A DNA stretch of 64,000 nucleotides, taken from Candidatus Bathyarchaeota archaeon. GTDB taxonomy: Archaea; Thermoproteota; Bathyarchaeia; Bathyarchaeales; Bathycorpusculaceae. Below are positions 1 to 64,000 of the stretch, piece after piece. Location: positions 124,001-188,000 of the forward strand of contig JAGTQZ010000002.1 of assembly GCA_018396705.1 (NCBI GenBank), given 5' to 3'. Within the stretch, counting starts at the first letter, position 1, and each line of letters starts with the position of its first letter. The notes under the pieces were generated by a model. That model was not told the DNA's origin. It did not search any database and saw nothing but the letters and a program-made list of their open reading frames with translations. Made by a program: the position numbers and the translations under genes.

Positions 1-1
1 T

Positions 2-472
2 GCCATATCCTGTAGAGGAGCTTGTCATCTCCGTCACATGGTATATAGACCGAACCTAACTGGAGAGAAGCCGTTTGAACGGGGAAAGGTTGATAGAATG
101 TCATATCAGGGACAAGCAGAAATTGTGAAAGAGCTTGAAGACTTTTACACGATAACTGACTGTATGGTACTATGCAGATTTGTGTGTCTACCAACCATTG
201 GGCCGATACTATGGGATGAGTTGACAAAACTTTACTCGATATTAACCGGGATAGAAATCAAAAAAGGAGAATTTGTGAATATTTCCTCGCACATAAACAA
301 CATGATAAGACAGTTTAATGTAAGAGCTGGTCTAGAAGTGAATCAGGATACACTGCCAAAGAGATTCTTTGAAGAGAAACTCAAAACAGGTAACTCAAAA
401 GGCGAAATAGTTCATTTGAGTGAGTTTGAAAAAATGCTTGACGAATATTACGCGTTAAGAGGGTGGAAGTGA
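2..472 (+). CDS. Aldehyde:ferredoxin oxidoreductase family protein, C-terminal part (cut by window edge)
   Basis: The frame is open from the left edge and reads AISCRGACHLRH before the first internal ATG at 38, so the gene starts outside the window. The RGACH motif, the LP-x-R-F segment and the closing YYALRGW are typical of the C-terminal domain of tungsten/molybdenum bis-pterin aldehyde:ferredoxin oxidoreductases, which oxidise aldehydes to acids with ferredoxin in the cytoplasm. The chain stops directly after RGWK, while family members usually run some 15-20 residues further, so the tail is short. The specific aldehyde cannot be told from this fragment. Confidence 0.8.
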   Translation, partial: AISCRGACHLRHMVYRPNLTGEKPFERGKVDRMSYQGQAEIVKELEDFYTITDCMVLCRFVCLPTIGPILWDELTKLYSILTGIEIKKGEFVNISSHINNMIRQFNVRAGLEVNQDTLPKRFFEEKLKTGNSKGEIVHLSEFEKMLDEYYALRGWK

Positions 473-499
473 AAGTTGACGTCTAATGTTAGCAGTATT

Positions 500-1144
500 C
501 TAAGAAATTGAAGAATAATAGCCACTCTTATTTTTCTCCGCCATTAATACGCGGTAGCCGCTTCCCCTTGCCAAAACCGTGCAGTTCCCGAAGGTTTCAT
601 GGAATATTTGTTGAAGTCTTTTTCCACCTATCTTGGACTTCACAACAAGTTGTAATGTTCCCTTTTCAACCATATGTTTCGGCGCTTCTGTTATTATGGC
701 TTTTACTGTGGTTAGTCCGGCGCTTACCGGAGGGTTTGAGAGGATGCAGTTGAACATTGTGTCTTTAACTGGCTCATAGAGGCGTCCTTTTTTAACTTCA
801 ACGTTGTGAACATTGTTTAGTTCAATGTTTCGTCTCGCAAGTTTCACAGCTCGTTCGTTAACGTCCACCATAATCACATGCAGTTTTGGGTTGAATGCTG
901 CAGCTGCGATTCCGATGACACCATAGCCGCATCCCACATCCAACACGTAGCCCTTTTCAGGGAGAATCATGGTTTCTATCAATAGTTTTGTACCTAAATC
1001 CACGCGTTTTTTAGAGAATACTCCGGAAGCTGTTAGAAACTTGAAAGTTTTTCCCCTTAAATAGGCTTGTATAAGTCCATATCGTGGTTTCACTTTGGGG
1101 CTTGCTGAAAAATAATGGTCTACTGTGCCTTTTTTGTTAAACAT
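500..1144 (-). CDS. Class I SAM-dependent methyltransferase, RsmC-like small domain
   Basis: A 214-residue protein with SAM-binding motif I (DVGCGYGVIGIAAA, near residue 69), an acidic motif II (IMVDVNERA) and motif IV SNPPVSAG. An NPP motif is typical of enzymes that methylate exocyclic amines of nucleobases, as in rRNA guanine-N2 methyltransferases. The family is known; the RNA target is inferred only. An upstream ATG at 1168 exists, but the start at 1144 overlaps the cbf5 stop by one base (TGATG), which suggests translational coupling with cbf5, another RNA-modification gene. The early DHYFSASPKVKPRYG segment is typical of archaeal members. Confidence 0.85.
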   Translation of the reverse strand: MFNKKGTVDHYFSASPKVKPRYGLIQAYLRGKTFKFLTASGVFSKKRVDLGTKLLIETMILPEKGYVLDVGCGYGVIGIAAAAFNPKLHVIMVDVNERAVKLARRNIELNNVHNVEVKKGRLYEPVKDTMFNCILSNPPVSAGLTTVKAIITEAPKHMVEKGTLQLVVKSKIGGKRLQQIFHETFGNCTVLARGSGYRVLMAEKNKSGYYSSIS

Positions 1145-2178
1145 CAGATTTCGCCGCTTTTCCAGCATCTTGGATATGTGCCTCTTGGCATTAAAACACG
1201 TTTAACCTTTGCGACAACACCGTGTTCCATGCTTAGAATTTCCTCGGTGGAAGCTTGGGCTTCTGCAAGGGCGACCGCCTCGTCTTTTAATGTGAAAATT
1301 GCCACCGTAGAACCTGCAGCAATACCCGATTCTATAGATAAAACTCCGGGAGCAGTTAGGTTTGCCCCATGGCAGATAGCATCCACAGCGGAATCCCGAA
1401 TATATATTTTTGGAATAAATGCTAAGGCTTTTTCCATAGGTTGAATAAACTTTTTTAGAATAGCGTCGTCTCTGTTTTCCCGCCACTGCATAAACCAGTA
1501 CGCTACCTCATGTAGCGTTACAAGCCCCTCCTCTTCGACGAAAGGACCTGCCCTTGTCCTGCGGAGTTCTTGCATGTGGGCTCCGCAACCTAAAACTTCA
1601 CCTATGTCATGGCACAATTTGCGAATATACGTGCCTCCTTCACAGCCAACCTTGAAAAGTACGTTACGACCTTCCATTTCAAGGAAGTCTATATAATAAA
1701 TTTTTCTTGTCCGCAATTGACGCTTTACAGAGGCCCTTAACGGTGGACGTTGATAAATGGTGTCTTCAAACTCTTCTAGGACGGCTTTTACACGGTTTTC
1801 AGGCACATCGCCATGAATTTTCATTACGCAGACGTATTCTTTACCGCTTAGGAGTAGCGCTTGCACTATCTTTCTTGACTCTTCTAAGGTTATTGGGAGA
1901 ACACCGGTCACGTTGGGATTTCCCTAAGCCTTTTACCTAGGATGGGCCTCTAGGGTCCCACCGTGGCCGATGTTTTCTACATCGAGGATGCGTTTAACCC
2001 ATGCGGCTACCTCATGGCTTGTTGGGCCTGCAGGCTTGTCCAAGTTTATAACGCCAAATTTTATGTAGTCCTTTGCCGGACGTTCTTCGGGTTTGCAGCC
2101 ATATTTTGGATCTGTTTCGCCTTCGGCTTTAACTAAGAGTTTGCGTTCAATCATCCATGGAGCAACACTTCTAGGCAT
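1144..2178 (-). CDS. cbf5: Cbf5, RNA pseudouridine synthase of box H/ACA RNPs, interrupted by a 30-nt intron
   Basis: Archaeal Cbf5/dyskerin is the catalytic subunit of H/ACA RNPs and isomerises uridine to pseudouridine in rRNA. Exon 1 (2178-1950) gives the N-terminus up to HGGTL; exon 2 (1919-1144) starts with the proline and continues NVTGVLPITLE, then the catalytic domain (GTYIRKLCHDIGEVLG) and a PUA domain ending MPRGTYPRCW. Read straight through, two in-frame stops fall between them. Removing 1949-1920 restores T-L-D-P-N-V-T-G, including the catalytic Asp, and gives 334 residues, the usual length. It lies between rpl14e and the methyltransferase, as expected for an archaeal translation cluster. 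Confidence 0.93.
1920..1949 (-). other. Archaeal mRNA intron in cbf5 with bulge-helix-bulge-like splice structure
   Basis: On the minus strand exon 1 ends GGGA-CCCT-AG and exon 2 begins A-TCCC. Outer helix: GGGA (1959-1956) with TCCC (1918-1915). Central 4-bp helix: CCCT (1955-1952) with AGGG (1925-1922). The 3' bulge is AAA (1921-1919), the 5' bulge AG or AGA (1951-1949). An inner helix AGGCC/GGCTT (1949-1945 with 1930-1926, one G-U pair) closes a 14-nt loop. This is the geometry cut by the tRNA splicing endonuclease. The insert is 30 nt, in frame, and holds TAA and TAG. Splice ends could shift by one base. Confidence 0.88.
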
Positions 2179-2233
2179 GTTAAGTAGGGCACCTCTAAAT
2201 TTAAAAAGCGGTGGACGAACTTAATAACAGTTG

Positions 2234-2524
2234 TTAAGCTTGGACTAAAGCGGGTTTTACTGGTTTAGCCATCGTCTCCAATAAACCTTTCGTCTTCAAC
2301 GCTTCAACAACTTCCTCGTCAGAAGCACCGCGTTTGATGTCAATTTTATCAGCTAAAGGCTCCAGATGATTTATGTTTGCCCTCCGTCTCCTAACACCAG
2401 TAACGTTTTTCGGGCCAGTAACAAGCACGAAGTTTTTATCTATAATGTCGACTATTACGCATTTTCTGCCTGCTTCCCTACCAGACACTTTAACACATAT
2501 TCTGCCAACCTCAATTGCTGGCAA
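2234..2524 (-). CDS. rpl14e: 50S ribosomal protein L14e
   Basis: A 96-residue protein starting [19 protein letters not shown], the standard start of archaeal L14e with its KOW/SH3-like fold, followed by [18 protein letters not shown] and an arginine-rich [13 protein letters not shown] stretch expected to contact rRNA. Length is normal for archaea. It is upstream of cbf5 on the same strand with about 55 bp between them, a pairing common in archaeal genomes. It has a GGGAGGGA ribosome binding site just upstream of the start. Confidence 0.95.
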
Positions 2525-2626
2525 AGCAGTCCCTCCCTTTTCTAGGCATAAACATAACGCTAATATTTATAATTTCAGCTTCCATAAACATTAAATATCA
2601 TTGAAATTTTAGCTTAACAAAATGGT

Positions 2627-3982
2627 TCACGTCAAGAACTTTTCCACAACATTGTAGAGGGTGCTGGTTCCGAACACAAGATTATTTATAGATATACGTT
2701 CATCTATGCCGTGCACCATTCTGAGGATTTCGCCGTACGGCAAATCTGATAAAGTTGGCTGAAAACCGTAGCATACTGTCCCCATCTTTCTGAAGAACTT
2801 GGAGTCTGTTCCACCGGTCAGCAATATCGGAGCTACCGCACACTTAGAATCGAATTCCTTCAAGGTTTCCACTATACACCTATATAGAGGTGTGTTTGTA
2901 GGCGACTCTGAAGGCTCATTAGCCTGAATATCCTCAAATTCAAGTTTGTCCAAGTCCATGTCTGCCAGAAGCCCTTTTATACATTTTAATGCTTCAACCG
3001 TGGTCTGTCCCGGTAGAATTCTACAATCGAAGACTGCTTCGCATTCAGATGGAATTATGTTTTCTTTAACACCCCCATGAATGATTGTGGGGGCTATAGT
3101 CATCCTTAACATAGCGCGGAGCTCTTCAGCCATAGCCTTATCTTTCTTGGCTAACTTATCTAAGACTTCATCAGCCTTCGTCGGATTTTGAACCAAAAGT
3201 CTAAGCTTTTTCCCCATCTCTTTGTTTTCCTCAGCCATGACCGCCAAAAACTCCTTAACGGTTGGTGTAAGCACCATCTCTGCACAATAATTGCCAAGCT
3301 TGTCCACAACTTTACTCATTCGCAATATCGCGTTGTCAGCAGCTCCCGGCACCGAACCATGCCCAGGTCTGCCCTTAGCCTTGACTTTAAACCATAAAAT
3401 GCCTTTTTCAGCCGTTTGAATTGTGAAAATGTTTTTGCCATCCACCGGGATTGCTTGTCCACCCCCCTCGTTTATTACATAGTCTGCCCTAACTTTTTCC
3501 GGATATTTTTGGACAAGCCAGCCTGCACCATATTCTCCACCTTTTTCTTCATCAGCTGTCGCTGCCAGTATAACGTCACCCTTAAGTCTGACGCCGTTAC
3601 GTTTCAGAAGCTTCATAACCATGACTTCCATGGCTGTCATGGACTTCATATCCATGGCGCCTCTGCCCCAGACAAAGCCGTCCTTAACTAGTCCAGAGAA
3701 GGGGTCGACGCTCCACTCTTTCGGGTTTGCAGCCACCACGTCTAAATGGGAAAGTAAAAGTAAGCTCGGCTTTTCGCCAGTGCCCTTTAACCGAGTGATC
3801 ACGTTTCCTCTACCGGGGGCGGATTCCAAAATTTCGCATTTGAAACCATCCCTTTCAAGAGTTTCAGCCAAAAACTTGGCTGCTTTAGTTTCATTTCCTG
3901 GCGGGTTTGTGGTGTTAATCTTTATCAAATCGCTCAAGAGAGTTGTAACCTCTTCTTCAATTTCTTTCAAAAGCCTCACGCC
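2627..3982 (-). CDS. M20 family metallopeptidase (ArgE/DapE/carboxypeptidase type)
   Basis: A 451-residue zinc-dependent amidohydrolase of the M20 family. The metal and catalytic segments are visible: SHLDVV (His and Asp near residue 80), GRGAMDMKS (bridging Asp), the DEEKGGE acid pair, and NEGGG; the lid domain follows and a late TGGTDSKFF carries the last metal-ligand region. Members cleave N-acyl amino acids or small peptides; the substrate cannot be read from sequence. I chose the ATG at 3982 over the one at 4030 because CAGGTGA sits six bases upstream. No nearby arginine or lysine genes support a biosynthetic role. Confidence 0.88.
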   Translation of the reverse strand, partial: GVRLLKEIEEEVTTLLSDLIKINTTNPPGNETKAAKFLAETLERDGFKCEILESAPGRGNVITRLKGTGEKPSLLLLSHLDVVAANPKEWSVDPFSGLVKDGFVWGRGAMDMKSMTAMEVMVMKLLKRNGVRLKGDVILAATADEEKGGEYGAGWLVQKYPEKVRADYVINEGGGQAIPVDGKNIFTIQTAEKGILWFKVKAKGRPGHGSVPGAADNAILRMSKVVDKLGNYCAEMVLTPTVKEFLAVMAEENKEMGKKLRLLVQNPTKADEVLDKLAKKDKAMAEELRAMLRMTIAPTIIHGGVKENIIPSECEAVFDCRILPGQTTVEALKCIKGLLADMDLDKLEFEDIQANEPSESPTNTPLYRCIVETLKEFDSKCAVAPILLTGGTDSKFFRKMGTVCYGFQPTLSDLPYGEILRMVHGIDERISINNLVFGTSTLYNVVEKFLT

Positions 3983-4091
3983 CATATTTTTCACCTGTTT
4001 TAAGCCTAATCTATGAAGAACCCTAGGCAATTTAATACTTTACAATCAACGGGGTGAGCGGAAGGCACTAGTGATTCCTTCGCGCAACTCT

Positions 4092-4889
4092 CTATATTTC
4101 TTTCAACTGTTTCCTTCTTCTGGTAAAGATGGTGACAAAATTATATCCTACTTCCTTCACTAGGCTTAAGGCTTTGTCAAAGTCCCTTCCTATGTTCTCT
4201 GGTGTGTGGGCATCTGAGCCAAAGGTTATTTGAACACCCTCATCATAGCATATTTTTAGAAATTGCTTGTTGGGATATATTTCTTTACAAGGATAGCGCA
4301 ACCCACTTGTATTCACTTCAATGCATACATCATTCTCTTTGAAAACTTTCGCCGTCGCAATATACAAGTCAGTGATGTCTTTTTTCGGTTTATATCCAAA
4401 CTTCTTTATTAAATCTGGATGCCCTATAACGTCGAAGATTTTAGATTCTGCGCAAGCCTGAACCGCCACAAAATACTTCTCATAGAGCGTTGCAAGATCC
4501 CATTTTTGATATTCCATAATATATTTAGGATTGTCAAATGCCCAATTCCCCATAAAATGCACAGATCCTATGACGTAGTCGAAGGGAAGGCCTTTTAATG
4601 CTTCTCTAATTTCATCCTCAAGTTCAGGAATGAAGTCTACCTCAACTCCAATCTTTAGCTTAATTAGGCCCATAACTTTCCCCTTGGCATCATCTACCTT
4701 TTTCATATAATCCGATATTTTCTCGTAATTTGGTGGAGGATCCAGCTTATCTCTGAGTTTCTGGGGAGCAAAATGATCAGAAATTCCAATTTCTTCCAGT
4801 TTTTTGCCGGCTGCAATTTTTACACAATCTGAAATTTCACCTTTAGCATCGCCAGATAAAAATGTGTGAATATGATAGTCTATGGACGT
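4092..4889 (-). CDS. PHP-domain phosphoesterase, histidinol-phosphatase-like, with apparent ACG start
   Basis: The open frame runs from about 4973 to 4092 and the first domain motif is DYHIHTFLSGDAKGE, followed by GISDHFAP, GVEVDF, GSVHFM, EVNTSG and GSDAH, which are metal-binding PHP motifs. Family members hydrolyse phosphate esters such as histidinol phosphate. An internal ATG at 4706 would remove the first metal site. No ATG, GTG or TTG precedes the DYHIHT motif in frame. A strong GGAGGTGG lies six bases upstream of an ACG codon at 4889-4887, giving 265 residues. Function is supported; the start is unusual or a base error. Confidence 0.78.
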   Translation of the reverse strand, partial: TSIDYHIHTFLSGDAKGEISDCVKIAAGKKLEEIGISDHFAPQKLRDKLDPPPNYEKISDYMKKVDDAKGKVMGLIKLKIGVEVDFIPELEDEIREALKGLPFDYVIGSVHFMGNWAFDNPKYIMEYQKWDLATLYEKYFVAVQACAESKIFDVIGHPDLIKKFGYKPKKDITDLYIATAKVFKENDVCIEVNTSGLRYPCKEIYPNKQFLKICYDEGVQITFGSDAHTPENIGRDFDKALSLVKEVGYNFVTIFTRRRKQLKEI

Positions 4890-4965
4890 TGTTAACCACC
4901 TCCATGGATAAGCGTGAGCGAGGAATAAAACTGTTCTTTCGGGGTTAATGCTTTGCCTTGCACAT

Positions 4966-5325
4966 TCAACATGTCAGGTGAAAGGCACCGACAACCCGTT
5001 TACCAGTCTTTAAAAGCTCATTGAAGGTCTTGCAAGCTTCCCGTGTAGGTTGAGCTATGAGTTTTATTCCATGCTCTTTTAAAACCTTTTCAACTTCTGG
5101 CAAAATTTTTACAAGTCCAGAATAACCAGTGCCAACCACCAACACTTCTGGAGGAGGTGTTTGACTTAAAATCTCTTTCAAGTCTTCCACACAGATTTCG
5201 TGGCCTTCTCTCCTCCACCATCCGCTAAAAACCCTTTCAGGAAAAATTATGAGGTCACTCGTGTAACGTTTACCATCAACAACCATCGCTCCAAACTCAT
5301 AGGACGTAATCAACGCCTTCACCAA
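4966..5325 (-). CDS. MTH938/NDUFAF3-like domain protein
   Basis: A 119-residue protein of the MTH938 (DUF498) family: YEFGAMVVDGKRY at the start, the central VLVVGTGYSGLVKILPEV strand-loop, and a late TREACKTFNEL helix. Homologues are small single-domain proteins known by structure in methanogens and as complex I assembly factors in mitochondria; the molecular role in archaea is unknown. It is followed on the same strand by the PHP gene, whose ribosome binding site lies about 60 bp beyond this stop, so the two are probably co-transcribed. Confidence 0.85.
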   Translation of the reverse strand: MVKALITSYEFGAMVVDGKRYTSDLIIFPERVFSGWWRREGHEICVEDLKEILSQTPPPEVLVVGTGYSGLVKILPEVEKVLKEHGIKLIAQPTREACKTFNELLKTGKRVVGAFHLTC

Positions 5326-5374
5326 AAACCTTAGTTAAAAGTTAAAATATTAAAGCCTAGTGCTAAACACGTTC

Positions 5375-5424
5375 ATGGTTTATTCGCAGCGGAGACCGCT
5401 GCTTGTCGAATGTTGACAAACCAT
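5375..5424 (+). promoter_or_regulatory. Nested stem-loop in the leader of the molybdopterin oxidoreductase gene
   Basis: Three coaxial helices can be drawn: GCAGCGG (5386-5392) with CCGCTGC (5396-5402) around an AGA triloop, TTC (5383-5385) with GAA (5408-5410), and ATGGTTT (5375-5381) with AAACCAT (5418-5424). It lies in the 232-bp gap between two divergent genes and ends about 130 bp before the start at 5558. It could be a cis-acting RNA element, a terminator, or a processed RNA; strand is assumed from the downstream gene. Confidence 0.4.
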
Positions 5425-5557
5425 AGAATTAAGCAAAATTGTTTAAGTGGTGAAACTGCAGTTGGGGGCATTTCTATTTTTATCCATCTTTAACCACATT
5501 GAAATGTCGGAGGAAACACAGAAATACTGAGAGGACGTTTCTGCATCCTGATAAACG

Positions 5558-7525
5558 ATGAAGCATTTAGCAACCGTTTGTCCCCGAGACTGTTATGATA
5601 GCTGCTTTATGCAAGTTGCCGTGGATGATAGCGGTAAGCCTATGAAGGTTATCGGAGACAAAGACAATCCTATTACCCAAGGTTTTCTATGCCCACGCGG
5701 AGTCATGGATATAAAAAGAACTTATAGCAGCCAACGGGTACTCTACCCTTACAGACGGTTAAATGGTAAACCTGAAGGCACCTTCAAAAGAATTTCATGG
5801 AGTGAGGCGCTCCAGATTCTAGTCGAAAAAATAAGATATATCTCGAATCAATTTGGGCCTGACCAAATTCTGCTCTTGCATTACTGTGGAAACATGGGTT
5901 TATTTACGCTGTATTTGCCTCAGCGGTTGTTTTATGCGCTGGGTTCAAGCATGACCGACCTCAGCATTTGCAGTGAGGCGGGGCATGAAGCGTTGGCGCT
6001 TCATTACGGGCTTTCCTATGGTGTTGACCCGGAAGAACTTCCAAGAATGAAATTGATTGTTTATTGGGGCTTTAACGCCGCGGTAAGCGCCCCACATCTC
6101 CATTCACTTTCTTTAAAAGCTAGGAAAAATGGTGCGAATATTATTGTGATAGATCCAAGGAAAACTGAAACGGCTAAAACAGCTGATTTCTGGATCCAGC
6201 CAAAGCCTGCAAGCGACGTTGCGCTGGCTTACGGAGTTATCAAACATTTAATTGATAAAGACCTTGTAGACTTTGATTTCATTCAAAAGTACACCTATGG
6301 CTTCTCCGACTTGAAGCGCGAAGTTTCAAAGTTGAGTGTTAACTCCATTGAGGAGTACACCGGAGTTAAATGGAGCCAGATAATCCAGTTGGCCGAGTTG
6401 TACGCTAGTTGTAAGCCTAACGTAACCATGATTGGTATAGGCCTTCAGAAAAGCATCAACGGTGCTGAGGCTGTTAGGGCGATTTCGCTTATACCCGCAT
6501 TGGTAGGAATACATAGAGGTTTCTACTACACGAACAGCAAGGGGTGGAACATAGATCTCCCCTACCTAACCGGCAAAGGCTTAACCACCAAGAAAATCAG
6601 GGTAGTAAGTCAAGTAGCTCTTGGCAAGCATTTAGAGAGAGGCGAATTCAAACTTGTCTACATTTATAACATGAATCCAGCTGAAACCTTGCCAAACCAG
6701 CAGACGGTGCGAAGGGGCCTTTCAAGAGACGATGTATTTGTAGTTGTCCATGATACGCATTGGACAGCCACAGCTAAATATGCAGATCTGGTTTTACCCG
6801 CACCCACATTTTTAGAAAAAGAAGATATAGTTCTCTCATATAGCCATAGGTATGTCCGAAAATCTAACGCGATCATTCAACCGCTCGGAGAAAGCCGAAG
6901 TGAGCTCTGGGTTACAAGCAAACTGGCTAAAATGTTAAATCTCAATGATAAATGGTTATATGAGGATCCTTGGAAGGCGGCTGAAAAAGCCCTAAAGGAT
7001 GCCTTTGAGAATGGAAGCTTCGATGACTTAAAAAATGGGGAGACTTTAAAGCTTAAGTTTAAGCCTATGAACCTATATCAAACCCCAACGGGTAAAATAG
7101 AATTTTACGCTACAAAGGCAAAAGAATTAAATTTGACACCATTACCACGGCTTCAACCCGATGCAACGGGAGAGTTAACCTTGCTAAACACCGCCATCAG
7201 TAAATATACAAACTCTCAGTTCCAAGACGTTTACGGACCTAAACCACCAATAGTGCTCATGAACCCGGCAGACGCAGAAGCTTACAACATAAAAGACAAC
7301 GATATCATTGAATTATACAACGAATTTGGCAGCATCAAATTGAAGGCAATAATCTCAATGTTAATGCCTAAAAACGTATTGTGGATGCCAAGGGAGGGAG
7401 ACGATGTAGACGGCAAACCCAGAAACCTCATAATAACTGACGAAACCCAAAAGCTAGCCGGAGGACCCACCTTCAATTCAACAAAAGTTAAAATTTCAAA
7501 AGCGAAACTGACCAGAGAATCCTAA
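5558..7525 (+). CDS. Molybdopterin (bis-MGD) oxidoreductase catalytic subunit, DMSO reductase superfamily
   Basis: A 655-residue soluble protein without a Tat signal. The N-terminus CPRDCYDSC plus CPRG (within residues 8-50) is the four-cysteine [4Fe-4S] site of the formate dehydrogenase/DMSO reductase superfamily. ICSEAGHEA near residue 140 is where the metal-ligating residue is expected, so Cys is the likely ligand. YNMNPAETLPNQ and a C-terminal PTFNSTKVKI segment match the pterin-binding domains. Electron donor and substrate are unknown; formate dehydrogenase or thiosulfate/polysulfide reductase-like roles are possible. It stands alone; the polyferredoxin at 56.3 kb and mobA at 34 kb are distant potential partners. 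Confidence 0.85.
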   Translation: MKHLATVCPRDCYDSCFMQVAVDDSGKPMKVIGDKDNPITQGFLCPRGVMDIKRTYSSQRVLYPYRRLNGKPEGTFKRISWSEALQILVEKIRYISNQFGPDQILLLHYCGNMGLFTLYLPQRLFYALGSSMTDLSICSEAGHEALALHYGLSYGVDPEELPRMKLIVYWGFNAAVSAPHLHSLSLKARKNGANIIVIDPRKTETAKTADFWIQPKPASDVALAYGVIKHLIDKDLVDFDFIQKYTYGFSDLKREVSKLSVNSIEEYTGVKWSQIIQLAELYASCKPNVTMIGIGLQKSINGAEAVRAISLIPALVGIHRGFYYTNSKGWNIDLPYLTGKGLTTKKIRVVSQVALGKHLERGEFKLVYIYNMNPAETLPNQQTVRRGLSRDDVFVVVHDTHWTATAKYADLVLPAPTFLEKEDIVLSYSHRYVRKSNAIIQPLGESRSELWVTSKLAKMLNLNDKWLYEDPWKAAEKALKDAFENGSFDDLKNGETLKLKFKPMNLYQTPTGKIEFYATKAKELNLTPLPRLQPDATGELTLLNTAISKYTNSQFQDVYGPKPPIVLMNPADAEAYNIKDNDIIELYNEFGSIKLKAIISMLMPKNVLWMPREGDDVDGKPRNLIITDETQKLAGGPTFNSTKVKISKAKLTRES

Positions 7526-7552
7526 AATAATCGAAAATGCTATAAAGAATAT

Positions 7553-8548
7553 TTATGTTATTTTGATAAACCTCCCGACACCTTTCTTTAACGCTTTTTC
7601 GTAGGCAATCTTTGCAGTAACAGCATCCTGCACTGCCAAACCTGTTGAAGTGAAAACCGTGATCTCGTTGGGGTTTTCTCTTCCAGGTTTTAAACCGGCG
7701 ACAACCTCACCTATTTCAGCCCAAACATCATCTTTTGTAATTAGTCCTCGGCTTAGCGGAACGTTTATTTCTCCACTGTGAGAGGCTTGCTCCCAATCAT
7801 CCACAACTATCTTGGACCTTTTAAGAATTGAGGGATCCAACTCTTGTTTTCCAGGAGCATCTGCACCTATGCAGTTAAAGTGGGTTCCCGGAGAAACCAT
7901 ATTGTTCATGACTATAGGCTGCCTAGAGGGCGTCGTCGTTACAACAATGTCGGAGCCTTCTACAGCCTCCTTTACGCCAGCTACCGGGATAAGTTTGGGT
8001 AAATGCACGCATAATTCATTAATTTCAGTTAGAAATCTCTCCACTGTCTCCTTACTTCTACTCCAAATCCTAACCTCCTCAATGTTTTTGAAAACTTCAA
8101 GAAGCGCTGCCAGTTGAGTTCGTGCTTGGGCACCAGCCCCAATTAATGCCAAAACCTTGGAATCCTTTCTTGCAAGATATTTGGCAGCTATTCCGCCTGC
8201 AGCACCAGTTCTCAAGTCTGTTATGGCTTTGCCGCCCATGATAGCAAGTGGAAAACCATTTTTAGGATCAACTAGTATCACAACAGCCATCACAGTTGGA
8301 AGGCCATACCTATCCTTGTTGTTAGGATGAACGTTAACCACTTTGACCGCTGAAATGTCTAATTCTTCAAGGTACGAGGGCATAGCTCTCAAGTCACCCT
8401 CATACCTAGTGTAAAAAAGGTATGTTTTAGTTGGCATTTGAACCCTCTTTAGACCCTTCTCTCTAAAGGCAACCTCAACCATTTCCATAACTTCTCTAAC
8501 AGAAATCAGCGCCTTAACTTCCTCGTCCGTTAACACAAGAGTTTCCAT
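7553..8548 (-). CDS. Ornithine cyclodeaminase / mu-crystallin family dehydrogenase
   Basis: A 331-residue NAD(P)-dependent enzyme with the family N-terminus METLVLTDEEVKALI, the lysine-containing PTKTYLFY region, GGKAITDLRTGAAGG, and the Rossmann motif LIGAGAQARTQLAALL. The C-terminal IGADAPGKQELD and FTSTGLAVQD are also typical. Members include ornithine cyclodeaminase and archaeal alanine dehydrogenase; which one applies here is not decidable by eye. Start at 8548 is chosen over 8566 because family alignments begin at this methionine. It converges on the molybdopterin gene with 27 bp between stops. Confidence 0.88.
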   Translation of the reverse strand: METLVLTDEEVKALISVREVMEMVEVAFREKGLKRVQMPTKTYLFYTRYEGDLRAMPSYLEELDISAVKVVNVHPNNKDRYGLPTVMAVVILVDPKNGFPLAIMGGKAITDLRTGAAGGIAAKYLARKDSKVLALIGAGAQARTQLAALLEVFKNIEEVRIWSRSKETVERFLTEINELCVHLPKLIPVAGVKEAVEGSDIVVTTTPSRQPIVMNNMVSPGTHFNCIGADAPGKQELDPSILKRSKIVVDDWEQASHSGEINVPLSRGLITKDDVWAEIGEVVAGLKPGRENPNEITVFTSTGLAVQDAVTAKIAYEKALKKGVGRFIKIT

Positions 8549-8742
8549 AACACGACCCTCAACCAACTTTATCGACGTTCAAGATTTTGAATTATTTTAA
8601 TATTTAAAACTTTCAAATTGATACGATAGCTGACGATGAAATAATTCAATGTCGTTATGAGTCTATGGCTACCGGTGCCTAAACTTTGCTTATAGAAACT
8701 TTTATATGAAATTGATCTAAAAGACTCTTAGGATTGGTGGAT

Positions 8743-9696
8743 ATGTCAAGACTATTTTTTGCTACGGACATTCATGGATCAGAAAGGTGTTTCCGGAAGT
8801 TCATTAACGCTGGACGCTTCTATAAAGCAGATGTTCTTATACTTGGTGGTGACCTAACTGGGAAGGCAATTATTCCAATTGTTCATCAGCCTGATGGAAC
8901 TTACGTTTCGCATTTTATTGGTACAAAATATGTATTAAAAAATCCCAAAGAGCTCAATGATTTTGAAGATAGAGTTCGCGGAGCTGGTTATTATCCTTGT
9001 GTTCTAACACCAGAAGAATCAGAGAGGATAGCTAGTGATAAATCAGTGTTGGGGACCTTGTTTAAGCGTTTAATTATTGAAACTCTTGAAAGATGGATCG
9101 CGCTCTGCAAGGAACATCTGCGAGGTACAAATGTAAAAGTGTTTGTTACGGGAGGAAATGACGATGAACCCATGGTGGAGGACCTCCTCAAAAAAACAGA
9201 AGATGATAATATTGTTTACTGCGAGGGAAAAGTTGTATGGGTTGACGACTCTCACGAAATGATTAGCACCGGATATAGTAATCTCACACCTTTTGAATGC
9301 CCAAGAGATGTACCTGAGGAAGTTCTTGCAAAAAAGATTGAGGAAGTAGTGTCAAAAGTTGAAAACATGGAAAACTGTATTTTCAATATGCATTGTCCTC
9401 CTTACGGGTCCGGTCTCGATTTAGCACCGGAGCTAGATAAAAATCTTAAACCAGTCATCATCGGTGGAAAATATAACTTTATTCCGTGTGGCAGTACCGC
9501 CGTTATGAACGCTATTAAACATTATCAGCCTCTTTTGGGGTTGCATGGGCACATTCATGAATCCCCTGGAGCCGTAAAAATCGGTAGAACTCTATGCATA
9601 AACCCTGGAAGCGAATACACTGAAGGAATTTTAAAAGGAACCGTTGTGAACTTAGATAAAAAAGGAATAAAAGGTTATATTTTGACTTCCGGGTGA
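8743..9696 (+). CDS. Calcineurin-like metallophosphoesterase
   Basis: A 317-residue protein with all the dinuclear-metal motifs in order: ATDIHGS, GGDLTG, GGNDDE (family GNH/E replaced by GND), FNMHCPP, and LHGHIHE followed by CINPGSEYTEG. It is of the large archaeal type with an insert between motifs II and III. The substrate is unknown. The ATG at 8743 follows GGTGG by three to four bases; the TTG at 8734 is less likely. A TATA-like CTTTTATATG lies near 8697-8707, so transcription begins just upstream of the gene. Confidence 0.87.
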   Translation: MSRLFFATDIHGSERCFRKFINAGRFYKADVLILGGDLTGKAIIPIVHQPDGTYVSHFIGTKYVLKNPKELNDFEDRVRGAGYYPCVLTPEESERIASDKSVLGTLFKRLIIETLERWIALCKEHLRGTNVKVFVTGGNDDEPMVEDLLKKTEDDNIVYCEGKVVWVDDSHEMISTGYSNLTPFECPRDVPEEVLAKKIEEVVSKVENMENCIFNMHCPPYGSGLDLAPELDKNLKPVIIGGKYNFIPCGSTAVMNAIKHYQPLLGLHGHIHESPGAVKIGRTLCINPGSEYTEGILKGTVVNLDKKGIKGYILTSG

Positions 9697-9758
9697 AACG
9701 CAGAGAATAAAGCTTAAATATCCATTCCAAAAATATCCGAGGATTCGAGGGCTTATTT

Positions 9759-11348
9759 ATGACTGAGGAAAAACGTGTCTACGTCAGAAAAGCTTCTGGT
9801 CTTGTGAGGGCGATAGGAGCCTTTGGAGCACTGGCTGTTTGCATAGGTGCAGTAAGTCCCGGGAGTGGACGGTTTTTAGCTCTGATAGGCGCCATATCTT
9901 GGCCTGGTCTAATTGTTCCTCTATGGCTGCTCATAGGCGCTGTTATGTGCTTTTTCCATGCAATGCTATATGCACAAATAGGAGGAGCTATGCCTAGATC
10001 CGGTGGTGATTATGTCTTCGTAAATAGGGTTATCCATCCAGTCATAGGGTTTATGATGAGCTTCACGTTTATGGTGACTATGGCCTTCACTATTGGAGGA
10101 GCTGTTGTACCTGATGTTGTTTTTAGAGGCATAGGCTTCGGTGCATGGTCATTAGGAGTTGTGACAAATAATCCCGGCTTAGTTTCTTGGGGGATAGAGA
10201 TTTCCAATTCACCAACATGGTGGTTTATTATAGGCACAATTGCCATGGTTATAGCCCTATTAATAATGGTGGCGCCAACAAAAGTTTGGCTGCGAATTTA
10301 CGAAGTTGCTTTAATACTTTCAATAATAACTGCGATAGCCATGGGGATTATTTTTGCCTTAAATTCTCATGTAGATTTTGTAGCCGCTTGGAATCGCTTA
10401 CTGCCGAATGTGGCATACAGTACCTTCATCTCAACTGCTGAGAATCTTGGATGCCCTATAGGGGTTCCAAGTGATATAGCGGCCACAATTTCCGGCGCTG
10501 TTTTGGCATTTTGGATATATTTAGGCTATCAATATGCTGTAAATTTTGCTGGAGAAATTAAAGAGGCTACAAAAAGTATACCGATAGCAGTCATCGGCTC
10601 GCTTATTCTCGCCTTATTCGCACATGAAATTGTGTACTTTTTCGCCGTCCCTGTTGTAACAGACGATTTTCTGCGGGCCGCAGGGTGGCTGTTTTATGTT
10701 GAGCGCGGTGCATTACCAATAGGCTTTACTGGCGTGGACTTTGCTTCGTTCCTTCTGTTTCCTAATCCTGTATGGGTTATACTTGTTTCTGGGACAACTG
10801 TTCTAACAATCGTGGCATTTTGGATGACGGCAATGCTTACATTCAGCAGAACCATGTTCGCATGGAGTTTCGACAGAATACTTCCATCAAAAGCAGCTTA
10901 TGTCACCGCAAGGACCCGCACTCCTCTGATCTCAATGATCGTTGGCTTTGTTATTATAGAACTGGGAGTTGTGGTTGCTTGCTTTATGGGCCCTGCACTA
11001 GTTCACTTTAATTGGCTTTTCGTGGCAACGCTTATGACATGTATAGCGGCGATCGCAGGGATAGTGTTTCCATTAAAAAAGAACTTATTTGAGCTAGCTC
11101 CATCGTATGTGAAGAAGGGCAAACTTATCTCTATAATGGGGGCTATAACTCTGGGGATATTCATTTTCATGGCATACACAATTCTTGCACTACCTGCCAT
11201 ATATGGACCTGTAACCGAATGGACTATCGCATGGGTCGTTGGTTTAATGGCCCTCGCAGCAATAATCTACTACGCGAGTCGTTGGTATCACCTTAAAACT
11301 GAAGGTATAGATATAACACTGGCCTCAAAAGAAATACCGCCGGCATAA
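9759..11348 (+). CDS. APC superfamily amino-acid permease
   Basis: A 529-residue integral membrane protein with about 12 predicted helices. The start (SGLVRAIGAFGALAVCIGAV) and the GGAMPRSGGDYVFVNR motif after the second helix are typical of the amino acid-polyamine-organocation superfamily, and GEIKEATKSIPIAV matches the conserved loop between helices 6 and 7. It should import amino acids or amines by ion coupling. Substrate is unknown. It follows the metallophosphoesterase by 62 bp and ends before a T-rich run, so it may be the last gene of that transcript. Confidence 0.9.
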   Translation: MTEEKRVYVRKASGLVRAIGAFGALAVCIGAVSPGSGRFLALIGAISWPGLIVPLWLLIGAVMCFFHAMLYAQIGGAMPRSGGDYVFVNRVIHPVIGFMMSFTFMVTMAFTIGGAVVPDVVFRGIGFGAWSLGVVTNNPGLVSWGIEISNSPTWWFIIGTIAMVIALLIMVAPTKVWLRIYEVALILSIITAIAMGIIFALNSHVDFVAAWNRLLPNVAYSTFISTAENLGCPIGVPSDIAATISGAVLAFWIYLGYQYAVNFAGEIKEATKSIPIAVIGSLILALFAHEIVYFFAVPVVTDDFLRAAGWLFYVERGALPIGFTGVDFASFLLFPNPVWVILVSGTTVLTIVAFWMTAMLTFSRTMFAWSFDRILPSKAAYVTARTRTPLISMIVGFVIIELGVVVACFMGPALVHFNWLFVATLMTCIAAIAGIVFPLKKNLFELAPSYVKKGKLISIMGAITLGIFIFMAYTILALPAIYGPVTEWTIAWVVGLMALAAIIYYASRWYHLKTEGIDITLASKEIPPA

Positions 11349-11359
11349 TAAGCTAACTC

Positions 11360-11380
11360 CCTTTTTTATATTATTTTATT
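11360..11380 (+). terminator. T-rich archaeal-type terminator after the permease
   Basis: A CTTTTTT run followed by further T-rich sequence begins 13 bp after the permease stop and precedes a convergent gene. Archaeal polymerase ends on such oligo-T tracts without a hairpin. Confidence 0.4.
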
Positions 11381-11477
11381 CATTCTTCATTTAGAGGGGT
11401 AGAGGTTGACATCGTTTATTACTTTATATCTAATTTCAAGCAGCTCCCAAAAGTGTATTTCCATAGGATAATGGGAA

Positions 11478-12299
11478 TTATGTTATCTCTTCAACTTCGC
11501 GGTACCAAGGCTTGGATGTCCCTATCTTTGCTCTTTTTAGCCAATTCTTTGTTTTCGGTTTTTTGTCTATTATTTCTAGTAGTTTGTCAACTCGGTTTGT
11601 TATGATATTTTGTTCTTCATCAGTTAGCTTTTTTTCTAAATAAAACTTGTTTGCAAAGGATTTTACAGCTTTCAAGTTGCATGTGGCATCATACCAAAAC
11701 CCCCAATCATCTGCCAGTACGTCTGCGATGTAATTTCCGTCAATAACTTCCTTATTTTGAGAGACGTCAACATCATGGTTTATGAAAATTACCATCAAAT
11801 CAACTATATCTTTCAAGTTTATTTGATGTATCTGAATTTTTTCAAGAACCAAATCCGCTAACGATATTGTTGGATAGTCAAGTTCAAGACGCCCTTCGCC
11901 TGGACCCTTTCCAAAACAGACGTCATGGCTAAATTCAAGTTTATCAAAAAAAACATCAACTTTAAAATAGCCCACTGGATGATGATATATAAGCCTATTA
12001 CTTCCAAATAACGCATTTATAATCAGATTGGGTTTGAAATTTAAAGTTTTCTCAAAAAATTGGATTACTTGCTTTCTTTGCTTTCCATAAGCCATTAAAT
12101 CTAAATCGGTGAATATGGGCTTATTTTCACCAAAACGTTTGACTCTATTATAAAGATTTATCGCATTTTCATGATTGGAATGCAAATACGCTGCAAGCGC
12201 TCCCAGTATCCTCAAGACAACTTTTTTGTTAGATGCCTCTTCGACTATTTTAATTGATTCTCTTATAAATTGCTCTTCTGGCAGACATATAAACTCCAT
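11478..12299 (-). CDS. Nucleotidyltransferase-fold protein (AbiEii-like), function unknown
   Basis: A 273-residue protein. LGALAAYLHS followed by FTDLDLMAYG is the G-A/S ... D-x-D pattern of minimal nucleotidyltransferases, and KVDVFFDKLEFSH and DYPTISLADLVLEKIQIH resemble the central region of AbiEii/AbiGii-type and related proteins. I do not recognise a specific family member and see no adjacent antitoxin gene, so a toxin role is not supported by context. A TATA-like CTATATC near 12330 suggests a leaderless or short-leader start at the ATG at 12299; 12311 is an alternative. Confidence 0.6.
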   Translation of the reverse strand: MEFICLPEEQFIRESIKIVEEASNKKVVLRILGALAAYLHSNHENAINLYNRVKRFGENKPIFTDLDLMAYGKQRKQVIQFFEKTLNFKPNLIINALFGSNRLIYHHPVGYFKVDVFFDKLEFSHDVCFGKGPGEGRLELDYPTISLADLVLEKIQIHQINLKDIVDLMVIFINHDVDVSQNKEVIDGNYIADVLADDWGFWYDATCNLKAVKSFANKFYLEKKLTDEEQNIITNRVDKLLEIIDKKPKTKNWLKRAKIGTSKPWYREVEEIT

Positions 12300-12430
12300 G
12301 TAACAAACCACAATTTTCAGTTGACTGATATAGTAGAGATTGCTATCGATATAAAAATTGCGACATCTTAGTTTAAAGTACTAGCACTTACAATGATGGA
12401 CACGTAGTCCAACAGAGAGTAGGTTTTGTT

Positions 12431-12455
12431 ATGTATATATATAAGTTTTATATAC
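12431..12455 (+). promoter_or_regulatory. TATA-rich promoter upstream of the aminotransferase
   Basis: Two overlapping TATA-like boxes (ATGTATATATATAAG and TTTTATATAC) lie 50-75 bp before the TTG start at 12507, in an otherwise geneless 207-bp gap between divergent genes. The nearer one would place the transcript start near 12475-12480, leaving a leader that contains GGAGG. Confidence 0.55.
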
Positions 12456-12506
12456 GCCCACTGTTGTAATACCTATTATCAGTTCATTTAATGGAGGTTT
12501 TGATGA

Positions 12507-13919
12507 TTGGTTAGTTGGGAAGACATAATTGAATGGGATCGCAAATATTACCTTGGAATAAAACAAGCGTTAAGCGAGTGGGCACCTATACCGATCGCAA
12601 AAGTAGAGGACAACTACTTAATAACGTCCGACGGAAACAGAATATTAGATTTTCTTTCGGGCTTAGTATCTGTAAATGCGGGTCAAAGGCAACCAAAAAT
12701 TATAGAGTCTATTAAGAAAGCCTTAGATAATTATGGATACGTATGGGAGTTTATGCAGACACCATACAAGTCAGAGGCCGCAAAACTGATCATTGAAGAT
12801 CTTCTAGGTCCCGATAACTGGGCTGGAAGAGTGAGGTTCGTCAATTCCGGAAGTGAAGCAAATGAAGAAGCTTTTATACTGGCTAGACTTTACACTAACA
12901 AACCATATATAATAGCTAGAGAGTTCGCTTATCATGGATGGACAACAGGGGCTGGATCTTGCTGTGGATTGAGGTGGTGGCGGGGGTCAATTGCGTCACC
13001 AACAAGTGATGAATATCGGGAGGTCCCCAATTTCCAACATGGAAGTTTCTATGTGGTTGCGCCAGCCCCCCACTGTTATAGATGCCCTTTCGGTTATAAA
13101 GGTCCTAAATATTGCACCGTAGATGGTATGCGTGCCTGCTTGAACGCCTTGTGGCATCAAATACTCAGTTTAGGTCCTCAAAATGTAGCAGCAATCATAA
13201 CTGAAATTATTAGTGGGGGAGGGTTAGTTGTATCACCACTCGAATGGGTAAAAGAACTTAGAGATTTAACCCAAAAAAATGGGATTCTATGGATTGACGA
13301 CGAAGTTATGACAGGTTTTGGAAGAACAGGTAAATGGTTCTGCTATCAACATTATGGTGTAACACCTGACATTATGACAATGGGTAAAGGCATAGTGAGT
13401 AGTCAACTTCCAGCAGCAGGTGTTGTGGTAAGCAAAAAGTTGGCGGAATTCTTCGAAAAATACCGGTGGTGGCATGCTAACACCTATGCTGCCCATCCAG
13501 TTGTTATGGCCGCCGTAGTTGCAAATATAAAATTCATGATTGAAGAAAACCTTGTGGAGAGAGCGGCCAAAATGGGTGAGTATCTTGGAAAACAGTTAAA
13601 AGAGCTGGAGAGTCAGCATAAATGTGTCGGAGAAGTTTCAGGCATGGGCCTCTTCTGGGGTGTGGAGTTAGTTAAAAACAAAGAGACAAAGGAGCCCTTC
13701 TTTTTAGAAGATAGGTTCACTAAGGGTACAGGTGACGTGAACCTTTGGGCCGTGAACATTGTACAAAAGAAGGCGCTGGAAAAAGGAGTGTTAGTTGGAG
13801 GCTTCGCCCCCAACTGTCTAAGATTAGGACCAGCATTAACTGTCACAGAAGAAGAGATTGATAAAGCTGTCCGAGCACTCGATTACGCCTTCAGCGAGCT
13901 CGACAAATATTGTGTCTAG
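12507..13919 (+). CDS. Class III PLP-dependent aminotransferase
   Basis: A 470-residue fold-type I enzyme. Features are FVNSGSEANEEA (phosphate loop), the EFAYHGWTTGAG motif, IDDEVMTGFGRTG with the aspartate that binds the pyridine nitrogen, and TMGKGIVSSQLP with the PLP lysine. NTYAAHPVV follows. The family includes taurine, beta-alanine, 4-aminobutyrate and related omega-transaminases; a cysteine-rich insert (HCYRCPFGYKGPKYC near residue 190) is seen in one subgroup. Substrate is undetermined. Translation starts at TTG 12507, with GGAGG nine bases upstream; no better in-frame start exists. Confidence 0.88.
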   Translation: MVSWEDIIEWDRKYYLGIKQALSEWAPIPIAKVEDNYLITSDGNRILDFLSGLVSVNAGQRQPKIIESIKKALDNYGYVWEFMQTPYKSEAAKLIIEDLLGPDNWAGRVRFVNSGSEANEEAFILARLYTNKPYIIAREFAYHGWTTGAGSCCGLRWWRGSIASPTSDEYREVPNFQHGSFYVVAPAPHCYRCPFGYKGPKYCTVDGMRACLNALWHQILSLGPQNVAAIITEIISGGGLVVSPLEWVKELRDLTQKNGILWIDDEVMTGFGRTGKWFCYQHYGVTPDIMTMGKGIVSSQLPAAGVVVSKKLAEFFEKYRWWHANTYAAHPVVMAAVVANIKFMIEENLVERAAKMGEYLGKQLKELESQHKCVGEVSGMGLFWGVELVKNKETKEPFFLEDRFTKGTGDVNLWAVNIVQKKALEKGVLVGGFAPNCLRLGPALTVTEEEIDKAVRALDYAFSELDKYCV

Positions 13920-14048
13920 CGAGAACAACAAGAACTCACATATTTAAGCTGAGGCTTTTTCCCATTTCCACACAATTTCTTGAGTTGAAAGATAACAATT
14001 CCTTGAAAAATCTTTGAAAGAACAACCTTAGGTGAAAGGCTAGCATAG

Positions 14049-14123
14049 TGGGGCTGCCCGGATTTGAACCGGGGTCCCGAGCGCCCGAGGCTCAGAGCCT
14101 GGACCAAGCTAGCCGACAGCCCC
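14049..14123 (-). tRNA. tRNA-Pro (anticodon CGG)
   Basis: Acceptor GGGGCTG/CAGCCCC, D-stem GGCT/GGCT with G-U pairs and A14, G18-G19, A21 in place, anticodon stem TGAGC/GCTCG around loop CTCGGGC (U33, CGG, G37), a 4-nt variable loop and T-arm CCCGG-TTCAAAT-CCGGG all fold. The discriminator is A; CCA is not encoded and no intron is present. Confidence 0.95.
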
Positions 14124-14242
14124 CCTTTTTGTGTTATGCCTTTGTGGTTTGTTTGTAGTTAGGTTTAATAAAGGTGTTTTATAACTTTTAAACTCTTGTC
14201 TGGCTAGTAGTTATTTGTTTGTAGGAAAGGAGTTGGTGAGTA

Positions 14243-16432
14243 GTGTCTAGTCAGCATCAGCGTTTGCGGGGAATTCGTGTTTTGAAAGCTGTTTCTTCAG
14301 CTGTTCGTCTTCAAATTTTAAATTCTCTCTTTGACAAGGGTGAGCTTTCTTATACAGAGTTGATGGGTCTTTTGAAGATGAGTCCAAGTCGGGATGCTGG
14401 GCGTTTTGCTTATCACTTGAAGTTCTTGCTTAAGGCTGATTTAGTTGAGGTTGATGTGGAGTCTAAAAAGTATCGCCTAACTGATTTGGGTAAGATGGTG
14501 CTTGAGGTTGCTGATGAAATTGAGAAGAAAGGTCTAAAGCCTCAAAAGCTTTTGGTTCGAACTTCGCGGTACACTCTTGAAGAGTTTGATATTAACAGGA
14601 TTGTCGAGGCTCTTGTGAAAGAAGCAAACATGCCGGTGGAGCAAGCTAAAAAAGTTGCAAAAGAAGCTGAAAAACGACTTTTGAAAGCCAAAACAAGGTA
14701 TTTGACGACACCGTTGATAAGGGAGGTTGTTAACGGAATCCTTGTAGAAAAAGGCTTAGAAGACTACCGTCACAAGCTCACTCGTTTGGGGCTTCCAGTG
14801 CATGACGTAGCTCACATGTTGTCTAAAGGCAAAAATTTTCAAAATGCCTCTTCTTTATGCGAAAAATTTGGAGAAAACGTTTTTGAGGAATACACGCTTT
14901 TGAACGTGCTGCCAAGGGACGTTGCAGACGCCCATCTTTCGGGAGAAATACATATCAACTATTTAAGCCACTGGATCCTGAAGCCAAGCGAGGTAATCCA
15001 CGACTTAAGGTTCTTCCTTGAAAATGCCGGTGCAATATTTTTCACTAAAACTACGCCTAAAACTCTGGAATCTGCTCTAAACTTAACATTCAACATGCTT
15101 TTGCACGTGGCAAAAGAGGTTGGTGGGACGCAGACTCTCGAGTATTTCAACGTGTTCCTTGCACCTTTCTTGAGGAATTTAAAACCAGACCAAGCTAAGG
15201 AAGCTTTGAAGCTTTTCATGCTCAATTTAAGCCAGCACATCGATGCTTCTTTGAATTTAGAGCTTACTGTTCCAGACTTTCTGGCAGAAAATCCTGTCAT
15301 TAGTAACTCTGCATGGACTGGTAATTATGGAGATTTCATGGACGAGTGCAGACTTTTAGCGCTTCTTACACTTGAGGTTTTGACTGAAGAAAGTGTGAAG
15401 AGGCCTCTCTTGAATCCAAGGGTTGTGGTGAAACTGCGTCCTGAAAACTTTAAGGACTACAGTGCGTCCAAAATACTGTTTGCCGCCCACAACTTAGCTG
15501 CAGCTAGAGGTTTGCCCTATTTTGCAAATAATTCAGGGGAGGAAGGAAAGCATTCTGTTTTTTCTCCTTCCGGCTTCAGGCTTAGAGCAAACCCAAAAGA
15601 TGACTGGGAAATTGACACCGTCCGCACTGGAATTTTAGGAGTTGTAACGGTTAATTTACCGCGCATAGTCTATGAATGTGGTGAAAATGAAAGCAGGTTT
15701 TTCGAACTTTTAGATTCTCGGTTGGAAATGGCTGCACGAGCACTAGAAATAAAACTTAAAGCTCTGAAGCGAAATGGTAAAGGTTTCCTATCTTTTCTGT
15801 TAAAAGCTGTTGATGGTGACGAGTATTTTAGGCTTGAAAACTCTGCACACGTAGTGAACCTTGTTGGTTTAGAAGAGACGGCTGAAGTTTTTAGTGGGAA
15901 GAATGTTTACGAAGATGAAGATTCCTTGAAATTTGCCGTTCAAACCGTGCAACACATTTCAGAGTTTCTCCAAAAAAGGGAATATGAGCGGAACAAGCGT
16001 CTAATGGCTTCCTTTGTGCCTTTCGAGGAAGCTCACATTAGACTGGCAAGGCTGGATATCGAACGTTTTGGCGCTGCAAAAGTTCGCTTTCACGGTTCAC
16101 GGGAAAAACCCCATTACTCAGCTTTCACAAAAGTAAATATACAAAACCCGAGTGATATGTTAAAAACTTTAGCCGCTGGAAAAGAGCTTTATTCACCGTT
16201 GGTTGGCGGAAACCTCACTGTTATAGATCTTGGTGAAACTGAACAAACGGCTGAAACGCTTTTAGCCTTAACTCAAAAGTTTGTTGAAAATTACCAAATG
16301 GCGTTCTTCACTTATAGTCGCAACTTAACTTATTGCAATAAATGTTGTGAAACCATGTTCGGTCTACTTCACAAATGCCCAACTTGCGGCTCGGTTAGCA
16401 CACTAGCTCATCTAACCCGTTACATGTGTTAG
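14243..16432 (+). CDS. wHTH + ATP-cone + NrdD-like protein lacking radical residues (probable pseudoenzyme regulator)
   Basis: A 729-residue fusion. Residues 10-85 form an ArsR-like winged helix (VRLQILNSLFDKGELSYTEL ... YRLTDLGKMVLE). Residues 100-195 form an ATP-cone (VRTSRYTLEEFDINRIVEAL ... YRHKLTRLGLPVHDV). The rest resembles anaerobic ribonucleotide reductase NrdD: ADAHLSGEIHINYL, GVVTVNLPRIVYECGENES and a C-terminal CNKCC...CPTCG zinc site. In NrdD this is followed by a T-G-Y glycyl-radical site; here it reads LTRYMC and ends, so Gly is Arg. The region where NrdD has its MGCR thiyl cysteine reads IDTVRTG. Catalysis is therefore unlikely; a nucleotide-sensing transcription factor is my inference. 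GTG start behind AAGGAG. Confidence 0.85.
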   Translation: MSSQHQRLRGIRVLKAVSSAVRLQILNSLFDKGELSYTELMGLLKMSPSRDAGRFAYHLKFLLKADLVEVDVESKKYRLTDLGKMVLEVADEIEKKGLKPQKLLVRTSRYTLEEFDINRIVEALVKEANMPVEQAKKVAKEAEKRLLKAKTRYLTTPLIREVVNGILVEKGLEDYRHKLTRLGLPVHDVAHMLSKGKNFQNASSLCEKFGENVFEEYTLLNVLPRDVADAHLSGEIHINYLSHWILKPSEVIHDLRFFLENAGAIFFTKTTPKTLESALNLTFNMLLHVAKEVGGTQTLEYFNVFLAPFLRNLKPDQAKEALKLFMLNLSQHIDASLNLELTVPDFLAENPVISNSAWTGNYGDFMDECRLLALLTLEVLTEESVKRPLLNPRVVVKLRPENFKDYSASKILFAAHNLAAARGLPYFANNSGEEGKHSVFSPSGFRLRANPKDDWEIDTVRTGILGVVTVNLPRIVYECGENESRFFELLDSRLEMAARALEIKLKALKRNGKGFLSFLLKAVDGDEYFRLENSAHVVNLVGLEETAEVFSGKNVYEDEDSLKFAVQTVQHISEFLQKREYERNKRLMASFVPFEEAHIRLARLDIERFGAAKVRFHGSREKPHYSAFTKVNIQNPSDMLKTLAAGKELYSPLVGGNLTVIDLGETEQTAETLLALTQKFVENYQMAFFTYSRNLTYCNKCCETMFGLLHKCPTCGSVSTLAHLTRYMC

Positions 16433-16437
16433 GTAGT

Positions 16438-17367
<930 letters not shown>

Positions 17368-17390
17368 CTAAACAGAAGCTCTTGGCTAAG

Positions 17391-17463
17391 CTTAAATAGC
17401 TTTTCATTTTAAGTTTGTAGCTGAAAAAGTCAAGGAACGTGAAGTTAAAACCTTTTATTTTAG
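17391..17463. promoter_or_regulatory. Divergent promoter region between pyrB and pyrI
   Basis: Back-to-back TATA-like elements: minus-strand GCTATTTAAG (17400-17391), 33 bp upstream of the pyrB ATG, and plus-strand CTTTTATTTTAG (17452-17463), 32 bp before the pyrI ATG at 17495. Both predict very short leaders. The 50 bp between them is available for shared control. Confidence 0.5.
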
Positions 17464-17494
17464 AGCCAATTATAGCCTTGTGAAGGCGACAATA

Positions 17495-17959
17495 ATGAGT
17501 GAGACAATGCTTTACGTTTCAAAAATTAAAGATGGAACAGTTATCGATCATATTACTGGTGGACATGCGTTGGATGTGATTAAGATTTTGGGGATAACTG
17601 GTAAGGAAAAACGCATAATCACAGTTGCCATTAACGTGCCAAGTAAACGGTTCAAAATTAAAGATATAGTGAAAATTGAGGGAAGAGAGCTTAACCCAAA
17701 CGAAGTTCACAAGATTGCCCTCTTGGCTCCTCATGCCACCATTAACATTATCCGTGATTATAAGGTCGTTGAAAAACAGAGGGTTAAGTTGCCCAACATA
17801 ATCGAGGGCATAGTGAAGTGTGCAAATCCCGCATGTGTCAGCAACAGCAATGAGCCAGTCAAATCCAAGTTTTATGTTAAAAACGAGGAGCCGCTGGTTC
17901 TGAAGTGTCATTACTGCGGCTACATAATGGACAAAAGCGACATTCTTAAACAGTTTTAA
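17495..17959 (+). CDS. pyrI: Aspartate carbamoyltransferase regulatory subunit
   Basis: A 154-residue protein with the allosteric domain (LYVSKIKDGTVIDHITGGHA, then KRIITVAINVPS) and a zinc domain with CANPAC and CHYC that contacts PyrB. It binds nucleotide effectors and links catalytic trimers. The ATG at 17495 is preferred over the GTG at 17480 because it gives the usual length and N-terminus. The NPNEVHKIALLAPHATINII stretch is diagnostic. It is divergent from pyrB. Confidence 0.96.
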   Translation: MSETMLYVSKIKDGTVIDHITGGHALDVIKILGITGKEKRIITVAINVPSKRFKIKDIVKIEGRELNPNEVHKIALLAPHATINIIRDYKVVEKQRVKLPNIIEGIVKCANPACVSNSNEPVKSKFYVKNEEPLVLKCHYCGYIMDKSDILKQF

Positions 17960-18092
17960 TGAGGAAAGTATTCGGTTTCTTAGGTAATGCTTATATCGTA
18001 ATACGTAATATTTTTCAAGATGAATATGTCTGAAAAAGGACATATTGAATATGTGTAGAACAAGTGTACACGTGAAAAAGAGGTGAAATAAC

Positions 18093-18404
18093 ATGATAGA
18101 AGTATTAACCGCCACCGTTTGGGCTGCCTTTCTAGGATATACCGTGTGGTACTTTGCACTGGCAAAACATTATGCGCCTTTAACCCTAGAAGAAGTACAG
18201 GTACTATGGAAAATCCATAAACAGAGTGCTGGCTGCCCTTCATTAAAATGGAAGAAAATAACGAAGGGTGGAAAAATAGTTGGCTTTGAATGTGACTGCG
18301 GGTATAGGCATATACAAAAACGTCCAATAGTTAAAGGCACACCTGCGCCCGCTGATGCCCAAACGAAAATCACAGCTATATACAAAAAGCTTCATGGACC
18401 CTAA
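18093..18404 (+). CDS. Small membrane-anchored protein with Cys pair, function unknown
   Basis: A 103-residue protein. Residues 4-26 form one hydrophobic helix (TATVWAAFLGYTVWYFALAK), followed by a charged domain with CPSLKWKKI, a FECDCGYRH segment and a helical C-terminus. The three cysteines could bind metal or a redox partner. AGAGGTGA lies seven bases before the ATG. I do not recognise the family; the quality of the ribosome site and the amino-acid composition support a real gene. Confidence 0.7.
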   Translation: MIEVLTATVWAAFLGYTVWYFALAKHYAPLTLEEVQVLWKIHKQSAGCPSLKWKKITKGGKIVGFECDCGYRHIQKRPIVKGTPAPADAQTKITAIYKKLHGP

Positions 18405-18480
18405 AATCTACATTTTGGACTTTTAGCAAGAATTGTGGATTATATTTTGAGATCCATCTTCTCAGAATGCCTCTTTTCCC

Positions 18481-18570
18481 GTGCGGACATATCTTGAGGT
18501 GGAAATAGAACTTAAAGAAGACGGTAGGTTTTTCGGATTACATAAGCATGTTAAGGAAAACTTATGTTGA
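18481..18570 (+). CDS. Possible very short ORF or gene remnant
   Basis: A GTG-initiated 29-codon frame (VRTYLEVEIELKEDGRF start, ending in HVKENLC) sits in the 193-bp gap before the convergent MBL gene. The composition looks coding, but there is no clear ribosome site and no recognised family. It may be the residue of a lost gene. Confidence 0.25.
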   Translation: MRTYLEVEIELKEDGRFFGLHKHVKENLC

Positions 18571-18597
18571 AATTGAATGTTAAAAAATATGGGGTTT

Positions 18598-19557
18598 TTA
18601 TGTAGCACTAACGTTTTTTACAGTATAATTGAAGGTATCTCCCGGCCTGATGATGACAACTTTGATTTTATGGGATAATTTCCAAAGTTCATTCTTAAAC
18701 GTTTCAGCCGCTTCTGGACCTAGAAGTGGCGGTGATAATCCATAATGGTAGGGAATAACACTATCCGGATTTATGTATTTGGTGGCAACTGCTGCAACTT
18801 TTGGACCCATAGTAAATGTATCTCCAATGCACACAAAAGCTAGATCGGGCTTATAAAAGTCGCCTATAAATTTCATTTCCTCGAAAATGTCCGTATCTCC
18901 AGATGCATAGATGGTCACATCATTTATTTGAATTACATAACCCATAGGTGTTCCTGCTGCACCTATTTCCGCTGAAGAATGAACTGCCCGTGTAGCTGTT
19001 ATACTTACTCCATCCACCACGGTGGTGCCGCCAATATTTATACCCATTCCTCCAGTAACAATAACCTCTGAAGGGTTTACGCCTCTCTCCTCAAGCTTCG
19101 GTCCCAAGTATAATGTGGCAAGCTCATACTGCGCAACAACCGCCACCTTTATGTTATTATTATCCTTTGTTAAGTTACCAACACAGTCCAATAAATTGCC
19201 AACATGATCGCCGTGATTGTGGGTTATCGTAAATATCACAACCGATGGACTCTTACCCTTGATATAATTAACCCAATTCTCCATGCTAGAATATTCCGTA
19301 GGAACTGGAATATTAAAACCAGCAAACCCCCAATTGTTGATTATAAGCGCATCAATGTAGACAATTTTCTTATAATCTGGAGTGGAAAGCTCAACTACTC
19401 CAAGGCCAAGCCATCGAATTCGCACACGTCTCTCATAGTGTTTGATATCAAGTGTTGCAGCGAAACCGCTATGATAGAAGGCTGTCGCAAATAGCGCCAC
19501 GGAAACTATGACAAAGAGAGCAATAACTGTAGTTTTGCTTACCTTTCTCCCCAACAA
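18598..19557 (-). CDS. Membrane-anchored MBL-fold metallo-hydrolase (UlaG-like)
   Basis: A 319-residue protein with an N-terminal hydrophobic segment at about residues 9-30 that acts as signal or anchor, so the enzyme probably faces outside. The beta-lactamase-fold motif HNHGDH is present at about residue 115, with AVHSSAEIGA, YASGDTDIF and IPYHYG for further metal ligands. It resembles the UlaG/RomA class of MBL hydrolases that act on lactones or lipids. Substrate is unknown. No operon partner is apparent. Confidence 0.83.
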   Translation of the reverse strand: MLGRKVSKTTVIALFVIVSVALFATAFYHSGFAATLDIKHYERRVRIRWLGLGVVELSTPDYKKIVYIDALIINNWGFAGFNIPVPTEYSSMENWVNYIKGKSPSVVIFTITHNHGDHVGNLLDCVGNLTKDNNNIKVAVVAQYELATLYLGPKLEERGVNPSEVIVTGGMGINIGGTTVVDGVSITATRAVHSSAEIGAAGTPMGYVIQINDVTIYASGDTDIFEEMKFIGDFYKPDLAFVCIGDTFTMGPKVAAVATKYINPDSVIPYHYGLSPPLLGPEAAETFKNELWKLSHKIKVVIIRPGDTFNYTVKNVSAT

Positions 19558-19679
19558 ACATTCCTCCGATAAAATTGCTATGAAGCTTTTTCTTTAAAAG
19601 CTTTGTCACATCAGCTAAAAAGTATGAATAAAGCGAAAATAAAATGGAGGAATATAATTCTTAAAAGCCCATCGTAATT

Positions 19680-20561
19680 CTAGCGGAATAGCTCTGTGCT
19701 TAAGTATTTGAAGCAATGATCTGCAAACAACGCTACTATAAACCCCTTGTTTATCTCTCTTGCCTTTTTCATGGCGCCATACATAACCGCCCCTGATGAT
19801 ATCCCAGCTAGAAGCCCCTCTTTAGTGAGAAGATCTTTAGCTGTTTTTAAAGCGTCTGCATCGTCTACCAGAATAACCTCGTCGATTTCTTCAGGGTTAA
19901 AAATTTCAGGCCGAAGTTCTTGAGGGTTCAACAGACCTTGTTGTTTACTGTTGGGTTGTGAAGGCTGAACGCCGATTATTTTTATTGCTTTATTGTATTC
20001 TTTAAGTTTTCTAGTCACTCCCATAATTGTCCCGGAAGTTCCTATACCTGCAACGAAATGGGTTATTCTACCTTCACTCTGCTTCCAGATCTCTTCGCCT
20101 GTATTTTCATAATGTGCCATCCAGTTTCCATCGTTGGCGAATTGGTTTGTCATAAAATATTTCGGGTTTTTAGCCATCTCCTTCGCTTTTGCAACAGCTT
20201 CAGCCTCTGTTGAAGCAAAAACAAGTTTTGCTCCAAGCGCCCTTAGAATTTTTCTTCGTTCTACGGAAACCGATTTAGGCATTACAATCGTACACTTGTA
20301 GCCCTTAAGAGCAGCTGCCCATGCAATGCTTATTCCAGTATTTCCCGAAGTAGCCTCCAAGATTGTCTTGTCATGAGTTAGTTTTCCATCCTTCTCCGCC
20401 CTCTCGATCATCTTAAGGGCAATTCTATCTTTCAAAGAACCAGTCGGGTTAAACCACTCCAACTTCGCGTAAATCTCCACGTTCGGATTAGGATTCATTC
20501 GATTAATCCTAACCATCGGAGTATTGCCGACCAACTCAAAAATGTGATTAACCGTCCGCAT
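19680..20561 (-). CDS. Cysteine synthase family PLP enzyme
   Basis: A 293-residue fold-type II enzyme: GNTPMVRI at the start, the PLP lysine in NPTGSLKDRIA, the substrate loop EATSGNTGIS, the glycine loop GIGTSGTIMGV and SSGAVMYGA near the end. Members make cysteine from O-acetyl- or O-phosphoserine and sulfide. The N-terminus matches CysK/CysM from the ATG at 20561; a longer frame to 20594 exists. A 55-codon ORF upstream overlaps this start by 14 bp. Which acceptor it uses is not decidable from sequence. Confidence 0.9.
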   Translation of the reverse strand: MRTVNHIFELVGNTPMVRINRMNPNPNVEIYAKLEWFNPTGSLKDRIALKMIERAEKDGKLTHDKTILEATSGNTGISIAWAAALKGYKCTIVMPKSVSVERRKILRALGAKLVFASTEAEAVAKAKEMAKNPKYFMTNQFANDGNWMAHYENTGEEIWKQSEGRITHFVAGIGTSGTIMGVTRKLKEYNKAIKIIGVQPSQPNSKQQGLLNPQELRPEIFNPEEIDEVILVDDADALKTAKDLLTKEGLLAGISSGAVMYGAMKKAREINKGFIVALFADHCFKYLSTELFR

Positions 20562-20715
20562 GACACCTACACGACCTTGACCAAAATTTAACACTCTGCG
20601 CTATAAACTCATCGCAATGCCTGTCAATTAACGACTGTATTACGTCTTTTACTTTCAGTTTTCTGAGTTTTTCTATAACAAGCCAAATGTCATGGAACAA
20701 GGTTGACCTAAGCAT
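20548..20715 (-). CDS. Possible small protein upstream of cysteine synthase
   Basis: A 55-codon ATG frame whose stop overlaps the start of the cysteine synthase gene. The product is helical and charged (LVIEKLRKLKVKDVIQSLID, then RHCDEFIAQSVKFW) with a CRCH near the end. The composition suggests coding, and the overlap suggests coupling, but I recognise no family and see no strong ribosome site. It may be the C-terminal remnant of a longer gene. Confidence 0.35.
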   Translation of the reverse strand: MLRSTLFHDIWLVIEKLRKLKVKDVIQSLIDRHCDEFIAQSVKFWSRSCRCHADG

Positions 20716-20818
20716 CTCTCTGATTACAAGCTAATGGCGGGGAGCAGTAGCTTTTATGTGTGCAGGTGTATATGCTTTACTCTTCTTCTTTTTCTCTCTT
20801 CTTTTCAAGATTAAATAT

Positions 20819-20993
20819 TACGAACCCGCATAGGCTCTGATGGAGATCTAGAGGGGGGGCGAAAATGGCTTTCCAGCAGCGTCCATTTTCTGCGCGGAAA
20901 ATCTAGAGGAGCTATCAATTTTGGCAGTTGGTGGCGAGTGCAAAATTGAAGAGTAAGGGAGGTCTCGGAACCGTGGGTTCTGGGCGGTTCGTA
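20819..20993 (-). ncRNA. Candidate structured non-coding RNA downstream of tRNA-Asn
   Basis: An uninterrupted 175-bp geneless segment with four helices: closing stem TACGAACC/GGTTCGTA (20819-20826 with 20986-20993), GAAAATGG/CCATTTTC (20861-20868 with 20883-20890), TCAATTTTG/CAAAATTGA (20915-20923 with 20941-20949) and GAACC-GTG-GGTTC (20968-20980). It is richer in G and C than its flanks. It lies 13 bp beyond the 3' end of tRNA-Asn, so it may be transcribed with it on the minus strand; the opposite strand folds as well. It does not match SRP, RNase P or 5S RNA by eye. Confidence 0.42.
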
Positions 20994-21006
20994 GGTTCAG
21001 TAAAAG

Positions 21007-21080
21007 CGCCGCCGGTCGGACTTGAACCGACGACCGACTGGTTAACAGCCAGCCGCTCTACCAGTCTGAGCTACGGCGGC
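21007..21080 (-). tRNA. tRNA-Asn (anticodon GUU)
   Basis: Acceptor GCCGCCG/CGGCGGC, D-arm starting TAGCTCAG with GG in the loop, anticodon stem GCTGG/CCAGT around CTGTTAA (GUU), and T-arm GTCGG-TTCAAGT-CCGAC. The discriminator is G, as expected for Asn. No intron and no encoded CCA. Confidence 0.96.
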
Positions 21081-21140
21081 TCACGTTACTATCTTCTAGA
21101 GGTTTGAGTTTTAACGTTGTATTTAAGTTTATTCTATATG

Positions 21141-22610
21141 TTATGTGATTCCGGCTTTTCTGGCTTTGTGTTCGATTATTTTTACGAACATTGTGTATAG
21201 AGCTCTGAGAGGTTTTGCGTACCATTTTCCGGCGAAGGATCGGCTTATAAGGTCATCTATCCAGCGGAAATCGTGTTTTAAGCACTTTATTAGCAGTTCT
21301 TGGTGGAGTTTCGTCATCTTAGTTTCTTTAAACCATTGTTCGTTTTTTAGTTTGCCCATTGGAACAAAGAATAGGGGAACAATTAAGCTTCTAATGTGTT
21401 TAAGGTCTTCCACAAGCTCTATGGTTTTTATTAAGTCATTTTCGGTTTCTTCAGGCACTCCCACTATTAAGGTGCACGCGGGTATTAGGTTGTTGTCGTG
21501 CATTAAACCCATTCCAGTGCGGACAACGTCAGGCCATTCTTCGGGTTTGAAGGGATGTGCTTTTGCAGGCATGATTTTTTTGGCAAGCTCCGGTGAGCCT
21601 GTTTCAATGCCTATTTCGACGCCCCACCATGGTTGTTTTTGCAGTATGATTTCTGCAACTTTTTGGAAAAGTTGTGGTTTTAGGGTTACTGTAGCGAGGG
21701 AGCAGTGGCTCCAACTCAAACCCTCACATTTTTTTACAACAGCTTTGTGAAGCTCGATTAGTTTGTCATCGTCAGGTGTGGTGTTTTTTGAACCGTAAAG
21801 CATAACGTCTTCAGCATGGAGGCAAACCGTGTACGTATATCCGTTCCTCATATTTACGTCTATTTCTTTTAGTATTTTTTCGATGGGGTACCACCTCAGT
21901 GGGCGGAGAGTTACGCTACAGAATCTGCATCCTCTACAGCAACCTCGTCCAATTTCCACTAAGCCGTTAATGGATGGATTCAAAATGTTTGGAATTTCCT
22001 CAAGCTTTGGTGTTTCTTCAACGCTTACCTCATAATATCTCGGCAGTTTTTCGCCATTGATGGCTGCTCGAACAATTTTTCCTATGACTTTTTCAGCTTC
22101 GCCCTCAATTACACAGTCGATACCATGCTCCTCAACGAATTTTTCCCTGTAGCGGAACTGCCAAACACCGGAACCGCCAACGATAATTTTTAAACCGCGT
22201 CTTTTAGCCCTCTTAATTTCCTGCTTTTCTAACAAACGTCTAAAATATTGGGCAAGGAAAGGTTCTTTTTTTAGAATCGAGGCAAAGGTGCTGGATGCTG
22301 GGCCCAGTCCGAAGGGGTCCATAACATGTATACCTAAAACTTTTGCGTCATCCAAGTATCTCTTGACATGGTCTGGATCGACGGTTAAGACATTGAAACC
22401 ATCGCTTAATAGTTGGGCCTCAATCTTTCTTAACCCATAGGGAGCAGCAACGGGAATACCCTTCATAGTTTTTATCGGTGGGAAAAAAAGGAAGCTGTAA
22501 AGCCAATCTGGTATGACATTTGGAGGGGCACATGTTCCAAAGCCTATAAACTCGTTATGATGGTAATCGCTCATTAAAGTACGGTCAGCGGTCAACAATA
22601 CCTCAGCCAT
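21141..22610 (-). CDS. Radical SAM protein with N-terminal B12-binding-like domain
   Basis: A 489-residue protein. The first 200 residues look like a degenerate cobalamin-binding/Rossmann domain (AAPYGLRKIEAQLLSDGF, KIIVGGSGVWQF, IEGEAEKVIGKIV), and the cluster motif GRGCCRGCRFCS (CxxxCxxC) near residue 225 starts the radical SAM barrel, with GIETGSPELAKKIMP for SAM binding. Members methylate or rearrange varied substrates; I cannot assign one. The start at 22610 gives MAEVLLTADRTLMSDYHH, which fits archaeal homologues better than 22628. It is immediately downstream of tRNA-Asn but encoded on the same strand upstream of it. Confidence 0.85.
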   Translation of the reverse strand: MAEVLLTADRTLMSDYHHNEFIGFGTCAPPNVIPDWLYSFLFFPPIKTMKGIPVAAPYGLRKIEAQLLSDGFNVLTVDPDHVKRYLDDAKVLGIHVMDPFGLGPASSTFASILKKEPFLAQYFRRLLEKQEIKRAKRRGLKIIVGGSGVWQFRYREKFVEEHGIDCVIEGEAEKVIGKIVRAAINGEKLPRYYEVSVEETPKLEEIPNILNPSINGLVEIGRGCCRGCRFCSVTLRPLRWYPIEKILKEIDVNMRNGYTYTVCLHAEDVMLYGSKNTTPDDDKLIELHKAVVKKCEGLSWSHCSLATVTLKPQLFQKVAEIILQKQPWWGVEIGIETGSPELAKKIMPAKAHPFKPEEWPDVVRTGMGLMHDNNLIPACTLIVGVPEETENDLIKTIELVEDLKHIRSLIVPLFFVPMGKLKNEQWFKETKMTKLHQELLIKCLKHDFRWIDDLISRSFAGKWYAKPLRALYTMFVKIIEHKARKAGIT

Positions 22611-22748
22611 GTGGTGCACCTTCTCCAAACGCCACAGGCAAGTGTTATTGAAATTTAAAACACTTAAATTTTGATATATTTTTCGCTATAGAGAAAAAGC
22701 TGATGACAAGGAATACTGTAAAATAAATTGGGGGGTTACCTCAATCGG

Positions 22749-23201
22749 CTATTCTATCTCCTGTTCAAGCAGCTTTCTAGTCCTAGCTTCTACAAAATTG
22801 GCTATTCTCTCCATTGTAAGCGCTTCCTCTTCTCTTTGTTTTTCAAGTTTCTCCTTCACGACAGTGATCAACTTCTCAAAATTTACTGGTTTTATTAGAT
22901 ATGCGTCTGCACCATAATTCAGGGCATCCACAGCGTTTTCGAGATTGGGATATCCCGTCACCATTATCTTTATCGTCTTCGGCGTTATATCATTTAGCTC
23001 TCTTAGTAGTTGCGTCCCAAGCATATCTGGAAGAACTATGTCTAAAAGGGCGACATCATAGACTTTTGCTTTTGTCTTCACAATAGCCTCTCTTCCAGAC
23101 ACTGCCTCGTCAACATTGTAGCCCTCACTTTCAAGGATTAGCCGCATAGTTCTTCGTATGTCTTCGTCGTCGTCCACTATTAGGATGTTTGCCTCTTCCA
23201 T
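22749..23201 (-). CDS. CheY-like response regulator receiver protein
   Basis: A 150-residue protein with a full receiver domain: ILIVDDDEDIR acidic pocket, phospho-acceptor Asp in DVALLDIVLPD, conserved Thr in MVTGYPN and Lys in YLIKPVN. A C-terminal coiled coil of about 30 residues (EKQREEEALTMERIANFVEA) follows and may bind a partner. The ATG at 23201 has GGAGGTGA eight bases upstream and wins over 23231. It follows the next gene upstream by seven bp, so the two form an operon. No histidine kinase lies beside it. Confidence 0.92.
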   Translation of the reverse strand: MEEANILIVDDDEDIRRTMRLILESEGYNVDEAVSGREAIVKTKAKVYDVALLDIVLPDMLGTQLLRELNDITPKTIKIMVTGYPNLENAVDALNYGADAYLIKPVNFEKLITVVKEKLEKQREEEALTMERIANFVEARTRKLLEQEIE

Positions 23202-23208
23202 AACTATT

Positions 23209-23610
23209 TCACCTCCGTCCTTCATGAGCATTTAATCTTAACTTTGAAAACCGCATAACATACACCTCTCTAATTTTTTCAACCCATTCAGAGAATACTA
23301 TTGGCCCTTTCTCGTTAAATTCTAAACCAAACCTTTTGCATAATACCTCTATAATTGCTCTCTCCAATATTGAGACAACTCCGGTGCCAGAAACTTGGCC
23401 AAAACGCATTCTAGGACCTTCAAACTCTAAAATTTTCCTTAATTCTCTAAAAAAGAAGTCTGGATCTCGTGGAACATTTAGCAAGGTAAAACCCCTCTTT
23501 CTCAAATAATCATAAAAAATTTCCACAGTTCTATCTCCAAGCGAGTACCGCAGCACCTCATCAATGACCCTCACCAAGACTTCATCAAATTCTTCCAAAG
23601 ATCTCACCAT
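23209..23610 (-). CDS. Small putative output-domain protein (NitrOD5-like), paired with the response regulator
   Basis: A 133-residue helical protein starting MVRSLEEFDEVLVRVIDEVL, with RELRKILEFEGPRM and a later GTGVVSILERAIIEVLCKRF helix. The pattern resembles the archaeal signalling output domain named NitrOD5; I recall this family only by its look, so the label is tentative. It sits directly upstream of the receiver gene on the same strand. A distant similarity in layout exists to the small gene at 38306, which precedes a KaiC-like ATPase. Likely a signalling adaptor. Confidence 0.6.
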   Translation of the reverse strand: MVRSLEEFDEVLVRVIDEVLRYSLGDRTVEIFYDYLRKRGFTLLNVPRDPDFFFRELRKILEFEGPRMRFGQVSGTGVVSILERAIIEVLCKRFGLEFNEKGPIVFSEWVEKIREVYVMRFSKLRLNAHEGRR

Positions 23611-23745
23611 GTTTGATTATAACATCCCTCCGTGGGATTTCTGGCATGTTTTATGTTGAACTTTTTATTCGCTTGTCAAAAACTTTATTGATTGATAATT
23701 TGAACTTAGAATTCGTTTGTTTAATCAAAATTTTCAAAGAATATT

Positions 23746-25695
23746 TTAGGTCATGAACAGTGAGAGAATTCGGTAAGTAAGCCCGCCAATTAAAAGGGCG
23801 GCAATCACATCTGCGATGGTTATTGCTATGGCTTTTTTCCAGCCAAACTCTTTTAGAAGCGCAGCGATCGTTGCTATGCATGGGATGTAAATCGTTGTAA
23901 TAATAGCGAAGACAATCATTTGTGTTGCTGAAAGTGTTTCAAGGGGGATAAGCTCTGAAAGCAGGATTAAAGTCAACTCCTTCCGTAGGATACCAAAGAT
24001 CAGCGGGACGCTTGCAACGTCTGGAAGGCCGAGCCAACCGTTTATAATAGGCTTAACTACAGTTGTAAAGTAGCCTACGATGCCTATGAGGTTTAAAGCG
24101 GTTATAGCTAAGCTTCCAACAATTATTATTGGGAAGGCTATGTATACAAAGTCCTTCGCTCTACTCCAAGTTTTGGTTAAAACAACTTTTAGGGTTGGTC
24201 TCTTGTAAGGTGGCATTTCCATTATTAAACCTACAGGCTCTCCCGGTAAAATTTTGAAGGCCATTCTTCCTAGAATAAAAACAAGCAGTAGATCAAAGAT
24301 ATAAAGTGCTAGAGCCGCATGTAAGCCCACATACCTCCCGACAAGTCCCAAAATAACTACTGTTCTAGCAGCGCATGGAACCAACGTGACGGTAAAGGCG
24401 GCTAATAGACGCTCTCGTTCTGTTTCCATGATTCTGCAGCCTATGCAGGCTGGAACGCTGCAGCCATATCCGAGAATAAGTGGTATGAAGGCTTTTCCAT
24501 GTAAACCCATCTTGTGCATCAAGTTGTCCATGAGAAAGGCGGCTCTTGGCAGGTAACCGCTGTCCTCTAGTAGGGCAAGAATTATGTAGAAGGGTATAAT
24601 GTACGGTAAAGCCACTGTAATTCCAGCTATTATTCCGCCAAGAATTCCATCGGCAATCAGTTTTACCATGGCTTGAGGTAGAAAGATTAGGGCATCCCCA
24701 ATACATGTAACAATGTTGTTAAGCAGAGATTCTAAGAAGCTTGAAAAAAGGCTTCCGCCAACAAAAATGAGCGAGAGCATGGCCAAAACAACGCCTATCA
24801 AAATCGGGTATCCTAGTATTTTGTGAGTTGTGATAGCGTCAAGCCTTTGCTCAAGCTTCACTCTGGGCGGCGTTTCTGTGATAGTTACTTCTCTGGCTAT
24901 TTTGCTTGCGATGGAGTATCTCTCAGAAGCTAACACCACCGGCGAGGGTTCGCCATGCATTTTTTCCAGTTCTGCAGCTAGTTTTTCTGCATACTCTAGA
25001 ACTTCCGCTCCGCCTTCATAATTTTTAAGTTTTCCCGTTATATCCTCATCTCTCTCTAAGAGTTTTATAGAAATCCACCTTGCAGGATAAACTGTGCAAA
25101 GTTGCGAAAGGTTCTTTTCGACAAATTTTTGGATTTTTTGTACTTTTTCCTCGATTTCCGCTCCAAACTGAAGTTTCAATGGTTTAAGCCTTTTATCTCC
25201 ACTTGCCACCGCAACGACCGTTGTTAAAAGCTCGTTTATACCGCTTCCAGTTATCGCTACTGTAGGAACTACAGGGATTCCAAGCATACCTGAAAGTTTT
25301 TCCGTGTCTATGCGAATGCCTTTTTTGGCCGCAAAGTCCACTTGATTTAATGCCATGACAACAGGGGCCTCAAGCTCCAGAAGCTGGAGTGTCAAATAGA
25401 GGTTGCGCTCCAAAGCTGAAGCGTCAACAACATTTATTATAACATCCGGCCGTTCAACAGCAATGTATTCACGTGAAACAATCTCTTCGATAGAAAAGGC
25501 GGATAATGAATATGTGCCTGGCAAATCAATGACGCGTATGGTGTACCCTTTAAAGTGTAGGGTTCCCTCAGCTCTTTCCACGGTTTTGCCGGGCCAGTTT
25601 CCTACAATCTGGTTTAAGCCTGTAAGCTGGTTAAAGATGACGCTTTTGCCTACGTTGGCATTCCCAGCAAGCGCTACACGCAACTGCCTAGTCAT
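23746..25695 (-). CDS. feoB: Ferrous iron transporter B
   Basis: A 649-residue inner-membrane protein. The N-terminal G domain has GNANVGKS (G1), DLPGTYSL (G3) and ALNQVDFA (G4), followed by a helical GDI-like domain and about eight membrane helices with two Gate repeats, including GCSVPACIGCR. It moves Fe2+ into the cell. The ATG at 25695 overlaps the feoA stop by eight bp, showing coupling. It is the last gene of a dtxR-feoA-feoB operon on the minus strand. Confidence 0.97.
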   Translation of the reverse strand: MTRQLRVALAGNANVGKSVIFNQLTGLNQIVGNWPGKTVERAEGTLHFKGYTIRVIDLPGTYSLSAFSIEEIVSREYIAVERPDVIINVVDASALERNLYLTLQLLELEAPVVMALNQVDFAAKKGIRIDTEKLSGMLGIPVVPTVAITGSGINELLTTVVAVASGDKRLKPLKLQFGAEIEEKVQKIQKFVEKNLSQLCTVYPARWISIKLLERDEDITGKLKNYEGGAEVLEYAEKLAAELEKMHGEPSPVVLASERYSIASKIAREVTITETPPRVKLEQRLDAITTHKILGYPILIGVVLAMLSLIFVGGSLFSSFLESLLNNIVTCIGDALIFLPQAMVKLIADGILGGIIAGITVALPYIIPFYIILALLEDSGYLPRAAFLMDNLMHKMGLHGKAFIPLILGYGCSVPACIGCRIMETERERLLAAFTVTLVPCAARTVVILGLVGRYVGLHAALALYIFDLLLVFILGRMAFKILPGEPVGLIMEMPPYKRPTLKVVLTKTWSRAKDFVYIAFPIIIVGSLAITALNLIGIVGYFTTVVKPIINGWLGLPDVASVPLIFGILRKELTLILLSELIPLETLSATQMIVFAIITTIYIPCIATIAALLKEFGWKKAIAITIADVIAALLIGGLTYRILSLFMT

Positions 25696-25984
25696 GTGGT
25701 TCATCCTTAACCGGTTTAACCAGCACCTTTGCAGCTACACCATGTCCAAGGGCAAGCATTACACCTCTAACTTCAACTTCGACAGGCCCGCCGAACAGCC
25801 CCTTCTTAACTAGCTTAACTTCAACGCCCGGGGTGAGCCCCATCTCAGCAAGTCTTCTAACTAGACCGAAGCCTCCTAAGGCTTTAACCACAACACCTCT
25901 TTCACCCTCAGCTAAATCGGATAGAACACAAAGCTCTCCTTCGTCTCCAGAAGCTTCAGGACCATGGAATTTCTTCCTAAACAT
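25688..25984 (-). CDS. feoA: FeoA domain protein
   Basis: A 98-residue cytoplasmic SH3-like protein required for FeoB activity: LAEGERGVVVKALGGFGLVR, RLAEMGLTPGVEVKLVKKG and MLALGHGVAAKVLV are the FeoA pattern. A 20-residue polar extension precedes it. The start overlaps the end of dtxR by eight bp and the end overlaps feoB, so all three genes are translated from one message. Confidence 0.94.
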   Translation of the reverse strand: MFRKKFHGPEASGDEGELCVLSDLAEGERGVVVKALGGFGLVRRLAEMGLTPGVEVKLVKKGLFGGPVEVEVRGVMLALGHGVAAKVLVKPVKDEPHD

Positions 25985-26702
25985 CAGCTTCTTTCATCTC
26001 CACGGCTTTGACCCATATGCCATCAGCTTCTCTGCGATTTACAACATGCTCTTTTCCAGCTACACATAGTACAAGATTGTCATCTTCAAATTTGACAATG
26101 TGGACTGGAACGTTTGGTTTAATCCCTTTACTTGACAACGAAAGGAGAGTTTCCTTCCTTTCATCAACAAGCTTTACAACAATGCATGTCTTGTCCACCG
26201 CCATCGAAGTCAGTGGATAACATTCCACATCGTTTATTTCGCCATTCTCTGCTGGTATAGGATTTCCATGAGGGCAAAACTTTGGATAACCGAGACGTTT
26301 CTCTAGAAGGTTTAGCACATCTTCCGTCAAGACATGTTCAAGCATACAAGCAGTTTCATGCACATAACTCCAATCAGCCTCCAAAATATCGGTTAATAGT
26401 CTTTCTGCAAGCCTATGCCGCCTAATAATGCTTAATGCCAACTTCTCGCCTTCAACAGTCAATCTCACACCTTTATAGGGCTTGTGTTCCACCAAGCCAT
26501 GCCTCTCAAGATGCGCGATAGTGTTGGTAATGGATCCCGGAACAACGTTTAGTTCATATGCCAACTCCTTTGTTCTGGCAACCCCTCTTCTTTTTTGAAG
26601 TTTATAGATGGCTTCTATATACTCTTCAGCTTCATGGGACAATTCTTGCGTTGTCAAGTATGCGCAACCTTCTAATAATTTACGAGCACTCGTAATTTGC
26701 AA
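25977..26702 (-). CDS. DtxR/MntR-family metal-dependent repressor
   Basis: A 241-residue regulator. An N-terminal winged helix (EEYIEAIYKLQKRRGVARTK, GSITNTIAHLERHGLVEHKP) is followed by the metal-binding dimerisation domain (RRHRLAERLLTDIL, ACMLEHVLTEDVLNLLEKRL, GYPKFCPHGNPIP), and a C-terminal FeoA-like SH3 domain. It should repress the feo genes when ferrous iron is plentiful; this is inferred from the operon. Start is uncertain: ATG at 26702, or a TTG about 16 codons in, just before TTQELSHEAEEYIEA, which is where the family usually begins. Confidence 0.93.
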   Translation of the reverse strand: MQITSARKLLEGCAYLTTQELSHEAEEYIEAIYKLQKRRGVARTKELAYELNVVPGSITNTIAHLERHGLVEHKPYKGVRLTVEGEKLALSIIRRHRLAERLLTDILEADWSYVHETACMLEHVLTEDVLNLLEKRLGYPKFCPHGNPIPAENGEINDVECYPLTSMAVDKTCIVVKLVDERKETLLSLSSKGIKPNVPVHIVKFEDDNLVLCVAGKEHVVNRREADGIWVKAVEMKEADV

Positions 26703-26746
26703 TCAATCTCCTATAAACCTTTCGGAAAATCGAAAATAAACGAAAC

Positions 26747-26757
26747 TTAAATATACA
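26747..26757. promoter_or_regulatory. TATA-like element upstream of dtxR-feoAB
   Basis: CTTAAATATAC can act as a TATA box on either strand. On the minus strand it would start a message about 20 bp before the dtxR ATG. On the plus strand it is preceded by CGAAA, which resembles a BRE, and points toward the inverted repeat at 26809-26910. Confidence 0.4.
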
Positions 26758-26808
26758 TGAGATAAATGCACCGAAAATATTCCCAATACACATTGTCGCG
26801 CCAAAATT

Positions 26809-26910
26809 GCGGGACTTTTTAACATGTTCCGATATTCGCCTAAAATGTTCCTCGAGCCAAAACGAGATCATTTATGGAAACTCTTAAAGGTCCTCAGAAG
26901 AAAGTCCCGC
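26809..26910 (+). repeat. Perfect 10-bp inverted repeat enclosing 82 bp; possible RNA element
   Basis: GCGGGACTTT (26809-26818) and AAAGTCCCGC (26901-26910) are exact complements in an otherwise AT-rich geneless region. The loop holds a small CTCG...CGAG hairpin. This could be a small RNA or a relic of a mobile element. Strand is not determined. Confidence 0.35.
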
Positions 26911-27265
26911 GCTCCATGTGCGTAAAAATAACGAAATATTAGAATTTATACAAAAACATTGAAAAGATAAAATATAAATTAAAAAGCTGCACGGAAAATT
27001 TATTAAATTCTTGAAAAATGGCTCGTTTTAGAACATAAATTTGTCACGAAGCTTAAGTCGGAGCAGAGAGTTCTCCGTATTTCGATGGTGTTTCACGATC
27101 TTCCATTTCCGCTAATCACTGAAAATTCAGCTTCACGTTTTGATTTTATTCAAATAACATGTTATCTTGATGATGCTTTTGTATACCGCAACTTTGCTTG
27201 GATACGAAAAAGGGAATCCTTGCCAGTAAACGTAGGGTTATGCGCTATATGGTTGTCATCTACGT
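26911..27265. other. Geneless AT-rich stretch between the feo operon and yjbQ
   Basis: No credible gene is seen. It contains the first copy of the TGATGCTTTTGTATAC repeat (27171-27186) and a weak copy-like TATACAAAAACATTGA near 26950. The 98-codon frame at 27085 has poor composition and runs into yjbQ on the other strand, so I do not call it. Confidence 0.5.
27171..27186 (+). repeat. Repeat copy 1 (TGATGCTTTTGTATAC)
   Basis: Exact 16-base match to the copies at 28216-28234 (direct) and 28476-28494 (inverted). Flanks are unrelated. Confidence 0.65.
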
Positions 27266-27703
27266 TTATTCATCGGCTTCACCTATCACTTGAATTATCA
27301 CTGTTCTTCTTCTTGGGTGCACGTCTGTTTCCACAAACAAGAGAGACTGCCAAGTCCCAAACTCTATTCTACCGTTTATGACCGGTAAGGTCTTGTCTGG
27401 GGGTAATAGAACAGACCTTAAGTGAGAATGAGCATTTGAAGGGTGCATATAACTGACATTTTTTGGGACTACTTTTTCAAGTAACGCTTTGATATCATTT
27501 AGTAGGCCATACTCGCTTTCAGTTAGAATGAGAATTCCAGTTGCATGAGGAGCGAAAACGTGGACTATGCCGTTTTTTATGCCTGAGCGTGAAACCACTT
27601 CTTGAACCTTATCGGTTAGGTCTACAAATTCTATTTCGCCTTTTGTGGAAAAAGTGTAAGCGGTATTGTAAACCTTAAAGCCAGCCAAATTTTTCACCAC
27701 CAT
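27266..27703 (-). CDS. YjbQ/UPF0047 family protein
   Basis: A 145-residue single-domain protein with the family signature: VHVFAPHATGILILTESEYG and later HSHLRSVLLPPDKTLPVING followed by GTWQSLLFVETDVHPRRRTV. Conserved histidines cluster at one site. E. coli YjbQ has thiamin-phosphate synthase side activity; the true role is unsettled. The ATG at 27703 is preferred to the TTG at 27709. Its start overlaps the end of a decayed acetyltransferase gene upstream. Confidence 0.92.
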   Translation of the reverse strand: MVVKNLAGFKVYNTAYTFSTKGEIEFVDLTDKVQEVVSRSGIKNGIVHVFAPHATGILILTESEYGLLNDIKALLEKVVPKNVSYMHPSNAHSHLRSVLLPPDKTLPVINGRIEFGTWQSLLFVETDVHPRRRTVIIQVIGEADE

Positions 27704-28118
27704 TTTCAAGCACTTTTGCCATTATGATTTCGTCTATGTAGGCGTCATCTTTGAAAAATCTTTTGGAATTAACCCTTCCAGTTTCCACAAACCCATTTTC
27801 TTGTAAAGTTTTATGGCAAGCATGTTGTTGGCGAAAACAGATAGCACTAAAAATTTTAAGCTATTTTTCTCGCATGCTGTTCTAGCATTTTCATCATTTC
27901 AGTGCCAATATCAATGTTTCTAAAGCCCTTCTTGACGGCTATTCCTCTTATTATTTCTGAGTGGCTATCGAATGGCCCAGCCACTTCAGCAGCCACGCAG
28001 AAGATTTCGCCCTTTTCTATACATTTAAAAACGTTTGAAAGCCAGTTAATAAAGTTCAGCAATCGTCCGAACCCTCCCACTTAAAGGGTTCTAAGAATCA
28101 CTCTTTGATTATATCCAT
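27675..28118 (-). pseudogene. GNAT-family N-acetyltransferase, broken by several frameshifts
   Basis: Reading pieces in three frames gives a RimI-like protein: VILRT, then LLNFINWLSNVFKC, CVAAEVAGPFDSHSEII, then the acetyl-CoA region RGIAVKKGFRNIDIGTEMM, KFLVLSVFANNMLAIKLYKK and MGFVETGRV ending IDEIIMAKVLENG. Frame changes are needed near 28095-28110, at 27860 (a missing base in GC/GGC) and at 27792 (GGG where GGGG fits). Either the gene is dead or the assembly lost bases in short runs. It overlaps the yjbQ start, so both may once have been one operon. Confidence 0.75.
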
Positions 28119-28215
28119 GCAACAAACTCCCGAATAACCTCTCTAGTTTTCATAAGCTTGAATAAACGTTAAAACTGCATAAATTTTCTCTCTGAAGACA
28201 AAAACTGTGAGTTTT

Positions 28216-28234
28216 GTTGATGCTTTTGTATACA
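28216..28234 (+). repeat. Repeat copy 2, left arm of a 19-bp inverted repeat
   Basis: GTTGATGCTTTTGTATACA; its exact reverse complement is at 28476-28494. The pair bounds a 279-bp segment with no gene, which is the shape of a miniature inverted-repeat element. No target duplication is evident. Confidence 0.7.
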
Positions 28235-28475
28235 ACCTCTGCTCTCTGAAAGCTGGTGACACGTTTAACTTTAAAGTAATACCAAAATAACCAAGATCAC
28301 CAAAAAGTAAAATAAAAATCCAGAGAACTTAAAAATATTAACTGTTTAGCCTACACTAGAGAAGATAACTTGCAACATTCACGGAAGATAGGTATGAAAA
28401 AAGCCTTTTTATGCATTCATTTTTGACTGCTAAAAAGGTGGTGAAGCCTTGACAGACAACAAAATGATTTTGGCG

Positions 28476-28494
28476 TGTATACAAAAGCATCAAC
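28476..28494 (-). repeat. Repeat copy 3, right arm of the inverted repeat
   Basis: Exact reverse complement of the copy at 28216-28234. Confidence 0.7.
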
Positions 28495-29059
28495 CAGTGT
28501 TCTATACACTTTCTCTCGTATGTTCTCTCATCTAATTGTCTCTAGCTATTCCAGACTGTTGGTGGTGACTTACATTCTGGCATTCTTGAAGCCACTCGTT
28601 TTTAGTGGACAAATGCTTCCTAATGACTCGAAGTTTCTTCGAATATGCACCCTTTCGGTTTGGTATGGAGATTTTTGTCGGTTTCTTTAGGAAGCACCAA
28701 TCAAGTCCATGCCTCACCTCTGAAGGCTGAACCGAAAGTCATTTTAAGGGCTTCTTTTGGCGTTTCAGCCTTTTTAAGAGGTTTTCCATCTTACGCTTTT
28801 CTATTGCAAACAGCCTGTAAACGTTGTCAACTTCTTCCATAAGCCTTCGACGCATTTTTTGATTTTTCTAGTTGAATGAACCTTTTTTCAAACTTTTTAT
28901 TAAAAAATGGGTTTTTCGGTCATCGAAACTAGACTTATTGTTTTTCCGTTTCTTCTATATTGCGGTTTCTGAAATAACCCTATAATTAGTCGCAAGAGCA
29001 TTGGCACGTGAGGGACGAAGGAAGAACTGAAGGAGAAAGAGTATAAAGGGTGTTAATGC

Positions 29060-31303
29060 TTGTCTGTTGACTATTTCGGAAATGGAGTAGAAGTCCTAGA
29101 ACGTACAGTTAACGGCAAAAAAGTTAAAGTGAAATGGAATTGGGGAACCTTCAAAAGCACTGAAGGCTTCCCAGTGGATGACAACTTAATAAATTGGGTT
29201 ATTGGACAGGATCAAGCTCTCAAAGAATGTTTTCTCTGCCTAGACGAGTGGGTTCATAAGCTTAAATGGTTAGAGAAAACAAAATGGTATGAAAGTTGGA
29301 GTAGCCCAGACAAGCCTAAACCTTCAGCTAAAACCATCATAAGCCCCGGACCATACCTTCTACTTTTGGGAGACCCTGGAACCGGCAAGTCGCTTATTGG
29401 AAGAGCATTAGCTGAAAAACTGACTCAGATTTATCGGGAAAAAGGCATAAAGCTTTTTGACGTTCTATGTTGGAAAAACCCTCTACTGCCAAGTCAGCCT
29501 AGAATTTCAATTCATGGAGCTGGAGAAGGAAAGAAAATTCTTCAAAGGGAGCAACTTAAGGAGCTTAAAAGGAAATTTGTTACAAAAGTGGGATTGAAAG
29601 CGTTACAAATATTCCTCATTCTTATGGGTTTGTTTTTGATGTGTTTAGGCTTCTACTTCATGTATCAGGCTTGGCAGACCTGGAACGCAAATCCCATATA
29701 CGCAAATGAGCCTCTTCAAGAATATTATGATCATAACTTTACAAGCTATTTCATAGAAAGACTCATCAGCTTTGTTCCTCTAACATTCATTCCAGGCGGT
29801 AGCCTAATTTTCTTCGGAGTTTTTATTTGGTGGTTCTCCAGGATTGGCGGCGTGGGAACATTAAAAGGTATCGGAGGAGCACAACAAAGCGACATACCAA
29901 AACTTATAGTGGACAACAGTTCTGGACGTGCACCTTTCGTTGACGCAACAGGCCACAGGAGCGCGCAACTCTTTGGTTCAATAGCTTGGGACCCCTATCA
30001 AACCGGCGGGCTAGGCACACCGGAGCATCAGCGAGTTACAGCTGGAGACGTTCACAGAGCATCGCTTGGCATATTGTATATTGATGAGATAAAGAACCTT
30101 GACCCCGAAGAAGCCATAACGCTTCTCACGGTACTTGAGGACGGACAGTTGCCAATAACCCTTAGGGGACGGTGGCACGGGGGAGACACGGCGGCCATGG
30201 CAGTTTCCACGGAACCTGTCCCGGCCATAACATTTCTTGTTGGCGCTGGAAACTTTGACAGCATACACCAGATCCATCCAGCTTTGATGGATAGGATTTA
30301 TGGTTACGGCAAAGTTGTGAGAATGAACAATGATATGCCCAACACTGTGGAGAACAGACGTAAATACGTGCAGTTCATCGCCCAAGAAGTTAAGCGCTTC
30401 AACTTGATACACTTCAGCCGCGAGGCTTGTGAAGAAATAATTGAGGAGGGGCGAAGGCGCAGCAACAAGAAAGATGCCTTGACCACTCGTTTTAGACCGT
30501 TAATTTCCATAATTAAAACTGCTGCAACTCTGGCCATGAACGAAGGCTGCAAGATTGTTGAGCGGCGGCATGTTCGTGAAGCCATAGAAAATCACTGTAA
30601 AACCATTCAGAGGCAGATCTTGGAACATGAAATTAATGAGAGAGGAAAGCTTCTTGAAATAAAACCTGAGGGCGTCAAGCTTGGGCAAATATATGGTTTG
30701 GCTGTTGTTCGAGATCCATACAGCGGCGAGATGACAGGTAGTGTCCTTTGCGTAAAGGCCACTATGGTTAAGCGAAGTGAACTTCCAAGAGACTATCCCA
30801 TTAAGGGTTATTACAAGGTAACCGGTGTAGCCAAAGGACAAAGCTTCATAGCGGACAGTATAGCCAAAGTCCGCAGCGTAATCCTCCAAAAATACGGTAT
30901 AGACATAGCTCAAGACTATCTGACACATATAGACTTTGCCCAATCCTACGGTGTAGACGGTCCATCAGCTGGCGTAACAATGGCAATACTGCTATGCTCA
31001 CTTATTGAGGGTAAACCCATAAGGCAAGATGTGGCTGTTACTGGCGAAATAAACCTAGGTGTAGGTGATTCCATACTTGTGACAGCGGTTGGTGGGGTAC
31101 ACGAGAAAATTAGAGCCGCGGAGGCATGGGGATTCAAGAAGGTAGTTATTCCGAGAAAGAATTACGAGCACTCTATAGATCCTAGAGACTACAAAATTGA
31201 GGTTACGCCGGCAGCCACGCTGGACGATTATTTGAAGGAATGCCTCGTGGAAGAAGCCACAATCAAGGTTCCGATTCAAACACATCGAAAACCAAAAATT
31301 TAA
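29060..31303 (+). CDS. lonB: Archaeal membrane-bound Lon protease (LonB)
   Basis: A 747-residue AAA+ protease. Walker A GDPGTGKS is at 104-111. Two membrane helices lie at about 178-205 and 238-262, inserted in the AAA module as in all archaeal LonB. LYIDEIKNLDPEEA is Walker B with downstream sensor. The S16 protease domain has the catalytic Ser in DGPSAG and Lys in GGVHEKIRAAEAWG. It degrades unfolded and regulatory proteins at the inner face of the membrane. The chain is longer than many LonB proteins because of an 80-residue N-terminal region. The start is TTG at 29060; the nearby ATG is out of frame. Confidence 0.95.
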   Translation: MSVDYFGNGVEVLERTVNGKKVKVKWNWGTFKSTEGFPVDDNLINWVIGQDQALKECFLCLDEWVHKLKWLEKTKWYESWSSPDKPKPSAKTIISPGPYLLLLGDPGTGKSLIGRALAEKLTQIYREKGIKLFDVLCWKNPLLPSQPRISIHGAGEGKKILQREQLKELKRKFVTKVGLKALQIFLILMGLFLMCLGFYFMYQAWQTWNANPIYANEPLQEYYDHNFTSYFIERLISFVPLTFIPGGSLIFFGVFIWWFSRIGGVGTLKGIGGAQQSDIPKLIVDNSSGRAPFVDATGHRSAQLFGSIAWDPYQTGGLGTPEHQRVTAGDVHRASLGILYIDEIKNLDPEEAITLLTVLEDGQLPITLRGRWHGGDTAAMAVSTEPVPAITFLVGAGNFDSIHQIHPALMDRIYGYGKVVRMNNDMPNTVENRRKYVQFIAQEVKRFNLIHFSREACEEIIEEGRRRSNKKDALTTRFRPLISIIKTAATLAMNEGCKIVERRHVREAIENHCKTIQRQILEHEINERGKLLEIKPEGVKLGQIYGLAVVRDPYSGEMTGSVLCVKATMVKRSELPRDYPIKGYYKVTGVAKGQSFIADSIAKVRSVILQKYGIDIAQDYLTHIDFAQSYGVDGPSAGVTMAILLCSLIEGKPIRQDVAVTGEINLGVGDSILVTAVGGVHEKIRAAEAWGFKKVVIPRKNYEHSIDPRDYKIEVTPAATLDDYLKECLVEEATIKVPIQTHRKPKI

Positions 31304-31366
31304 AAGATTTAAAACACGAAACAGCTTTAACTTTGCACCTAAAATCTTAAAGTCAGTGCACTATAG

Positions 31367-31789
31367 ATGGCTAAGGAAATAGATAAAGATGCCATTCGAA
31401 AATGGCGAAAAAGAGGGTTTTACAGCGAAAATGTCCTCGTAAAATTGTTACAGAAAAACGGCTATAACGCAGTACGAATACCGGTGAGCAACCCGAGTTT
31501 AAGTCCGCTGCCAGACGTGGTTGCAAGAAAAGGCAACCATGTCTACGCCTTCGAAGTTAAAAACGCTGGCTACTACGCGTATTTCCCAAGGCAGCAAATA
31601 GAGAAGCTCTTTAGGTTTCTTGAAGAGCTCATTCCGTTGGATAATCAATTTAAGCATGCTGTGGTCGCCGCCCATCTCGGTAAAAAATGGATTTTTAAGG
31701 AGATAAGCTGGAAAGACTGGAATAACGGAAAGCTTCCAGAAAAAGTTAGAATCCTAAAAAGAGATAGGGGAAACTTTAAAATAGGATAA
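31367..31789 (+). CDS. hjc: Archaeal Holliday junction resolvase Hjc
   Basis: A 140-residue nuclease of the archaeal Hjc family. The catalytic residues are present: Glu in the N-terminal helix (FYSENVLVKLLQKNGYN), LPDVVARKG and AFEVKNAG, the PD-(D/E)xK core. It resolves four-way DNA junctions as a dimer. It begins 63 bp after lonB and precedes the L35Ae gene by about 80 bp on the same strand. Confidence 0.92.
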   Translation: MAKEIDKDAIRKWRKRGFYSENVLVKLLQKNGYNAVRIPVSNPSLSPLPDVVARKGNHVYAFEVKNAGYYAYFPRQQIEKLFRFLEELIPLDNQFKHAVVAAHLGKKWIFKEISWKDWNNGKLPEKVRILKRDRGNFKIG

Positions 31790-31867
31790 TTGAGGCGTTC
31801 GAACAAACGAAACAGATAAAATTCCCTTTCCTTGAATTTTCAAAATAAAATAGAGAGGCGAGTACCT

Positions 31868-32134
31868 ATGTCGCAGGTTCAAGGTATAATCATCAACTAC
31901 AGAGTAGGACCAAAAACACAAAGGTCAAAAGAATGCATCATCCAATTTCCACACATTAATTCAGTTTCCGAAGCCAGCAGACTAATCGGACGCAAAATAG
32001 CATGGAAAAACGACAAGAACAAAATAGTAGGCAAAATCATAGGACTACACGGCAAAAAAGGGCTTGTAAGAGCTAGATTCAGAAAAGGTTTGCCCGGGCA
32101 AGCCTTAGGAACAACCGTTGAACTGGTTGGGTAA
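31868..32134 (+). CDS. rpl35ae: 50S ribosomal protein L35Ae
   Basis: An 88-residue protein with the family core: GIIINYRVGPKTQRSKECII, GRKIAWKNDKNKIVGKII, HGKKGLVRARFRKGLPGQAL and a GTTVELV end. The ATG at 31868 with AGAGAGGCGAG upstream is preferred to 31832, since archaeal L35Ae begins close to the first beta strand. It is the last gene of a plus-strand run from lonB. Confidence 0.93.
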   Translation: MSQVQGIIINYRVGPKTQRSKECIIQFPHINSVSEASRLIGRKIAWKNDKNKIVGKIIGLHGKKGLVRARFRKGLPGQALGTTVELVG

Positions 32135-32518
32135 AACTGAATTTTAAAAGGCTGGCTAAACCGTCTGACACTTCCCGTTTTTATATGCATAAAATCTTTT
32201 ACGTTAACTATGCCTTTCCCGTGAACACTTTGATGTAATTAGATTTTTGAAAAAAATTTAAAATAAACAGTTTTTATGTAAAAATGGCAGGACATGGAAG
32301 ATTTCCACTCCAAATTTGATTTTATTGATTCAATTTTTGAAGAATTAAAATGGAAATATTAAAAAATGATTAAAAAGTTTTGTTTTATAAGCTGTTTTCC
32401 TTAAAAGCTGTTACCAAAAATGCGAAAATAGCTTTACATTAAAGTCTTATCATGCTATCGCCGCTTAGGTTGTAAAGGAAACTACTTTAATAAATGGTTG
32501 CAAGCATTAAGCTAGAGT
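32135..32518. other. AT-rich geneless stretch before the hemL-like gene
   Basis: No gene is seen in these 384 bp. The sequence is mostly runs of A and T with only short frames. A TATA-like TTTTATATGC lies near 32180. Confidence 0.5.
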
Positions 32519-33830
32519 TTGGAGGGCAGGGGCACGTTTGAAGATTATATCTTGAAAACTCCAAAATCTAGAATTCTATACGAACGGGCCAGGAAGGTTC
32601 TGCCGGCAGGTGTCTCCTATGCGATAAGGCATTTTGACCCCTATCCATTTTACGTGGCTAGAGCTAAGGGGGGTAAACTTTACGATGTCGACGGAAATGA
32701 ATACGTTGATTTTTGGCTTGGACATACAACTCACATCTTAGGGCACAGTCCGCCGGCCGTTATTAAGGCGGTTAGGGAGCAGCTTGAGAAAGGAATTCAT
32801 TATGGCACTGCTCATGAGCTGGAAATAGCCCTTGCAGAGCAGGTCACCAAAATGATGCCCAGCGCTGAAATGGTGCGTTTCACAAACTCTGGAACAGAAG
32901 CGAACATGTATGCGGTTCGCCTTGCCAGAGCATATACTGGGCGCGTGAAGATTGCCAAATTTGAAGGTGGATGGCACGGGGGCTACGATGCACTCCACAA
33001 GGCGGTAAAGCCCCCATACGATTTGCCTGAATCCGCTGGTTTAACACTAGGAGCCTTAGATGACACGCTAGTCCTGCCCTTTAACGATATCGAAGGAGTT
33101 AAAGAGCGACTAAAAGGCGTAGAGGATAAAGTTGCCGCCGTAATCATAGAGCCTGTTTTAGGAGCTGGAGGAGCAATTCCAGTGGAAAAGGAATTCTTGA
33201 GGGAGTTGAGAGAATTCTGCGACCAACATGGGATACTGTTAATTGTTGATGAAGTGATTACAGGCTTTCGTTTGGCTCCCGGAGGTGTCCAACAATATTT
33301 TGGCGTCAGACCAGACCTAACAGTTCTTGGAAAAAATTTTAGGCGGGGGCTTTCCAGTAGGCGCCTTTTGCGGCCCGGTTGAAATTATGGAAAGGATTGA
33401 CCATACCCGTTATCAGAGACCCCATTACTCGTTTCACGGCGGAACTTTCACAGCAAACCCCATAACCATGACGGCGGGTTTAACAACTCTCAAAATTCTC
33501 GAAGATGGACATCTAATAAACGAGTTAAATCGTCTCGGAGACAAAATAAGACAGCAAACAGCAGACATTTTCAAAGCTAATAACATAGACGTGCAAGTCA
33601 CCGGAACAGGCTCTTTGTTTTCTGTCTATTTCACCAAAGATGAAGTCAAGAATCCTAATGCTGTCCTAAGAGCTGACATGAAAAAGCTTCTAGAGTATCA
33701 TTCAAGACTGCTGGTAAACGGCGTATTCTTCCTTCCAGGCCATTATGGCGCGTTATGCACAGCACATATGAAAGAAGACATTGAAAAGCTCTTTTCCGAA
33801 ACGGAAAGTTTTGCCAAAGCTTTAAAGTGA
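32519..33830 (+). CDS. hemL: Glutamate-1-semialdehyde 2,1-aminomutase-like enzyme, one frameshift
   Basis: PLP fold-type I protein: RARKVLPAGVSYAIRHFDPY, FTNSGTEANMYAVRLARAYT, the GGWHGGYDALHK loop, LIVDEVITGFRLAPGG and, after a frame change, GGGFPVGAFCGP and the HYSFHGGTFTANP motif. The break is inside GGAAAAAATTTT: removing one A from the run at 33331-33336 joins the two frames, restores LGKILGGG with the PLP lysine and gives 436 residues. GSAM makes 5-aminolevulinate for tetrapyrroles, but no other heme gene is near, so another class III role is possible. The TTG start at 32519 is uncertain. Confidence 0.82.
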
Positions 33831-34472
33831 TTTTCGTCGCTGTCGCTCAATGATTTCTCTACTTTTCAAGAACTGTTCGGCCCTTTTTAGGTCTACCAAA
33901 GTGTTAACGTTGAAAAATGTTTTAAGTTCAGGGTCAAATTGCTGAAGAACAAGAGTTGAAATATAGCGTATTCCATTAAGGTTTTCAATCATAGAGTGCA
34001 TGTCAAGTTTCCCAGCGTTTAAGGTTTTTTCCGCTGCATCCAATGCTAGTTTAATGTGATATGCTGCATGTAGCGGTTCGATATGGCCATCAGGCCATCG
34101 TGGAACAACCGCGCTTTTATTTATGCATATTTCAAGGAGTAATGTCAAAGTTTCTTTTAAAACCAGTGGGATGTCACATGGAAGCAGAAGCGCATACCTT
34201 CCGCAAGTTTCACTGAACCCCGCTGATGCTCCTGTCAAGGGACTTTGTATTTCACTTTTGTCGACAATAATTTTTGCATCTGATTTCAGAGCTTCAGAGA
34301 ATTTTTTCGCTTGAGCCTTAGAACTTACAACAACAATCTTTTCATCTACAACATCGTCAACCGCATTCAGTACGTAATCAACAAGGGGTTTTCCGGCCAA
34401 CATTATCAGTCCCTTGTCAGAGCCTAACCATTTGGAAAATCCTCCAGCCAATATTACCGCCGACTTATCCAA
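33822..34472 (-). CDS. mobA: Molybdenum cofactor guanylyltransferase
   Basis: A 216-residue nucleotidyltransferase starting SAVILAGGFSKWLGSDKGL, the GTP-binding loop; the usual Arg after Ser-x is Trp here. SPLTGASAGF, LLPCDIPLV and EPLHAAYH match MobA substrate motifs. It attaches GMP to molybdopterin to make the guanine dinucleotide cofactor, which both the bis-pterin oxidoreductase at 5.6 kb and possibly other enzymes need. It converges with the hemL-like gene and overlaps its end by nine bp. Confidence 0.88.
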   Translation of the reverse strand: MDKSAVILAGGFSKWLGSDKGLIMLAGKPLVDYVLNAVDDVVDEKIVVVSSKAQAKKFSEALKSDAKIIVDKSEIQSPLTGASAGFSETCGRYALLLPCDIPLVLKETLTLLLEICINKSAVVPRWPDGHIEPLHAAYHIKLALDAAEKTLNAGKLDMHSMIENLNGIRYISTLVLQQFDPELKTFFNVNTLVDLKRAEQFLKSREIIERQRRKSL

Positions 34473-34539
34473 ACTTGAAACTATCCTCGTAATTTATTGA
34501 GGTATACTGACAGCTAACGCTTCTATAAGCTTACCGCCT

Positions 34540-34870
34540 TTATCGGGATTTTGCCATGGCTGACGCTACCTCTACAATTATGAACAGGCCAATCAGCAGA
34601 AGGATTGATTGCCAAAGGGGAAGCTAGAAACCAACTATGGCCATTCCGCCGAAAATAAGGGCAGCTACTTAAATTAACAAGCCGATTTTACTTAGCTTCA
34701 GTTTAAGTCCAACTTTGGCAATGTTTAATCCTATTAGGATTATCCCCACTCCAAGGGCGATATAAGCTCTATTGGAAAGCCATAGTTTCAACTGCAATCC
34801 AGCTTAGACCGATCCAGACAAAGGATAAACCCAGGCAAGGGCCGTCAAGGCCACATTTCTATACCGTATA
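34540..34870 (-). pseudogene. Small membrane protein, dead (three in-frame stops)
   Basis: One frame reads VALTALAWVYPLSGSV, stop, AGLQLKLWLSNRAYIALGVG and IILIGLNIAKVGLKLKLSKI, then further hydrophobic stretches (ALIFGGMAIVGF and PLWQSILLLIGLFIIVEVAS) separated by a TAA and a TAG. Three or four membrane helices are clear and the frame never shifts, so nonsense changes and not indels killed it. The family is not recognised. Confidence 0.6.
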
Positions 34871-34989
34871 CATGAGTTAAAAATGGATGTAAGAGATTTT
34901 TAAGGAATTTAATGGTCTACAAAAGTTAAAAATTTAAAGGGACTCTATAATCGTTTCTGTTCGGTGATAATATTTTGAGTGGTTAAATT

Positions 34990-35309
34990 TTACTTTTTGC
35001 CAGAAGTTTTCTCGTAGGCAGCCATAGCTACCATAGCTAAGGGACACGTTACATCCTCAGGTTTTAGCAGGCTATGAGTGGGCTGAGCAAAGAGACATCC
35101 ATCAATAACACACTTGTATTTGTTTTTATCAAGTTTTTCTATCTGGAAAACTTTAACTATTCCAGCTTCAATGAACTGTCTTGCAAGGTTTTCCAAGATT
35201 TTTCGACGCTTTTTCCCTCAATAAGTTTAACATGGAGTTCCTCATCTAGCTTCCTAACCGTTTCTAGGCATTGTAAATAAAATGGTTTAGTTTTTGGATT
35301 AAAAACCAA
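34990..35309 (-). CDS. Small conserved protein of unknown function, one frameshift
   Basis: The upstream piece reads LVFNPKTKPFYLQCLETVRK and LDEELHVKLIEGK; the downstream piece reads KRRKILENLARQFIEAGIVK, VCVIDG-like KCVIDGCLFAQPTHS and DVTCPLAMVAMAAYEK. Adding one A to the run at 35210-35214 joins them into 106 residues. Three cysteines (CVIDGC, TCP) and a His could form a metal site. Either a sequencing error or a recent loss. I do not recognise the family. Confidence 0.6.
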
Positions 35310-35371
35310 AAATATTGAAATTCACAGGAGAGGACTCAAAACGCCGTCGATATCAAATTGCCGATAAGCGA

Positions 35372-36145
35372 TTAAAATTTGTCTATTTTGGCCGCCATGT
35401 CTCCTAAAATCTTTGTAAATGGATGTTCTGGCTTTTCATGAACAAAGATTATTTTGCCTTCAGCCCTCGAAATGTCACAGAAGCAGGGTATAACTCCCAA
35501 CAGAGGAACCCCGTAGGTTTCTTTCACCATTACTTGAAGCTTATCTTTTCGAGTGGTTAGAGCATCGTTATACATGACTTTGTTCAAAACGAGCTCTGTT
35601 TTCTTTTCAAAAAGGTCGTAAAGGTTCTTTAACATGCGTTTTGTTCCTTCAACATCGGAGTTGTCAAGTGTGGTGGCCACAACTACGAGGTCTGCAGCAA
35701 CTATAGCATTTATTGATGAATATTGTAGTCCAGGACTTGTGTCGAAAACTATGTAGTCGAAACCCTTAGCGTTTAAAACGGAGTTTCTAAGTGAGAGCAA
35801 TCTTCCCAAGGCGCGCATTTCCCATTTCCTATCTTTTGATGACATGTCTCTAATGGCTTCGATGGAAGGGTTAGCCAGTCCCGTGAAGAATTCGCCTTGA
35901 TTGTTGATCCTTTCACTTAGATTTATCAAAACCTTATCTATTTCGCATAGGCCGTTGAGATAGTCGTTAAGCCAATAGTCTGCTCCCTTTATATTTAGCA
36001 GTGTCGAGAGGCTCGGTGCTCTAAAATCTAAATCCATGAGGCAGACTTTTCTGCCAAGCTTGGCTAGGGATACCGCCAAATTAATTGAAAGGAGAGTTTT
36101 TCCAGTTCCACCCTTATAAGAGTGAACTGCCACTATTTTGCCCAT
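35372..36145 (-). CDS. ParA/MinD-family ATPase
   Basis: A 257-residue deviant Walker A ATPase: KGGTGKTLLSINLAVSLA at the N-terminus, CLMDLDFRAPSLSTLL (Walker A' / switch I), YIVFDTSPGLQYSSINA (Walker B) and VLNKVMYND. These proteins dimerise on ATP and position DNA or membrane cargo. It lacks an amphipathic MinD tail, so a DNA-partition or chromosome role is more likely. It follows the wHTH gene by three bp, an operon that suggests a ParA plus DNA-binding partner. Confidence 0.88.
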   Translation of the reverse strand: MGKIVAVHSYKGGTGKTLLSINLAVSLAKLGRKVCLMDLDFRAPSLSTLLNIKGADYWLNDYLNGLCEIDKVLINLSERINNQGEFFTGLANPSIEAIRDMSSKDRKWEMRALGRLLSLRNSVLNAKGFDYIVFDTSPGLQYSSINAIVAADLVVVATTLDNSDVEGTKRMLKNLYDLFEKKTELVLNKVMYNDALTTRKDKLQVMVKETYGVPLLGVIPCFCDISRAEGKIIFVHEKPEHPFTKILGDMAAKIDKF

Positions 36146-36148
36146 ATC

Positions 36149-36565
36149 TCATCCCTGCCCTTCCCTGTCTATGTAGAAATAGGCCTTCCGCCCTTTTCGC
36201 TCCTTTTTCAGGTAGCCCATAATAACAAGCTGGTTTAGGTAGGCGCTTTCCACAGCCCTTGCTCTACGGGTTTGCTGGGCAACCTCGTCGGCTGTGGCGC
36301 GGCCAAGCCTGCAAACAGTCATGGCAGTTTTCCTTAAATGATCAGGCATGGAAAGAAGCGTCATGACATCAAGTGGGGCTTCTGGACTTATCGGTTCGAA
36401 TTCTCTTTTTCCATGTTTTTGAAGCTCGATCATAATTTCCATTTTTTCGTTTAGTCGTTCAAGGTTTTCTTTGATCTTTTCCAATATTTGAAGGGGCTTT
36501 TTTCCTCCAAATGCGTCTTTGTCTGAGCTGGACAATGCTGTTTCCTCTGTTTTACGGATGTACAC
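36149..36565 (-). CDS. Winged-helix protein with coiled coil, ParA partner candidate
   Basis: A 138-residue protein. Residues 25-50 form a coiled coil (LQILEKIKENLERLNEKMEI), and residues 70-135 a winged helix with MPDHLRKTAMTVCRLGRATA, DEVAQQTRRARAVESAYLNQ and GYLKKERKGRKAYFYID. It is not ParB or SegB by sequence. Its position three bp upstream of the ParA gene on the same strand suggests it is the DNA-binding partner. The target site is unknown; the 240-bp gap upstream is the first place to look. Confidence 0.75.
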   Translation of the reverse strand: MYIRKTEETALSSSDKDAFGGKKPLQILEKIKENLERLNEKMEIMIELQKHGKREFEPISPEAPLDVMTLLSMPDHLRKTAMTVCRLGRATADEVAQQTRRARAVESAYLNQLVIMGYLKKERKGRKAYFYIDREGQG

Positions 36566-36804
36566 GTTGTATTGGGAAAAAGTGTTTATTAAGTCTTACG
36601 AAATATCTATACTGATGTGAACAGCTTCAAACCCAATTAAAACCCAAAATCCAGATGGAACATTAGTTTTAGCTGGAAACGTTCCAAACGACACTAACAA
36701 CTACCGCAAAAGCTAACGTAGAAATATCGAGAATAGAAGGATTCGAATAAGATGCACGATAATAATATTTATCACAATAAGGAAAAATTTCGGTTAGGTG
36801 TCAG

Positions 36805-37101
36805 CTAGTAGGGCACAGGGGCCTTGTTTCTGGCTTCTTCAATTATTGGCAAAACCTGTTTTAGTTCTCTGAAATGTTTAAGAACTGTTACGCCTCTTGG
36901 GGTTATGGCGTAAACAACGCGTCTTTTGCCGACGGTTCTCTCCTCAACAAGGTTTTGTTTGATTAAAAAGTCCAGGTACTCTTTTAAAACACTGCAGTTT
37001 ACATTCGCTTTATACATAATGTGAGTCAGCTTCAACGGGCCCCGGTGAGCCAACACCTTAAGGATGTCAATGTACATTTCAAGCTTGGACCGTCTCATCA
37101 T
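36805..37101 (-). CDS. Archaeal winged-helix regulator (HTH_45-like)
   Basis: A 98-residue protein: SKLEMYIDILKVLAHRGPLK, LTHIMYKANVNCSVLKEYLD, FLIKQNLVEERTVGKRRVVY and AITPRGVTVLKHF. This is the common small archaeal winged helix that starts with a IDIL helix and ends in a short coiled coil for dimerisation. Targets are unknown. It lies 240 bp upstream of the ParA operon on the same strand. Confidence 0.82.
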   Translation of the reverse strand: MMRRSKLEMYIDILKVLAHRGPLKLTHIMYKANVNCSVLKEYLDFLIKQNLVEERTVGKRRVVYAITPRGVTVLKHFRELKQVLPIIEEARNKAPVPY

Positions 37102-37184
37102 CCAAACCTCTTTGCCATATTTTCCTAAATTTTATATAAAGCTTTTATGGATTGAAACTACGTCTTTTTTCTCTTTAGTTTCCA

Positions 37185-37448
37185 TTAGTAGCTCCTTTTC
37201 GCTTGTACACGTTTTAACACGTTTATTCTATTTTGGAATGCTGTGACAAGATCATCTAGCAATATTTTTTGAAATTCTGTCGATAGGTCTGCAAGGTTTT
37301 CTTTGAAAACCTCAGCCATTTTAGCTTTTATATGTTTTCTCTGTTGGGGTGTAAACTCATGCCTCAAGGATTTTCCTCCAAGCATGAACAAAATAAGCCG
37401 AGCATACTTAACTAGCTTGTGAACCCAAAATATAGATTTAGAATCCAC
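37185..37448 (-). CDS. Small helical protein, function unknown
   Basis: An 87-residue protein with an N-terminal hydrophobic part (VHKLVKYARLILFMLGG) and a charged helical tail (TPQQRKHIKAKMAEVFKENL, LLDDLVTAFQNRINVLK). The real start may be the ATG at the MLGG residue, giving about 65 residues. Even composition and helical repeats suggest a real gene; no family recognised. Confidence 0.6.
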   Translation of the reverse strand: MDSKSIFWVHKLVKYARLILFMLGGKSLRHEFTPQQRKHIKAKMAEVFKENLADLSTEFQKILLDDLVTAFQNRINVLKRVQAKRSY

Positions 37449-37554
37449 ATTTGCCGTAATCTACTAAACACCCAGAAAGAGACAATTTTGTGTCTGCTGT
37501 TGACCGTTAAGGATGATTTTCTCTGTTTTTGGGAAAAGAGGGACCACTGTTGTG

Positions 37555-38091
37555 TTACTTGATGTATAGGTATATCAAGTGGGTGTGAATGCTTTTTTCA
37601 TAGATTTTGATGCTTTTAACCGGGTTTAGCCCTTCTAACCGATAGTCATGAACTAGTATTCTTGTGCCTTTTTGGCATTCTGTGGCGATTTTTTCGGATA
37701 ATCTGCTGATAATTGTGGGAAAAGGATACAAGTATATTACGTTTAACCTTGAAATGTCAACGGCAAAAATGTCCGCGCAAACAATATCTATTAAATGGTT
37801 TACTCCGGAATTTTTTGCTTTCCAGTGGGCAAGCATAGCTAGTTTCGGATTGATTTCAAAGCCTACGCAATAAGTCTTAAATTTTTCAGCTGCACGCAGA
37901 AGCACCGTTCCGTCTCCACAACCAAGGTCGGCGAAAACTTCTCCTGGTTTAACTTCAACCATGTTCAAGGCTGCGTCAACCACACTGAGCGGGCTTGGAA
38001 GATATGGAAACTCTAAAAGTCTTCTAACTAAAGCTGGCTCAAGGTTGCGGCTCATTTCCAGAAGGATTAAATGAAACTTTTTATTTTTCAA
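37555..38091 (-). CDS. SAM-dependent methyltransferase (protein-lysine MTase-like)
   Basis: A 178-residue single-domain methyltransferase: SVVDAALNMVEVKPGEVFAD leading to motif I DLGCGDGTVLLRAAEKF, CVGFEINPKLAMLA for the ribose-binding acid, and NVIYLYPFPTIISRL as motif IV region. The order and short length recall the archaeal lysine methyltransferase aKMT/ATPSCKMT group, a small enzyme with wide substrate range. Assignment is tentative. Confidence 0.75.
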   Translation of the reverse strand: MKNKKFHLILLEMSRNLEPALVRRLLEFPYLPSPLSVVDAALNMVEVKPGEVFADLGCGDGTVLLRAAEKFKTYCVGFEINPKLAMLAHWKAKNSGVNHLIDIVCADIFAVDISRLNVIYLYPFPTIISRLSEKIATECQKGTRILVHDYRLEGLNPVKSIKIYEKSIHTHLIYLYIK

Positions 38092-38238
38092 CTTTCCCTA
38101 TCCTTATTGCCGGATGATGAGAAGGCATTAGGTTGACAAGAGTGGATGAAATTTCAGAGTTACTCGGACGGCGAATTAAATGATGCATGAATCGTTCTGG
38201 TCAAATCCTATAAACGTGATCTAAGTAAGAAACTAGCG

Positions 38239-38275
38239 TGACTCACGTTTTGTTTTTCCTAAAGTTTATAAATAC
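38239..38275 (+). promoter_or_regulatory. Promoter with palindrome upstream of the KaiC-like operon
   Basis: An 11-bp palindrome CGTGACTCACG (38239-38249) lies 13-15 bp upstream of a TATA box AGTTTATAAATAC (38262-38275). The ATG follows at 38306. The palindrome could be an operator site. Confidence 0.4.
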
Positions 38276-38305
38276 AATTATACATAAAATTGCAGTCTGA
38301 GTGGT

Positions 38306-38694
38306 ATGGCAGCTATTGATAAGGATTTCGTGCTTGGCGCTTTTAGGCGTATGTTTATTGATGTTGTTTCACACTCTCTTTGCGAGTCAGCTGGGGAAAG
38401 CATTGTTTTTGTTTTGAGGAGTAGGCTTGGGGTGATCCTTTTGAGGTTTTTTGGGAGCGTCCTAAAGCAGTTTATGAAGAGTTGAGGAGGATTTTTGGTG
38501 ATGGAACAGATGTTCTCATTAGTTTATGGGTTAAGGCCTTTAGGCGGAAGGCCGAAGCCAACGTGGATCCAGAGAAGTTTTTGCAACTTCTCCGGCGAGG
38601 TGACCCAGAGTCGGTTGAGAAGGTTCGCCATATGTTGAAAGAGTTGGTTATCGCATATCATGAAGTTTCTAAAAAAGGTAATGTGGAGGCGTGA
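38306..38694 (+). CDS. Small signalling-type protein upstream of a KaiC-like ATPase, one frameshift
   Basis: The first piece starts AIDKDFVLGAFRRMFIDVVS, then SLCESAGESIVFVLRSRLG; the second reads DPFEVFWERPKAVYEELRRI, FGDGTDVLISLWVKAFRRKA and ends HEVSKKGNVEA. Adding one G to the GGGG at 38429-38432 joins them to 129 residues. The fold looks all-helical. It ends three bp before the KaiC-like gene, so it is probably its partner. Resembles in layout the small gene next to the response regulator at 23.4 kb. Function unknown. Confidence 0.65.
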
Positions 38695-38697
38695 TTT

Positions 38698-40115
38698 ATG
38701 ACTAAGAGAGCCCCATCGGGAGTTGACAGTCTGGATGACTTAATTAGCGGAGGCTTTCCGAAGGGTAGCACAATCCTTGTTTGCGGCGGTGCTGGCACTG
38801 GTAAGACGGTTTTTTCAGCTCAATTCCTCTATAAGGGTGCAATAATTCATGGCGAGAATGGCGTTTACGTCAGTTTTGGAGAGAGTCGCGAAACCTTCAT
38901 GAGTTTTATGAAGACTTTTGGATTTGACTTTGAAAAGTTGGAAGCTGAAAGGAAATTTGCGTTTTTGGAAATGATTACAGGCAAGAAAGAGATACATTCT
39001 GACTTGACCAAAATGATTTTGGAAAAAGTCAGCGATTTAAACGCTGAAAGGCTTGTTATCGACCCTATTACAGCCATTTCGCAGGCATATGAAGGAATTA
39101 TTGACGCGAGAGCGCTCATACACACAGCCCTCGGGAAAGTTGTTAAAGAATTAGAATGCACAACTTTAATGGTTTCAGAAGTTCCCGCGGGAAACAATTC
39201 TATAGGCCAGGGAATTGAAGAATTTGTCTCCGACGGCGTAATCCTGCTTAAAAGAAAACTTTACAATGAAAGACTGCTAAGAGAAATGGAGATTGTAAAG
39301 CTTAGAGGAACCAGAATCAACTATCCAACGCTTACATTCACGTTGGATGGCGGCTTTCATGTATTCCCACCTCAAACCATTTTTACTTCTGATTTAGGAA
39401 AGTATGAAGTTGTCCCTCATGATAAAAACTACTCAACAGGGATACGTGATTTGGACAAGCTTGTTGGTGAAAGCTTCGTCAAAGGGGGATTTAATCTTAT
39501 TGAAGTGGATGCTGATGTGGCTTTCCCACTAGAGCGTCTCATAGCTCCTACGGTGTGTAACTTCCTTAACCAAGAACATGGAGCAGCCCTTCTTCCACCA
39601 CAAGGATTAAGCGCTCAAGCCTGCAAAAAAATTTTGGAACCACACGTAGATGAAAATATCATAAACGAAAACCTTAGGATAGTTGATTTCAGAGTAGCCG
39701 GCGAAACCTTGAAAGTTCCTACCTATGTCTTGCCTCTTAGGGGTGCATTCATAGCAGAGGATATGAACAGATTTTGGGATGCCGTAACCAAACTCCGAGA
39801 AAAACACAAAAACCAGTGTTAACCATCGTGGGATACGATGCTTTGGAGTATACTTATGGGGAAAGAGAGATTTTAAAAATTCTAAGTGAGGATATAGCAA
39901 GAACTAGGAACCTTGAAGATTTGAGGATTAACATTGCAAGATCAACAACAGGAATAACCAGCCATTTAAGAGCTTTAGCCAACGTGCACCTAAAAATATG
40001 CCAGATCAATGGCGCCACCCTAGTGTATGGAATAAAGCCAAGAACACAAATACACTACATAGAAACCAAGGTTGAAAATAATGTAAGGAAAATTAAGCTA
40101 AAACCAGTTGTCTAG
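38698..40115 (+). CDS. KaiC/RadA-like RecA-superfamily ATPase with second degenerate domain, one frameshift
   Basis: The first KaiC domain starts GVDSLDDLISGGFPKGSTIL with Walker A GGAGTGKT (30-37), LVIDPITAIS as Walker B, and MVSEVP. A second domain begins STGIRDLDKLVGESFVKGGF but has no Walker A. Its frame ends at 39822; adding one A to the run at 39808-39812 continues into KKPVLTIVGYDALEYTYGER and a winged tail, ending 40115, for 472 residues. Such RAD55/KaiC-like ATPases are found in archaeal signal transduction. Operon with the small gene upstream (three bp apart). Confidence 0.82.
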
Positions 40116-40177
40116 AATATTATTGTTAGAAACTTCCGTCGCCAAGTTTCATGTTATAGGAGCACAGTGAATTCTGT

Positions 40178-40469
40178 TTATGTTTTTTGGGATTTTTTCC
40201 TTGCTCGCAACTCTATCTTGGCTACTTTTTCTTCCCATTCATAAAGTACAAAGCGTTTCCTTGAAAACGCAAAGTGGAAGGCTAAGCCTAAACCCCATCC
40301 GACGAGTACCCATGGAAACCAGAGAATATCACGTGATGCATAGAGATTGACAATTATGAGGAAAGCGTTGACTATAATGTATGCCACGAGGTGTGTAAGG
40401 AAACTTCTATTTGGCCTCTTCAATTTCCAATTCTTTCCATGCTTCTTTAAAATCTTCTACCGTTGACAT
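40178..40469 (-). CDS. 2TM-domain membrane protein, one frameshift
   Basis: The N-terminal piece MSTVEDFKEAWKELEIEEA and the main piece RSFLTHLVAYIIVNAFLIIV, ILWFPWVLVGWGLGLAFHFA are joined by dropping one A from the AAA at 40410-40412, giving 96 residues. An acidic N-terminal helix, two membrane helices and a basic tail match the small 2TM domain found near sensor proteins in bacteria and archaea. No catalytic motif. Confidence 0.7.
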
Positions 40470-40613
40470 AACCGTTTAAATGATGTTAGACAACGTTTAA
40501 AAAGCTTCCCATGCGGCTGCAAACATTTGAATTATTTGGCAAGATCATCTCCTAAAATGCTGGGTTAGCCTTTTTAATGCCAATCCTACAAATGATTAGT
40601 TTGGCGGTTAAGT

Positions 40614-41081
40614 TTGGCGAAAAACCCCAAAACTCAAAATAAGCTTGACCAAACAGTTTTGGAATCCACACTGAAAGGAAAAACGTTACTCGTTTACTGG
40701 TATATACTCCAGCAGCCAAGCCGCACTGTAGGCGTCCGCGAAGTCCAGAAAGCCTTAAAGTTTTCAAGCCCAAGTATAGCGGTTCACCATCTCGAAAAAC
40801 TGGAGGACTTAGGCCTCATTAGTAAGAAGCCAACAGGCGAGTATATACTTAAGGAAGAAGTGAAAATTGGAATTTTACAGTTTTTCACTCGCATGGGCCG
40901 TTTTATGGTTCCTCGATACATTTTCTATTCAGTTCTTTTTACAACAATGCTAGCCACTTATGTTGTGCTATGCCTTTTGGGCAATATATGGCCGAACCTT
41001 TACGCCGTCATGTTTGGGCTTATCGCCACTGTGGCCTTCTGGACTGAAACAATCCGAGTTTGGAGGGCGAAACCCATTTGA
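40614..41081 (+). CDS. Winged-helix protein with two C-terminal membrane helices
   Basis: A 155-residue protein, TTG start. Residues 25-85 form a winged helix (LLVYWYILQQPSRTVGVREV, SIAVHHLEKLEDLGLISKKP), followed by two membrane helices at about 100-122 and 126-145. The layout suggests a membrane-tethered DNA-binding regulator. It precedes another small membrane gene by 76 bp. Confidence 0.75.
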   Translation: MAKNPKTQNKLDQTVLESTLKGKTLLVYWYILQQPSRTVGVREVQKALKFSSPSIAVHHLEKLEDLGLISKKPTGEYILKEEVKIGILQFFTRMGRFMVPRYIFYSVLFTTMLATYVVLCLLGNIWPNLYAVMFGLIATVAFWTETIRVWRAKPI

Positions 41082-41157
41082 AAAAGCGCCTTAAAGCTGT
41101 TCTAAAACCTAGATTTAAAAAGCTAAGAAACATAAAATTTGCAGAGGTGAAAACTCC

Positions 41158-41454
41158 TTGAATAAAAGCCTTGTTTACACCTTGACTGCAGCAGTGCTTG
41201 GAACACTGCTGGTGATCATTCCGCTTTTCATCGTACCAGCTGCCGACTTAGGACATTTTGAAAAAGCTGTCCCTCAATCTCTTCCAGAGAGAATGAAAAA
41301 TCTCGAGCTTTACGGAGACCGCGGAACCCTAATACCTTGTGTAACATGCGAGACCCCGGTGCAGAGTTACTTCGCTGAACTGTGGATTTTGGCGTTAAGC
41401 CTTGCAGTCGCTTTGGCCGTCTACTTCGTTGTTAGGGCTAAGTTCTTGCATTAA
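41158..41454 (+). CDS. Two-helix membrane protein with CxxC loop, function unknown
   Basis: A 98-residue protein with hydrophobic helices at about 5-28 and 70-92 and an outside loop with IPCVTCETP (CxxC), which could be redox active or bind metal. The TTG start at 41158 follows AGAGGTGAAA. It overlaps the end of trmI by four bp on the opposite strand. No family recognised; likely partner of the membrane regulator before it. Confidence 0.65.
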   Translation: MNKSLVYTLTAAVLGTLLVIIPLFIVPAADLGHFEKAVPQSLPERMKNLELYGDRGTLIPCVTCETPVQSYFAELWILALSLAVALAVYFVVRAKFLH

Positions 41455-42239
41455 CAGTTCTGTTTCTCTTTCTTAGGCGGTTGTTTTAAGGCTTTTCTTG
41501 CAAAGGTTATATAGCCCGTGTGCGCAGTCATAAGCGTTTGGGGTCTTGTTTTGCCACGTTCTGTTTGCATTCCCCGCATTAGGCATTCTATGGTTTCTAT
41601 GTCTATGAAGCCATTTTCCCTTAGGGCTTCAACAGTTTTAACCACCTGGTCTATGGTTGGACTAAAAGAAACAATTGTTCCACATGGTTTTAATGCCTGA
41701 TACGCGTGGGAAACAACAAGCCAAGGCGTCGCCATATCCAGTATAACGGAGTCTACATCCTCTTCGTCTATGCCAGCAGTAATATCCTTATTTTTAAGCT
41801 CTACAAGATCCGCCAAGCCAGCCCGTTTTATGTTTTTCTTGGCTGTTTCAAGGAATTCGCTTCTGACTTCATAGCTGTGGACGCGGCCGTCAGGCCTAAC
41901 AAAGTGGGCTAAGGCTGTTGTTAACGCACCTGTACCTGTCCCAGCCTCCACAACGCGGCTGCCAGGACCTATACCGCTGAAAACTATAATGAGAGCGATA
42001 TCCTTCGGATACATTATTTGAGTTCGCCTAACACTCTTCATTATATAGTCGCGAAGCAATGGCTTAAGAACTGTGAACGGAACGCCGAGGCTACTTGAAA
42101 CCGTGGAGCCGTACTCCCTGCCAATTAAGTCATCAAGTTTTATGAAACCTTTATGAGTGTGGAAAGTTTTTCCAGCTTCAACTTTAACGAGATATGTTCT
42201 CCGCTGATCCAAGTAGAGAAGTACATATTCGCCTTCCAT
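41451..42239 (-). CDS. trmI: Archaeal tRNA (adenine-N1) methyltransferase TrmI (A57/A58)
   Basis: A 262-residue enzyme: N-terminal beta domain (MEGEYVLLYLDQRRTYLVKV), RRTQIMYPKDIALII, SAM motif VVEAGTGTGALTTALAHFV, LILD-like VDSVILDMATPW and PTIDQVVKTVEALRENGF. It makes m1A in the T-loop of tRNAs, which stabilises them. The internal ATG at 42239 gives the usual start; 42257 is also possible. Confidence 0.94.
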   Translation of the reverse strand: MEGEYVLLYLDQRRTYLVKVEAGKTFHTHKGFIKLDDLIGREYGSTVSSSLGVPFTVLKPLLRDYIMKSVRRTQIMYPKDIALIIVFSGIGPGSRVVEAGTGTGALTTALAHFVRPDGRVHSYEVRSEFLETAKKNIKRAGLADLVELKNKDITAGIDEEDVDSVILDMATPWLVVSHAYQALKPCGTIVSFSPTIDQVVKTVEALRENGFIDIETIECLMRGMQTERGKTRPQTLMTAHTGYITFARKALKQPPKKEKQNC

Positions 42240-42373
42240 TATCGTCCTGCTCGACAAGAGACTTCACTGCTCATGAGATACCATAAATGTTAAACAATTT
42301 AAGCCTTTGAAAATGAGAGACCCACTTCCATCGCAGTTTACGGTCTTAACGCAAAGGAAAAAGATAGGAGACG

Positions 42374-43207
42374 CTACAAATAGCTTTTAGGTTTCCGTAA
42401 CACCAAGTAAAGCGTCGTGGCAACAAAGAAAACTGCGACAACCGCCAAGAAAATTATGGCAGTCCGTGTGCCGTCGAGTTCACCTTTAACTCCCTTAAGA
42501 GACTCGTAGTCATTCTGCAACTGCCATAGAGTTTGATTTATGTTCAACAGCTCCTCGCGGGTAAGGTTCTTTCCAAAACATTCCGTGAAAGTCCGATTTA
42601 GCTCAGACAATTCGTTTTGCAACTCCTCTAACATGGTCTGCGTACTATTAAGCTGGTCTCCAAGCGATTGAAGTTGTTCTTTAAGAGATTCAAGCTCTTC
42701 TTCAAGCGATTCAAGATAAACATTCTCAACACGCGTCAAAACAAAACCTATGGTTCCTTGAAAGGGATACGGCAGTTCCCGTCCAAGCTCATCCTTGACT
42801 GTGGCATCATATTCAAGGTAAATTTCTCCATAAATAACGCCGTAGACATTCTCCTGCACGAAAATTTGGTGTGGGAAAGCAACTGTGCTGTCCTTACTGA
42901 GTACGAGTTTTCCTGATGCATTACTGTAAATTTCAATCTTTTCAGTTCCGTTCACAAACCCGTAAATGGTTAGGTTAATGGTTTTTACATAAACCTTAGT
43001 GACCAGAGACGTTAAACTTAATATAACCGAGATATTATCGGGTGGTTTAGCTCTTGATGTGGCGTTCACTTGAAGTCTCACACATGAAATTTTGGAGTCA
43101 AAGAACGTTTCTGTATCATCAAGTTGGGTTTGTGTTTTGACTGTGTATGTTGAGGCAAGTAGTAGGCTTAGGCATGCGAAAAGTGCTATTATCATCCTCT
43201 TGTTCAC
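42374..43207 (-). CDS. Secreted coiled-coil protein with C-terminal membrane anchor
   Basis: A 277-residue protein. A signal peptide spans 1-25 (ALFACLSLLLASTYTVKT), followed by a beta-rich extracellular domain of about 120 residues, a long coiled coil near 165-215 (ESLEEELESLKEQLQSLGDQ) with a second part to 240, and a C-terminal helix at about 250-270 with basic tail. It is a surface protein anchored at the C-terminus. Function is unknown; this layout is common in archaea. Confidence 0.75.
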   Translation of the reverse strand: MNKRMIIALFACLSLLLASTYTVKTQTQLDDTETFFDSKISCVRLQVNATSRAKPPDNISVILSLTSLVTKVYVKTINLTIYGFVNGTEKIEIYSNASGKLVLSKDSTVAFPHQIFVQENVYGVIYGEIYLEYDATVKDELGRELPYPFQGTIGFVLTRVENVYLESLEEELESLKEQLQSLGDQLNSTQTMLEELQNELSELNRTFTECFGKNLTREELLNINQTLWQLQNDYESLKGVKGELDGTRTAIIFLAVVAVFFVATTLYLVLRKPKSYL

Positions 43208-43334
43208 ATCATCCCCATCCCTAACTTTGATTGTCGAAATAATTTTGCAAGTTTTATTTAATGTTTTTAAATTCTTCTTTTGTTATTTGCTGTTTTCTAG
43301 ACGTTTCTTTTTTAAGAATTATGTTTATGTTCGG

Positions 43335-43583
43335 CTATCTTATTGAGCGGATGAACCTTAAATACATGTACATAAAATAAATGAGCGCAAAAAATGTGAG
43401 GGCTATTTCGAAGGCTAAAATAGCTGGGTTACTTTCCATAGCCAAAAAATAGCCTTGCTGAAGTATGTCCGTGAAAACTAGTATTTGGAGGAATATGGCT
43501 CCGCCTAGGCAGCTTAGGCCTAAGCTGTGGATGAGAATTTGGAGGCGGTTTAGTTTGGCCGTGGTTGCTGTTTTCATTGTCAT
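43335..43583 (-). CDS. Small membrane protein, function unknown
   Basis: About 82 residues from the ATG at 43583 (43577 and 43646 are alternatives). Two membrane helices (SLGLSCLGGAIFLQILVFTD and ILAFEIALTFFALIYFMYMY) with a basic C-terminus RFIRSIR. It is downstream of the MBL nuclease gene on the same strand with 24 bp or more between. No motif points to a function. Confidence 0.6.
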   Translation of the reverse strand: MTMKTATTAKLNRLQILIHSLGLSCLGGAIFLQILVFTDILQQGYFLAMESNPAILAFEIALTFFALIYFMYMYLRFIRSIR

Positions 43584-43670
43584 CGCAAATATTAAGAAAT
43601 ACCGTCTTAACTTATAGGTTGTGAATCCTAAACCACAACGAAGCATTAAGATTAATTTTCCACATTAGTC

Positions 43671-45008
43671 TTAAAGCTTGTATTCTCTGCCTTTTTCCGT
43701 TATCGTAACATGGCTTTTAAGGTTTTGCATGAACTTGGCGAAAAGCTCAGCGTTCTCTGTATGCACTGGAAAAATTTTCTCAGGGTTCATTTCTTTTAGG
43801 CAAGCCTTCAGCCTTAAGGGGGTAATGTGTCCCGATACATGCACATGGTACTGGGGCAAACCATAATGCCTAAGCCAATTAGCAAGCCTTTCAAAGTCTA
43901 TTTCCATCTCCTCGTTGAAAGGCTCAGAAGAGGAAAACACATAGCAACTGCCAGGTTTAGGCTGGATCTCCACCAGCTGCTCCAAGTCATATAGGGACAT
44001 TGTTAGAACTATGTTCTGTTGACGCTTCGAAACTTGTTCGACATCAACAACCTTTTCTGGGTAACGTTCAAGAATCTGCTTTTCCCAAGCGTACATGCGC
44101 TCCTTCGACTTTCGAAAAACAAGGATTCCCTCGTCACCAAGCCTTGGAATGCGAAGCTTCCGGTCGCCGCTTAGCGCCTCAATTAAGTAGGCTTGACGTA
44201 GTGAAACAGCTAAACATCGATTGTTCTTCAAGGCTGCCCTATGGAAAGAGTTAAGCCTATCCACATCCGTGTAGGCAAACTCTGCAAGCACTAAACCCTC
44301 TGTCTGGCTGACAATATGATTCAGTTTGGCTTCAACCTCTCTTTCAGAGGAAACCGAAACACTAGTCATGTTAGTGGCCTCGCAAATAACAGCCACTGGC
44401 TCAGCAGCCTTAGCCTGCTCCACAAACTCCTGCGTCATCTCACCCTTTGCACCGTGATCCCGGAAATCACCCGTGTAGACAACAGCTCCATTTGAAGTGT
44501 GAATGACAAAGCCATAAGCACCAGGCACCGAATGATCAACGTGTATAGGCTCAATTTCCAAACTGCCAACTCTAACAGTGTCACCAGTCCTAAATGTGTG
44601 GAACTCTATGCCTTCCACATTAAACTCCAAGTCCGCCTTGCGGATTTCGCCAAAAGCTTGCAAAATTGTCTTAGTTGTTTCACCACAGTAGACTAGAATT
44701 TCCCTCTTCACAAAAGATAAGTAAGCCGAATGGTCCATGTGCCCATGGGAAAGAAAGACAGCGTCTACAGCTGGCGATTTTTCGTCAAAACGGTAAACAC
44801 CCTCAAGTTTTGGAAGGATACCTAACTCTTGAAGGCTTCTCTCGCTCTTAGGTGAAAGAAACGGAGGCGAGTAATACTGTTTTCGCAGAGCGAAAGACAT
44901 TCCAAAGTCAAAGAAGACCACAGTATCCCTGTCTTTAAGAAGAATTTTGTTTCCACCGATTTCGTTCACACCACCATAAAAAATTAAGGCTGTTTTGTTT
45001 TGCACCAT
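43671..45008 (-). CDS. RNase J-like MBL-fold nuclease
   Basis: A 445-residue protein with the RNase J start FYGGVNEIGGNKILL and DTVVFFDFGMSF, the metal motif LSHGHMDHSA, HVDHSVPGAYGFVI, VYTGDFRDHG, a beta-CASP-like insert and the C-terminal HVSGHITPLRLKACL ... IFPVHTENAELF, in which the SGH and PVH histidines complete the active site. It should be a ribonuclease (5'-3' exonuclease or endonuclease). It begins four bp after the kinase gene, so the two are one operon. Confidence 0.86.
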   Translation of the reverse strand: MVQNKTALIFYGGVNEIGGNKILLKDRDTVVFFDFGMSFALRKQYYSPPFLSPKSERSLQELGILPKLEGVYRFDEKSPAVDAVFLSHGHMDHSAYLSFVKREILVYCGETTKTILQAFGEIRKADLEFNVEGIEFHTFRTGDTVRVGSLEIEPIHVDHSVPGAYGFVIHTSNGAVVYTGDFRDHGAKGEMTQEFVEQAKAAEPVAVICEATNMTSVSVSSEREVEAKLNHIVSQTEGLVLAEFAYTDVDRLNSFHRAALKNNRCLAVSLRQAYLIEALSGDRKLRIPRLGDEGILVFRKSKERMYAWEKQILERYPEKVVDVEQVSKRQQNIVLTMSLYDLEQLVEIQPKPGSCYVFSSSEPFNEEMEIDFERLANWLRHYGLPQYHVHVSGHITPLRLKACLKEMNPEKIFPVHTENAELFAKFMQNLKSHVTITEKGREYKL

Positions 45009-45012
45009 TCTT

Positions 45013-46710
45013 TTAACCCGCCTTTCTACAAATGTTTGAGATAGCCAGAATTACGTGAGGAAGAACGAACACGCTGAAAACTTTCGTGTATTTTGGTTTT
45101 CCAGCAGCCCTAACGGCCCCTAGGTCCCCGCCAGCCTCTAGATAACCCTCAAGAAAAGCCTTCACAACAGCTTCAACATGCTTCATTCCAACAAAAGGCA
45201 GCACATAGTGCCCAATGTAATAGAGGAATTCGGCAACATCCCATGCTTTGTCACCCTTCCGCGAGGCTTGCTCAAAATCCATCAAATAAATTTCACCATT
45301 CCTTCCAACGAGAATATTCTCTGGTTTTGTGTCGCCTAATGCTACACCAAGAGCGTGAACTCTCGCAAAAACCTCACCCACCTTGCGGACTAGCCTCAGT
45401 CCTCTCTCAACAGCGTCTGCATCCTTCCCATCGAGGATTCTTTTAACGATTTTTTCTAATGTTTCGCCTTCTAAATATTCCATGAAAACAAGTCTTTCAT
45501 TGTGATCTATGCCCAAAAGCCTTGGAACTGCGAAGCCCCTTGAGTATAGAAACTGGTTTATGGAGCACTCCCTCTCAAGTCTTGAACGCCCAAGAAGGGC
45601 GAAAGTTCTTGTTCCAACAGTCCACAAGGTTAATGGGAACCATTTAAAGCTGGACCAATCTTTGAAACTTTTTACAACAACCTTGTGCTCTTCACTATCC
45701 GTGGAAACCCTAACCAAGTAAACATCATTTAGAATCCCGCCTAAATCCTCTACAGTCACCTTTGCTTTTTCGCCGACCTTAAGGATTTTTCTCGCGAATC
45801 CTTCTATGTTCATTCCAGCAGTCAAGGGGACAAGCCCGTTTGCAGTAGGCACAAACAAATACATCCTAGGATCCATGAGGGTATACTTCATTTTAAACCC
45901 GCCTTCCCCGCTCTCGAAGAACTGAAACTTTAAAAATGCATCAACATTTTCCGACAAAACACCTAAAACTTTTGGAAAAGTTCCCAGAAGCGATGTAAAC
46001 AAGGCTTTCTGTGCAGACCTAAATAGGTTTGTGAACAAAACTTTTCTGTGCTTTAAGGCTTCGATAAAACTTTTTGAAACCTTAAAAAATTCTGTGTCTA
46101 CACGCTCAATTACCCCTTCCTTTTCCAACTCATTCAGGGCAAGTATATATCCTTCCATAACTTGTTTAACAGCTTGTTCTCTCTGCTCTTCCCTAAAGAT
46201 ATAGAGAAGCATAGGATAGATTGGTGGAAACAGTCGCGCCCTACTCAGCATAGCCTCATACATGAAATACTCAGGTTTTATCCGGATTTCGTATGAAAGT
46301 TCTGGAAATGTAAGCACTAAGTTTTCTAAGAGTTCAAGAATAAAACGTTTTTTAAGCTTAATCTCGTTTGTTTTCAAGTAGCTAGCATTAACCAGCGGCA
46401 CGTATGGAAAAATAAGGTGAATGGCGAAAGCCTCGCCTAAAAAGCCAGATTCCACGTCTTTCTCAAAAATCCATTCGTCCACCGTATAGAAAATGGCGGG
46501 TTTACCATTAAAGAATTTTACATAATTCATTAATCCGGGTTTAACCCCATCAATAACCACTAAAACCTCAAGCAACGCTTTCGAAAGATTTAACGCTGAA
46601 CCACCGCAGATGCAAATGCTTGTTATAGGACGCAAGTTGGAAATCTGTCTACAAAACTCGTAAATTTGCCTTTCTAGTCTCCGGTTAAGCTGCTTATGTC
46701 CCGTCGTCAC
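45013..46710 (-). CDS. Protein-kinase-fold phosphotransferase with large N-terminal domain
   Basis: A 565-residue protein. The C-terminal 230 residues have kinase motifs: VVVKSF (ATP lysine), LVFMEYLEGETLEKI, VHALGVALGDTKPENILV (catalytic loop, GDxKPxN) and IYLMDFEQA (metal Asp), followed by WDVAEFLYYIGHYV; this is closest to RIO/Bud32/Kdo-kinase-like atypical kinases. The N-terminal 300 residues are not clearly known; CICGGSALNLSKA with VLVVIDG could be a nucleotidyltransferase-like fold. It is co-transcribed with the RNase J-like gene; an RNA-related role is inferred. Confidence 0.75.
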   Translation of the reverse strand: MTTGHKQLNRRLERQIYEFCRQISNLRPITSICICGGSALNLSKALLEVLVVIDGVKPGLMNYVKFFNGKPAIFYTVDEWIFEKDVESGFLGEAFAIHLIFPYVPLVNASYLKTNEIKLKKRFILELLENLVLTFPELSYEIRIKPEYFMYEAMLSRARLFPPIYPMLLYIFREEQREQAVKQVMEGYILALNELEKEGVIERVDTEFFKVSKSFIEALKHRKVLFTNLFRSAQKALFTSLLGTFPKVLGVLSENVDAFLKFQFFESGEGGFKMKYTLMDPRMYLFVPTANGLVPLTAGMNIEGFARKILKVGEKAKVTVEDLGGILNDVYLVRVSTDSEEHKVVVKSFKDWSSFKWFPLTLWTVGTRTFALLGRSRLERECSINQFLYSRGFAVPRLLGIDHNERLVFMEYLEGETLEKIVKRILDGKDADAVERGLRLVRKVGEVFARVHALGVALGDTKPENILVGRNGEIYLMDFEQASRKGDKAWDVAEFLYYIGHYVLPFVGMKHVEAVVKAFLEGYLEAGGDLGAVRAAGKPKYTKVFSVFVLPHVILAISNICRKAG

Positions 46711-46763
46711 TTTTTCACCAGTAATTGCTCCAATGTAGGTGTGACATTTCCATGAGATATAGC

Positions 46764-46892
46764 TTAGCGTCTACCTATTATTTTGCCGTAACGGCAACCC
46801 AATGGCAACGCCAAGCCAGCATCCTCCTCAACCCTGCTGGAACCCACCAGTATGACGGTTTCAGGCTCAAAGAGAGTCTTCATGCTAGACAT
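46764..46892 (-). pseudogene. N-terminal fragment of an NDP-forming acyl-CoA synthetase CoA-binding domain
   Basis: A 42-codon frame reads MSSMKTLFEPETVILVGSSR and then VEEDAGLALPLG before it ends. The LF-x-P-x-x-V-x-x-V-G-x-S pattern is the start of the CoA-binding domain of ADP-forming acetyl-CoA synthetases. No continuation is visible in the 50 bp before the next gene. Most likely a remnant. Confidence 0.4.
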
Positions 46893-46963
46893 CTGATTGA
46901 CCTTCAAAGTTAAAGGCTTAAAAAAATTAGGAGGCAACCATACACATAAATCTAACTTTATTG

Positions 46964-47746
46964 TTAGACGCGTTCCATCAACTTGATGTAGGCAAAAGCT
47001 GCGAGAAAAGTAAAGACAACTGAAAAAATCAAAACGCTAGCGATCATCTCAGCCGAAAAGGATGGTGTTCCCAGAATAAAGGAGCGAATAAGATCTGAAG
47101 CGTTGCTTAATGGGTTAACCCTCGCAAAAGTTACAAGAAACATTGGAAACCTGCCCTCTCGCCCAAGTTGCTCAATCAGCGAGAACGGATAGAATACGCT
47201 ACTACAGAAGAATAATAGATAATAAACCAAACCCCTCGCGGTCACAAACTTGTCGAGACTTGTTGTGGAAACAGCTATAGCTATGCTTAAGCCTGAAATT
47301 CCCATGGCGAGGAAAAACAGCACAAGCAAAATCACAAGAAACTGAGCCGGTGTTGGAAGGCCGACAAAGGCAAAGCATATAGCTAACAAAGGTGCCATGT
47401 ACACCATTCCTCGCAGTCCTCCTGAAAGTACTCGGCCAAGGGCAAGCTCAAACCTTGTCATCGGCAAGCTGAGCATGTACTGATGAACTTCTCGCCTTCT
47501 TTCCATGTTTACCTCTCGTCCAATCATGAAGGCGGAAGCAAATAATCCCGTAACAGTCAACCCAGGCGCAAAAAAGTCAAAGTAGCTTTTTATCTGCCTA
47601 GATAATTCCGGGTTCAGCATGCGGTTGTAAACTATGGCCATAATAAACAAGTCAGTTAGGTTCATGCTTATTAAGCCTACAAGCCACCATTTATAGCGGA
47701 GAAAATTTCTAAAATCATTTTCAAGTATGTGCACAATATGCCTCAT
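46964..47746 (-). CDS. ABC-2 type transporter permease
   Basis: A 260-residue protein with six membrane helices. The loop MIGREVNMERRREVHQYMLS LPM-type segment (in family: E-x-G-x-x-x-x-L-L-S-L-P) after helix 2 and the GLRGMVYMAPLLAIC helix identify it as ABC-2 permease (DrrB/NodJ-like). It begins at the base after the stop of the first permease, so both form a heterodimer with the ATPase encoded upstream. An exporter for a lipid, drug or polysaccharide is expected; cargo unknown. Confidence 0.88.
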   Translation of the reverse strand: MRHIVHILENDFRNFLRYKWWLVGLISMNLTDLFIMAIVYNRMLNPELSRQIKSYFDFFAPGLTVTGLFASAFMIGREVNMERRREVHQYMLSLPMTRFELALGRVLSGGLRGMVYMAPLLAICFAFVGLPTPAQFLVILLVLFFLAMGISGLSIAIAVSTTSLDKFVTARGLVYYLLFFCSSVFYPFSLIEQLGREGRFPMFLVTFARVNPLSNASDLIRSFILGTPSFSAEMIASVLIFSVVFTFLAAFAYIKLMERV

Positions 47747-48514
47747 TTACTGCCACCCGCCGCCTTCAATGGCTTTATCATAAAGAACTATGCCTACAAA
47801 CGTAAAAAAGACGAAAAACAGGACTATTCCGAGAAATGGCAACAAAGGATTTTCAAAGGATAAGGCTGCCTCGATTCCAGCGCCCCAGCGGAAAAGGTCA
47901 GCCGCAAAAGTAACAGGGTTAAAGTTGGCGATCCACCCGTAAACTGGAGTTGCTTCCTTAACAAAGCTTAGGGGATACATGGCTGTGCTTAAACGCACTA
48001 TCAGCGCATCCAAAACGCCCATTAGAATGTCGTAGCGGTCGCTGGATTTTATGACAACAGCCAGAGTTATGCTCATTCCAGAAACTCCGAAGGCGAAAAG
48101 GAAAAGCGAAAACAAAGCCAACAAAAAGTTGACTGGGTTCCCTATACCAATAACGTAGAGAGATATACAAATCAATGGACTGACATATATGAAGGCGCGG
48201 AGCCCTCCACCTATAGAACGCCCAAGAACAAGTTGTCTCCTTGTGACTGGCAGACTAAGAAGGTATTCAAAAACACCGTGTTCAGCTTCCTCATAAATGT
48301 CGAAGCCGATGAATATGGCCGCGGAGTAAAGCGTCATAATGGATAAGCCGCCAACATAATAGCGGAAATAATTCTCAACAGCGACCATGCGGGAGGCTAT
48401 AAGTCCAAAAAAGGCTATTTGTGAAATAAACCAGATAGCCCTCATAATAACCATGACTTTATACTGGAAGAATAAGCGGATATCCCGCTCAACGACGTAG
48501 AAGAGTTTCCGCGT
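47747..48514 (-). CDS. ABC-2 type transporter permease, apparent ACG start
   Basis: The frame is open well past the ATG at 48454 and reads RKLFYVVERDIRLFFQYK before it, which is the normal ABC-2 permease N-terminus. The only plausible initiation point is ACG at 48514-48512, two bp after the ATPase stop and about ten bases after GGGAGG; that gives 255 residues, close to the 260 of the partner. No ATG, GTG or TTG exists in between. Six helices follow, with EEAEHGVFEYLLSLPVTRRQ as family motif. Starting at 48454 would lose the first amphipathic helix. Confidence 0.82.
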   Translation of the reverse strand, partial: TRKLFYVVERDIRLFFQYKVMVIMRAIWFISQIAFFGLIASRMVAVENYFRYYVGGLSIMTLYSAAIFIGFDIYEEAEHGVFEYLLSLPVTRRQLVLGRSIGGGLRAFIYVSPLICISLYVIGIGNPVNFLLALFSLFLFAFGVSGMSITLAVVIKSSDRYDILMGVLDALIVRLSTAMYPLSFVKEATPVYGWIANFNPVTFAADLFRWGAGIEAALSFENPLLPFLGIVLFFVFFTFVGIVLYDKAIEGGGWQ

Positions 48515-48516
48515 TT

Positions 48517-49476
48517 CTAGTTTCCTCCCTTTTGCGCCTCCTCCAGCGTCAAGCCAGTGTAATGGGCGAACACATCGTCGAGGCTTGGCTCGCTCATGCG
48601 GATAGAGGAGATAGTGGCACCTTCCTCCATCAGTTTGCTCATAATTTTTGGCGCAACTTCCTCAACTTTGTTCAAGTATAGGCGAAGTATGGAAGCCTTT
48701 GTCTTAATGATTTTGACAACTTCTTTGAATTGGCTGAGTTCTTCGACAATTTCCTGGGGAGGCTCCTTTTCAAATTGAATTTCGACAATGTCTCCGCCTA
48801 CGATGCTGTCTTTGAGCTTTTGAGGTGTATCGCAAACAAGCAGTCTGCCTTTATGCATTATGCCCACTCGGTTAGAGAGCACGTCAGCCTCGTAAAGCTC
48901 GTTAGTTGCAAGGATTATTGTTGTTCCCTCGTTGCATAGTTCACGAAGCATCCTCCAAATTTTATGTTTGCCAACCACATCAATCTGTGCTGCAGGTTCA
49001 TCTACAATGGCTATTTTAGGCCTCTGAACAAGCACCTTGGCTATTTCAACTCTTTTCCGCATACCGCCGGAAAGCGCGTGAACATTTCTGTGACGGTGCT
49101 CCCACATGTCCAAGGCTTCTAGAACCTCGTGGACTCTCCGTTTGCGCTCCTGTGTTGGTAATCCACAAACCTTGGCGTGCCAGTTAACAATGTCCCATGG
49201 AGTGCTAACCCATAGCATTTTAGGCTCTTGGAAGGCAACTCCTAATAGTTCTCGAACTTTGTCCGGGTTTTTCCGGATGTCATAGCCGTTCACATATGCT
49301 GTGCCTTCTGTAGGTCTTATAACGGTTGCAAGCATGAGAATTGTTGTTGTTTTTCCAGCACCGTTTGGACCTAATAATCCAAGAATTTCTCCTTCTTCAA
49401 CTTCTAAATTGAGGTGATCAACAGCCGTGAAATTCCCAAATTTTTTTGTTAAGTTCTCAATGCGAATTATTGGGGG
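48517..49476 (-). CDS. ABC transporter ATP-binding protein (ABC-2/DrrA type)
   Basis: A 319-residue ATPase: Walker A GPNGAGKTTTILML, Q-loop FQEPKM, signature LSGGMRKRVEIAKVL, Walker B KIAIVDEP with AAQIDVVGKHKIW in the D-loop region, and a C-terminal extension (DIVEIQFEKEPPQEIVEELS) as in DrrA/CcmA-like exporters. Start at 49476 (MPPIIRIENLTKKFG) fits the family; 49506 is also open. First gene of the ATPase-permease-permease operon. Confidence 0.93.
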   Translation of the reverse strand, partial: PPIIRIENLTKKFGNFTAVDHLNLEVEEGEILGLLGPNGAGKTTTILMLATVIRPTEGTAYVNGYDIRKNPDKVRELLGVAFQEPKMLWVSTPWDIVNWHAKVCGLPTQERKRRVHEVLEALDMWEHRHRNVHALSGGMRKRVEIAKVLVQRPKIAIVDEPAAQIDVVGKHKIWRMLRELCNEGTTIILATNELYEADVLSNRVGIMHKGRLLVCDTPQKLKDSIVGGDIVEIQFEKEPPQEIVEELSQFKEVVKIIKTKASILRLYLNKVEEVAPKIMSKLMEEGATISSIRMSEPSLDDVFAHYTGLTLEEAQKGGN

Positions 49477-49523
49477 CATTCTGCATTCCAGACTGGAAAT
49501 AGACACGTTGAGACGTTTAATAC

Positions 49524-50837
49524 TTAAAGCTTGCGCGCCAATAAATCAGCAGTACACTTTTCAGCTCTTTCCATAACAGCCGATTCATCTAATGTTTGAA
49601 CTTTCCTGTTTTCCATAAGAATTCTTCCGTCCACGATAACAGTGTCCACATCGCTTCCACGGGCTGAATAGACTAGGGCGGCGTAAACGTCGTTTAAAGG
49701 CTTTAGATGAGGTTTAGAAACGTCCACAAGCACAATGTCCGCCCTCTTTCCTACCTCCAAGGAGCCCGTTATTCTGCCAAGACCCAAGGCTTTGGCACCG
49801 TCCAAAGTTGCCATTCTCAAAACTTGATATGCTGGCAAAACTGTGGGGTCGTGGTGAATATGTTTCTGCAGTAGAGCGGCAAACTTCATGGTTTCAAACA
49901 TGTCAAGCGTGTTGTTGCTTGCCGGTCCATCAGTGCCTAACGCTACCTTAACGCCATGATCAAGAAGCGCTTTGACGTCTGCAACGTTTAGGCCTAGTTT
50001 CATGTTGGCTACTGGTACGTGGACAACGTTAACACCGTGTTTAGCTAAGACGCGTCTATCTTTTTCCGACAAGTTTATGCAGTGAGCTGCCAGTACATGG
50101 CCTTCAAAAAATCCCAGCTTATGGAGGAATTCAACTTCGCAGCAGCCATGAAGCTTTTCAAACTTCTTAAACATTTCAGCGGATTCTGCGAGGTGAATAT
50201 GAACGCCTAAATTAAGTTCTGAGGCTTTTTCTCTAACTTTTATAAGCAGTTCTGGACTGCAACTGTAGGCGGCGTGAGGGCCTAGCATTGTGGTTACTCG
50301 GCCTTCTGCAAAGCCGTTGAAGTTTTTCGCAAAATCCACGCTGTTGTTGAACATTTTTTCGCCAGTTTCTTTGTTTCCAGCTTCGATTATCCCTTCTGCT
50401 AAGACTCCTCTTATGCCGCTTTGGCGCACAGCCTCTGCAACAGCCTTTTCATGGAAGTACATGTCTGCAAAACAGGTTACGCCGTTTTTCAGCATTTCTA
50501 AGCAGCCTAGAAGCGCTCCAGCGTAAACATCGTCGCTTGTCAGTTTTGCCTCTAAAGGCCAAACTGTTTCCTGCAGCCAAACGTCTAAAGGCTTGTCTTC
50601 GGCTAAACCGCGGAAAAGCGTCATTGCCACATGAGTGTGACAGTTTACGAGGCCGGGAATTGCAACTTTGCCTCTGCCGTTTATTGTCTTTTCTGCCGTA
50701 ATCCCTTGGATAGAGGAGGCTTTTCCAACAAAGGTTATTTTTCCATCCTTTACAGCTATAGCTCCATTCTGGATTGCGCTTTTGTTATTTATTGGTAGGA
50801 TTAGGCATCCTTGGATTATGAGGTCTGCTTTCTCCAA
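49524..50837 (-). CDS. 5'-methylthioadenosine / S-adenosylhomocysteine deaminase family amidohydrolase
   Basis: A 437-residue amidohydrolase: GLVNCHTHVAMTLFRGLAED (HxH metal site), HIHLAES, AAHCINLSEKD, and LGTDGPASNNTLDMF with the metal Asp; a C-terminal composite beta domain follows (GSLEVGKRADIVLVD). The signature matches MtaD/DadD deaminases, which convert SAH, MTA or 5'-deoxyadenosine to the inosyl forms for SAM-byproduct salvage. The many radical SAM enzymes in this window make 5'-deoxyadenosine. Start at 50837. Confidence 0.92.
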   Translation of the reverse strand: MEKADLIIQGCLILPINNKSAIQNGAIAVKDGKITFVGKASSIQGITAEKTINGRGKVAIPGLVNCHTHVAMTLFRGLAEDKPLDVWLQETVWPLEAKLTSDDVYAGALLGCLEMLKNGVTCFADMYFHEKAVAEAVRQSGIRGVLAEGIIEAGNKETGEKMFNNSVDFAKNFNGFAEGRVTTMLGPHAAYSCSPELLIKVREKASELNLGVHIHLAESAEMFKKFEKLHGCCEVEFLHKLGFFEGHVLAAHCINLSEKDRRVLAKHGVNVVHVPVANMKLGLNVADVKALLDHGVKVALGTDGPASNNTLDMFETMKFAALLQKHIHHDPTVLPAYQVLRMATLDGAKALGLGRITGSLEVGKRADIVLVDVSKPHLKPLNDVYAALVYSARGSDVDTVIVDGRILMENRKVQTLDESAVMERAEKCTADLLARKL

Positions 50838-50943
50838 AACTTCACCTAAAACCTAAAAGAGGAAGCGTAATTTATAAGAAGAGCGTTAAGCCTTAGGCTT
50901 TTAAAAAGGGAACCTCCTTTCCCACAGTTTTTGGGTCTTTAGG

Positions 50944-51369
50944 CTATCTTAGAAATGGGGTTCGTGTTTTTATGCCTTCACCGTTTTTGATGAGAGAATG
51001 CAGTGCTGATTGTGTCGTCTCACTGTTTAGGGCAATGTCTCTCTGGACCCCTACTGTTCCAATTTTCTTGCATATGAAGTTTAACGAGTCTTCTGTGAAT
51101 GTTAATAGGTTTCGTCCTTCAGGTGTAAGCTTGTAAACTTTTCTGGGCCTGTCGTTGCTCATGTCCCATTCGCTTTTCACGTATCCGCTTTTTTCTAACG
51201 CGTTCAAAAGCGGATAAATGGTGCTTGGACCGAAATAAACGCCGAAGGTTTTGCGGATTTTGGTTATTATCTGGTAGCCGTGCATGGGTTGGCCGCTGAG
51301 GAACTGAAGCACTATTAGGTCTAGGAGGCCCTTCATGAGTTTAATTTGAACTTCCTTTGTGGTATTCAT
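50944..51369 (-). CDS. PadR-family transcriptional regulator
   Basis: A 141-residue winged-helix protein: LMKGLLDLIVLQFLSGQPMH, GYQIITKIRKTFGVYFGPST, IYPLLNALEKSGYVKSEWDM and RPRKVYKLTPEGRNLL, with a shorter C-terminal helix than full PadR. It normally represses stress or exporter genes. It is divergent from a second PadR gene with about 215 bp between. The ATG at 51369 fits the family start. Confidence 0.88.
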   Translation of the reverse strand: MNTTKEVQIKLMKGLLDLIVLQFLSGQPMHGYQIITKIRKTFGVYFGPSTIYPLLNALEKSGYVKSEWDMSNDRPRKVYKLTPEGRNLLTFTEDSLNFICKKIGTVGVQRDIALNSETTQSALHSLIKNGEGIKTRTPFLR

Positions 51370-51585
51370 TTTTATTTTTCCGCTCCACCGGGTTTTGTTC
51401 AACAGTTTCTTGTAATATGTATCGCAAGACTCTATACAGACTAAAGATGGATATAAAACTTAACACATACCAACAGCATAAAAAAGCATAAATAAAACGC
51501 ATCATACCATCAATCAAAAACCCGTAAAACATATAAACCGCAACGAAAACAGGTCAAAATCAGAACATAAAAAGGACAACAGCCA

Positions 51586-51906
51586 ATGGAAGAAAACCTC
51601 AAAAAAGAAATTGTTCAACACATAACCAAAAACCTACTCGACATCCAAATACTACTCATAATAAACAAACAACCAACATGGGGATACAAAATAAAAAAAC
51701 AAATAGAAAACTTCTCAGGACTAAAAATACGCCACAGCACCCTATACCCACTACTACGAAAACTAGAAAACAAAGGTCTAATCACAAGCCAAAAACAACA
51801 ACAAGGAAAACGCACAAAAAAAATATACACAACAACAGAAAAAGGAAAAACATACCTAAAAACATACCACGATCTAATAAAGGAGCAAATAAAGGATAGA
51901 GAATAG
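51586..51906 (+). CDS. PadR-family regulator with extreme A-rich composition
   Basis: A 106-residue PadR winged helix: NLLDIQILLIINKQPTWGYK, IKKQIENFSGLKIRHSTLYP, LLRKLENKGLITSQKQQQGK and RTKKIYTTTEKGKTYLK. The coding strand is exceptionally rich in A and poor in T; in 51661-51720 I count 35 A, 10 C, 8 T and 7 G. It precedes the prenyl synthase gene by 7 bp, so it may regulate the following genes. The base use is unlike its neighbours and hints at transfer or unusual codon bias. Confidence 0.82.
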   Translation: MEENLKKEIVQHITKNLLDIQILLIINKQPTWGYKIKKQIENFSGLKIRHSTLYPLLRKLENKGLITSQKQQQGKRTKKIYTTTEKGKTYLKTYHDLIKEQIKDRE

Positions 51907-51913
51907 ATATAAG

Positions 51914-52903
51914 ATGAGCGAAAAAGCTGTTAGAAAAATATTAGCTGAAATAGAACGACTTGGAAGAGAATCTTATGAAATCGCAAAAGAAGTTATAACC
52001 AAAGAAAAGTTTGAATATACTCCACTTAACGAGGCACTAAACTATTTTATGCAAGGGTGGCGAAACTTTCACCATCCAGCGCTACTCGCCATAGCTTGCA
52101 AAGCTGTAGGAGGGAAGCCTGAAAAGACAACCTTAATAGGCGCTGCATTAGTCCTTCTCACAGGAGCCGCAGATATCCACGACGATGTAATAGATGAATC
52201 AAAAGTGAAAAATTCAAAGGCAACGGTATACGGTAAGTTTGGAAAAGATCTTTCCATTGTTGCAGGAGACGTTCTCTTTATTCAAGGTCTGACAATTCTA
52301 AGCATGGCTTGCGGAAATCTTAATAAGAAGCAGCGAGAAGATGTGCAAAGGCTTATAAAACAGGGTTTTTTTGAATTGGGAGACGCAGAATCAGAGGAGG
52401 TTAGTTTTAAAGGTAATTGGAACATAGATCCAGAAAAATATTTACGTATTCTTACAAGAAAAGCAACCATTGCGGAGGTTGCTGCACGCGTCGGCGCATT
52501 GATAGGTGGTGCAACATCAAAGGAAGTTGAAGAATGGGGCAGGATTGGAAGATTATTGGGTTTATTAATGAATATCAGGAATGAATTTGTAGACATTTTC
52601 GAAGTAGAAGAGATTAGAAATAGAAGGGACAACGAGTGTCTGCCATTACCGGTCTTATATGCTATAAGTAATGAAAAATCAAAAGAAAAAATAATTCATT
52701 TGCTCAAAAAGAAAGAACTAACCGACGACGATACAGCGAATTTAGCGGAAATCGTATTAGAAACAGACGAAGTTCAAAAATTTAAGAATAAAGTGCATAG
52801 ATCAATAGAAGACATAAATAAGTTAATTAACAAATATAAGAAAAAATGTAAGGAGGTAGCACTACTACAAAAATTAACGAAATTAGCTCTAAGTGATCTC
52901 TAA
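51914..52903 (+). CDS. Polyprenyl-synthetase-family protein with degenerate second Asp-rich motif
   Basis: A 329-residue all-helical isoprenoid synthase. The first Asp-rich motif DIHDDVIDES (DDxxD) is intact near residue 92, and VAGDVLFIQG and ITRKATIAEVAARVGALIGG-type helices follow. Where chain-elongating enzymes have a second DDxxD, this has RNEFVDIFEVEE, so metal binding differs. Prenyl transfer to isopentenyl diphosphate may be impaired; other class I isoprenoid activities (cyclase, or transfer to another acceptor) are possible. It begins 7 bp after the PadR gene. Confidence 0.8.
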   Translation: MSEKAVRKILAEIERLGRESYEIAKEVITKEKFEYTPLNEALNYFMQGWRNFHHPALLAIACKAVGGKPEKTTLIGAALVLLTGAADIHDDVIDESKVKNSKATVYGKFGKDLSIVAGDVLFIQGLTILSMACGNLNKKQREDVQRLIKQGFFELGDAESEEVSFKGNWNIDPEKYLRILTRKATIAEVAARVGALIGGATSKEVEEWGRIGRLLGLLMNIRNEFVDIFEVEEIRNRRDNECLPLPVLYAISNEKSKEKIIHLLKKKELTDDDTANLAEIVLETDEVQKFKNKVHRSIEDINKLINKYKKKCKEVALLQKLTKLALSDL

Positions 52904-53084
52904 ATTTACCACCACAATGGCGGCCATGTGAATCTAGTAGATTTCCTTCGAGCCTTCATCCCACTCCCACTTGTATTGTTGTTCAACAAAACTTAAAAAT
53001 GTTGCGCATGTTTATTGAGACTTCATATTCAAAATAACAAATCTTTATCTAGAAACAATGGCAAACAAATTTAACGAGTAAATA

Positions 53085-54329
53085 ATGCAAGTACGAAAAT
53101 TTTCTATGAAGATAGATAAGTGCATGAAGGTTAAGTTAGGAACCATTATAACAATCGCCAATTTATTTGTTTGGTACTATCACGCTTCCACGGTTCTTAG
53201 AGGGGTTATAGACAGAATACTTCTTAATCAAGTGGAGAAGTTAATTTTGAATGTTGTCTTTTTTTCAGTTATAATCGTCTCTATGACTGGGGGTGCTTAT
53301 ATTTCAGGTAAGTTAGTTCACCTGAAACGTTTTATTTTACTATGGAATTTATTTGGTGTTTTTTCCTCATTAGCGCTTGCAATGCTAGAAATGATACCTG
53401 TAACGACCTTTAACATCTTATTCCTTTTATCTCTGGTAGGTATTTCATTTGGTCTAGGTTTTCCTTCTTGCATGCGTATCTTCGCAGATATAACTGAGGA
53501 AAGAAATAGAGCATGGTTCGGGAGCATACTAATCCTTTTTATGTTCATGGGATTATTTGTTTCTGGATTTATAACTTCTATGAACTCATTTTGGAACGTA
53601 TTAGTTCTAACCGCTTTTCGATCATTAGGTTTAATAAGTTTTCGTTTTCTTAATGATTATTTTCTAAATTATAAGCAGAAAAGAGAGGTTTCTTTCGTAT
53701 TTTTACTTGTAAAAGAGAGAGCGGTTTTACTTTATCTTGCCCCATGGAGTGCATTTTCAATTGTTAACTATCTAGGTTGGCCTATATGCAGCAAAATTTA
53801 CGGTGAGGAGTTCGTCCACCACTCAGCTCTTGTGAGTAGCATAATAACGATATTTTTCGCTCTAATATCTGGTTTTTTTGCGGACAATGTCGGACGAAGA
53901 AAAGTACTCATCACGGGTTTTATAATATTCGGAATTGCATATGCAATGCTTGGGATTAACCCATACAATTTTTATGTGTGGTATTTTTATACAATTGCCG
54001 ATGGAGTTGCATGGGGGATCTTTTACGTAGTCTTTTGGTTTACAATATGGGGGGATTTAGCTCATGAACAGCCGAGCGAGAAATATTATGTCATCGGAAT
54101 AATACCGTACATATTTTCAGGCTTCCTGCGCGTAACAATAGGTCCATTTATAATAAATGCCATATCAGAATATGCAATTTTTTCTTTTGCTGCATTCTTT
54201 CTGTTTCTTGCAGTTATTCCTCTAATGTTTGCTCCTGAGACTTTGCCTGAGAAGACGCTTCGTGAGCGGGAGCTTAGGAGTTACATTGAGCGGGCTAAGC
54301 GGGTTAGGGAAAAGTTTACAAGAGGCTGA
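53085..54329 (+). CDS. MFS transporter
   Basis: A 414-residue membrane protein with about 12 helices. The loop after helix 2-3 and the GFFADNVGRRKVLITGFI segment (MFS motif A, in the central loop) support the assignment. The C-terminus LPEKTLRERELRSYIERAKR is a basic amphipathic tail. It ends 32 bp before the GTG start of the radical SAM gene. Substrate is unknown; a link with the radical SAM product is possible but not shown. A second possible start is the ATG at 53106. Confidence 0.83.
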   Translation: MQVRKFSMKIDKCMKVKLGTIITIANLFVWYYHASTVLRGVIDRILLNQVEKLILNVVFFSVIIVSMTGGAYISGKLVHLKRFILLWNLFGVFSSLALAMLEMIPVTTFNILFLLSLVGISFGLGFPSCMRIFADITEERNRAWFGSILILFMFMGLFVSGFITSMNSFWNVLVLTAFRSLGLISFRFLNDYFLNYKQKREVSFVFLLVKERAVLLYLAPWSAFSIVNYLGWPICSKIYGEEFVHHSALVSSIITIFFALISGFFADNVGRRKVLITGFIIFGIAYAMLGINPYNFYVWYFYTIADGVAWGIFYVVFWFTIWGDLAHEQPSEKYYVIGIIPYIFSGFLRVTIGPFIINAISEYAIFSFAAFFLFLAVIPLMFAPETLPEKTLRERELRSYIERAKRVREKFTRG

Positions 54330-54361
54330 GTTAGATGCTTTTTCTCTGGTGGTGGGGCTGT

Positions 54362-55483
54362 GTGTTCTTTCATTTGATGTTGACGTCTGAGTGTGATTTG
54401 CAGTGTCGCTATTGTTTCGGCGAAGCAGTAGAAGATTTCGGGGATGACTTTGGCGGTTTAAATGTTGATTATTGTTTGCCCAAGCGTTTAAGCTATGATT
54501 TGGAGTCGTTGGAACATTTTTGCAGTTTGGATCCAGACTGTGTTTTGATTTTTTATGGTGGGGAGCCGCTACTATGCCTAGAAGATATCAGACGCATTAT
54601 GGATCGGGTTAATGCTAAATATTTTGCTGTTCAAACGAATGGCCTGCATTTAGACTGCTTAGGGCCGGAATACGTGAACCGGTTTAGTGTTGTTTTGGTG
54701 TCGGTTGATGGAGACGAAGTCCTAACCGATTTTTACCGTGGAAAGGGTGTTTACAGCAAAGTCATAGAGAATTTAAAGTTGATCAAGCACAACGGCTTTA
54801 ACGGCGAGATTATTGCACGAATGACAGTCATGGAGGAAACTGACATCTACAAGCAGGTTTTATGGCTGCTAAGCAATAGCGAGTTTCCATTTTCATCTGT
54901 GCATTGGCAGCTTAACGCTGGCTTCTGGAACGATTTTGAAAAACGAAAATTCAAGGAGTGGAGTGAGAAAAGCTATAATCCCGGAATCCGCCGCCTAGTC
55001 AAGTTCTGGGTTGACCACATGGAGAAATACGGTGTTGTTTTACGTTTGTACCCATTTCTCGGCGTTGCTCAATCCCTTCTGAAGGGCGAGGAGAAAACTC
55101 TTCTGCGATGTGGCGCCGGCTGGATAAACTATGCCATCCAAACGGACGGACATATAGCGCCTTGTCCAAGCATGTGGGGTATAAGAGACTTTTATTTGGG
55201 GCATATAAGCACGACGCACCCGCTTAGGCTCAGGAAAATCTTTGTCAACGAGCCTTGCATAAACTGCGGGATATTCAATATTTGCGGAGGCAGATGCCTA
55301 TACGCAAATATAACGAAACGCTGGAAACCCGAAGCCTACAAGCTTGTCTGTAAAACTGTTGAAAACATGATCAACGTCATAAAATATGAACTACCAAGAA
55401 TCAAAGCACTAATTGAAACTGGCAGAATAAAAATGCAAGATTTTGATTTCATGCAATATGTTGGCTGTGAAATAATTCCATAA
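54362..55483 (+). CDS. Radical SAM/SPASM enzyme, putative peptide-modifying (AF1577-like)
   Basis: A 373-residue enzyme. The N-terminus has the [4Fe-4S] CxxxCxxC motif TSECDLQCRYCFGE, then LIFYGGEPLL, VSVDGDEVLTDFYRGKG and a C-terminal SPASM-type cysteine set: LRCGAGWINYAIQTDGHIAP-C, CINCGIFNICGGRC. The HLMLTSECDLQCRYCFGEA start recalls the archaeal family described as putative peptide-modifying enzymes of the AF1577 type. I chose the GTG at 54362 with GGTGGTGGGG just upstream; the ATG at 54335 gives an unlikely tryptophan-rich start. No precursor peptide is obvious nearby. Confidence 0.85.
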   Translation: MFFHLMLTSECDLQCRYCFGEAVEDFGDDFGGLNVDYCLPKRLSYDLESLEHFCSLDPDCVLIFYGGEPLLCLEDIRRIMDRVNAKYFAVQTNGLHLDCLGPEYVNRFSVVLVSVDGDEVLTDFYRGKGVYSKVIENLKLIKHNGFNGEIIARMTVMEETDIYKQVLWLLSNSEFPFSSVHWQLNAGFWNDFEKRKFKEWSEKSYNPGIRRLVKFWVDHMEKYGVVLRLYPFLGVAQSLLKGEEKTLLRCGAGWINYAIQTDGHIAPCPSMWGIRDFYLGHISTTHPLRLRKIFVNEPCINCGIFNICGGRCLYANITKRWKPEAYKLVCKTVENMINVIKYELPRIKALIETGRIKMQDFDFMQYVGCEIIP

Positions 55484-55537
55484 TCCTTGCCCTTGCGTTA
55501 ACGACAAAATTAAAATTAAAAGTCCATTTTAATAGTC

Positions 55538-56257
55538 TTGAGCTTGGCCAATTTCATTGAAATCGAGGGTAAACTCTCAGAGGGTGTTTTCGAAAGGCGC
55601 GTGACTAGATTTTCCGCTTTGGTAAAGGTTAAAGGGAAAAGCCAGCAATGTTTCTTACCAAATCCTGGAAGACTCGATGAACTTTTGACTTCTGGCGCAC
55701 AAGTGATTTTGAGAAAAAGCAACACCGCAAAAAGCAAAAGAGAGACTTCTTATGACATTGTAGGCGTATATAAAAACGGTGCAATTGTTTCTGTCGATTC
55801 TCGTCTACCAAATAAGCTTGTTTTTGAGGTGTTAAAAAACAGGGATTTACCAGAATTTAGCGGTTATAAAGTTGTTAAACCCGAGTACCGCTATGGACAT
55901 GCAAGGTTTGATTTTCTCCTTCGCGGCGGGTCGGCAATTAAGCCTTGCCTTTTGGAAGTTAAGTCCTGCACTCTTGTCCGAGACGGTGTTGCCATGTTTC
56001 CAGACGCGCCTACCGAAAGAGGCGCTAGACATGTTTTAGAGCTTGCCAAAGCCTTAGATGAAGGTTTTAGAGCCACTGTACTCTTTATAATTCAAAGAAG
56101 CGACGCCAAATTCTTTACCGTGAATGACGGGACCGATCCGAAGTTTGGAGAAGCCCTCCTGAGAGCGGTTAAACATGGGTTAGAAGTTTATGCTTATTCG
56201 ACAAGATTCGCCGGAAACAAGATAATTTTGAATGGAAAAGTTAAGATCATGCTTTGA
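55538..56257 (+). CDS. sfsA: SfsA family DNA/RNA-binding nuclease
   Basis: A 239-residue protein with family motifs FLPNPGRLDELL, YDIVGVYKNGAIVSVDSRLP, CLLEVKSCTLVRDGVAMFPD and APTERGARHVLEL. SfsA proteins have a PD-(D/E)xK fold (E-x-K in LEVKS) and bind DNA. The E. coli member was named for sugar fermentation stimulation; the actual role is unsettled. The TTG start gives the normal N-terminus. Confidence 0.92.
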   Translation: MSLANFIEIEGKLSEGVFERRVTRFSALVKVKGKSQQCFLPNPGRLDELLTSGAQVILRKSNTAKSKRETSYDIVGVYKNGAIVSVDSRLPNKLVFEVLKNRDLPEFSGYKVVKPEYRYGHARFDFLLRGGSAIKPCLLEVKSCTLVRDGVAMFPDAPTERGARHVLELAKALDEGFRATVLFIIQRSDAKFFTVNDGTDPKFGEALLRAVKHGLEVYAYSTRFAGNKIILNGKVKIML

Positions 56258-56349
56258 AATATGTTTGTTTTCAGCTGTTGAAAAGGGAAATTAATAAAAA
56301 CAAGTTTTGCATGAGAACATTTAACTTAAGCTTGGTGGAGATGCGATTC

Positions 56350-56964
56350 ATGGCTAAGGCTGCTTCAAGAAAGTTTGTGGCTGTTGATCCGGCTAAATGC
56401 ACGGGCTGCAGCCTCTGTGAGTATGTTTGCGTTTTAGAGAAAAACGAGCCGATTTGGAACCCCTTAAGGTCTAGAATTAGGGTCATACGGCTTACTCCGG
56501 CCTTCAACCTTGCATTAACATGCCGACTCTGTGAGAACGCGCCTTGCGTCAGAGCCTGCCCTAGAAACGCCCTAATTCAGTCTGAAGAAGGCTTCATCGT
56601 TATAGATGAGACTAAATGCGATCGATGCGGCTGGTGCATTCAAGCCTGTCCATACGGTGGGATTTCGCTTCACCCGGACAAATCCTCGGTTTTGGTTTGC
56701 GACCTATGCAAAAACGATCCAGAAGGACCCCAGTGTGTTCGATTCTGTCCAGAAGAAGCCTTGGAACTAGTGACTGGAGATGATATAGTGACAAAGAAGT
56801 GGGTTACAGCCATGGAGAAAATACCGACAAACATCGATAAGCTAACCAACCTTGTAAAAAGGCGAGAGTGGGCTGTTCTGTTTGAGGAAGCCGAGGACAG
56901 AGCGAAGAGACTTTCAGAAAAACTCGAGGCAATAAACAAAAAGTGGGGTTACAAGCTAAAGTAG
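56350..56964 (+). CDS. Four-cluster [4Fe-4S] ferredoxin-type electron carrier subunit
   Basis: A 204-residue protein with four cysteine groups as in DMSO reductase beta subunits (HycB/CooF/DmsB type): KCTGCSLCEYVC, LTCRLCENAPCVRACP, KCDRCGWCIQACP and VCDLCKNDPEGPQCVRFCP. It should pass electrons between a redox enzyme and ferredoxin. ATG at 56350 is about nine bases after GGTGGAG. No redox enzyme is next to it; partners might be the AOR at the left edge or the molybdopterin oxidoreductase at 5.6 kb, both speculative. The C-terminal part is charged and helical. Confidence 0.88.
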   Translation: MAKAASRKFVAVDPAKCTGCSLCEYVCVLEKNEPIWNPLRSRIRVIRLTPAFNLALTCRLCENAPCVRACPRNALIQSEEGFIVIDETKCDRCGWCIQACPYGGISLHPDKSSVLVCDLCKNDPEGPQCVRFCPEEALELVTGDDIVTKKWVTAMEKIPTNIDKLTNLVKRREWAVLFEEAEDRAKRLSEKLEAINKKWGYKLK

Positions 56965-57028
56965 TGCACATGCCCTCAACAAAAGATAAACAAAAAGACT
57001 GGAAATGAGGGCTGAGGAAAAGGATGAG

Positions 57029-57298
57029 CTAAAGCCTTTTGTACACTATATCTTTTTCTCTTGCACGTTGCGCCACCTTCAGACCTACGCTTTGTCCAGC
57101 CTCGGCTTTCTGCACATTTTTATGTTCAATCTGCATGGATTCCACAACCTGTTCGAAGTCAGTTGCTGGGCCCTTGATAACTATGCGGTCTCCAACAGCT
57201 AACGGAGCCTTAAGTTCAACAACAGCCACACCAATCTTGGTAAAGTAGTGAGTTACACGTCCCACTTCAACAAGGTTCTCTTCCCTCAAATATTTCAT
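57029..57298 (-). CDS. Translation elongation factor-like small protein (EF-Tu domain 2-like)
   Basis: An 89-residue protein with the pattern VGRVTHYFTKIGVAVVELKA, PLAVGDRIVIKGPATDFEQV and VQKAEAGQSVGLKVAQRARE. It is a stand-alone beta barrel similar to domain 2 of EF-1A/EF-Tu, widespread in archaea and of unknown role. Position opposite to the ferredoxin gene; its own promoter likely lies near 57310. Confidence 0.85.
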   Translation of the reverse strand: MKYLREENLVEVGRVTHYFTKIGVAVVELKAPLAVGDRIVIKGPATDFEQVVESMQIEHKNVQKAEAGQSVGLKVAQRAREKDIVYKRL

Positions 57299-57437
57299 CT
57301 CCGAAACTATAGATGTTTTAGCTTTCCATAAATAATTTGTCTTAAAAGTAGCTTCTGCCCGAGGCGTCTGCGGGTTCTAGACGCTCTGCTCACAACCAAA
57401 AGTGGTTTTTAAGGTTGAAAGGCTCTGTTTTCAAAAG

Positions 57438-59342
57438 TTACTCTTCCTCGAAAAGCTCCGGCGGAATATAATCCATTCCAAACGTTTCTCTCGCCTTTAG
57501 AAGGCGTTCACGTTGCTGATTTAAGATTATGAAGAGTTCCTCCGGTGTGTCAGCAACTTTTTCCCTGTAAAACTTTTCAACTCGCTCAATTTTGGCGAGG
57601 TTTTCTGGTATACGTATGGTAAATTGTTTTGTATAGTCTTCTTTGCGGTATTCCTTACTCAAAACTTGTCTAAAAAGCGTGTGTAAATCCCCGTATTTCG
57701 GAATCAGTCCAGTGGGGGTGATTCTCGCCCCAACGTCGTTGTGTACTCGCAGTTCCATCCACTTGACCCACACGTGCTTATCTCTCGGCGAGTTCAGATA
57801 TTCTCCGGTTTGCAAGTCTCTTAGGAAGTAGTTTACCCCGAATATTATAGGCGGCTTTTTGAGTTTTCTTCCAAAGTCTAGGTTGTTTCGTATATTTTGC
57901 CCCATTGGTATGGAAATAAAGTCTTGTATGCTCATCATGTTTATTTCCGGTATACCTTCTTTCCCAACTGTAGCGAAGGTTGTTTCGGTTTCAAGGGCTG
58001 CCCCGTAACAGATCACGCCGTGTTCCCAGTTGAAGCTTTGCTGAACGGGTACATACGCCTTGGAGTCACGTCCTCCATACATTATTCCGCCAAGTTCAAC
58101 GCCCATAGGGTTGTCCAACTCTGGATCACAGTTTTCCAGCGCTTTCAATGATACTGTGTAGCGGGCGTTTTTGTGGGCGGGTGGTATAGGTTCACCATTT
58201 TCGTCTGTTTTGCCATTCCACCAATGTCCAGTGTAGTTGACTCCTTCTTTAGGCAACTCGCAACCCATTCCAAGCCAGTAGGGTTTTCCATCTTTCACCA
58301 GAACATTTGAAAAAATTACTTCACCAGGGCTTGTAAGCACCTTGTAAAGTATTGGATCATCTTTAGGGTTTATGCCTTGAAGGATGCCGAAAATACCGCA
58401 TTCGGCGTTTGCAGCCCTTGCTACAGAGTTAATGTTGCGAATATAGGCAATATCATCGCCAAGTATAGTTTCTCCAGGAAGCATGGCGGTTGAAGTTTTG
58501 CCGCAAGCGCTTGGAAAGGCTCCGGCAAAATATGTTTTTCTGCCGCCAGGTCCGTGCACTCCCATAATCATCATGTGCTCCGCGAGCCAACCCTCTTGAT
58601 TTGCCTTTCTTATGGCAAGCCTAAATGCGAGCTTTTTAAATCCCACAGAGTTGCCGGCATACTGCGTGTTGACACTATAGATTGTACCCCCAGTATAGTC
58701 TATGTAGATTCTTTTCTTGTCATGGTCTATGCTAACCATGTTTTCATTAACTCTTCCGCTAGAGTGCAGCACCTTTAGGAAATTTGTGTCAGAAGGTGCC
58801 TTAACAAATGCTTCGTATCCCGGTCTGAAAAGCAAGTACTCTGAATGGGCAACATACCACGAATCTGTACATTGTACGCCTAGAATTGAAAAGACGGAAT
58901 TGAGGGGGCCTAGACATACGAAACGGACAATCATCGTACGTCCTTTCATCGAATCCCTGAGTAGGCTTTTCACTTCTGCCAGCCCTTCATCTCTGTCAAT
59001 TTGATTCAGCGCCTTACTTAGGTAGTCTCCCTTTGGCACAAGATATTTTGTGGCTTCACGGTCCCTGCCTTGATCATAGGGACCGTCAAAATGGACCGTG
59101 TGCCCGGGTGTCGCAAGGGGTTTCTCTTCCCCTGTCTTTATTGCCATCCGCCTGATGTAAGCTATATCGTCAGGCGAATCGTCAGAGACAAAAATTCCTT
59201 CAGGATTGCAAAGCATTGCACACTCAACAATGAACTGGTGAACTCTTGGAATTTTTATGAGGTGGAGCTTATCATAATCCTCTCTGTCCAGCTTATGCCT
59301 TATCGCTTGAAGACAGCAACTTATCTCGTTGGTTTGCAGCAT
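57438..59342 (-). CDS. pckG: Phosphoenolpyruvate carboxykinase (GTP)
   Basis: A 634-residue GTP-type PEPCK: the P-loop FAGAFPSACGKTSTAM, GDDIAYIRNINSVARAANAE, the substrate-binding Arg region (RMAIKTGEEKPL early), and the mobile lid LPKEGVNYTGHWW. It interconverts oxaloacetate plus GTP with PEP, for gluconeogenesis or anaplerosis. Length and order are normal. It lies alone on the minus strand; T-rich sequence follows the end. Confidence 0.96.
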   Translation of the reverse strand: MLQTNEISCCLQAIRHKLDREDYDKLHLIKIPRVHQFIVECAMLCNPEGIFVSDDSPDDIAYIRRMAIKTGEEKPLATPGHTVHFDGPYDQGRDREATKYLVPKGDYLSKALNQIDRDEGLAEVKSLLRDSMKGRTMIVRFVCLGPLNSVFSILGVQCTDSWYVAHSEYLLFRPGYEAFVKAPSDTNFLKVLHSSGRVNENMVSIDHDKKRIYIDYTGGTIYSVNTQYAGNSVGFKKLAFRLAIRKANQEGWLAEHMMIMGVHGPGGRKTYFAGAFPSACGKTSTAMLPGETILGDDIAYIRNINSVARAANAECGIFGILQGINPKDDPILYKVLTSPGEVIFSNVLVKDGKPYWLGMGCELPKEGVNYTGHWWNGKTDENGEPIPPAHKNARYTVSLKALENCDPELDNPMGVELGGIMYGGRDSKAYVPVQQSFNWEHGVICYGAALETETTFATVGKEGIPEINMMSIQDFISIPMGQNIRNNLDFGRKLKKPPIIFGVNYFLRDLQTGEYLNSPRDKHVWVKWMELRVHNDVGARITPTGLIPKYGDLHTLFRQVLSKEYRKEDYTKQFTIRIPENLAKIERVEKFYREKVADTPEELFIILNQQRERLLKARETFGMDYIPPELFEEE

Positions 59343-59464
59343 TTCTAATTCCCTAGCGGATTAAACAGAGTCCCATATAAGCTTTCAGAAGCTTTAACTG
59401 TAAGAAAAACAGAATCAGCCAACCTTTCCGAATTTTTATTATAAAAATTACAATAAATCTTGTT

Positions 59465-60760
59465 TTAATTAGAAAATATGCCTTCAAGATATGTCGCTGA
59501 AGCGTTATAAATTCTAACATGTACAACTTTGCCAAGCACGTTTTCCCCATTTTTCACAACTATCGGCTTGTAGGCTTGGTTTCGGCCAATCCATGAACCT
59601 TGGACAGCACCTTGTTCATCAATCAAAGCTTCGCCTTCCCAACCGACCCACGTCTTGTTTCTTTCAAGGGCTATTCTTGACGCCAAGCGACTTAAAACAG
59701 AGCTTCTTTTTTTAATCTCAGGAAATGGTACAAAGCCATCCATCTTAGCGGCTGGGGTTCTAGGTCTTGCGAAAAATTTTGACGTATTAACTATGTCCGG
59801 CTTAACCTCTTCTAGCAAGCGCATGGTTTTTTCAAATGCTTCCCATGTTTCGCCAGGAAAACCACAGATAACGTCGGTGGCTATAGTTATCTTAGGAAAA
59901 GCTTCGCGGAAGATGTTTACTATTTGCTTGAAATCTTCAACAGTATAGAATCTCCGCATTCGCTCCAGTATCTGGTTGTCTCCGCTTTGAACTGGGAGGT
60001 GAAGGAACTTGAAGATTTTCTCGTCTCTGTAAGCTTCAACAAGTTTGTCCAAAATTTTCAGCGCCATGTTTGGGGTCATCATTCCAACCCGAATTCTGAA
60101 ATCACCTTCAAGGCTGCAAACAGCCCTCAAAAGTTCTGGAAGGCTTGCACCAATATCCAATCCATAACACGCCGTATCCTGAGAGGTAAGCCAAAACTCC
60201 CGCACCCCTTCAGCCAAGTCCGTCTTAACTCTCTCTATTATCTCACTTATCGTGTAGCTTCTTAAGCGTCCTCTGGCAAAAACAACACAACAATAAGCGC
60301 ATGAACCTAGACACCCATAACTTATTGGTATAATTCCAATAACAGGGTTCACACGTCTTCGCGGAAGATTAAGACTCGGCTTAGCCTTCTCCGCGTCTTC
60401 CAACGCTAAAATCTTTTCGCCCTGAAACACTGCCCCAACAATGTCAACGATTTTTTCGCCTAAAGCTGGGCCAGCTGCCCCGTCAAAGGTTACCTCTCGC
60501 TGCAACCTTTCAAAGTTTATGAGAGGCAAGCATCCAACAACAATAAGCTTTTTGCCTTTAGGAACATTCTTCAAAAGGTTTATCATGCGATTTTCCGTAG
60601 GCCCCTTAACAGCGCAAGTATTGTAAACAATTATGTCAGCATCTTTCAAGCCATGCGCAAGTTGGAACCCAGCTGCCGCTAGGCATCCTGCCATAACCTC
60701 CCCGTCAGCCAAATTTGTCGAACACCCAAAGCTTTTAAGGAACACTCGTGGAATGTTCAT
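59465..60760 (-). CDS. tRNA t6A37 methylthiotransferase (MtaB/CDKAL1-type)
   Basis: A 431-residue enzyme with MiaB-family domains: N-terminal UPF0004 (VFLKSFGCSTNLADGEVMAG, NTCAVKGPTENRM, VVGCLPLINF), radical SAM with SYGCLGSCAYCCVVFARGRL (CxxxCxxC), and a C-terminal TRAM-like domain (NKTWVGWEGEALIDEQGAVQ). It makes ms2t6A at tRNA position 37. The ATG at 60760 starts the family alignment; a longer frame to 60841 reads as untranslated sequence. Confidence 0.93.
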   Translation of the reverse strand: MNIPRVFLKSFGCSTNLADGEVMAGCLAAAGFQLAHGLKDADIIVYNTCAVKGPTENRMINLLKNVPKGKKLIVVGCLPLINFERLQREVTFDGAAGPALGEKIVDIVGAVFQGEKILALEDAEKAKPSLNLPRRRVNPVIGIIPISYGCLGSCAYCCVVFARGRLRSYTISEIIERVKTDLAEGVREFWLTSQDTACYGLDIGASLPELLRAVCSLEGDFRIRVGMMTPNMALKILDKLVEAYRDEKIFKFLHLPVQSGDNQILERMRRFYTVEDFKQIVNIFREAFPKITIATDVICGFPGETWEAFEKTMRLLEEVKPDIVNTSKFFARPRTPAAKMDGFVPFPEIKKRSSVLSRLASRIALERNKTWVGWEGEALIDEQGAVQGSWIGRNQAYKPIVVKNGENVLGKVVHVRIYNASATYLEGIFSN

Positions 60761-60885
60761 GACTTGTACATTAAATGCTCCAAAAAGAAATAAAAACCTA
60801 GAGGTGCTCTTACAATCACTTTTACAAATTTTTGAAAGCATTCAATAATAAGCTTTAAAAAATAAAGAACCAACATGTTTGAATC

Positions 60886-60908
60886 ATATTTAAAGCATAT
60901 TATATACA
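60886..60908 (+). promoter_or_regulatory. TATA elements upstream of cdrS-ftsZ
   Basis: ATATTTAAAG and CATATTATATAC lie in tandem 50-75 bp upstream of the cdrS start. The gene is preceded by a GGTAGGGGGA ribosome site. Confidence 0.5.
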
Positions 60909-60959
60909 AGTATAGCTTTAGATTGCAGTTTCTCGCTTACCGGTAGGGGGAAGTTGAAA

Positions 60960-61115
60960 ATGAAGTTGATTACGCTTTATCTTCCTGAACCATATATTGA
61001 GGCGTTGGATCAATTAGTAAACGAAAGGTTGTATCCAAACAGGGCTGAAGCTATTCGTGTGGCTATCCGTGACTTGATAAACAATGAGATTTGGCGTAGA
61101 AAGAGGGTTGGCTAA
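60960..61115 (+). CDS. cdrS: Ribbon-helix-helix protein upstream of ftsZ (CdrS-like)
   Basis: A 51-residue RHH protein: KLITLYLPEPYIEALDQLV, NERLYPNRAEAIRVAIRDLI and a basic end. The strand-helix-helix pattern matches CopG-like DNA-binding factors. Its stop touches the ftsZ start (TAAATG). In haloarchaea the RHH protein CdrS is encoded directly upstream of ftsZ2 and regulates cell division; length and gene order fit here, and orthology is inferred. GGGGG lies about ten bases upstream. Confidence 0.85.
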   Translation: MKLITLYLPEPYIEALDQLVNERLYPNRAEAIRVAIRDLINNEIWRRKRVG

Positions 61116-62231
61116 ATGCAGTCAACGATTGGACAGACCTTCCGCTATTCATGGCACGGCATGGTTACAGAAGAAATCCGTCCGCCCAGCTTTTGTCGCA
61201 TGCTCGTGTTTGGCGTGGGCGGTGCTGGAAACAACACCGTGACAAGGCTTATGGAAATGGGTGTTGTTGGAGCAGAATGCATAGCAGTAAACACTGATGC
61301 CCTTCACCTAAACATTTCAAAGGCGCATAAGAAAATCCTGATAGGCGAAAAACTAACCAAGGGCTTGGGAGTTGGTGGAGATCCAAAACTTGGAAGAGCA
61401 GCTATAGAGGAGTCTAGAAAGCGCATAGAAGATCTGCTTACAAATGCGGATATAGTCTTCGTAACAGCTGGACTGGGAGGGGGGACAGGTACTGGCGCAG
61501 CACCGGTTATCGCTGAAATCGCCAAAAGAAAGGGCGCATTAACGGTTGGAGTTGTAACAACACCTTTCAAAATCGAGAAAGGCCGTATAGAGTACGCGGC
61601 CTACGCCTTGAACGAGATGCGAAGACACTGCGATACTGTGGTTGTTATTGATAACAACAAACTCCTTCAGATTGCGCCTAATCTGCCCATAAATGAAGCT
61701 TTTAAACTTGCAGATCAAGTTTTGGCGAACATGATTAAAGGGATAGTTGAAACCATTTCAGCGCCAAGCCTCATTAACCTCGACTTTGCAGACTTCAAAA
61801 CTATCGTTAAACGCGGCGGACTAGCCGTAATAGGCATAGGTGAGTCAGACGCACCAAATCGAGCTGAGGACGCTGTAAGAAAAGCTTTGAGAAACCCGCT
61901 TCTAGACGTGGACTATATGGGCGCAAAAGGCGCATTGATACATGTTTCCGGCGATGCTCACATGACTATTGAAGAAGCAAACCGCGTAGGCGAAATAGTC
62001 ACAGAATTGATGGATGAGGATTCGCTAGTCATTTGGGGAGCCAGAGTTAGCCCAGAGTTGGACGGAAAAATAAAAGTAACTTTAGTCTTGACCGGTGTAA
62101 ATTCGCCGTACATTTTAAGCGGTTTTGGAACCATAGCACCGCAATTGTTTAACCTTGAACCATACGCTGAACCGGAAAAACCGTTAAACATAGACCTAAA
62201 CCTCTACCAATTAGAGAAAGACACCATCTAA
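61116..62231 (+). CDS. ftsZ: Cell division GTPase FtsZ
   Basis: A 371-residue tubulin-family GTPase: VFGVGGAGNNTVTRL, VNTDALHL, the tubulin signature GLGGGTGTGAAPVIAEIAKR, VTTPFKIEKGR and a C-terminal domain ending about residue 345, followed by a short tail. A 28-residue N-terminal extension (QSTIGQTFRYSWHG) precedes the core. It polymerises at mid-cell. Co-transcribed with the RHH gene; a T-run follows the gene. Confidence 0.97.
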   Translation: MQSTIGQTFRYSWHGMVTEEIRPPSFCRMLVFGVGGAGNNTVTRLMEMGVVGAECIAVNTDALHLNISKAHKKILIGEKLTKGLGVGGDPKLGRAAIEESRKRIEDLLTNADIVFVTAGLGGGTGTGAAPVIAEIAKRKGALTVGVVTTPFKIEKGRIEYAAYALNEMRRHCDTVVVIDNNKLLQIAPNLPINEAFKLADQVLANMIKGIVETISAPSLINLDFADFKTIVKRGGLAVIGIGESDAPNRAEDAVRKALRNPLLDVDYMGAKGALIHVSGDAHMTIEEANRVGEIVTELMDEDSLVIWGARVSPELDGKIKVTLVLTGVNSPYILSGFGTIAPQLFNLEPYAEPEKPLNIDLNLYQLEKDTI

Positions 62232-62234
62232 ACT

Positions 62235-62241
62235 CTTTTTT
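62235..62241 (+). terminator. T-run terminator after ftsZ
   Basis: A CTTTTTT tract directly after the stop codon, of the kind archaeal polymerase ends on. Confidence 0.35.
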
Positions 62242-62333
62242 ACTTAATGAATAAATATCGTCGCTAGATTCGCTGTTTCTAACGGAATAGTTTATAGGCG
62301 AAAAATTGCACGCATTTTAACTAGGCCAACAAA

Positions 62334-63173
62334 ATGAAAGAGAAAGGAAAATTTCCATTGGGTATAGGCCTTATTGGATGTGGTGCCATAGGGACAATGC
62401 TGGCACAAGCAATAGACAAAGGACAAGCTGGGAACACTTGTCTAATCATGGTTTTTGATAAAAATGTTGAAAAAGCCAAAGCCTTAGCGCATAAGCTGAG
62501 AAACAAACCCAATGTCGCTGGAAAATTTGAAGAGCTGCTTGAATGTGGGGACGTGGAGCTTGTCGTGGAGGCTGCTTCCCAAGAGGCCGTGAGAACTTAT
62601 GCCTTTAAAGTGTTAGAGGCCGGGAAGGACTTGATGGTTATGAGCGTCGGCGCCTTAGTAGATCCAGAGTTGACAAGCAAAATCAGCTTTGCCGCCAAAG
62701 AAAGAGGTAGAAAGGTTTACGTCCCGTCGGGCGCCATTGCAGGGCTAGACGGCGTGAAAGCATCAGCCATGGGTAAAATAGAAAAAGTTGTCTTAACCAC
62801 AAGAAAACCTGTGGAAGCGTTGAAGGATAACACCTACTTCAAAGATAGGTTTGGCGGAAAAATCAAAGAGCCAACCATCATATACGAGGGGCCAGCGATG
62901 GAGGCATGCAAGCTTTTTCCCGTAAATGTTAACGTAGCGGCAACTTTGAGTTTGGCAGGCGTAGGCGTAGAAAAAACAACAGTAAAAGTGGTAGCGGACC
63001 CAACACTGAAAAGAAATGTTCATGAAATTGAAGTCAAGGGCGAATTTGGCGAGTTAAGGATTCATGTGGAAAATGTTCCGACAGCCGAAAATCCCAAGAC
63101 AAGTTATTTGGCAGCTCTTTCAGCCATCGCAACATTAAAGAGGATCACGGAACCCATTGTTATTGGAACATGA
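62334..63173 (+). CDS. nadX: L-aspartate dehydrogenase
   Basis: A 279-residue NAD(P)-dependent enzyme: IGLIGCGAIGTMLAQAID (Rossmann), VEAASQEAVRTYAFKVLEAG, SVGALVDPELTSKI, VPSGAIAGLDGVKASAMG and the catalytic-domain FPVNVNVAATLSLAG. It converts aspartate to iminoaspartate for NAD synthesis. nadA and nadC are not visible. It converges with the PHP gene; the last 39 bases of both genes overlap. Confidence 0.93.
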   Translation: MKEKGKFPLGIGLIGCGAIGTMLAQAIDKGQAGNTCLIMVFDKNVEKAKALAHKLRNKPNVAGKFEELLECGDVELVVEAASQEAVRTYAFKVLEAGKDLMVMSVGALVDPELTSKISFAAKERGRKVYVPSGAIAGLDGVKASAMGKIEKVVLTTRKPVEALKDNTYFKDRFGGKIKEPTIIYEGPAMEACKLFPVNVNVAATLSLAGVGVEKTTVKVVADPTLKRNVHEIEVKGEFGELRIHVENVPTAENPKTSYLAALSAIATLKRITEPIVIGT

Positions 63174-63833
63174 ACTGCAATTTCGCTTAAAACGATTTAA
63201 TTTTAGCGATAAAACTTTCCTTTTAAGCCTCAGTTTAAGAGGTATAGCATTGCCTAAGGGCTCGCAAAGCCCCTTGCTTATGGCTTTAGCCACATCCTCC
63301 AAGCTGGGCTCTGCCTCTATAACCGTGTACGCTGCGCCCACTTCAGGGGCATAGTGGGCGTCGCTACCCGCCACCCTAGGTAGTCCAAGTTTGGAGGCGA
63401 TTTCCAAAGCTTTTTTAATGGAACGTTTGAAGGGAAAAGCTGAAGCATTTACCACTTCAACTGCGTCAAATTTTTGGCTGATCCTCTGTCCTAAACTCGC
63501 CTTCAGAGAGGCTCCTGGGTGACATGCTATAGCTAAGCCGCCGAGTTCATGGATTTTGTCGACGGTTTCTTCTATGCTCAGGTTTTTTGGCACTGGTTCT
63601 TGAAGGTTAAGCCCAATTATGTGGCCATTTAGGCTTGAAACTTCTATGCCAGGTATTATGAGGAAATCTTTTGTTTCCTTAGCCACTTTTAGTGCGCCGT
63701 CGATTTTATCGTGGTCTGTTATGGCGACACCATTTAAACCCGCCTTTTTCGCATATAAAACAAGCTCGTCTAATCTGATTAACCCGTCGTAGGAGTAACA
63801 TGTGTGTACATGAAGGTCCACTTTTACTCTCAT
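63135..63833 (-). CDS. PHP-domain metallophosphoesterase
   Basis: A 232-residue protein: VDLHVHTCYSYDG (HxH), AITDHDKIDGA, IPGIEVSSLNGHIIGL, IACHPGASL and VAGSDAHYAPEVG are PHP metal motifs. Homologues act on phosphate esters or nucleotides; the target is unknown. The ATG at 63833 gives the family N-terminus. The last 15 residues overlap nadX and may be an extension caused by loss of an earlier stop. Confidence 0.87.
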   Translation of the reverse strand: MRVKVDLHVHTCYSYDGLIRLDELVLYAKKAGLNGVAITDHDKIDGALKVAKETKDFLIIPGIEVSSLNGHIIGLNLQEPVPKNLSIEETVDKIHELGGLAIACHPGASLKASLGQRISQKFDAVEVVNASAFPFKRSIKKALEIASKLGLPRVAGSDAHYAPEVGAAYTVIEAEPSLEDVAKAISKGLCEPLGNAIPLKLRLKRKVLSLKLNRFKRNCSSCSNNNGFRDPL

Positions 63834-63882
63834 TGTTTCGGATAACCTCAATTTTCGGTTGGTTATTGATCCTATTTACGTT

Positions 63883-63901
63883 TGCGGGAAAGTAGCCCGC
63901 A
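63883..63901. other. Small GC hairpin upstream of the PHP gene
   Basis: TGCGGG (63883-63888) pairs with CCCGCA (63896-63901) around a 7-base loop; TTTTT follows shortly. Could be a terminator of a plus-strand transcript or part of a leader. The rest of the sequence to the window end shows no gene. Confidence 0.25.
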
Positions 63902-64000
63902 TATTTCGTATTTTTGTATATGTGTGTCGAGAACCAACCCGTGTTAGGGCAAAAGTCTTTAATGCAAGGCTGCGGGATTTGTTTTCTTTCCCTAAATGCG

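Follow-up and report, generated by a model that had tools for sequence, protein, structure and literature searches.

The closest described counterpart of the locus considered here is the intron that interrupts cbf5 in certain Crenarchaeota. In Yokobori 2009 (PMC2738675), cbf5 introns measured 16–44 nt and were confined to Desulfurococcales and Sulfolobales, being absent from Thermoproteales, two Thaumarchaeota, and Korarchaeum; the published view is that the intron was gained in the ancestor of Desulfurococcales and Sulfolobales. A 2020 paper (PMC7714728) gives crenarchaeal cbf5 as the sole such mRNA case besides its own 5′ UTR example. In the full-text literature (with most subscription papers and all preprints outside the scope of the search), we found no report of a cbf5 intron in Bathyarchaeia or other new lineages.

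The window—the whole 64-kb stretch of DNA analysed—carries an interrupted cbf5 gene in an archaeon that belongs neither to Desulfurococcales nor to Sulfolobales and lies outside the published range, a matter of range and not of how the intron is defined. Its nearest named relatives are Candidatus Bathyarchaeota MAGs, the closest at 78–90% Cbf5 identity, in agreement with an earlier note, made from the sequence alone, that had considered a Bathyarchaeia-like organism. The minus-strand gene at 1144–2178 codes for Cbf5, an essential RNA-modifying enzyme that acts as the pseudouridine synthase in H/ACA RNPs, with domain matches in both of its pieces; its parts and the elements of the minimum free energy (MFE) fold are as follows:

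1950–2178, minus strand: cbf5 exon 1 (residues 1–76 and letter 1 of the Asp77 codon); first ORF with the DKCLD domain, full Cbf5 match once spliced
1920–1949, minus strand: cbf5 30-nt intron, AGGCCCATCCTAGGTAAAAGGCTTAGGGAA, with in-frame TAA (1933–1935) and TAG (1924–1926); MFE fold, same-codon inserts in relatives
1144–1919, minus strand: cbf5 exon 2 (letters 2 and 3 of the Asp77 codon through the stop codon); TruB_N (part), TruB_C_2, and PUA
1956–1959, minus strand: outer (exon) helix, 5′ strand GGGA, pairing with 1915–1918; MFE fold
1915–1918, minus strand: outer (exon) helix, 3′ strand UCCC; MFE fold
1952–1955, minus strand: central helix, 5′ strand CCCU, within exon 1; MFE fold and covariation across the family
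1922–1925, minus strand: central helix, 3′ strand AGGG, within the intron; MFE fold and covariation across the family
1949–1951, minus strand: 5′ bulge AGA, predicted cut G1950/A1949; MFE fold and relatives, cut by analogy with the published rule
1919–1921, minus strand: 3′ bulge AAA, predicted cut A1920/A1919; MFE fold and relatives
1945–1948, minus strand: inner (intron) helix, 5′ strand GGCC, pairing with GGCU at 1927–1930; MFE fold, inner pairs covarying in relatives
1927–1930, minus strand: inner (intron) helix, 3′ strand GGCU; MFE fold

Read on the minus strand, 1950–1918 is G AGGCCCATCCTAGGTAAAAGGCTTAGGGAA AT; that is, the insert splits the codon of the catalytic aspartate (T-L-D-P) between letters 1 and 2 (G1950, then 1949–1920, then A1919 and T1918). 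The unspliced codons across it run GAG GCC CAT CCT AGG TAA AAG GCT TAG GGA AAT, and the earlier note had placed both in-frame stops at this motif and the boundaries of the 30 nt correctly to the base. Excision of 1920–1949 restores the reading frame as CTA GAT CCC, yielding T-L-D-P-N-V-T-G, just as had been proposed for splicing at AG/A and AA/A. Registers G/AT and GA/T lead to an identical product, and the bulge-helix-bulge (BHB) rule selects G/AT. The expected unspliced stub indeed lacks the catalytic Asp, but it is 81 residues long (76 of them genuine), not 80. Once spliced, the protein comprises 334 aa, scores 466 bits against the NCBIfam Cbf5 model (cut-off 242), and aligns with solved Cbf5 without gaps through G-H-G-G-T-L-D-P; it is unambiguously Cbf5. 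The 1.71-Mb genome, 97% complete, holds one cbf5 copy, and the interrupted gene must therefore be the working one. It is flanked by a methyltransferase-like ORF (500–1168) and a short ORF (2234–2524) that is putatively ribosomal protein L14e-like by the look of its sequence, an order also seen in genome G075.

The MFE fold of 75 nt around the insert contains the BHB, at −32.8 kcal/mol against −22.6 ± 3.0 for shuffles (z = −3.4; 0 of 200 shuffles as stable). All of the elements described in the earlier note—the GGGA/TCCC outer helix, the CCCT/AGGG central helix, and the AAA 3′ bulge—are present, and its term "relaxed" is apt for this copy, in which the fold adds A1951–T1926 as a fifth central pair and leaves a 5′ bulge of 2 nt, not the canonical 3 nt. 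This pair can form in the host genus, so that the central helix reaches 5 bp and the bulge shrinks to 2 nt; the canonical 4-bp helix is seen in most relatives. By the published rule, cleavage falls between bulge bases 2 and 3, and predicted cuts at those positions give back the GAT codon. When the whole 64 kb was scanned for BHB-like structures joining two open frames, the cbf5 site ranked first of 11; none of the other ten candidates in the window has comparable pairing in all three helices, and the scan yielded no second convincing case.

Loci for comparison with other archaea came from one contig scan, from a search across the family that covered 91 genomes, and from 140 genomes drawn evenly from the phylum. 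An insert at the same codon, 13 to 76 nt long, is present in 109 of 189 distinct archaeal cbf5 genes; the other 80 have none, with the Asp codon intact and nothing left over. Inserts occur across Bathyarchaeia and in several other lineages of its phylum, and none was seen in the loci examined from one Lokiarchaeota, one Hadesarchaea, and several methanogen-type archaea. Comparison with cbf5 of related genomes, in line with a check that the note had suggested, places inserts at the same codon in both the genus and the family. Two loci (L099 and L148) had no match to the exon 1 motif and were left unclassified, and an apparent 174-nt insert in L104 (Micrarchaeota) was dropped as a motif-matching artefact. 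No intron is present in the loci that we take to be Pyrolobus fumarii (L140) and Ignicoccus hospitalis (L145), matching the published state for these species, and what is presumably Caldiarchaeum subterraneum (L180) has an insert of 14 nt. Inserts of 22, 38, 36, and 19 nt were extracted from the loci that we assume to be Sulfolobus acidocaldarius (L191), Aeropyrum pernix (L173), Staphylothermus hellenicus (L151), and Metallosphaera cuprina (L201). In the literature, the first three species have introns of 22, 38, and 36 nt, and two other Metallosphaera species have introns of 19 nt (Yokobori 2009, PMC2738675); checked in this way, the extraction returns published sizes at these loci.

Several relatives depart from the common form. 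Inserts of 13 nt, below the published 16-nt minimum, are found in L177, L179, L187, L197, L199, L200, and L202 and leave little or no space for an inner helix (bulge-helix-loop), and L169 (genome G136) has a 76-nt insert at the cbf5 codon, twice any other length found. In the window's own family, L277 (genome G075; 1503–3866, minus strand) encodes a Cbf5 with a 22-nt BHB intron and an intein-like insert of ~520 aa, located after an I-R-K-L motif and bearing intein-splicing and LAGLIDADG domains—RNA-level plus protein-level inserts in a single gene. Two genomes of the same order (G123 and G139) gave no cbf5 match at E 1e-20 despite 96–97% completeness, probably owing to an assembly gap.

Within the 109 intron-bearing genes, the 5′ bulge is AGA in 91 and the 3′ bulge AAA in 68, and the central-helix pairs are retained in 107–109; a point against the BHB reading, alongside the 2-nt 5′ bulge of the window's copy, is that the unconstrained MFE fold lacks the central helix in 12 of these 109. 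The wobble base of the Thr codon and its intron partner change jointly (C-G in 73, T-A in 32, T-G in 3), a covariation above that of 1000 of 1000 shuffles, and five inner-helix pairs also covary above all 1000 shuffles. Tree-based contrasts for the first two inner pairs stood at 9.9:0 and 8.3:0 with versus against the partner, slid controls being flat, and the Thr-wobble central pair alone gave 4.5 to 0 in independent pairs (p 0.06).

Codon choice in the exons follows the same helices: synonymous codons fit them where the intron is present (GGG ACY CTA ... GAT CCC) and are unconstrained where it is absent. In family f1, at least four of five fitting codons occur in 22 of 22 intron-bearing genes versus 0 of 24 intronless ones, counts that come from related and not independent genomes and for which a Fisher p is therefore too strong. 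With the five codons combined, a tree-based test gave a median p of 0.03 on 7 supported independent contrasts, too few to power tests of single codons, and in phylogeny-corrected tests on these contrasts the Leu and Pro codons singly were not significant. In intron-bearing Bathyarchaeia, the Gly-His codons of exon 1 and the Val-Thr codons of exon 2 can pair as well, extending the exon stem. This second exonic helix is not alike in Bathyarchaeia with and without the intron, and because shuffling partners within each group leaves its pairing undiminished, it reflects base choice rather than covariation.

The inserts also show a pattern of reading frame. A length divisible by three, to which the earlier note drew attention, is true of the 30-nt intron but is a minority state: 86 of the 109 inserts are frame-shifting, and fewer than expected have a 3n length (23 of 109; p 0.006, relatedness ignored). 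All 23 introns of length 3n contain an in-frame stop; under loop-only shuffling, ~8 of them were expected to be stopless, versus 0 observed. When the exon 1 frame is read on, a stop is met in 76 of the 109, versus 23 and 19 in the other two frames. The pattern is partly inherited (GAG GCT TAA is found in many Bathyarchaeia), and distant lineages have differently placed stops (L115, L136, L150, L151, L156, and L184). That every 3n intron contains a stop suggests that translation of unspliced mRNA has been selected to fail, sparing the cell a full-length Cbf5 whose active site carries an insert, a product that could poison H/ACA RNPs. A similar dearth of stopless 3n short introns is reportedly seen in some eukaryotes such as Paramecium, and their absence here would be a hint that archaea are affected by the translation of unspliced mRNA.

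Components for splicing are encoded in the genome. There are two PF01974 (EndA) proteins. One, L001, is of the alpha type: it stands closest to catalytic EndA subunits from archaea (PDB 2cv8, 3p1z) and has retained the catalytic His, at a position occupied by Ala in the 3ajv chain. The other, L002, is of the beta type and lacks this His. A hetero-oligomeric EndA is predicted from these genes, with a probable (alpha-beta)2 quaternary structure. RtcB is present in one copy, and ~8 tRNA genes were called with introns (15–60 nt), so BHB splicing is in use in the host genome. Two EndA genes are the general pattern across the phylum; family f17 has one EndA match throughout and is intronless where examined, and since a few intron-bearing genomes, such as G063 and G124, also have one match, no simple rule of EndA number applies.

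We consider it very probable that the cbf5 intron is excised by EndA, with ligation by RtcB, as an archaeal tRNA-type pre-mRNA intron. Exon and intron bases of the transcript would form the BHB, EndA—the predicted (alpha-beta)2 enzyme—would cut within each bulge, RtcB would ligate the exons to restore the GAT codon of the catalytic aspartate, and the 30-nt intron would be released, possibly as a circle. This reading, which the earlier note shared in naming the tRNA splicing endonuclease, is supported because the position and phase are those of the published spliced intron, the BHB is the MFE fold, the pairing covaries, the codons fit the helices, the gene is single-copy, and EndA, RtcB, and tRNA introns are all present. 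Sequence, predicted fold, conservation of position, covariation, codon constraint, and gene presence are direct observations; cleavage, ligation, and circularisation in the host are proposed by analogy with published crenarchaeal cbf5 experiments.

Other accounts of the interruption fare poorly. Known bypass sites have a stop codon and a stem-loop at the gap, as does cbf5, yet it is most improbable that the gap is kept in the mRNA and hopped over by the ribosome, as in the programmed bypassing of phage T4 gene 60: the gap divides the Asp codon, CTA precedes that codon with no matching take-off/landing codon at the 3′ border across relatives, gap length ranges from 13 to 76 nt, covariation fits a BHB with cut sites restoring GAY, and the homologous crenarchaeal introns have been published as spliced out of RNA. 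A GTG start at 1909–1911 in the downstream ORF might instead point to a split enzyme, two polypeptides from two ORFs assembling into a working Cbf5, to which one peptide spanning GTLDPNVTGVLP would be contrary. The catalytic Asp, however, lies in neither piece, its codon being divided by the insert, and the in-frame GTG encodes the Val of the conserved P-N-V-T-G motif, where codon choice also fits the exon stem; we give this arrangement a very slim chance. Finally, two in-frame stops within an otherwise conserved gene could mark a mutation in a dead or mis-assembled cbf5, but that the only copy in so complete a genome should be broken, with both exons 79–90% conserved with relatives, is scarcely credible, and identical-codon inserts in independently assembled genomes of the genus and family already contradict the assembly artefact that the earlier note had named as a risk.

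For the preferred reading, a spliced tRNA-type intron, the extension of range foreseen for a Bathyarchaeia-like host holds for Bathyarchaeia, but the actual range is far wider than Bathyarchaeia. The cbf5 intron is present in far more archaeal lineages than published and is probably much older than thought. On the Cbf5 tree, the intron state changed at least 12–13 times, and the intron was reconstructed as ancestral in family f1 (0.98–1.00) and at the node spanning Bathyarchaeia (0.90–1.00); at the phylum ancestor, values ran from 0.46 to 0.99 by model on this tree of one short gene with weak deep forks. Because of those properties, the tree does not separate a single origin with ~17 losses from a mixture of gains and losses. 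Within genera, intron-bearing genes are nested among intronless close relatives (L021 and L044 in G015, L108 in G063, L232 in G061), reflecting either an intron kept by some members and lost several times or its return to the identical site through gene exchange. We tentatively entertain, at slightly less than even confidence, an intron already carried by the ancestor from which most or all of the phylum descends (Bathyarchaeia, Thermoproteia, and Caldarchaeales-type lineages) and selected to keep an in-frame stop or frameshift; if true, it may be older than any other spliced intron of conserved position in a prokaryotic protein gene. The wider set either pushes the gain back considerably in time or shows that it recurred at a single nucleotide, and either history informs how protein-gene introns arise without a spliceosome. 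In practical terms, cbf5 is likely annotated as a truncated ORF without the catalytic Asp in many Bathyarchaeia and related genomes.

What appears to be new is the range of lineages; the intron's kind, codon, and phase were known already. The earlier note's emphasis on a hidden catalytic aspartate does not amount to novelty, the crenarchaeal precedent lying in the same catalytic codon, and 30 nt is not "very short" for the class (13–76 nt here, 16–44 nt published). The BHB sites in the 5′ UTR of Haloferax volcanii HVO_1309 (PMC7714728) are likewise an mRNA substrate of EndA but lie outside coding sequence in an unrelated gene. Archaeal tRNA and rRNA BHB introns share the predicted excision structure and enzymes, and tRNA introns are present in the host genome; in cbf5, by contrast, splicing would act on an mRNA to yield a codon, and coding sequence supplies the exon helix. 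Nearest of all is the cbf5 intron of Desulfurococcales and Sulfolobales (Watanabe 2002; Yokobori 2009, PMC2738675), which has the same gene, codon, and phase, a BHB-like structure, a similar length, and an (alpha-beta)2-type endonuclease. That intron is experimentally spliced (PMC2738675), whereas the host intron is predicted from sequence and belongs to other lineages, and the host genus differs in favouring a 5-bp central helix with a 2-nt bulge.

Follow-up and report, generated by a model that had tools for sequence, protein, structure and literature searches.

A predicted dead class III ribonucleotide reductase with an ArsR-type head as a probable regulator of ribonucleotide reductase genes in Thermoproteota

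Control of ribonucleotide reductase (RNR) genes by an ATP-cone protein is already known from NrdR, the cone of which binds ATP and dATP, both together permitting DNA binding, according to the passages of PMC9110341 drawn on here. The protein described in this study has in common with NrdR, as presented in those passages, the ATP-cone type of sensor and the job of RNR regulator that we propose for it; however, NrdR is small and consists of a zinc ribbon plus a cone, with no barrel. The class III reductases, NrdD (P. copri 8P23 series, S. thermophilus 9D3X, T. maritima 4COI and phage T4 1H78), share with our protein the barrel, the zinc site and the N-terminal ATP-cone, whereas our protein lacks the radical Gly, the active-site Cys, NxN and HxHD and has an ArsR-type winged helix-turn-helix (wHTH) added at its N-terminus. 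The ArsR/SmtB repressors (CzrA, HlyU, CadC and BigR) resemble its residues 1 to about 105 in wHTH fold, but here the wHTH sits at the front of a chain of 729 residues. As a build, an ArsR head on a dead reductase is new. In our literature search, which covered few subscription papers, neither a description of such a protein nor one of RNR gene control in archaea devoid of NrdR was found. If our reading is true, a transcription factor derived from the ancestor of an enzyme under its control operates across Thermoproteota, including the ammonia oxidisers.

The window, that is, the whole stretch of 64,000 nucleotides analysed here, comes from a Candidatus Bathyarchaeota genome and carries the fusion gene with the neighbours listed in the table below. 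Against Pfam, the product matched HTH_5/ArsR at residues 21-69 (E 3.5e-6, 27.2 bits with a cut-off of 22), ATP-cone PF03477 at residues 105-175 (E 2.3e-7, 31.7 bits with a cut-off of 25.8) and NRDD (PF13597) at residues 201-726 (E 2.8e-70). It missed the cut-off of the NCBI NrdD equivalog TIGR02487 (238 versus 326 bits), and TIGR00244 (NrdR) was absent from its NCBIfam matches. Residues 13-88 are also spanned by DUF7347 (Pfam PF24038; E 2e-7); as the function of this domain is not characterised, no assignment is gained from the match. A homologue in SKYB16, also a Ca. Bathyarchaeota, is 69% identical to the window protein.

Table. Features of the fusion gene and its surroundings in the window
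Feature	Coordinates	Strand	Evidence
Fusion gene wHTH / ATP-cone / predicted dead NrdD, 729 aa, GTG start	14243..16432	+	ORF, Pfam
ArsR/SmtB-type winged helix-turn-helix, residues ~10-95	14270..14527	+	Pfam HTH_5, DUF7347; CzrA fold match
ATP-cone, residues 104-183, VRTS replacing KRDG motif	14552..14791	+	Pfam; fold matches 5im3, 5olk, 9d3x
NrdD-type barrel, residues 200-690, without catalytic residues	14840..16312	+	Pfam NRDD; 8p2s_B structure match
E250 codon, betaA active-site Cys column	14990..14992	+	alignment
F445 codon, thiyl-radical Cys column; MGCR/MCCR finger loop changed to SGFR	15575..15577	+	alignment
Four-Cys zinc site C698, C701, C712, C715, retained	16334..16387	+	alignment
C-terminal R726-Y727-M728-C729; chain stops at glycyl radical loop position	16418..16429	+	alignment
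pyrB, aspartate carbamoyltransferase catalytic chain, convergent	16438..17358	-	Pfam; conserved neighbour
pyrI, aspartate carbamoyltransferase regulatory chain	17480..17959	+	Pfam; neighbour tables
tRNA gene (Pro, anticodon cgg), divergent from fusion gene	14048..14123	-	ARAGORN

The AlphaFold model of the full-length protein (pLDDT 85.6) has as its top PDB match the Prevotella copri NrdD 8p2s_B (Z 33.9, 3.0 A over 517 residues at 18% identity), and class III reductases were also best in Foldseek (E 1.1e-23). When the head, defined as the N-terminal 196 residues, was folded separately (pLDDT 84.2), residues 3-97 matched the ArsR-type CzrA (Z 13.2, 1.8 A, 90 residues) and residues 101-194, approximately, matched the dATP-bound cone of P. 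aeruginosa NrdA, 5im3 (Z 12.2, 2.6 A, 91 residues); 5olk and 9d3x were further cone matches, both with Z 11.9. The first-pass annotation had read a wHTH, an ATP-cone, an NrdD-like body and a zinc site in a single chain and had proposed structure prediction as a check. Pfam, fold matches and alignment all bear out this architecture, the barrel matching NrdD and the cone matching reductase ATP-cones.

The surroundings of the gene in other genomes point to its function. The next downstream gene on the same strand encodes a catalytic RNR in 43 of the 109 genomes with a complete head, a set that was deduplicated by hand and is non-random, as 16 loci were added from the ammonia-oxidiser family (27 of 93 without these loci). 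The neighbour is the class II gene nrdJ in 32 genomes and the class III gene nrdD in 11 (4 of type A, 6 of type B and 1 of type C), while 66 of the 109 have no RNR gene next on the same strand. Two extra cases are L036, where nrdD follows a truncated fusion gene, and L082, where nrdJ is convergent. All four NrdJ neighbours tested scored 557-736 bits against TIGR02504, the cut-off being 400. Five loci (L039-L042 and L046, three of the five checked) have a glutaredoxin gene separating nrdD from the fusion gene, and its glutaredoxin-like product is likely the reductant for the adjacent type B NrdD. Some of the reductase genes encountered are unusually long: NrdD frames of 1580-1737 aa (G064, G088 and G222) and NrdJ frames of 1270-1298 aa (G131 and G142) suggest insertions, perhaps inteins.

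The association also holds in the ammonia oxidisers, some of which are in culture, so that the regulator reading can be directly tested. nrdJ stands next to the fusion gene at 28 of 28 loci inspected in this family, in which AmoA was tested in 12 genomes; in all 12 AmoA-bearing genomes so tested, nrdJ adjoins the fusion gene and the fusion protein is the only PF13597 match. Neither an NrdG nor an NrdR scored over the cut-off in these 12 genomes. With neither a catalytic NrdD nor an NrdG over the cut-off found alongside it, the fusion protein can hardly be a reductase or an NrdD subunit there. A word of caution for annotation follows, as proteins of this kind match the Pfam family named "anaerobic ribonucleoside-triphosphate reductase" in organisms where no catalytic NrdD was found.

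As the fusion gene recurs beside working reductase genes, its product most likely switches those genes on or off, and we consider it probable that this product regulates the transcription of RNR genes and had a single origin, in an archaeal NrdD of class III. The ancestral NrdD would have gained an ArsR-like winged helix at its N-terminus and lost the reductase chemistry, its barrel being kept as a dimerising, ligand-responsive body. A pair of winged helices would bind DNA at RNR promoters, and the ATP-cone, possibly together with the NrdD effector site, would read the ATP/dATP or dNTP state. Nucleotide state may then alter the shape of the barrel or its oligomer and thereby cause the protein to bind DNA or let it go; by analogy with NrdR only, high dATP might lead to repression. 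Candidate targets in the window genome would be nrdJ, the nrdR-nrdD-nrdG operon and pyrBI.

A different use of the same parts can be imagined, in which the protein is a regulatory pseudo-subunit that enters mixed oligomers with NrdD or NrdJ and tunes their activity, with the winged helix serving protein contacts. Homology to NrdD, which is dimeric, the position of the gene next to RNR genes and the retention of both cone and barrel would all suit such a subunit. However, NrdJ and NrdD are both accompanied, and they are too unlike to share one mixed interface easily; moreover, the head, which resembles DNA-binding ArsR repressors, ranks with the most strongly conserved regions of the protein. 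Company of either NrdD or NrdJ makes a subunit of a single enzyme unlikely, while control of RNR genes is compatible with either partner, and we therefore regard the subunit as a fairly unlikely explanation.

The first-pass annotation had stressed the pyrimidine genes next to the fusion gene. This setting is real and widespread: in the window, pyrB lies 6 bases from the fusion gene and convergent with it, with pyrI beyond, and pyrB is the convergent neighbour in 39 of the 109 genomes and pyrI directly so in 3, across several classes. Such a distribution might suggest a regulator mainly of pyrBI that would make aspartate carbamoyltransferase responsive to NTP or dNTP levels. The two genes are tail-to-tail, however, and no shared promoter is thereby indicated, so that the emphasis shifts to the stronger link with catalytic RNR genes of two classes. 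In several Bathyarchaeia (L035, L037, L039-L041, L044 and L046), the order is fusion gene, nrdD and then convergent pyrB, which places pyrB beyond the fusion-adjacent nrdD, and the ammonia oxidisers retain the RNR link with no pyrB adjacent. A role centred on pyrBI is accordingly improbable in our judgement. In view of the order seen in these Bathyarchaeia, the window arrangement may be the same one minus nrdD.

The window genome has its own working reductases. In addition to the fusion protein, it encodes NrdJ and a separate nrdR-nrdD-nrdG set, with NrdR and NrdG over their cut-offs; its nrdD is located in the nrdR operon, and in the window's own family the fusion gene is not adjacent to an RNR gene. 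The sole TIGR00244 match of the genome is this separate NrdR, on contig C9, which agrees with the earlier suggestion that the fusion arose independently of NrdR. Upstream of the nrdR-nrdD-nrdG operon in fusion-carrying genomes (L114-L131), there are NrdR-box-like sites, and the operon of the window genome has them too.

Since an intact NrdD is encoded in the same genome, in the separate nrdR-nrdD-nrdG set (L001), we used it as the reference for a direct comparison of residues. The roles of the NrdD motifs, such as the NxN flap and HxHD as substrate motifs, are taken from the relevant parts of PMC11226230 and PMC9669993. In the window protein, the thiyl Cys is replaced by F445, the betaA Cys by E250 and HxHD by H-I-N-Y. 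The first-pass annotation had read the change at the radical site as T-G-Y to T-R-Y; this was misaligned by three residues, as R726 falls in the column of the conserved Arg that precedes the radical Gly by three positions (SRxxG). With R726 as the conserved Arg preceding the loop, the last residue, C729, sits in the Gly column, and no Gly is present at the radical position of the window protein under either reading of the alignment. Elsewhere in the chain, candidates for an intact Gly or Cys, the presence of which had been named beforehand as counting against a dead enzyme, are accounted for by the zinc-site cysteines and the last residue. The region of the catalytic Cys is indeed devoid of Cys, and the notion of a pseudoenzyme joined to a DNA-binding domain holds as well, with catalytic residues gone and an ArsR-type wHTH in place. 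We conclude from the alignment that the window protein is a dead reductase that has lost the radical Gly, the two active-site Cys and the substrate motifs.

The same losses run through the family. A single MAFFT alignment held 83 homologues, one from each of 83 genomes (48 close, including the window row, 26 distant and 9 shortened), with 17 catalytic NrdDs. In it, the betaA Cys and the first Asn of NxN were kept in none of the 83 versus all 17 catalytic enzymes, and 6 of the 83 had the second His of HxHD, versus 17 of 17. The radical Gly of the C-terminal RVxGY loop was found in 6 homologues and the thiyl Cys in 19 (17 of 17 catalytic NrdDs for each), and the Tyr following the radical Gly in 1 (16 of 17). 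Each of the four zinc Cys was retained in 81 or 82 of the 83; among the catalytic NrdDs, one zinc position is His in 2 of 17 and the others are kept in all 17. Since 18 of the 48 close rows have Cys at the thiyl position (SGCR), where the window protein has Phe, loss of the thiyl Cys does not define the family. The occasional Gly or thiyl Cys might hint at a reductase that is still active, or moonlights, with an atypical radical site, or at an enzyme that uses what is left of the pocket for a different reaction. However, Gly and Cys occur together in only 2 of the 83 (L019 and L065), and the window protein has neither; almost all homologues lack the betaA Cys, NxN, HxHD and the Tyr that follows the Gly, and no NrdG exceeds the cut-off in the 12 ammonia oxidisers, which leaves such an enzyme very improbable.

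The fusion is both old and widespread. It is present with an open frame in 54 of 60 genomes in a search of relatives that included the window genome, and 5 of the 6 genomes devoid of it are at most 85% complete. Distribution was sampled within Thermoproteota, with 397 genomes in one survey and 151 in a second that used a head-only profile. In the latter, wHTH plus cone was matched in 95 genomes, 91 of them at E <= 2.5e-60 and 4 between about 1e-33 and 1e-25; 5 further genomes matched only via the cone of an NrdD. In a tree of 79 NrdD cores, all 54 fusion rows formed one clade (SH-aLRT 99), sister to the catalytic archaeal NrdDs; the tree was made by a quick method with SH-aLRT as its only support, several long branches were flagged and 19 of the 48 close rows were included. 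The phylogenetic spread about which the annotation had asked thus comes to 95 of 151 sampled Thermoproteota genomes and a single clade.

Mean pairwise identity among the 83 homologues is 0.51 for the wHTH, 0.64 for the cone and 0.34 for the core, while the catalytic set of types A, B and D has the opposite pattern, with the cone (0.50) below the core (0.56). On these identities, the DNA-binding head and the sensor are the parts most protected by selection. For the whole protein, dN/dS is 0.027-0.158 in 9 close pairs, several of which have a high or saturated dS. A decaying gene fusion or pseudogene, as the missing catalytic residues and the frames of 539-665 aa in some lineages might imply, can be dismissed in view of the open frames in 54 of 60 genomes, these dN/dS values and a head conserved phylum-wide. 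The shortened proteins, many with frames in that length range, keep wHTH and cone (families f25, f29, f23 and f41). VRTS in place of KRDG is also found in type A catalytic NrdDs, so that the absence of KRDG is by itself no argument against nucleotide binding.

More tentatively, and with more doubt than confidence on our part, the RNR regulator proposed above may represent an old, phylum-wide archaeal control of dNTP supply that uses a whole dead reductase as its sensor. The cone would read ATP/dATP, the former effector or substrate sites in the barrel would respond to further nucleotides, and control of whichever RNR class is in use would fall to the ArsR head; in ammonia-oxidising archaea, the protein might be the main RNR regulator.

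No operator was established for the fusion protein in the upstream regions of the fusion, nrdJ and nrdD genes, and Rfam gave no match at gathering score for the six loci submitted. Upstream of the window fusion gene, there is an inverted repeat, GGTTTAA-N-TTTAAACC, which is conserved in close relatives and whose pattern matches twice genome-wide versus once for a backward control. We rejected it as an operator: it lies between the divergent tRNA and fusion genes and is better explained as two back-to-back core promoters. The tRNA sequence itself recurs upstream in close relatives (window region 14048-14200). The GATC repeats that precede the fusion gene in ammonia oxidisers were also set aside, as they are inconsistent and partly coincide with the end of the preceding gene.

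Two elements were found upstream of the reductase genes. In the ammonia-oxidiser family, GGTGTnAA occurs upstream of nrdJ in 18 of 28 cases versus 0.29 expected from shuffles, and upstream of the fusion gene in 0 of 28. With a motif chosen post hoc and species that are related, it is a lead only. TATACAA-type repeats lie upstream of the tandem nrdD (L034-L046), with 14 in 11 loci versus 0.92 expected from shuffled sequence, and hardly occur ahead of the fusion gene; being AT-rich and post hoc, with some loci near-identical, they may serve as a lead only. In the ammonia-oxidiser family, the conserved element upstream of nrdJ, between the fusion gene and nrdJ at L081, L083-L087, L134-L139 and L154-L169, has roughly the form GTACCGGTGTnAAtannnTTGA; it is absent upstream of the fusion gene and is a possible operator.
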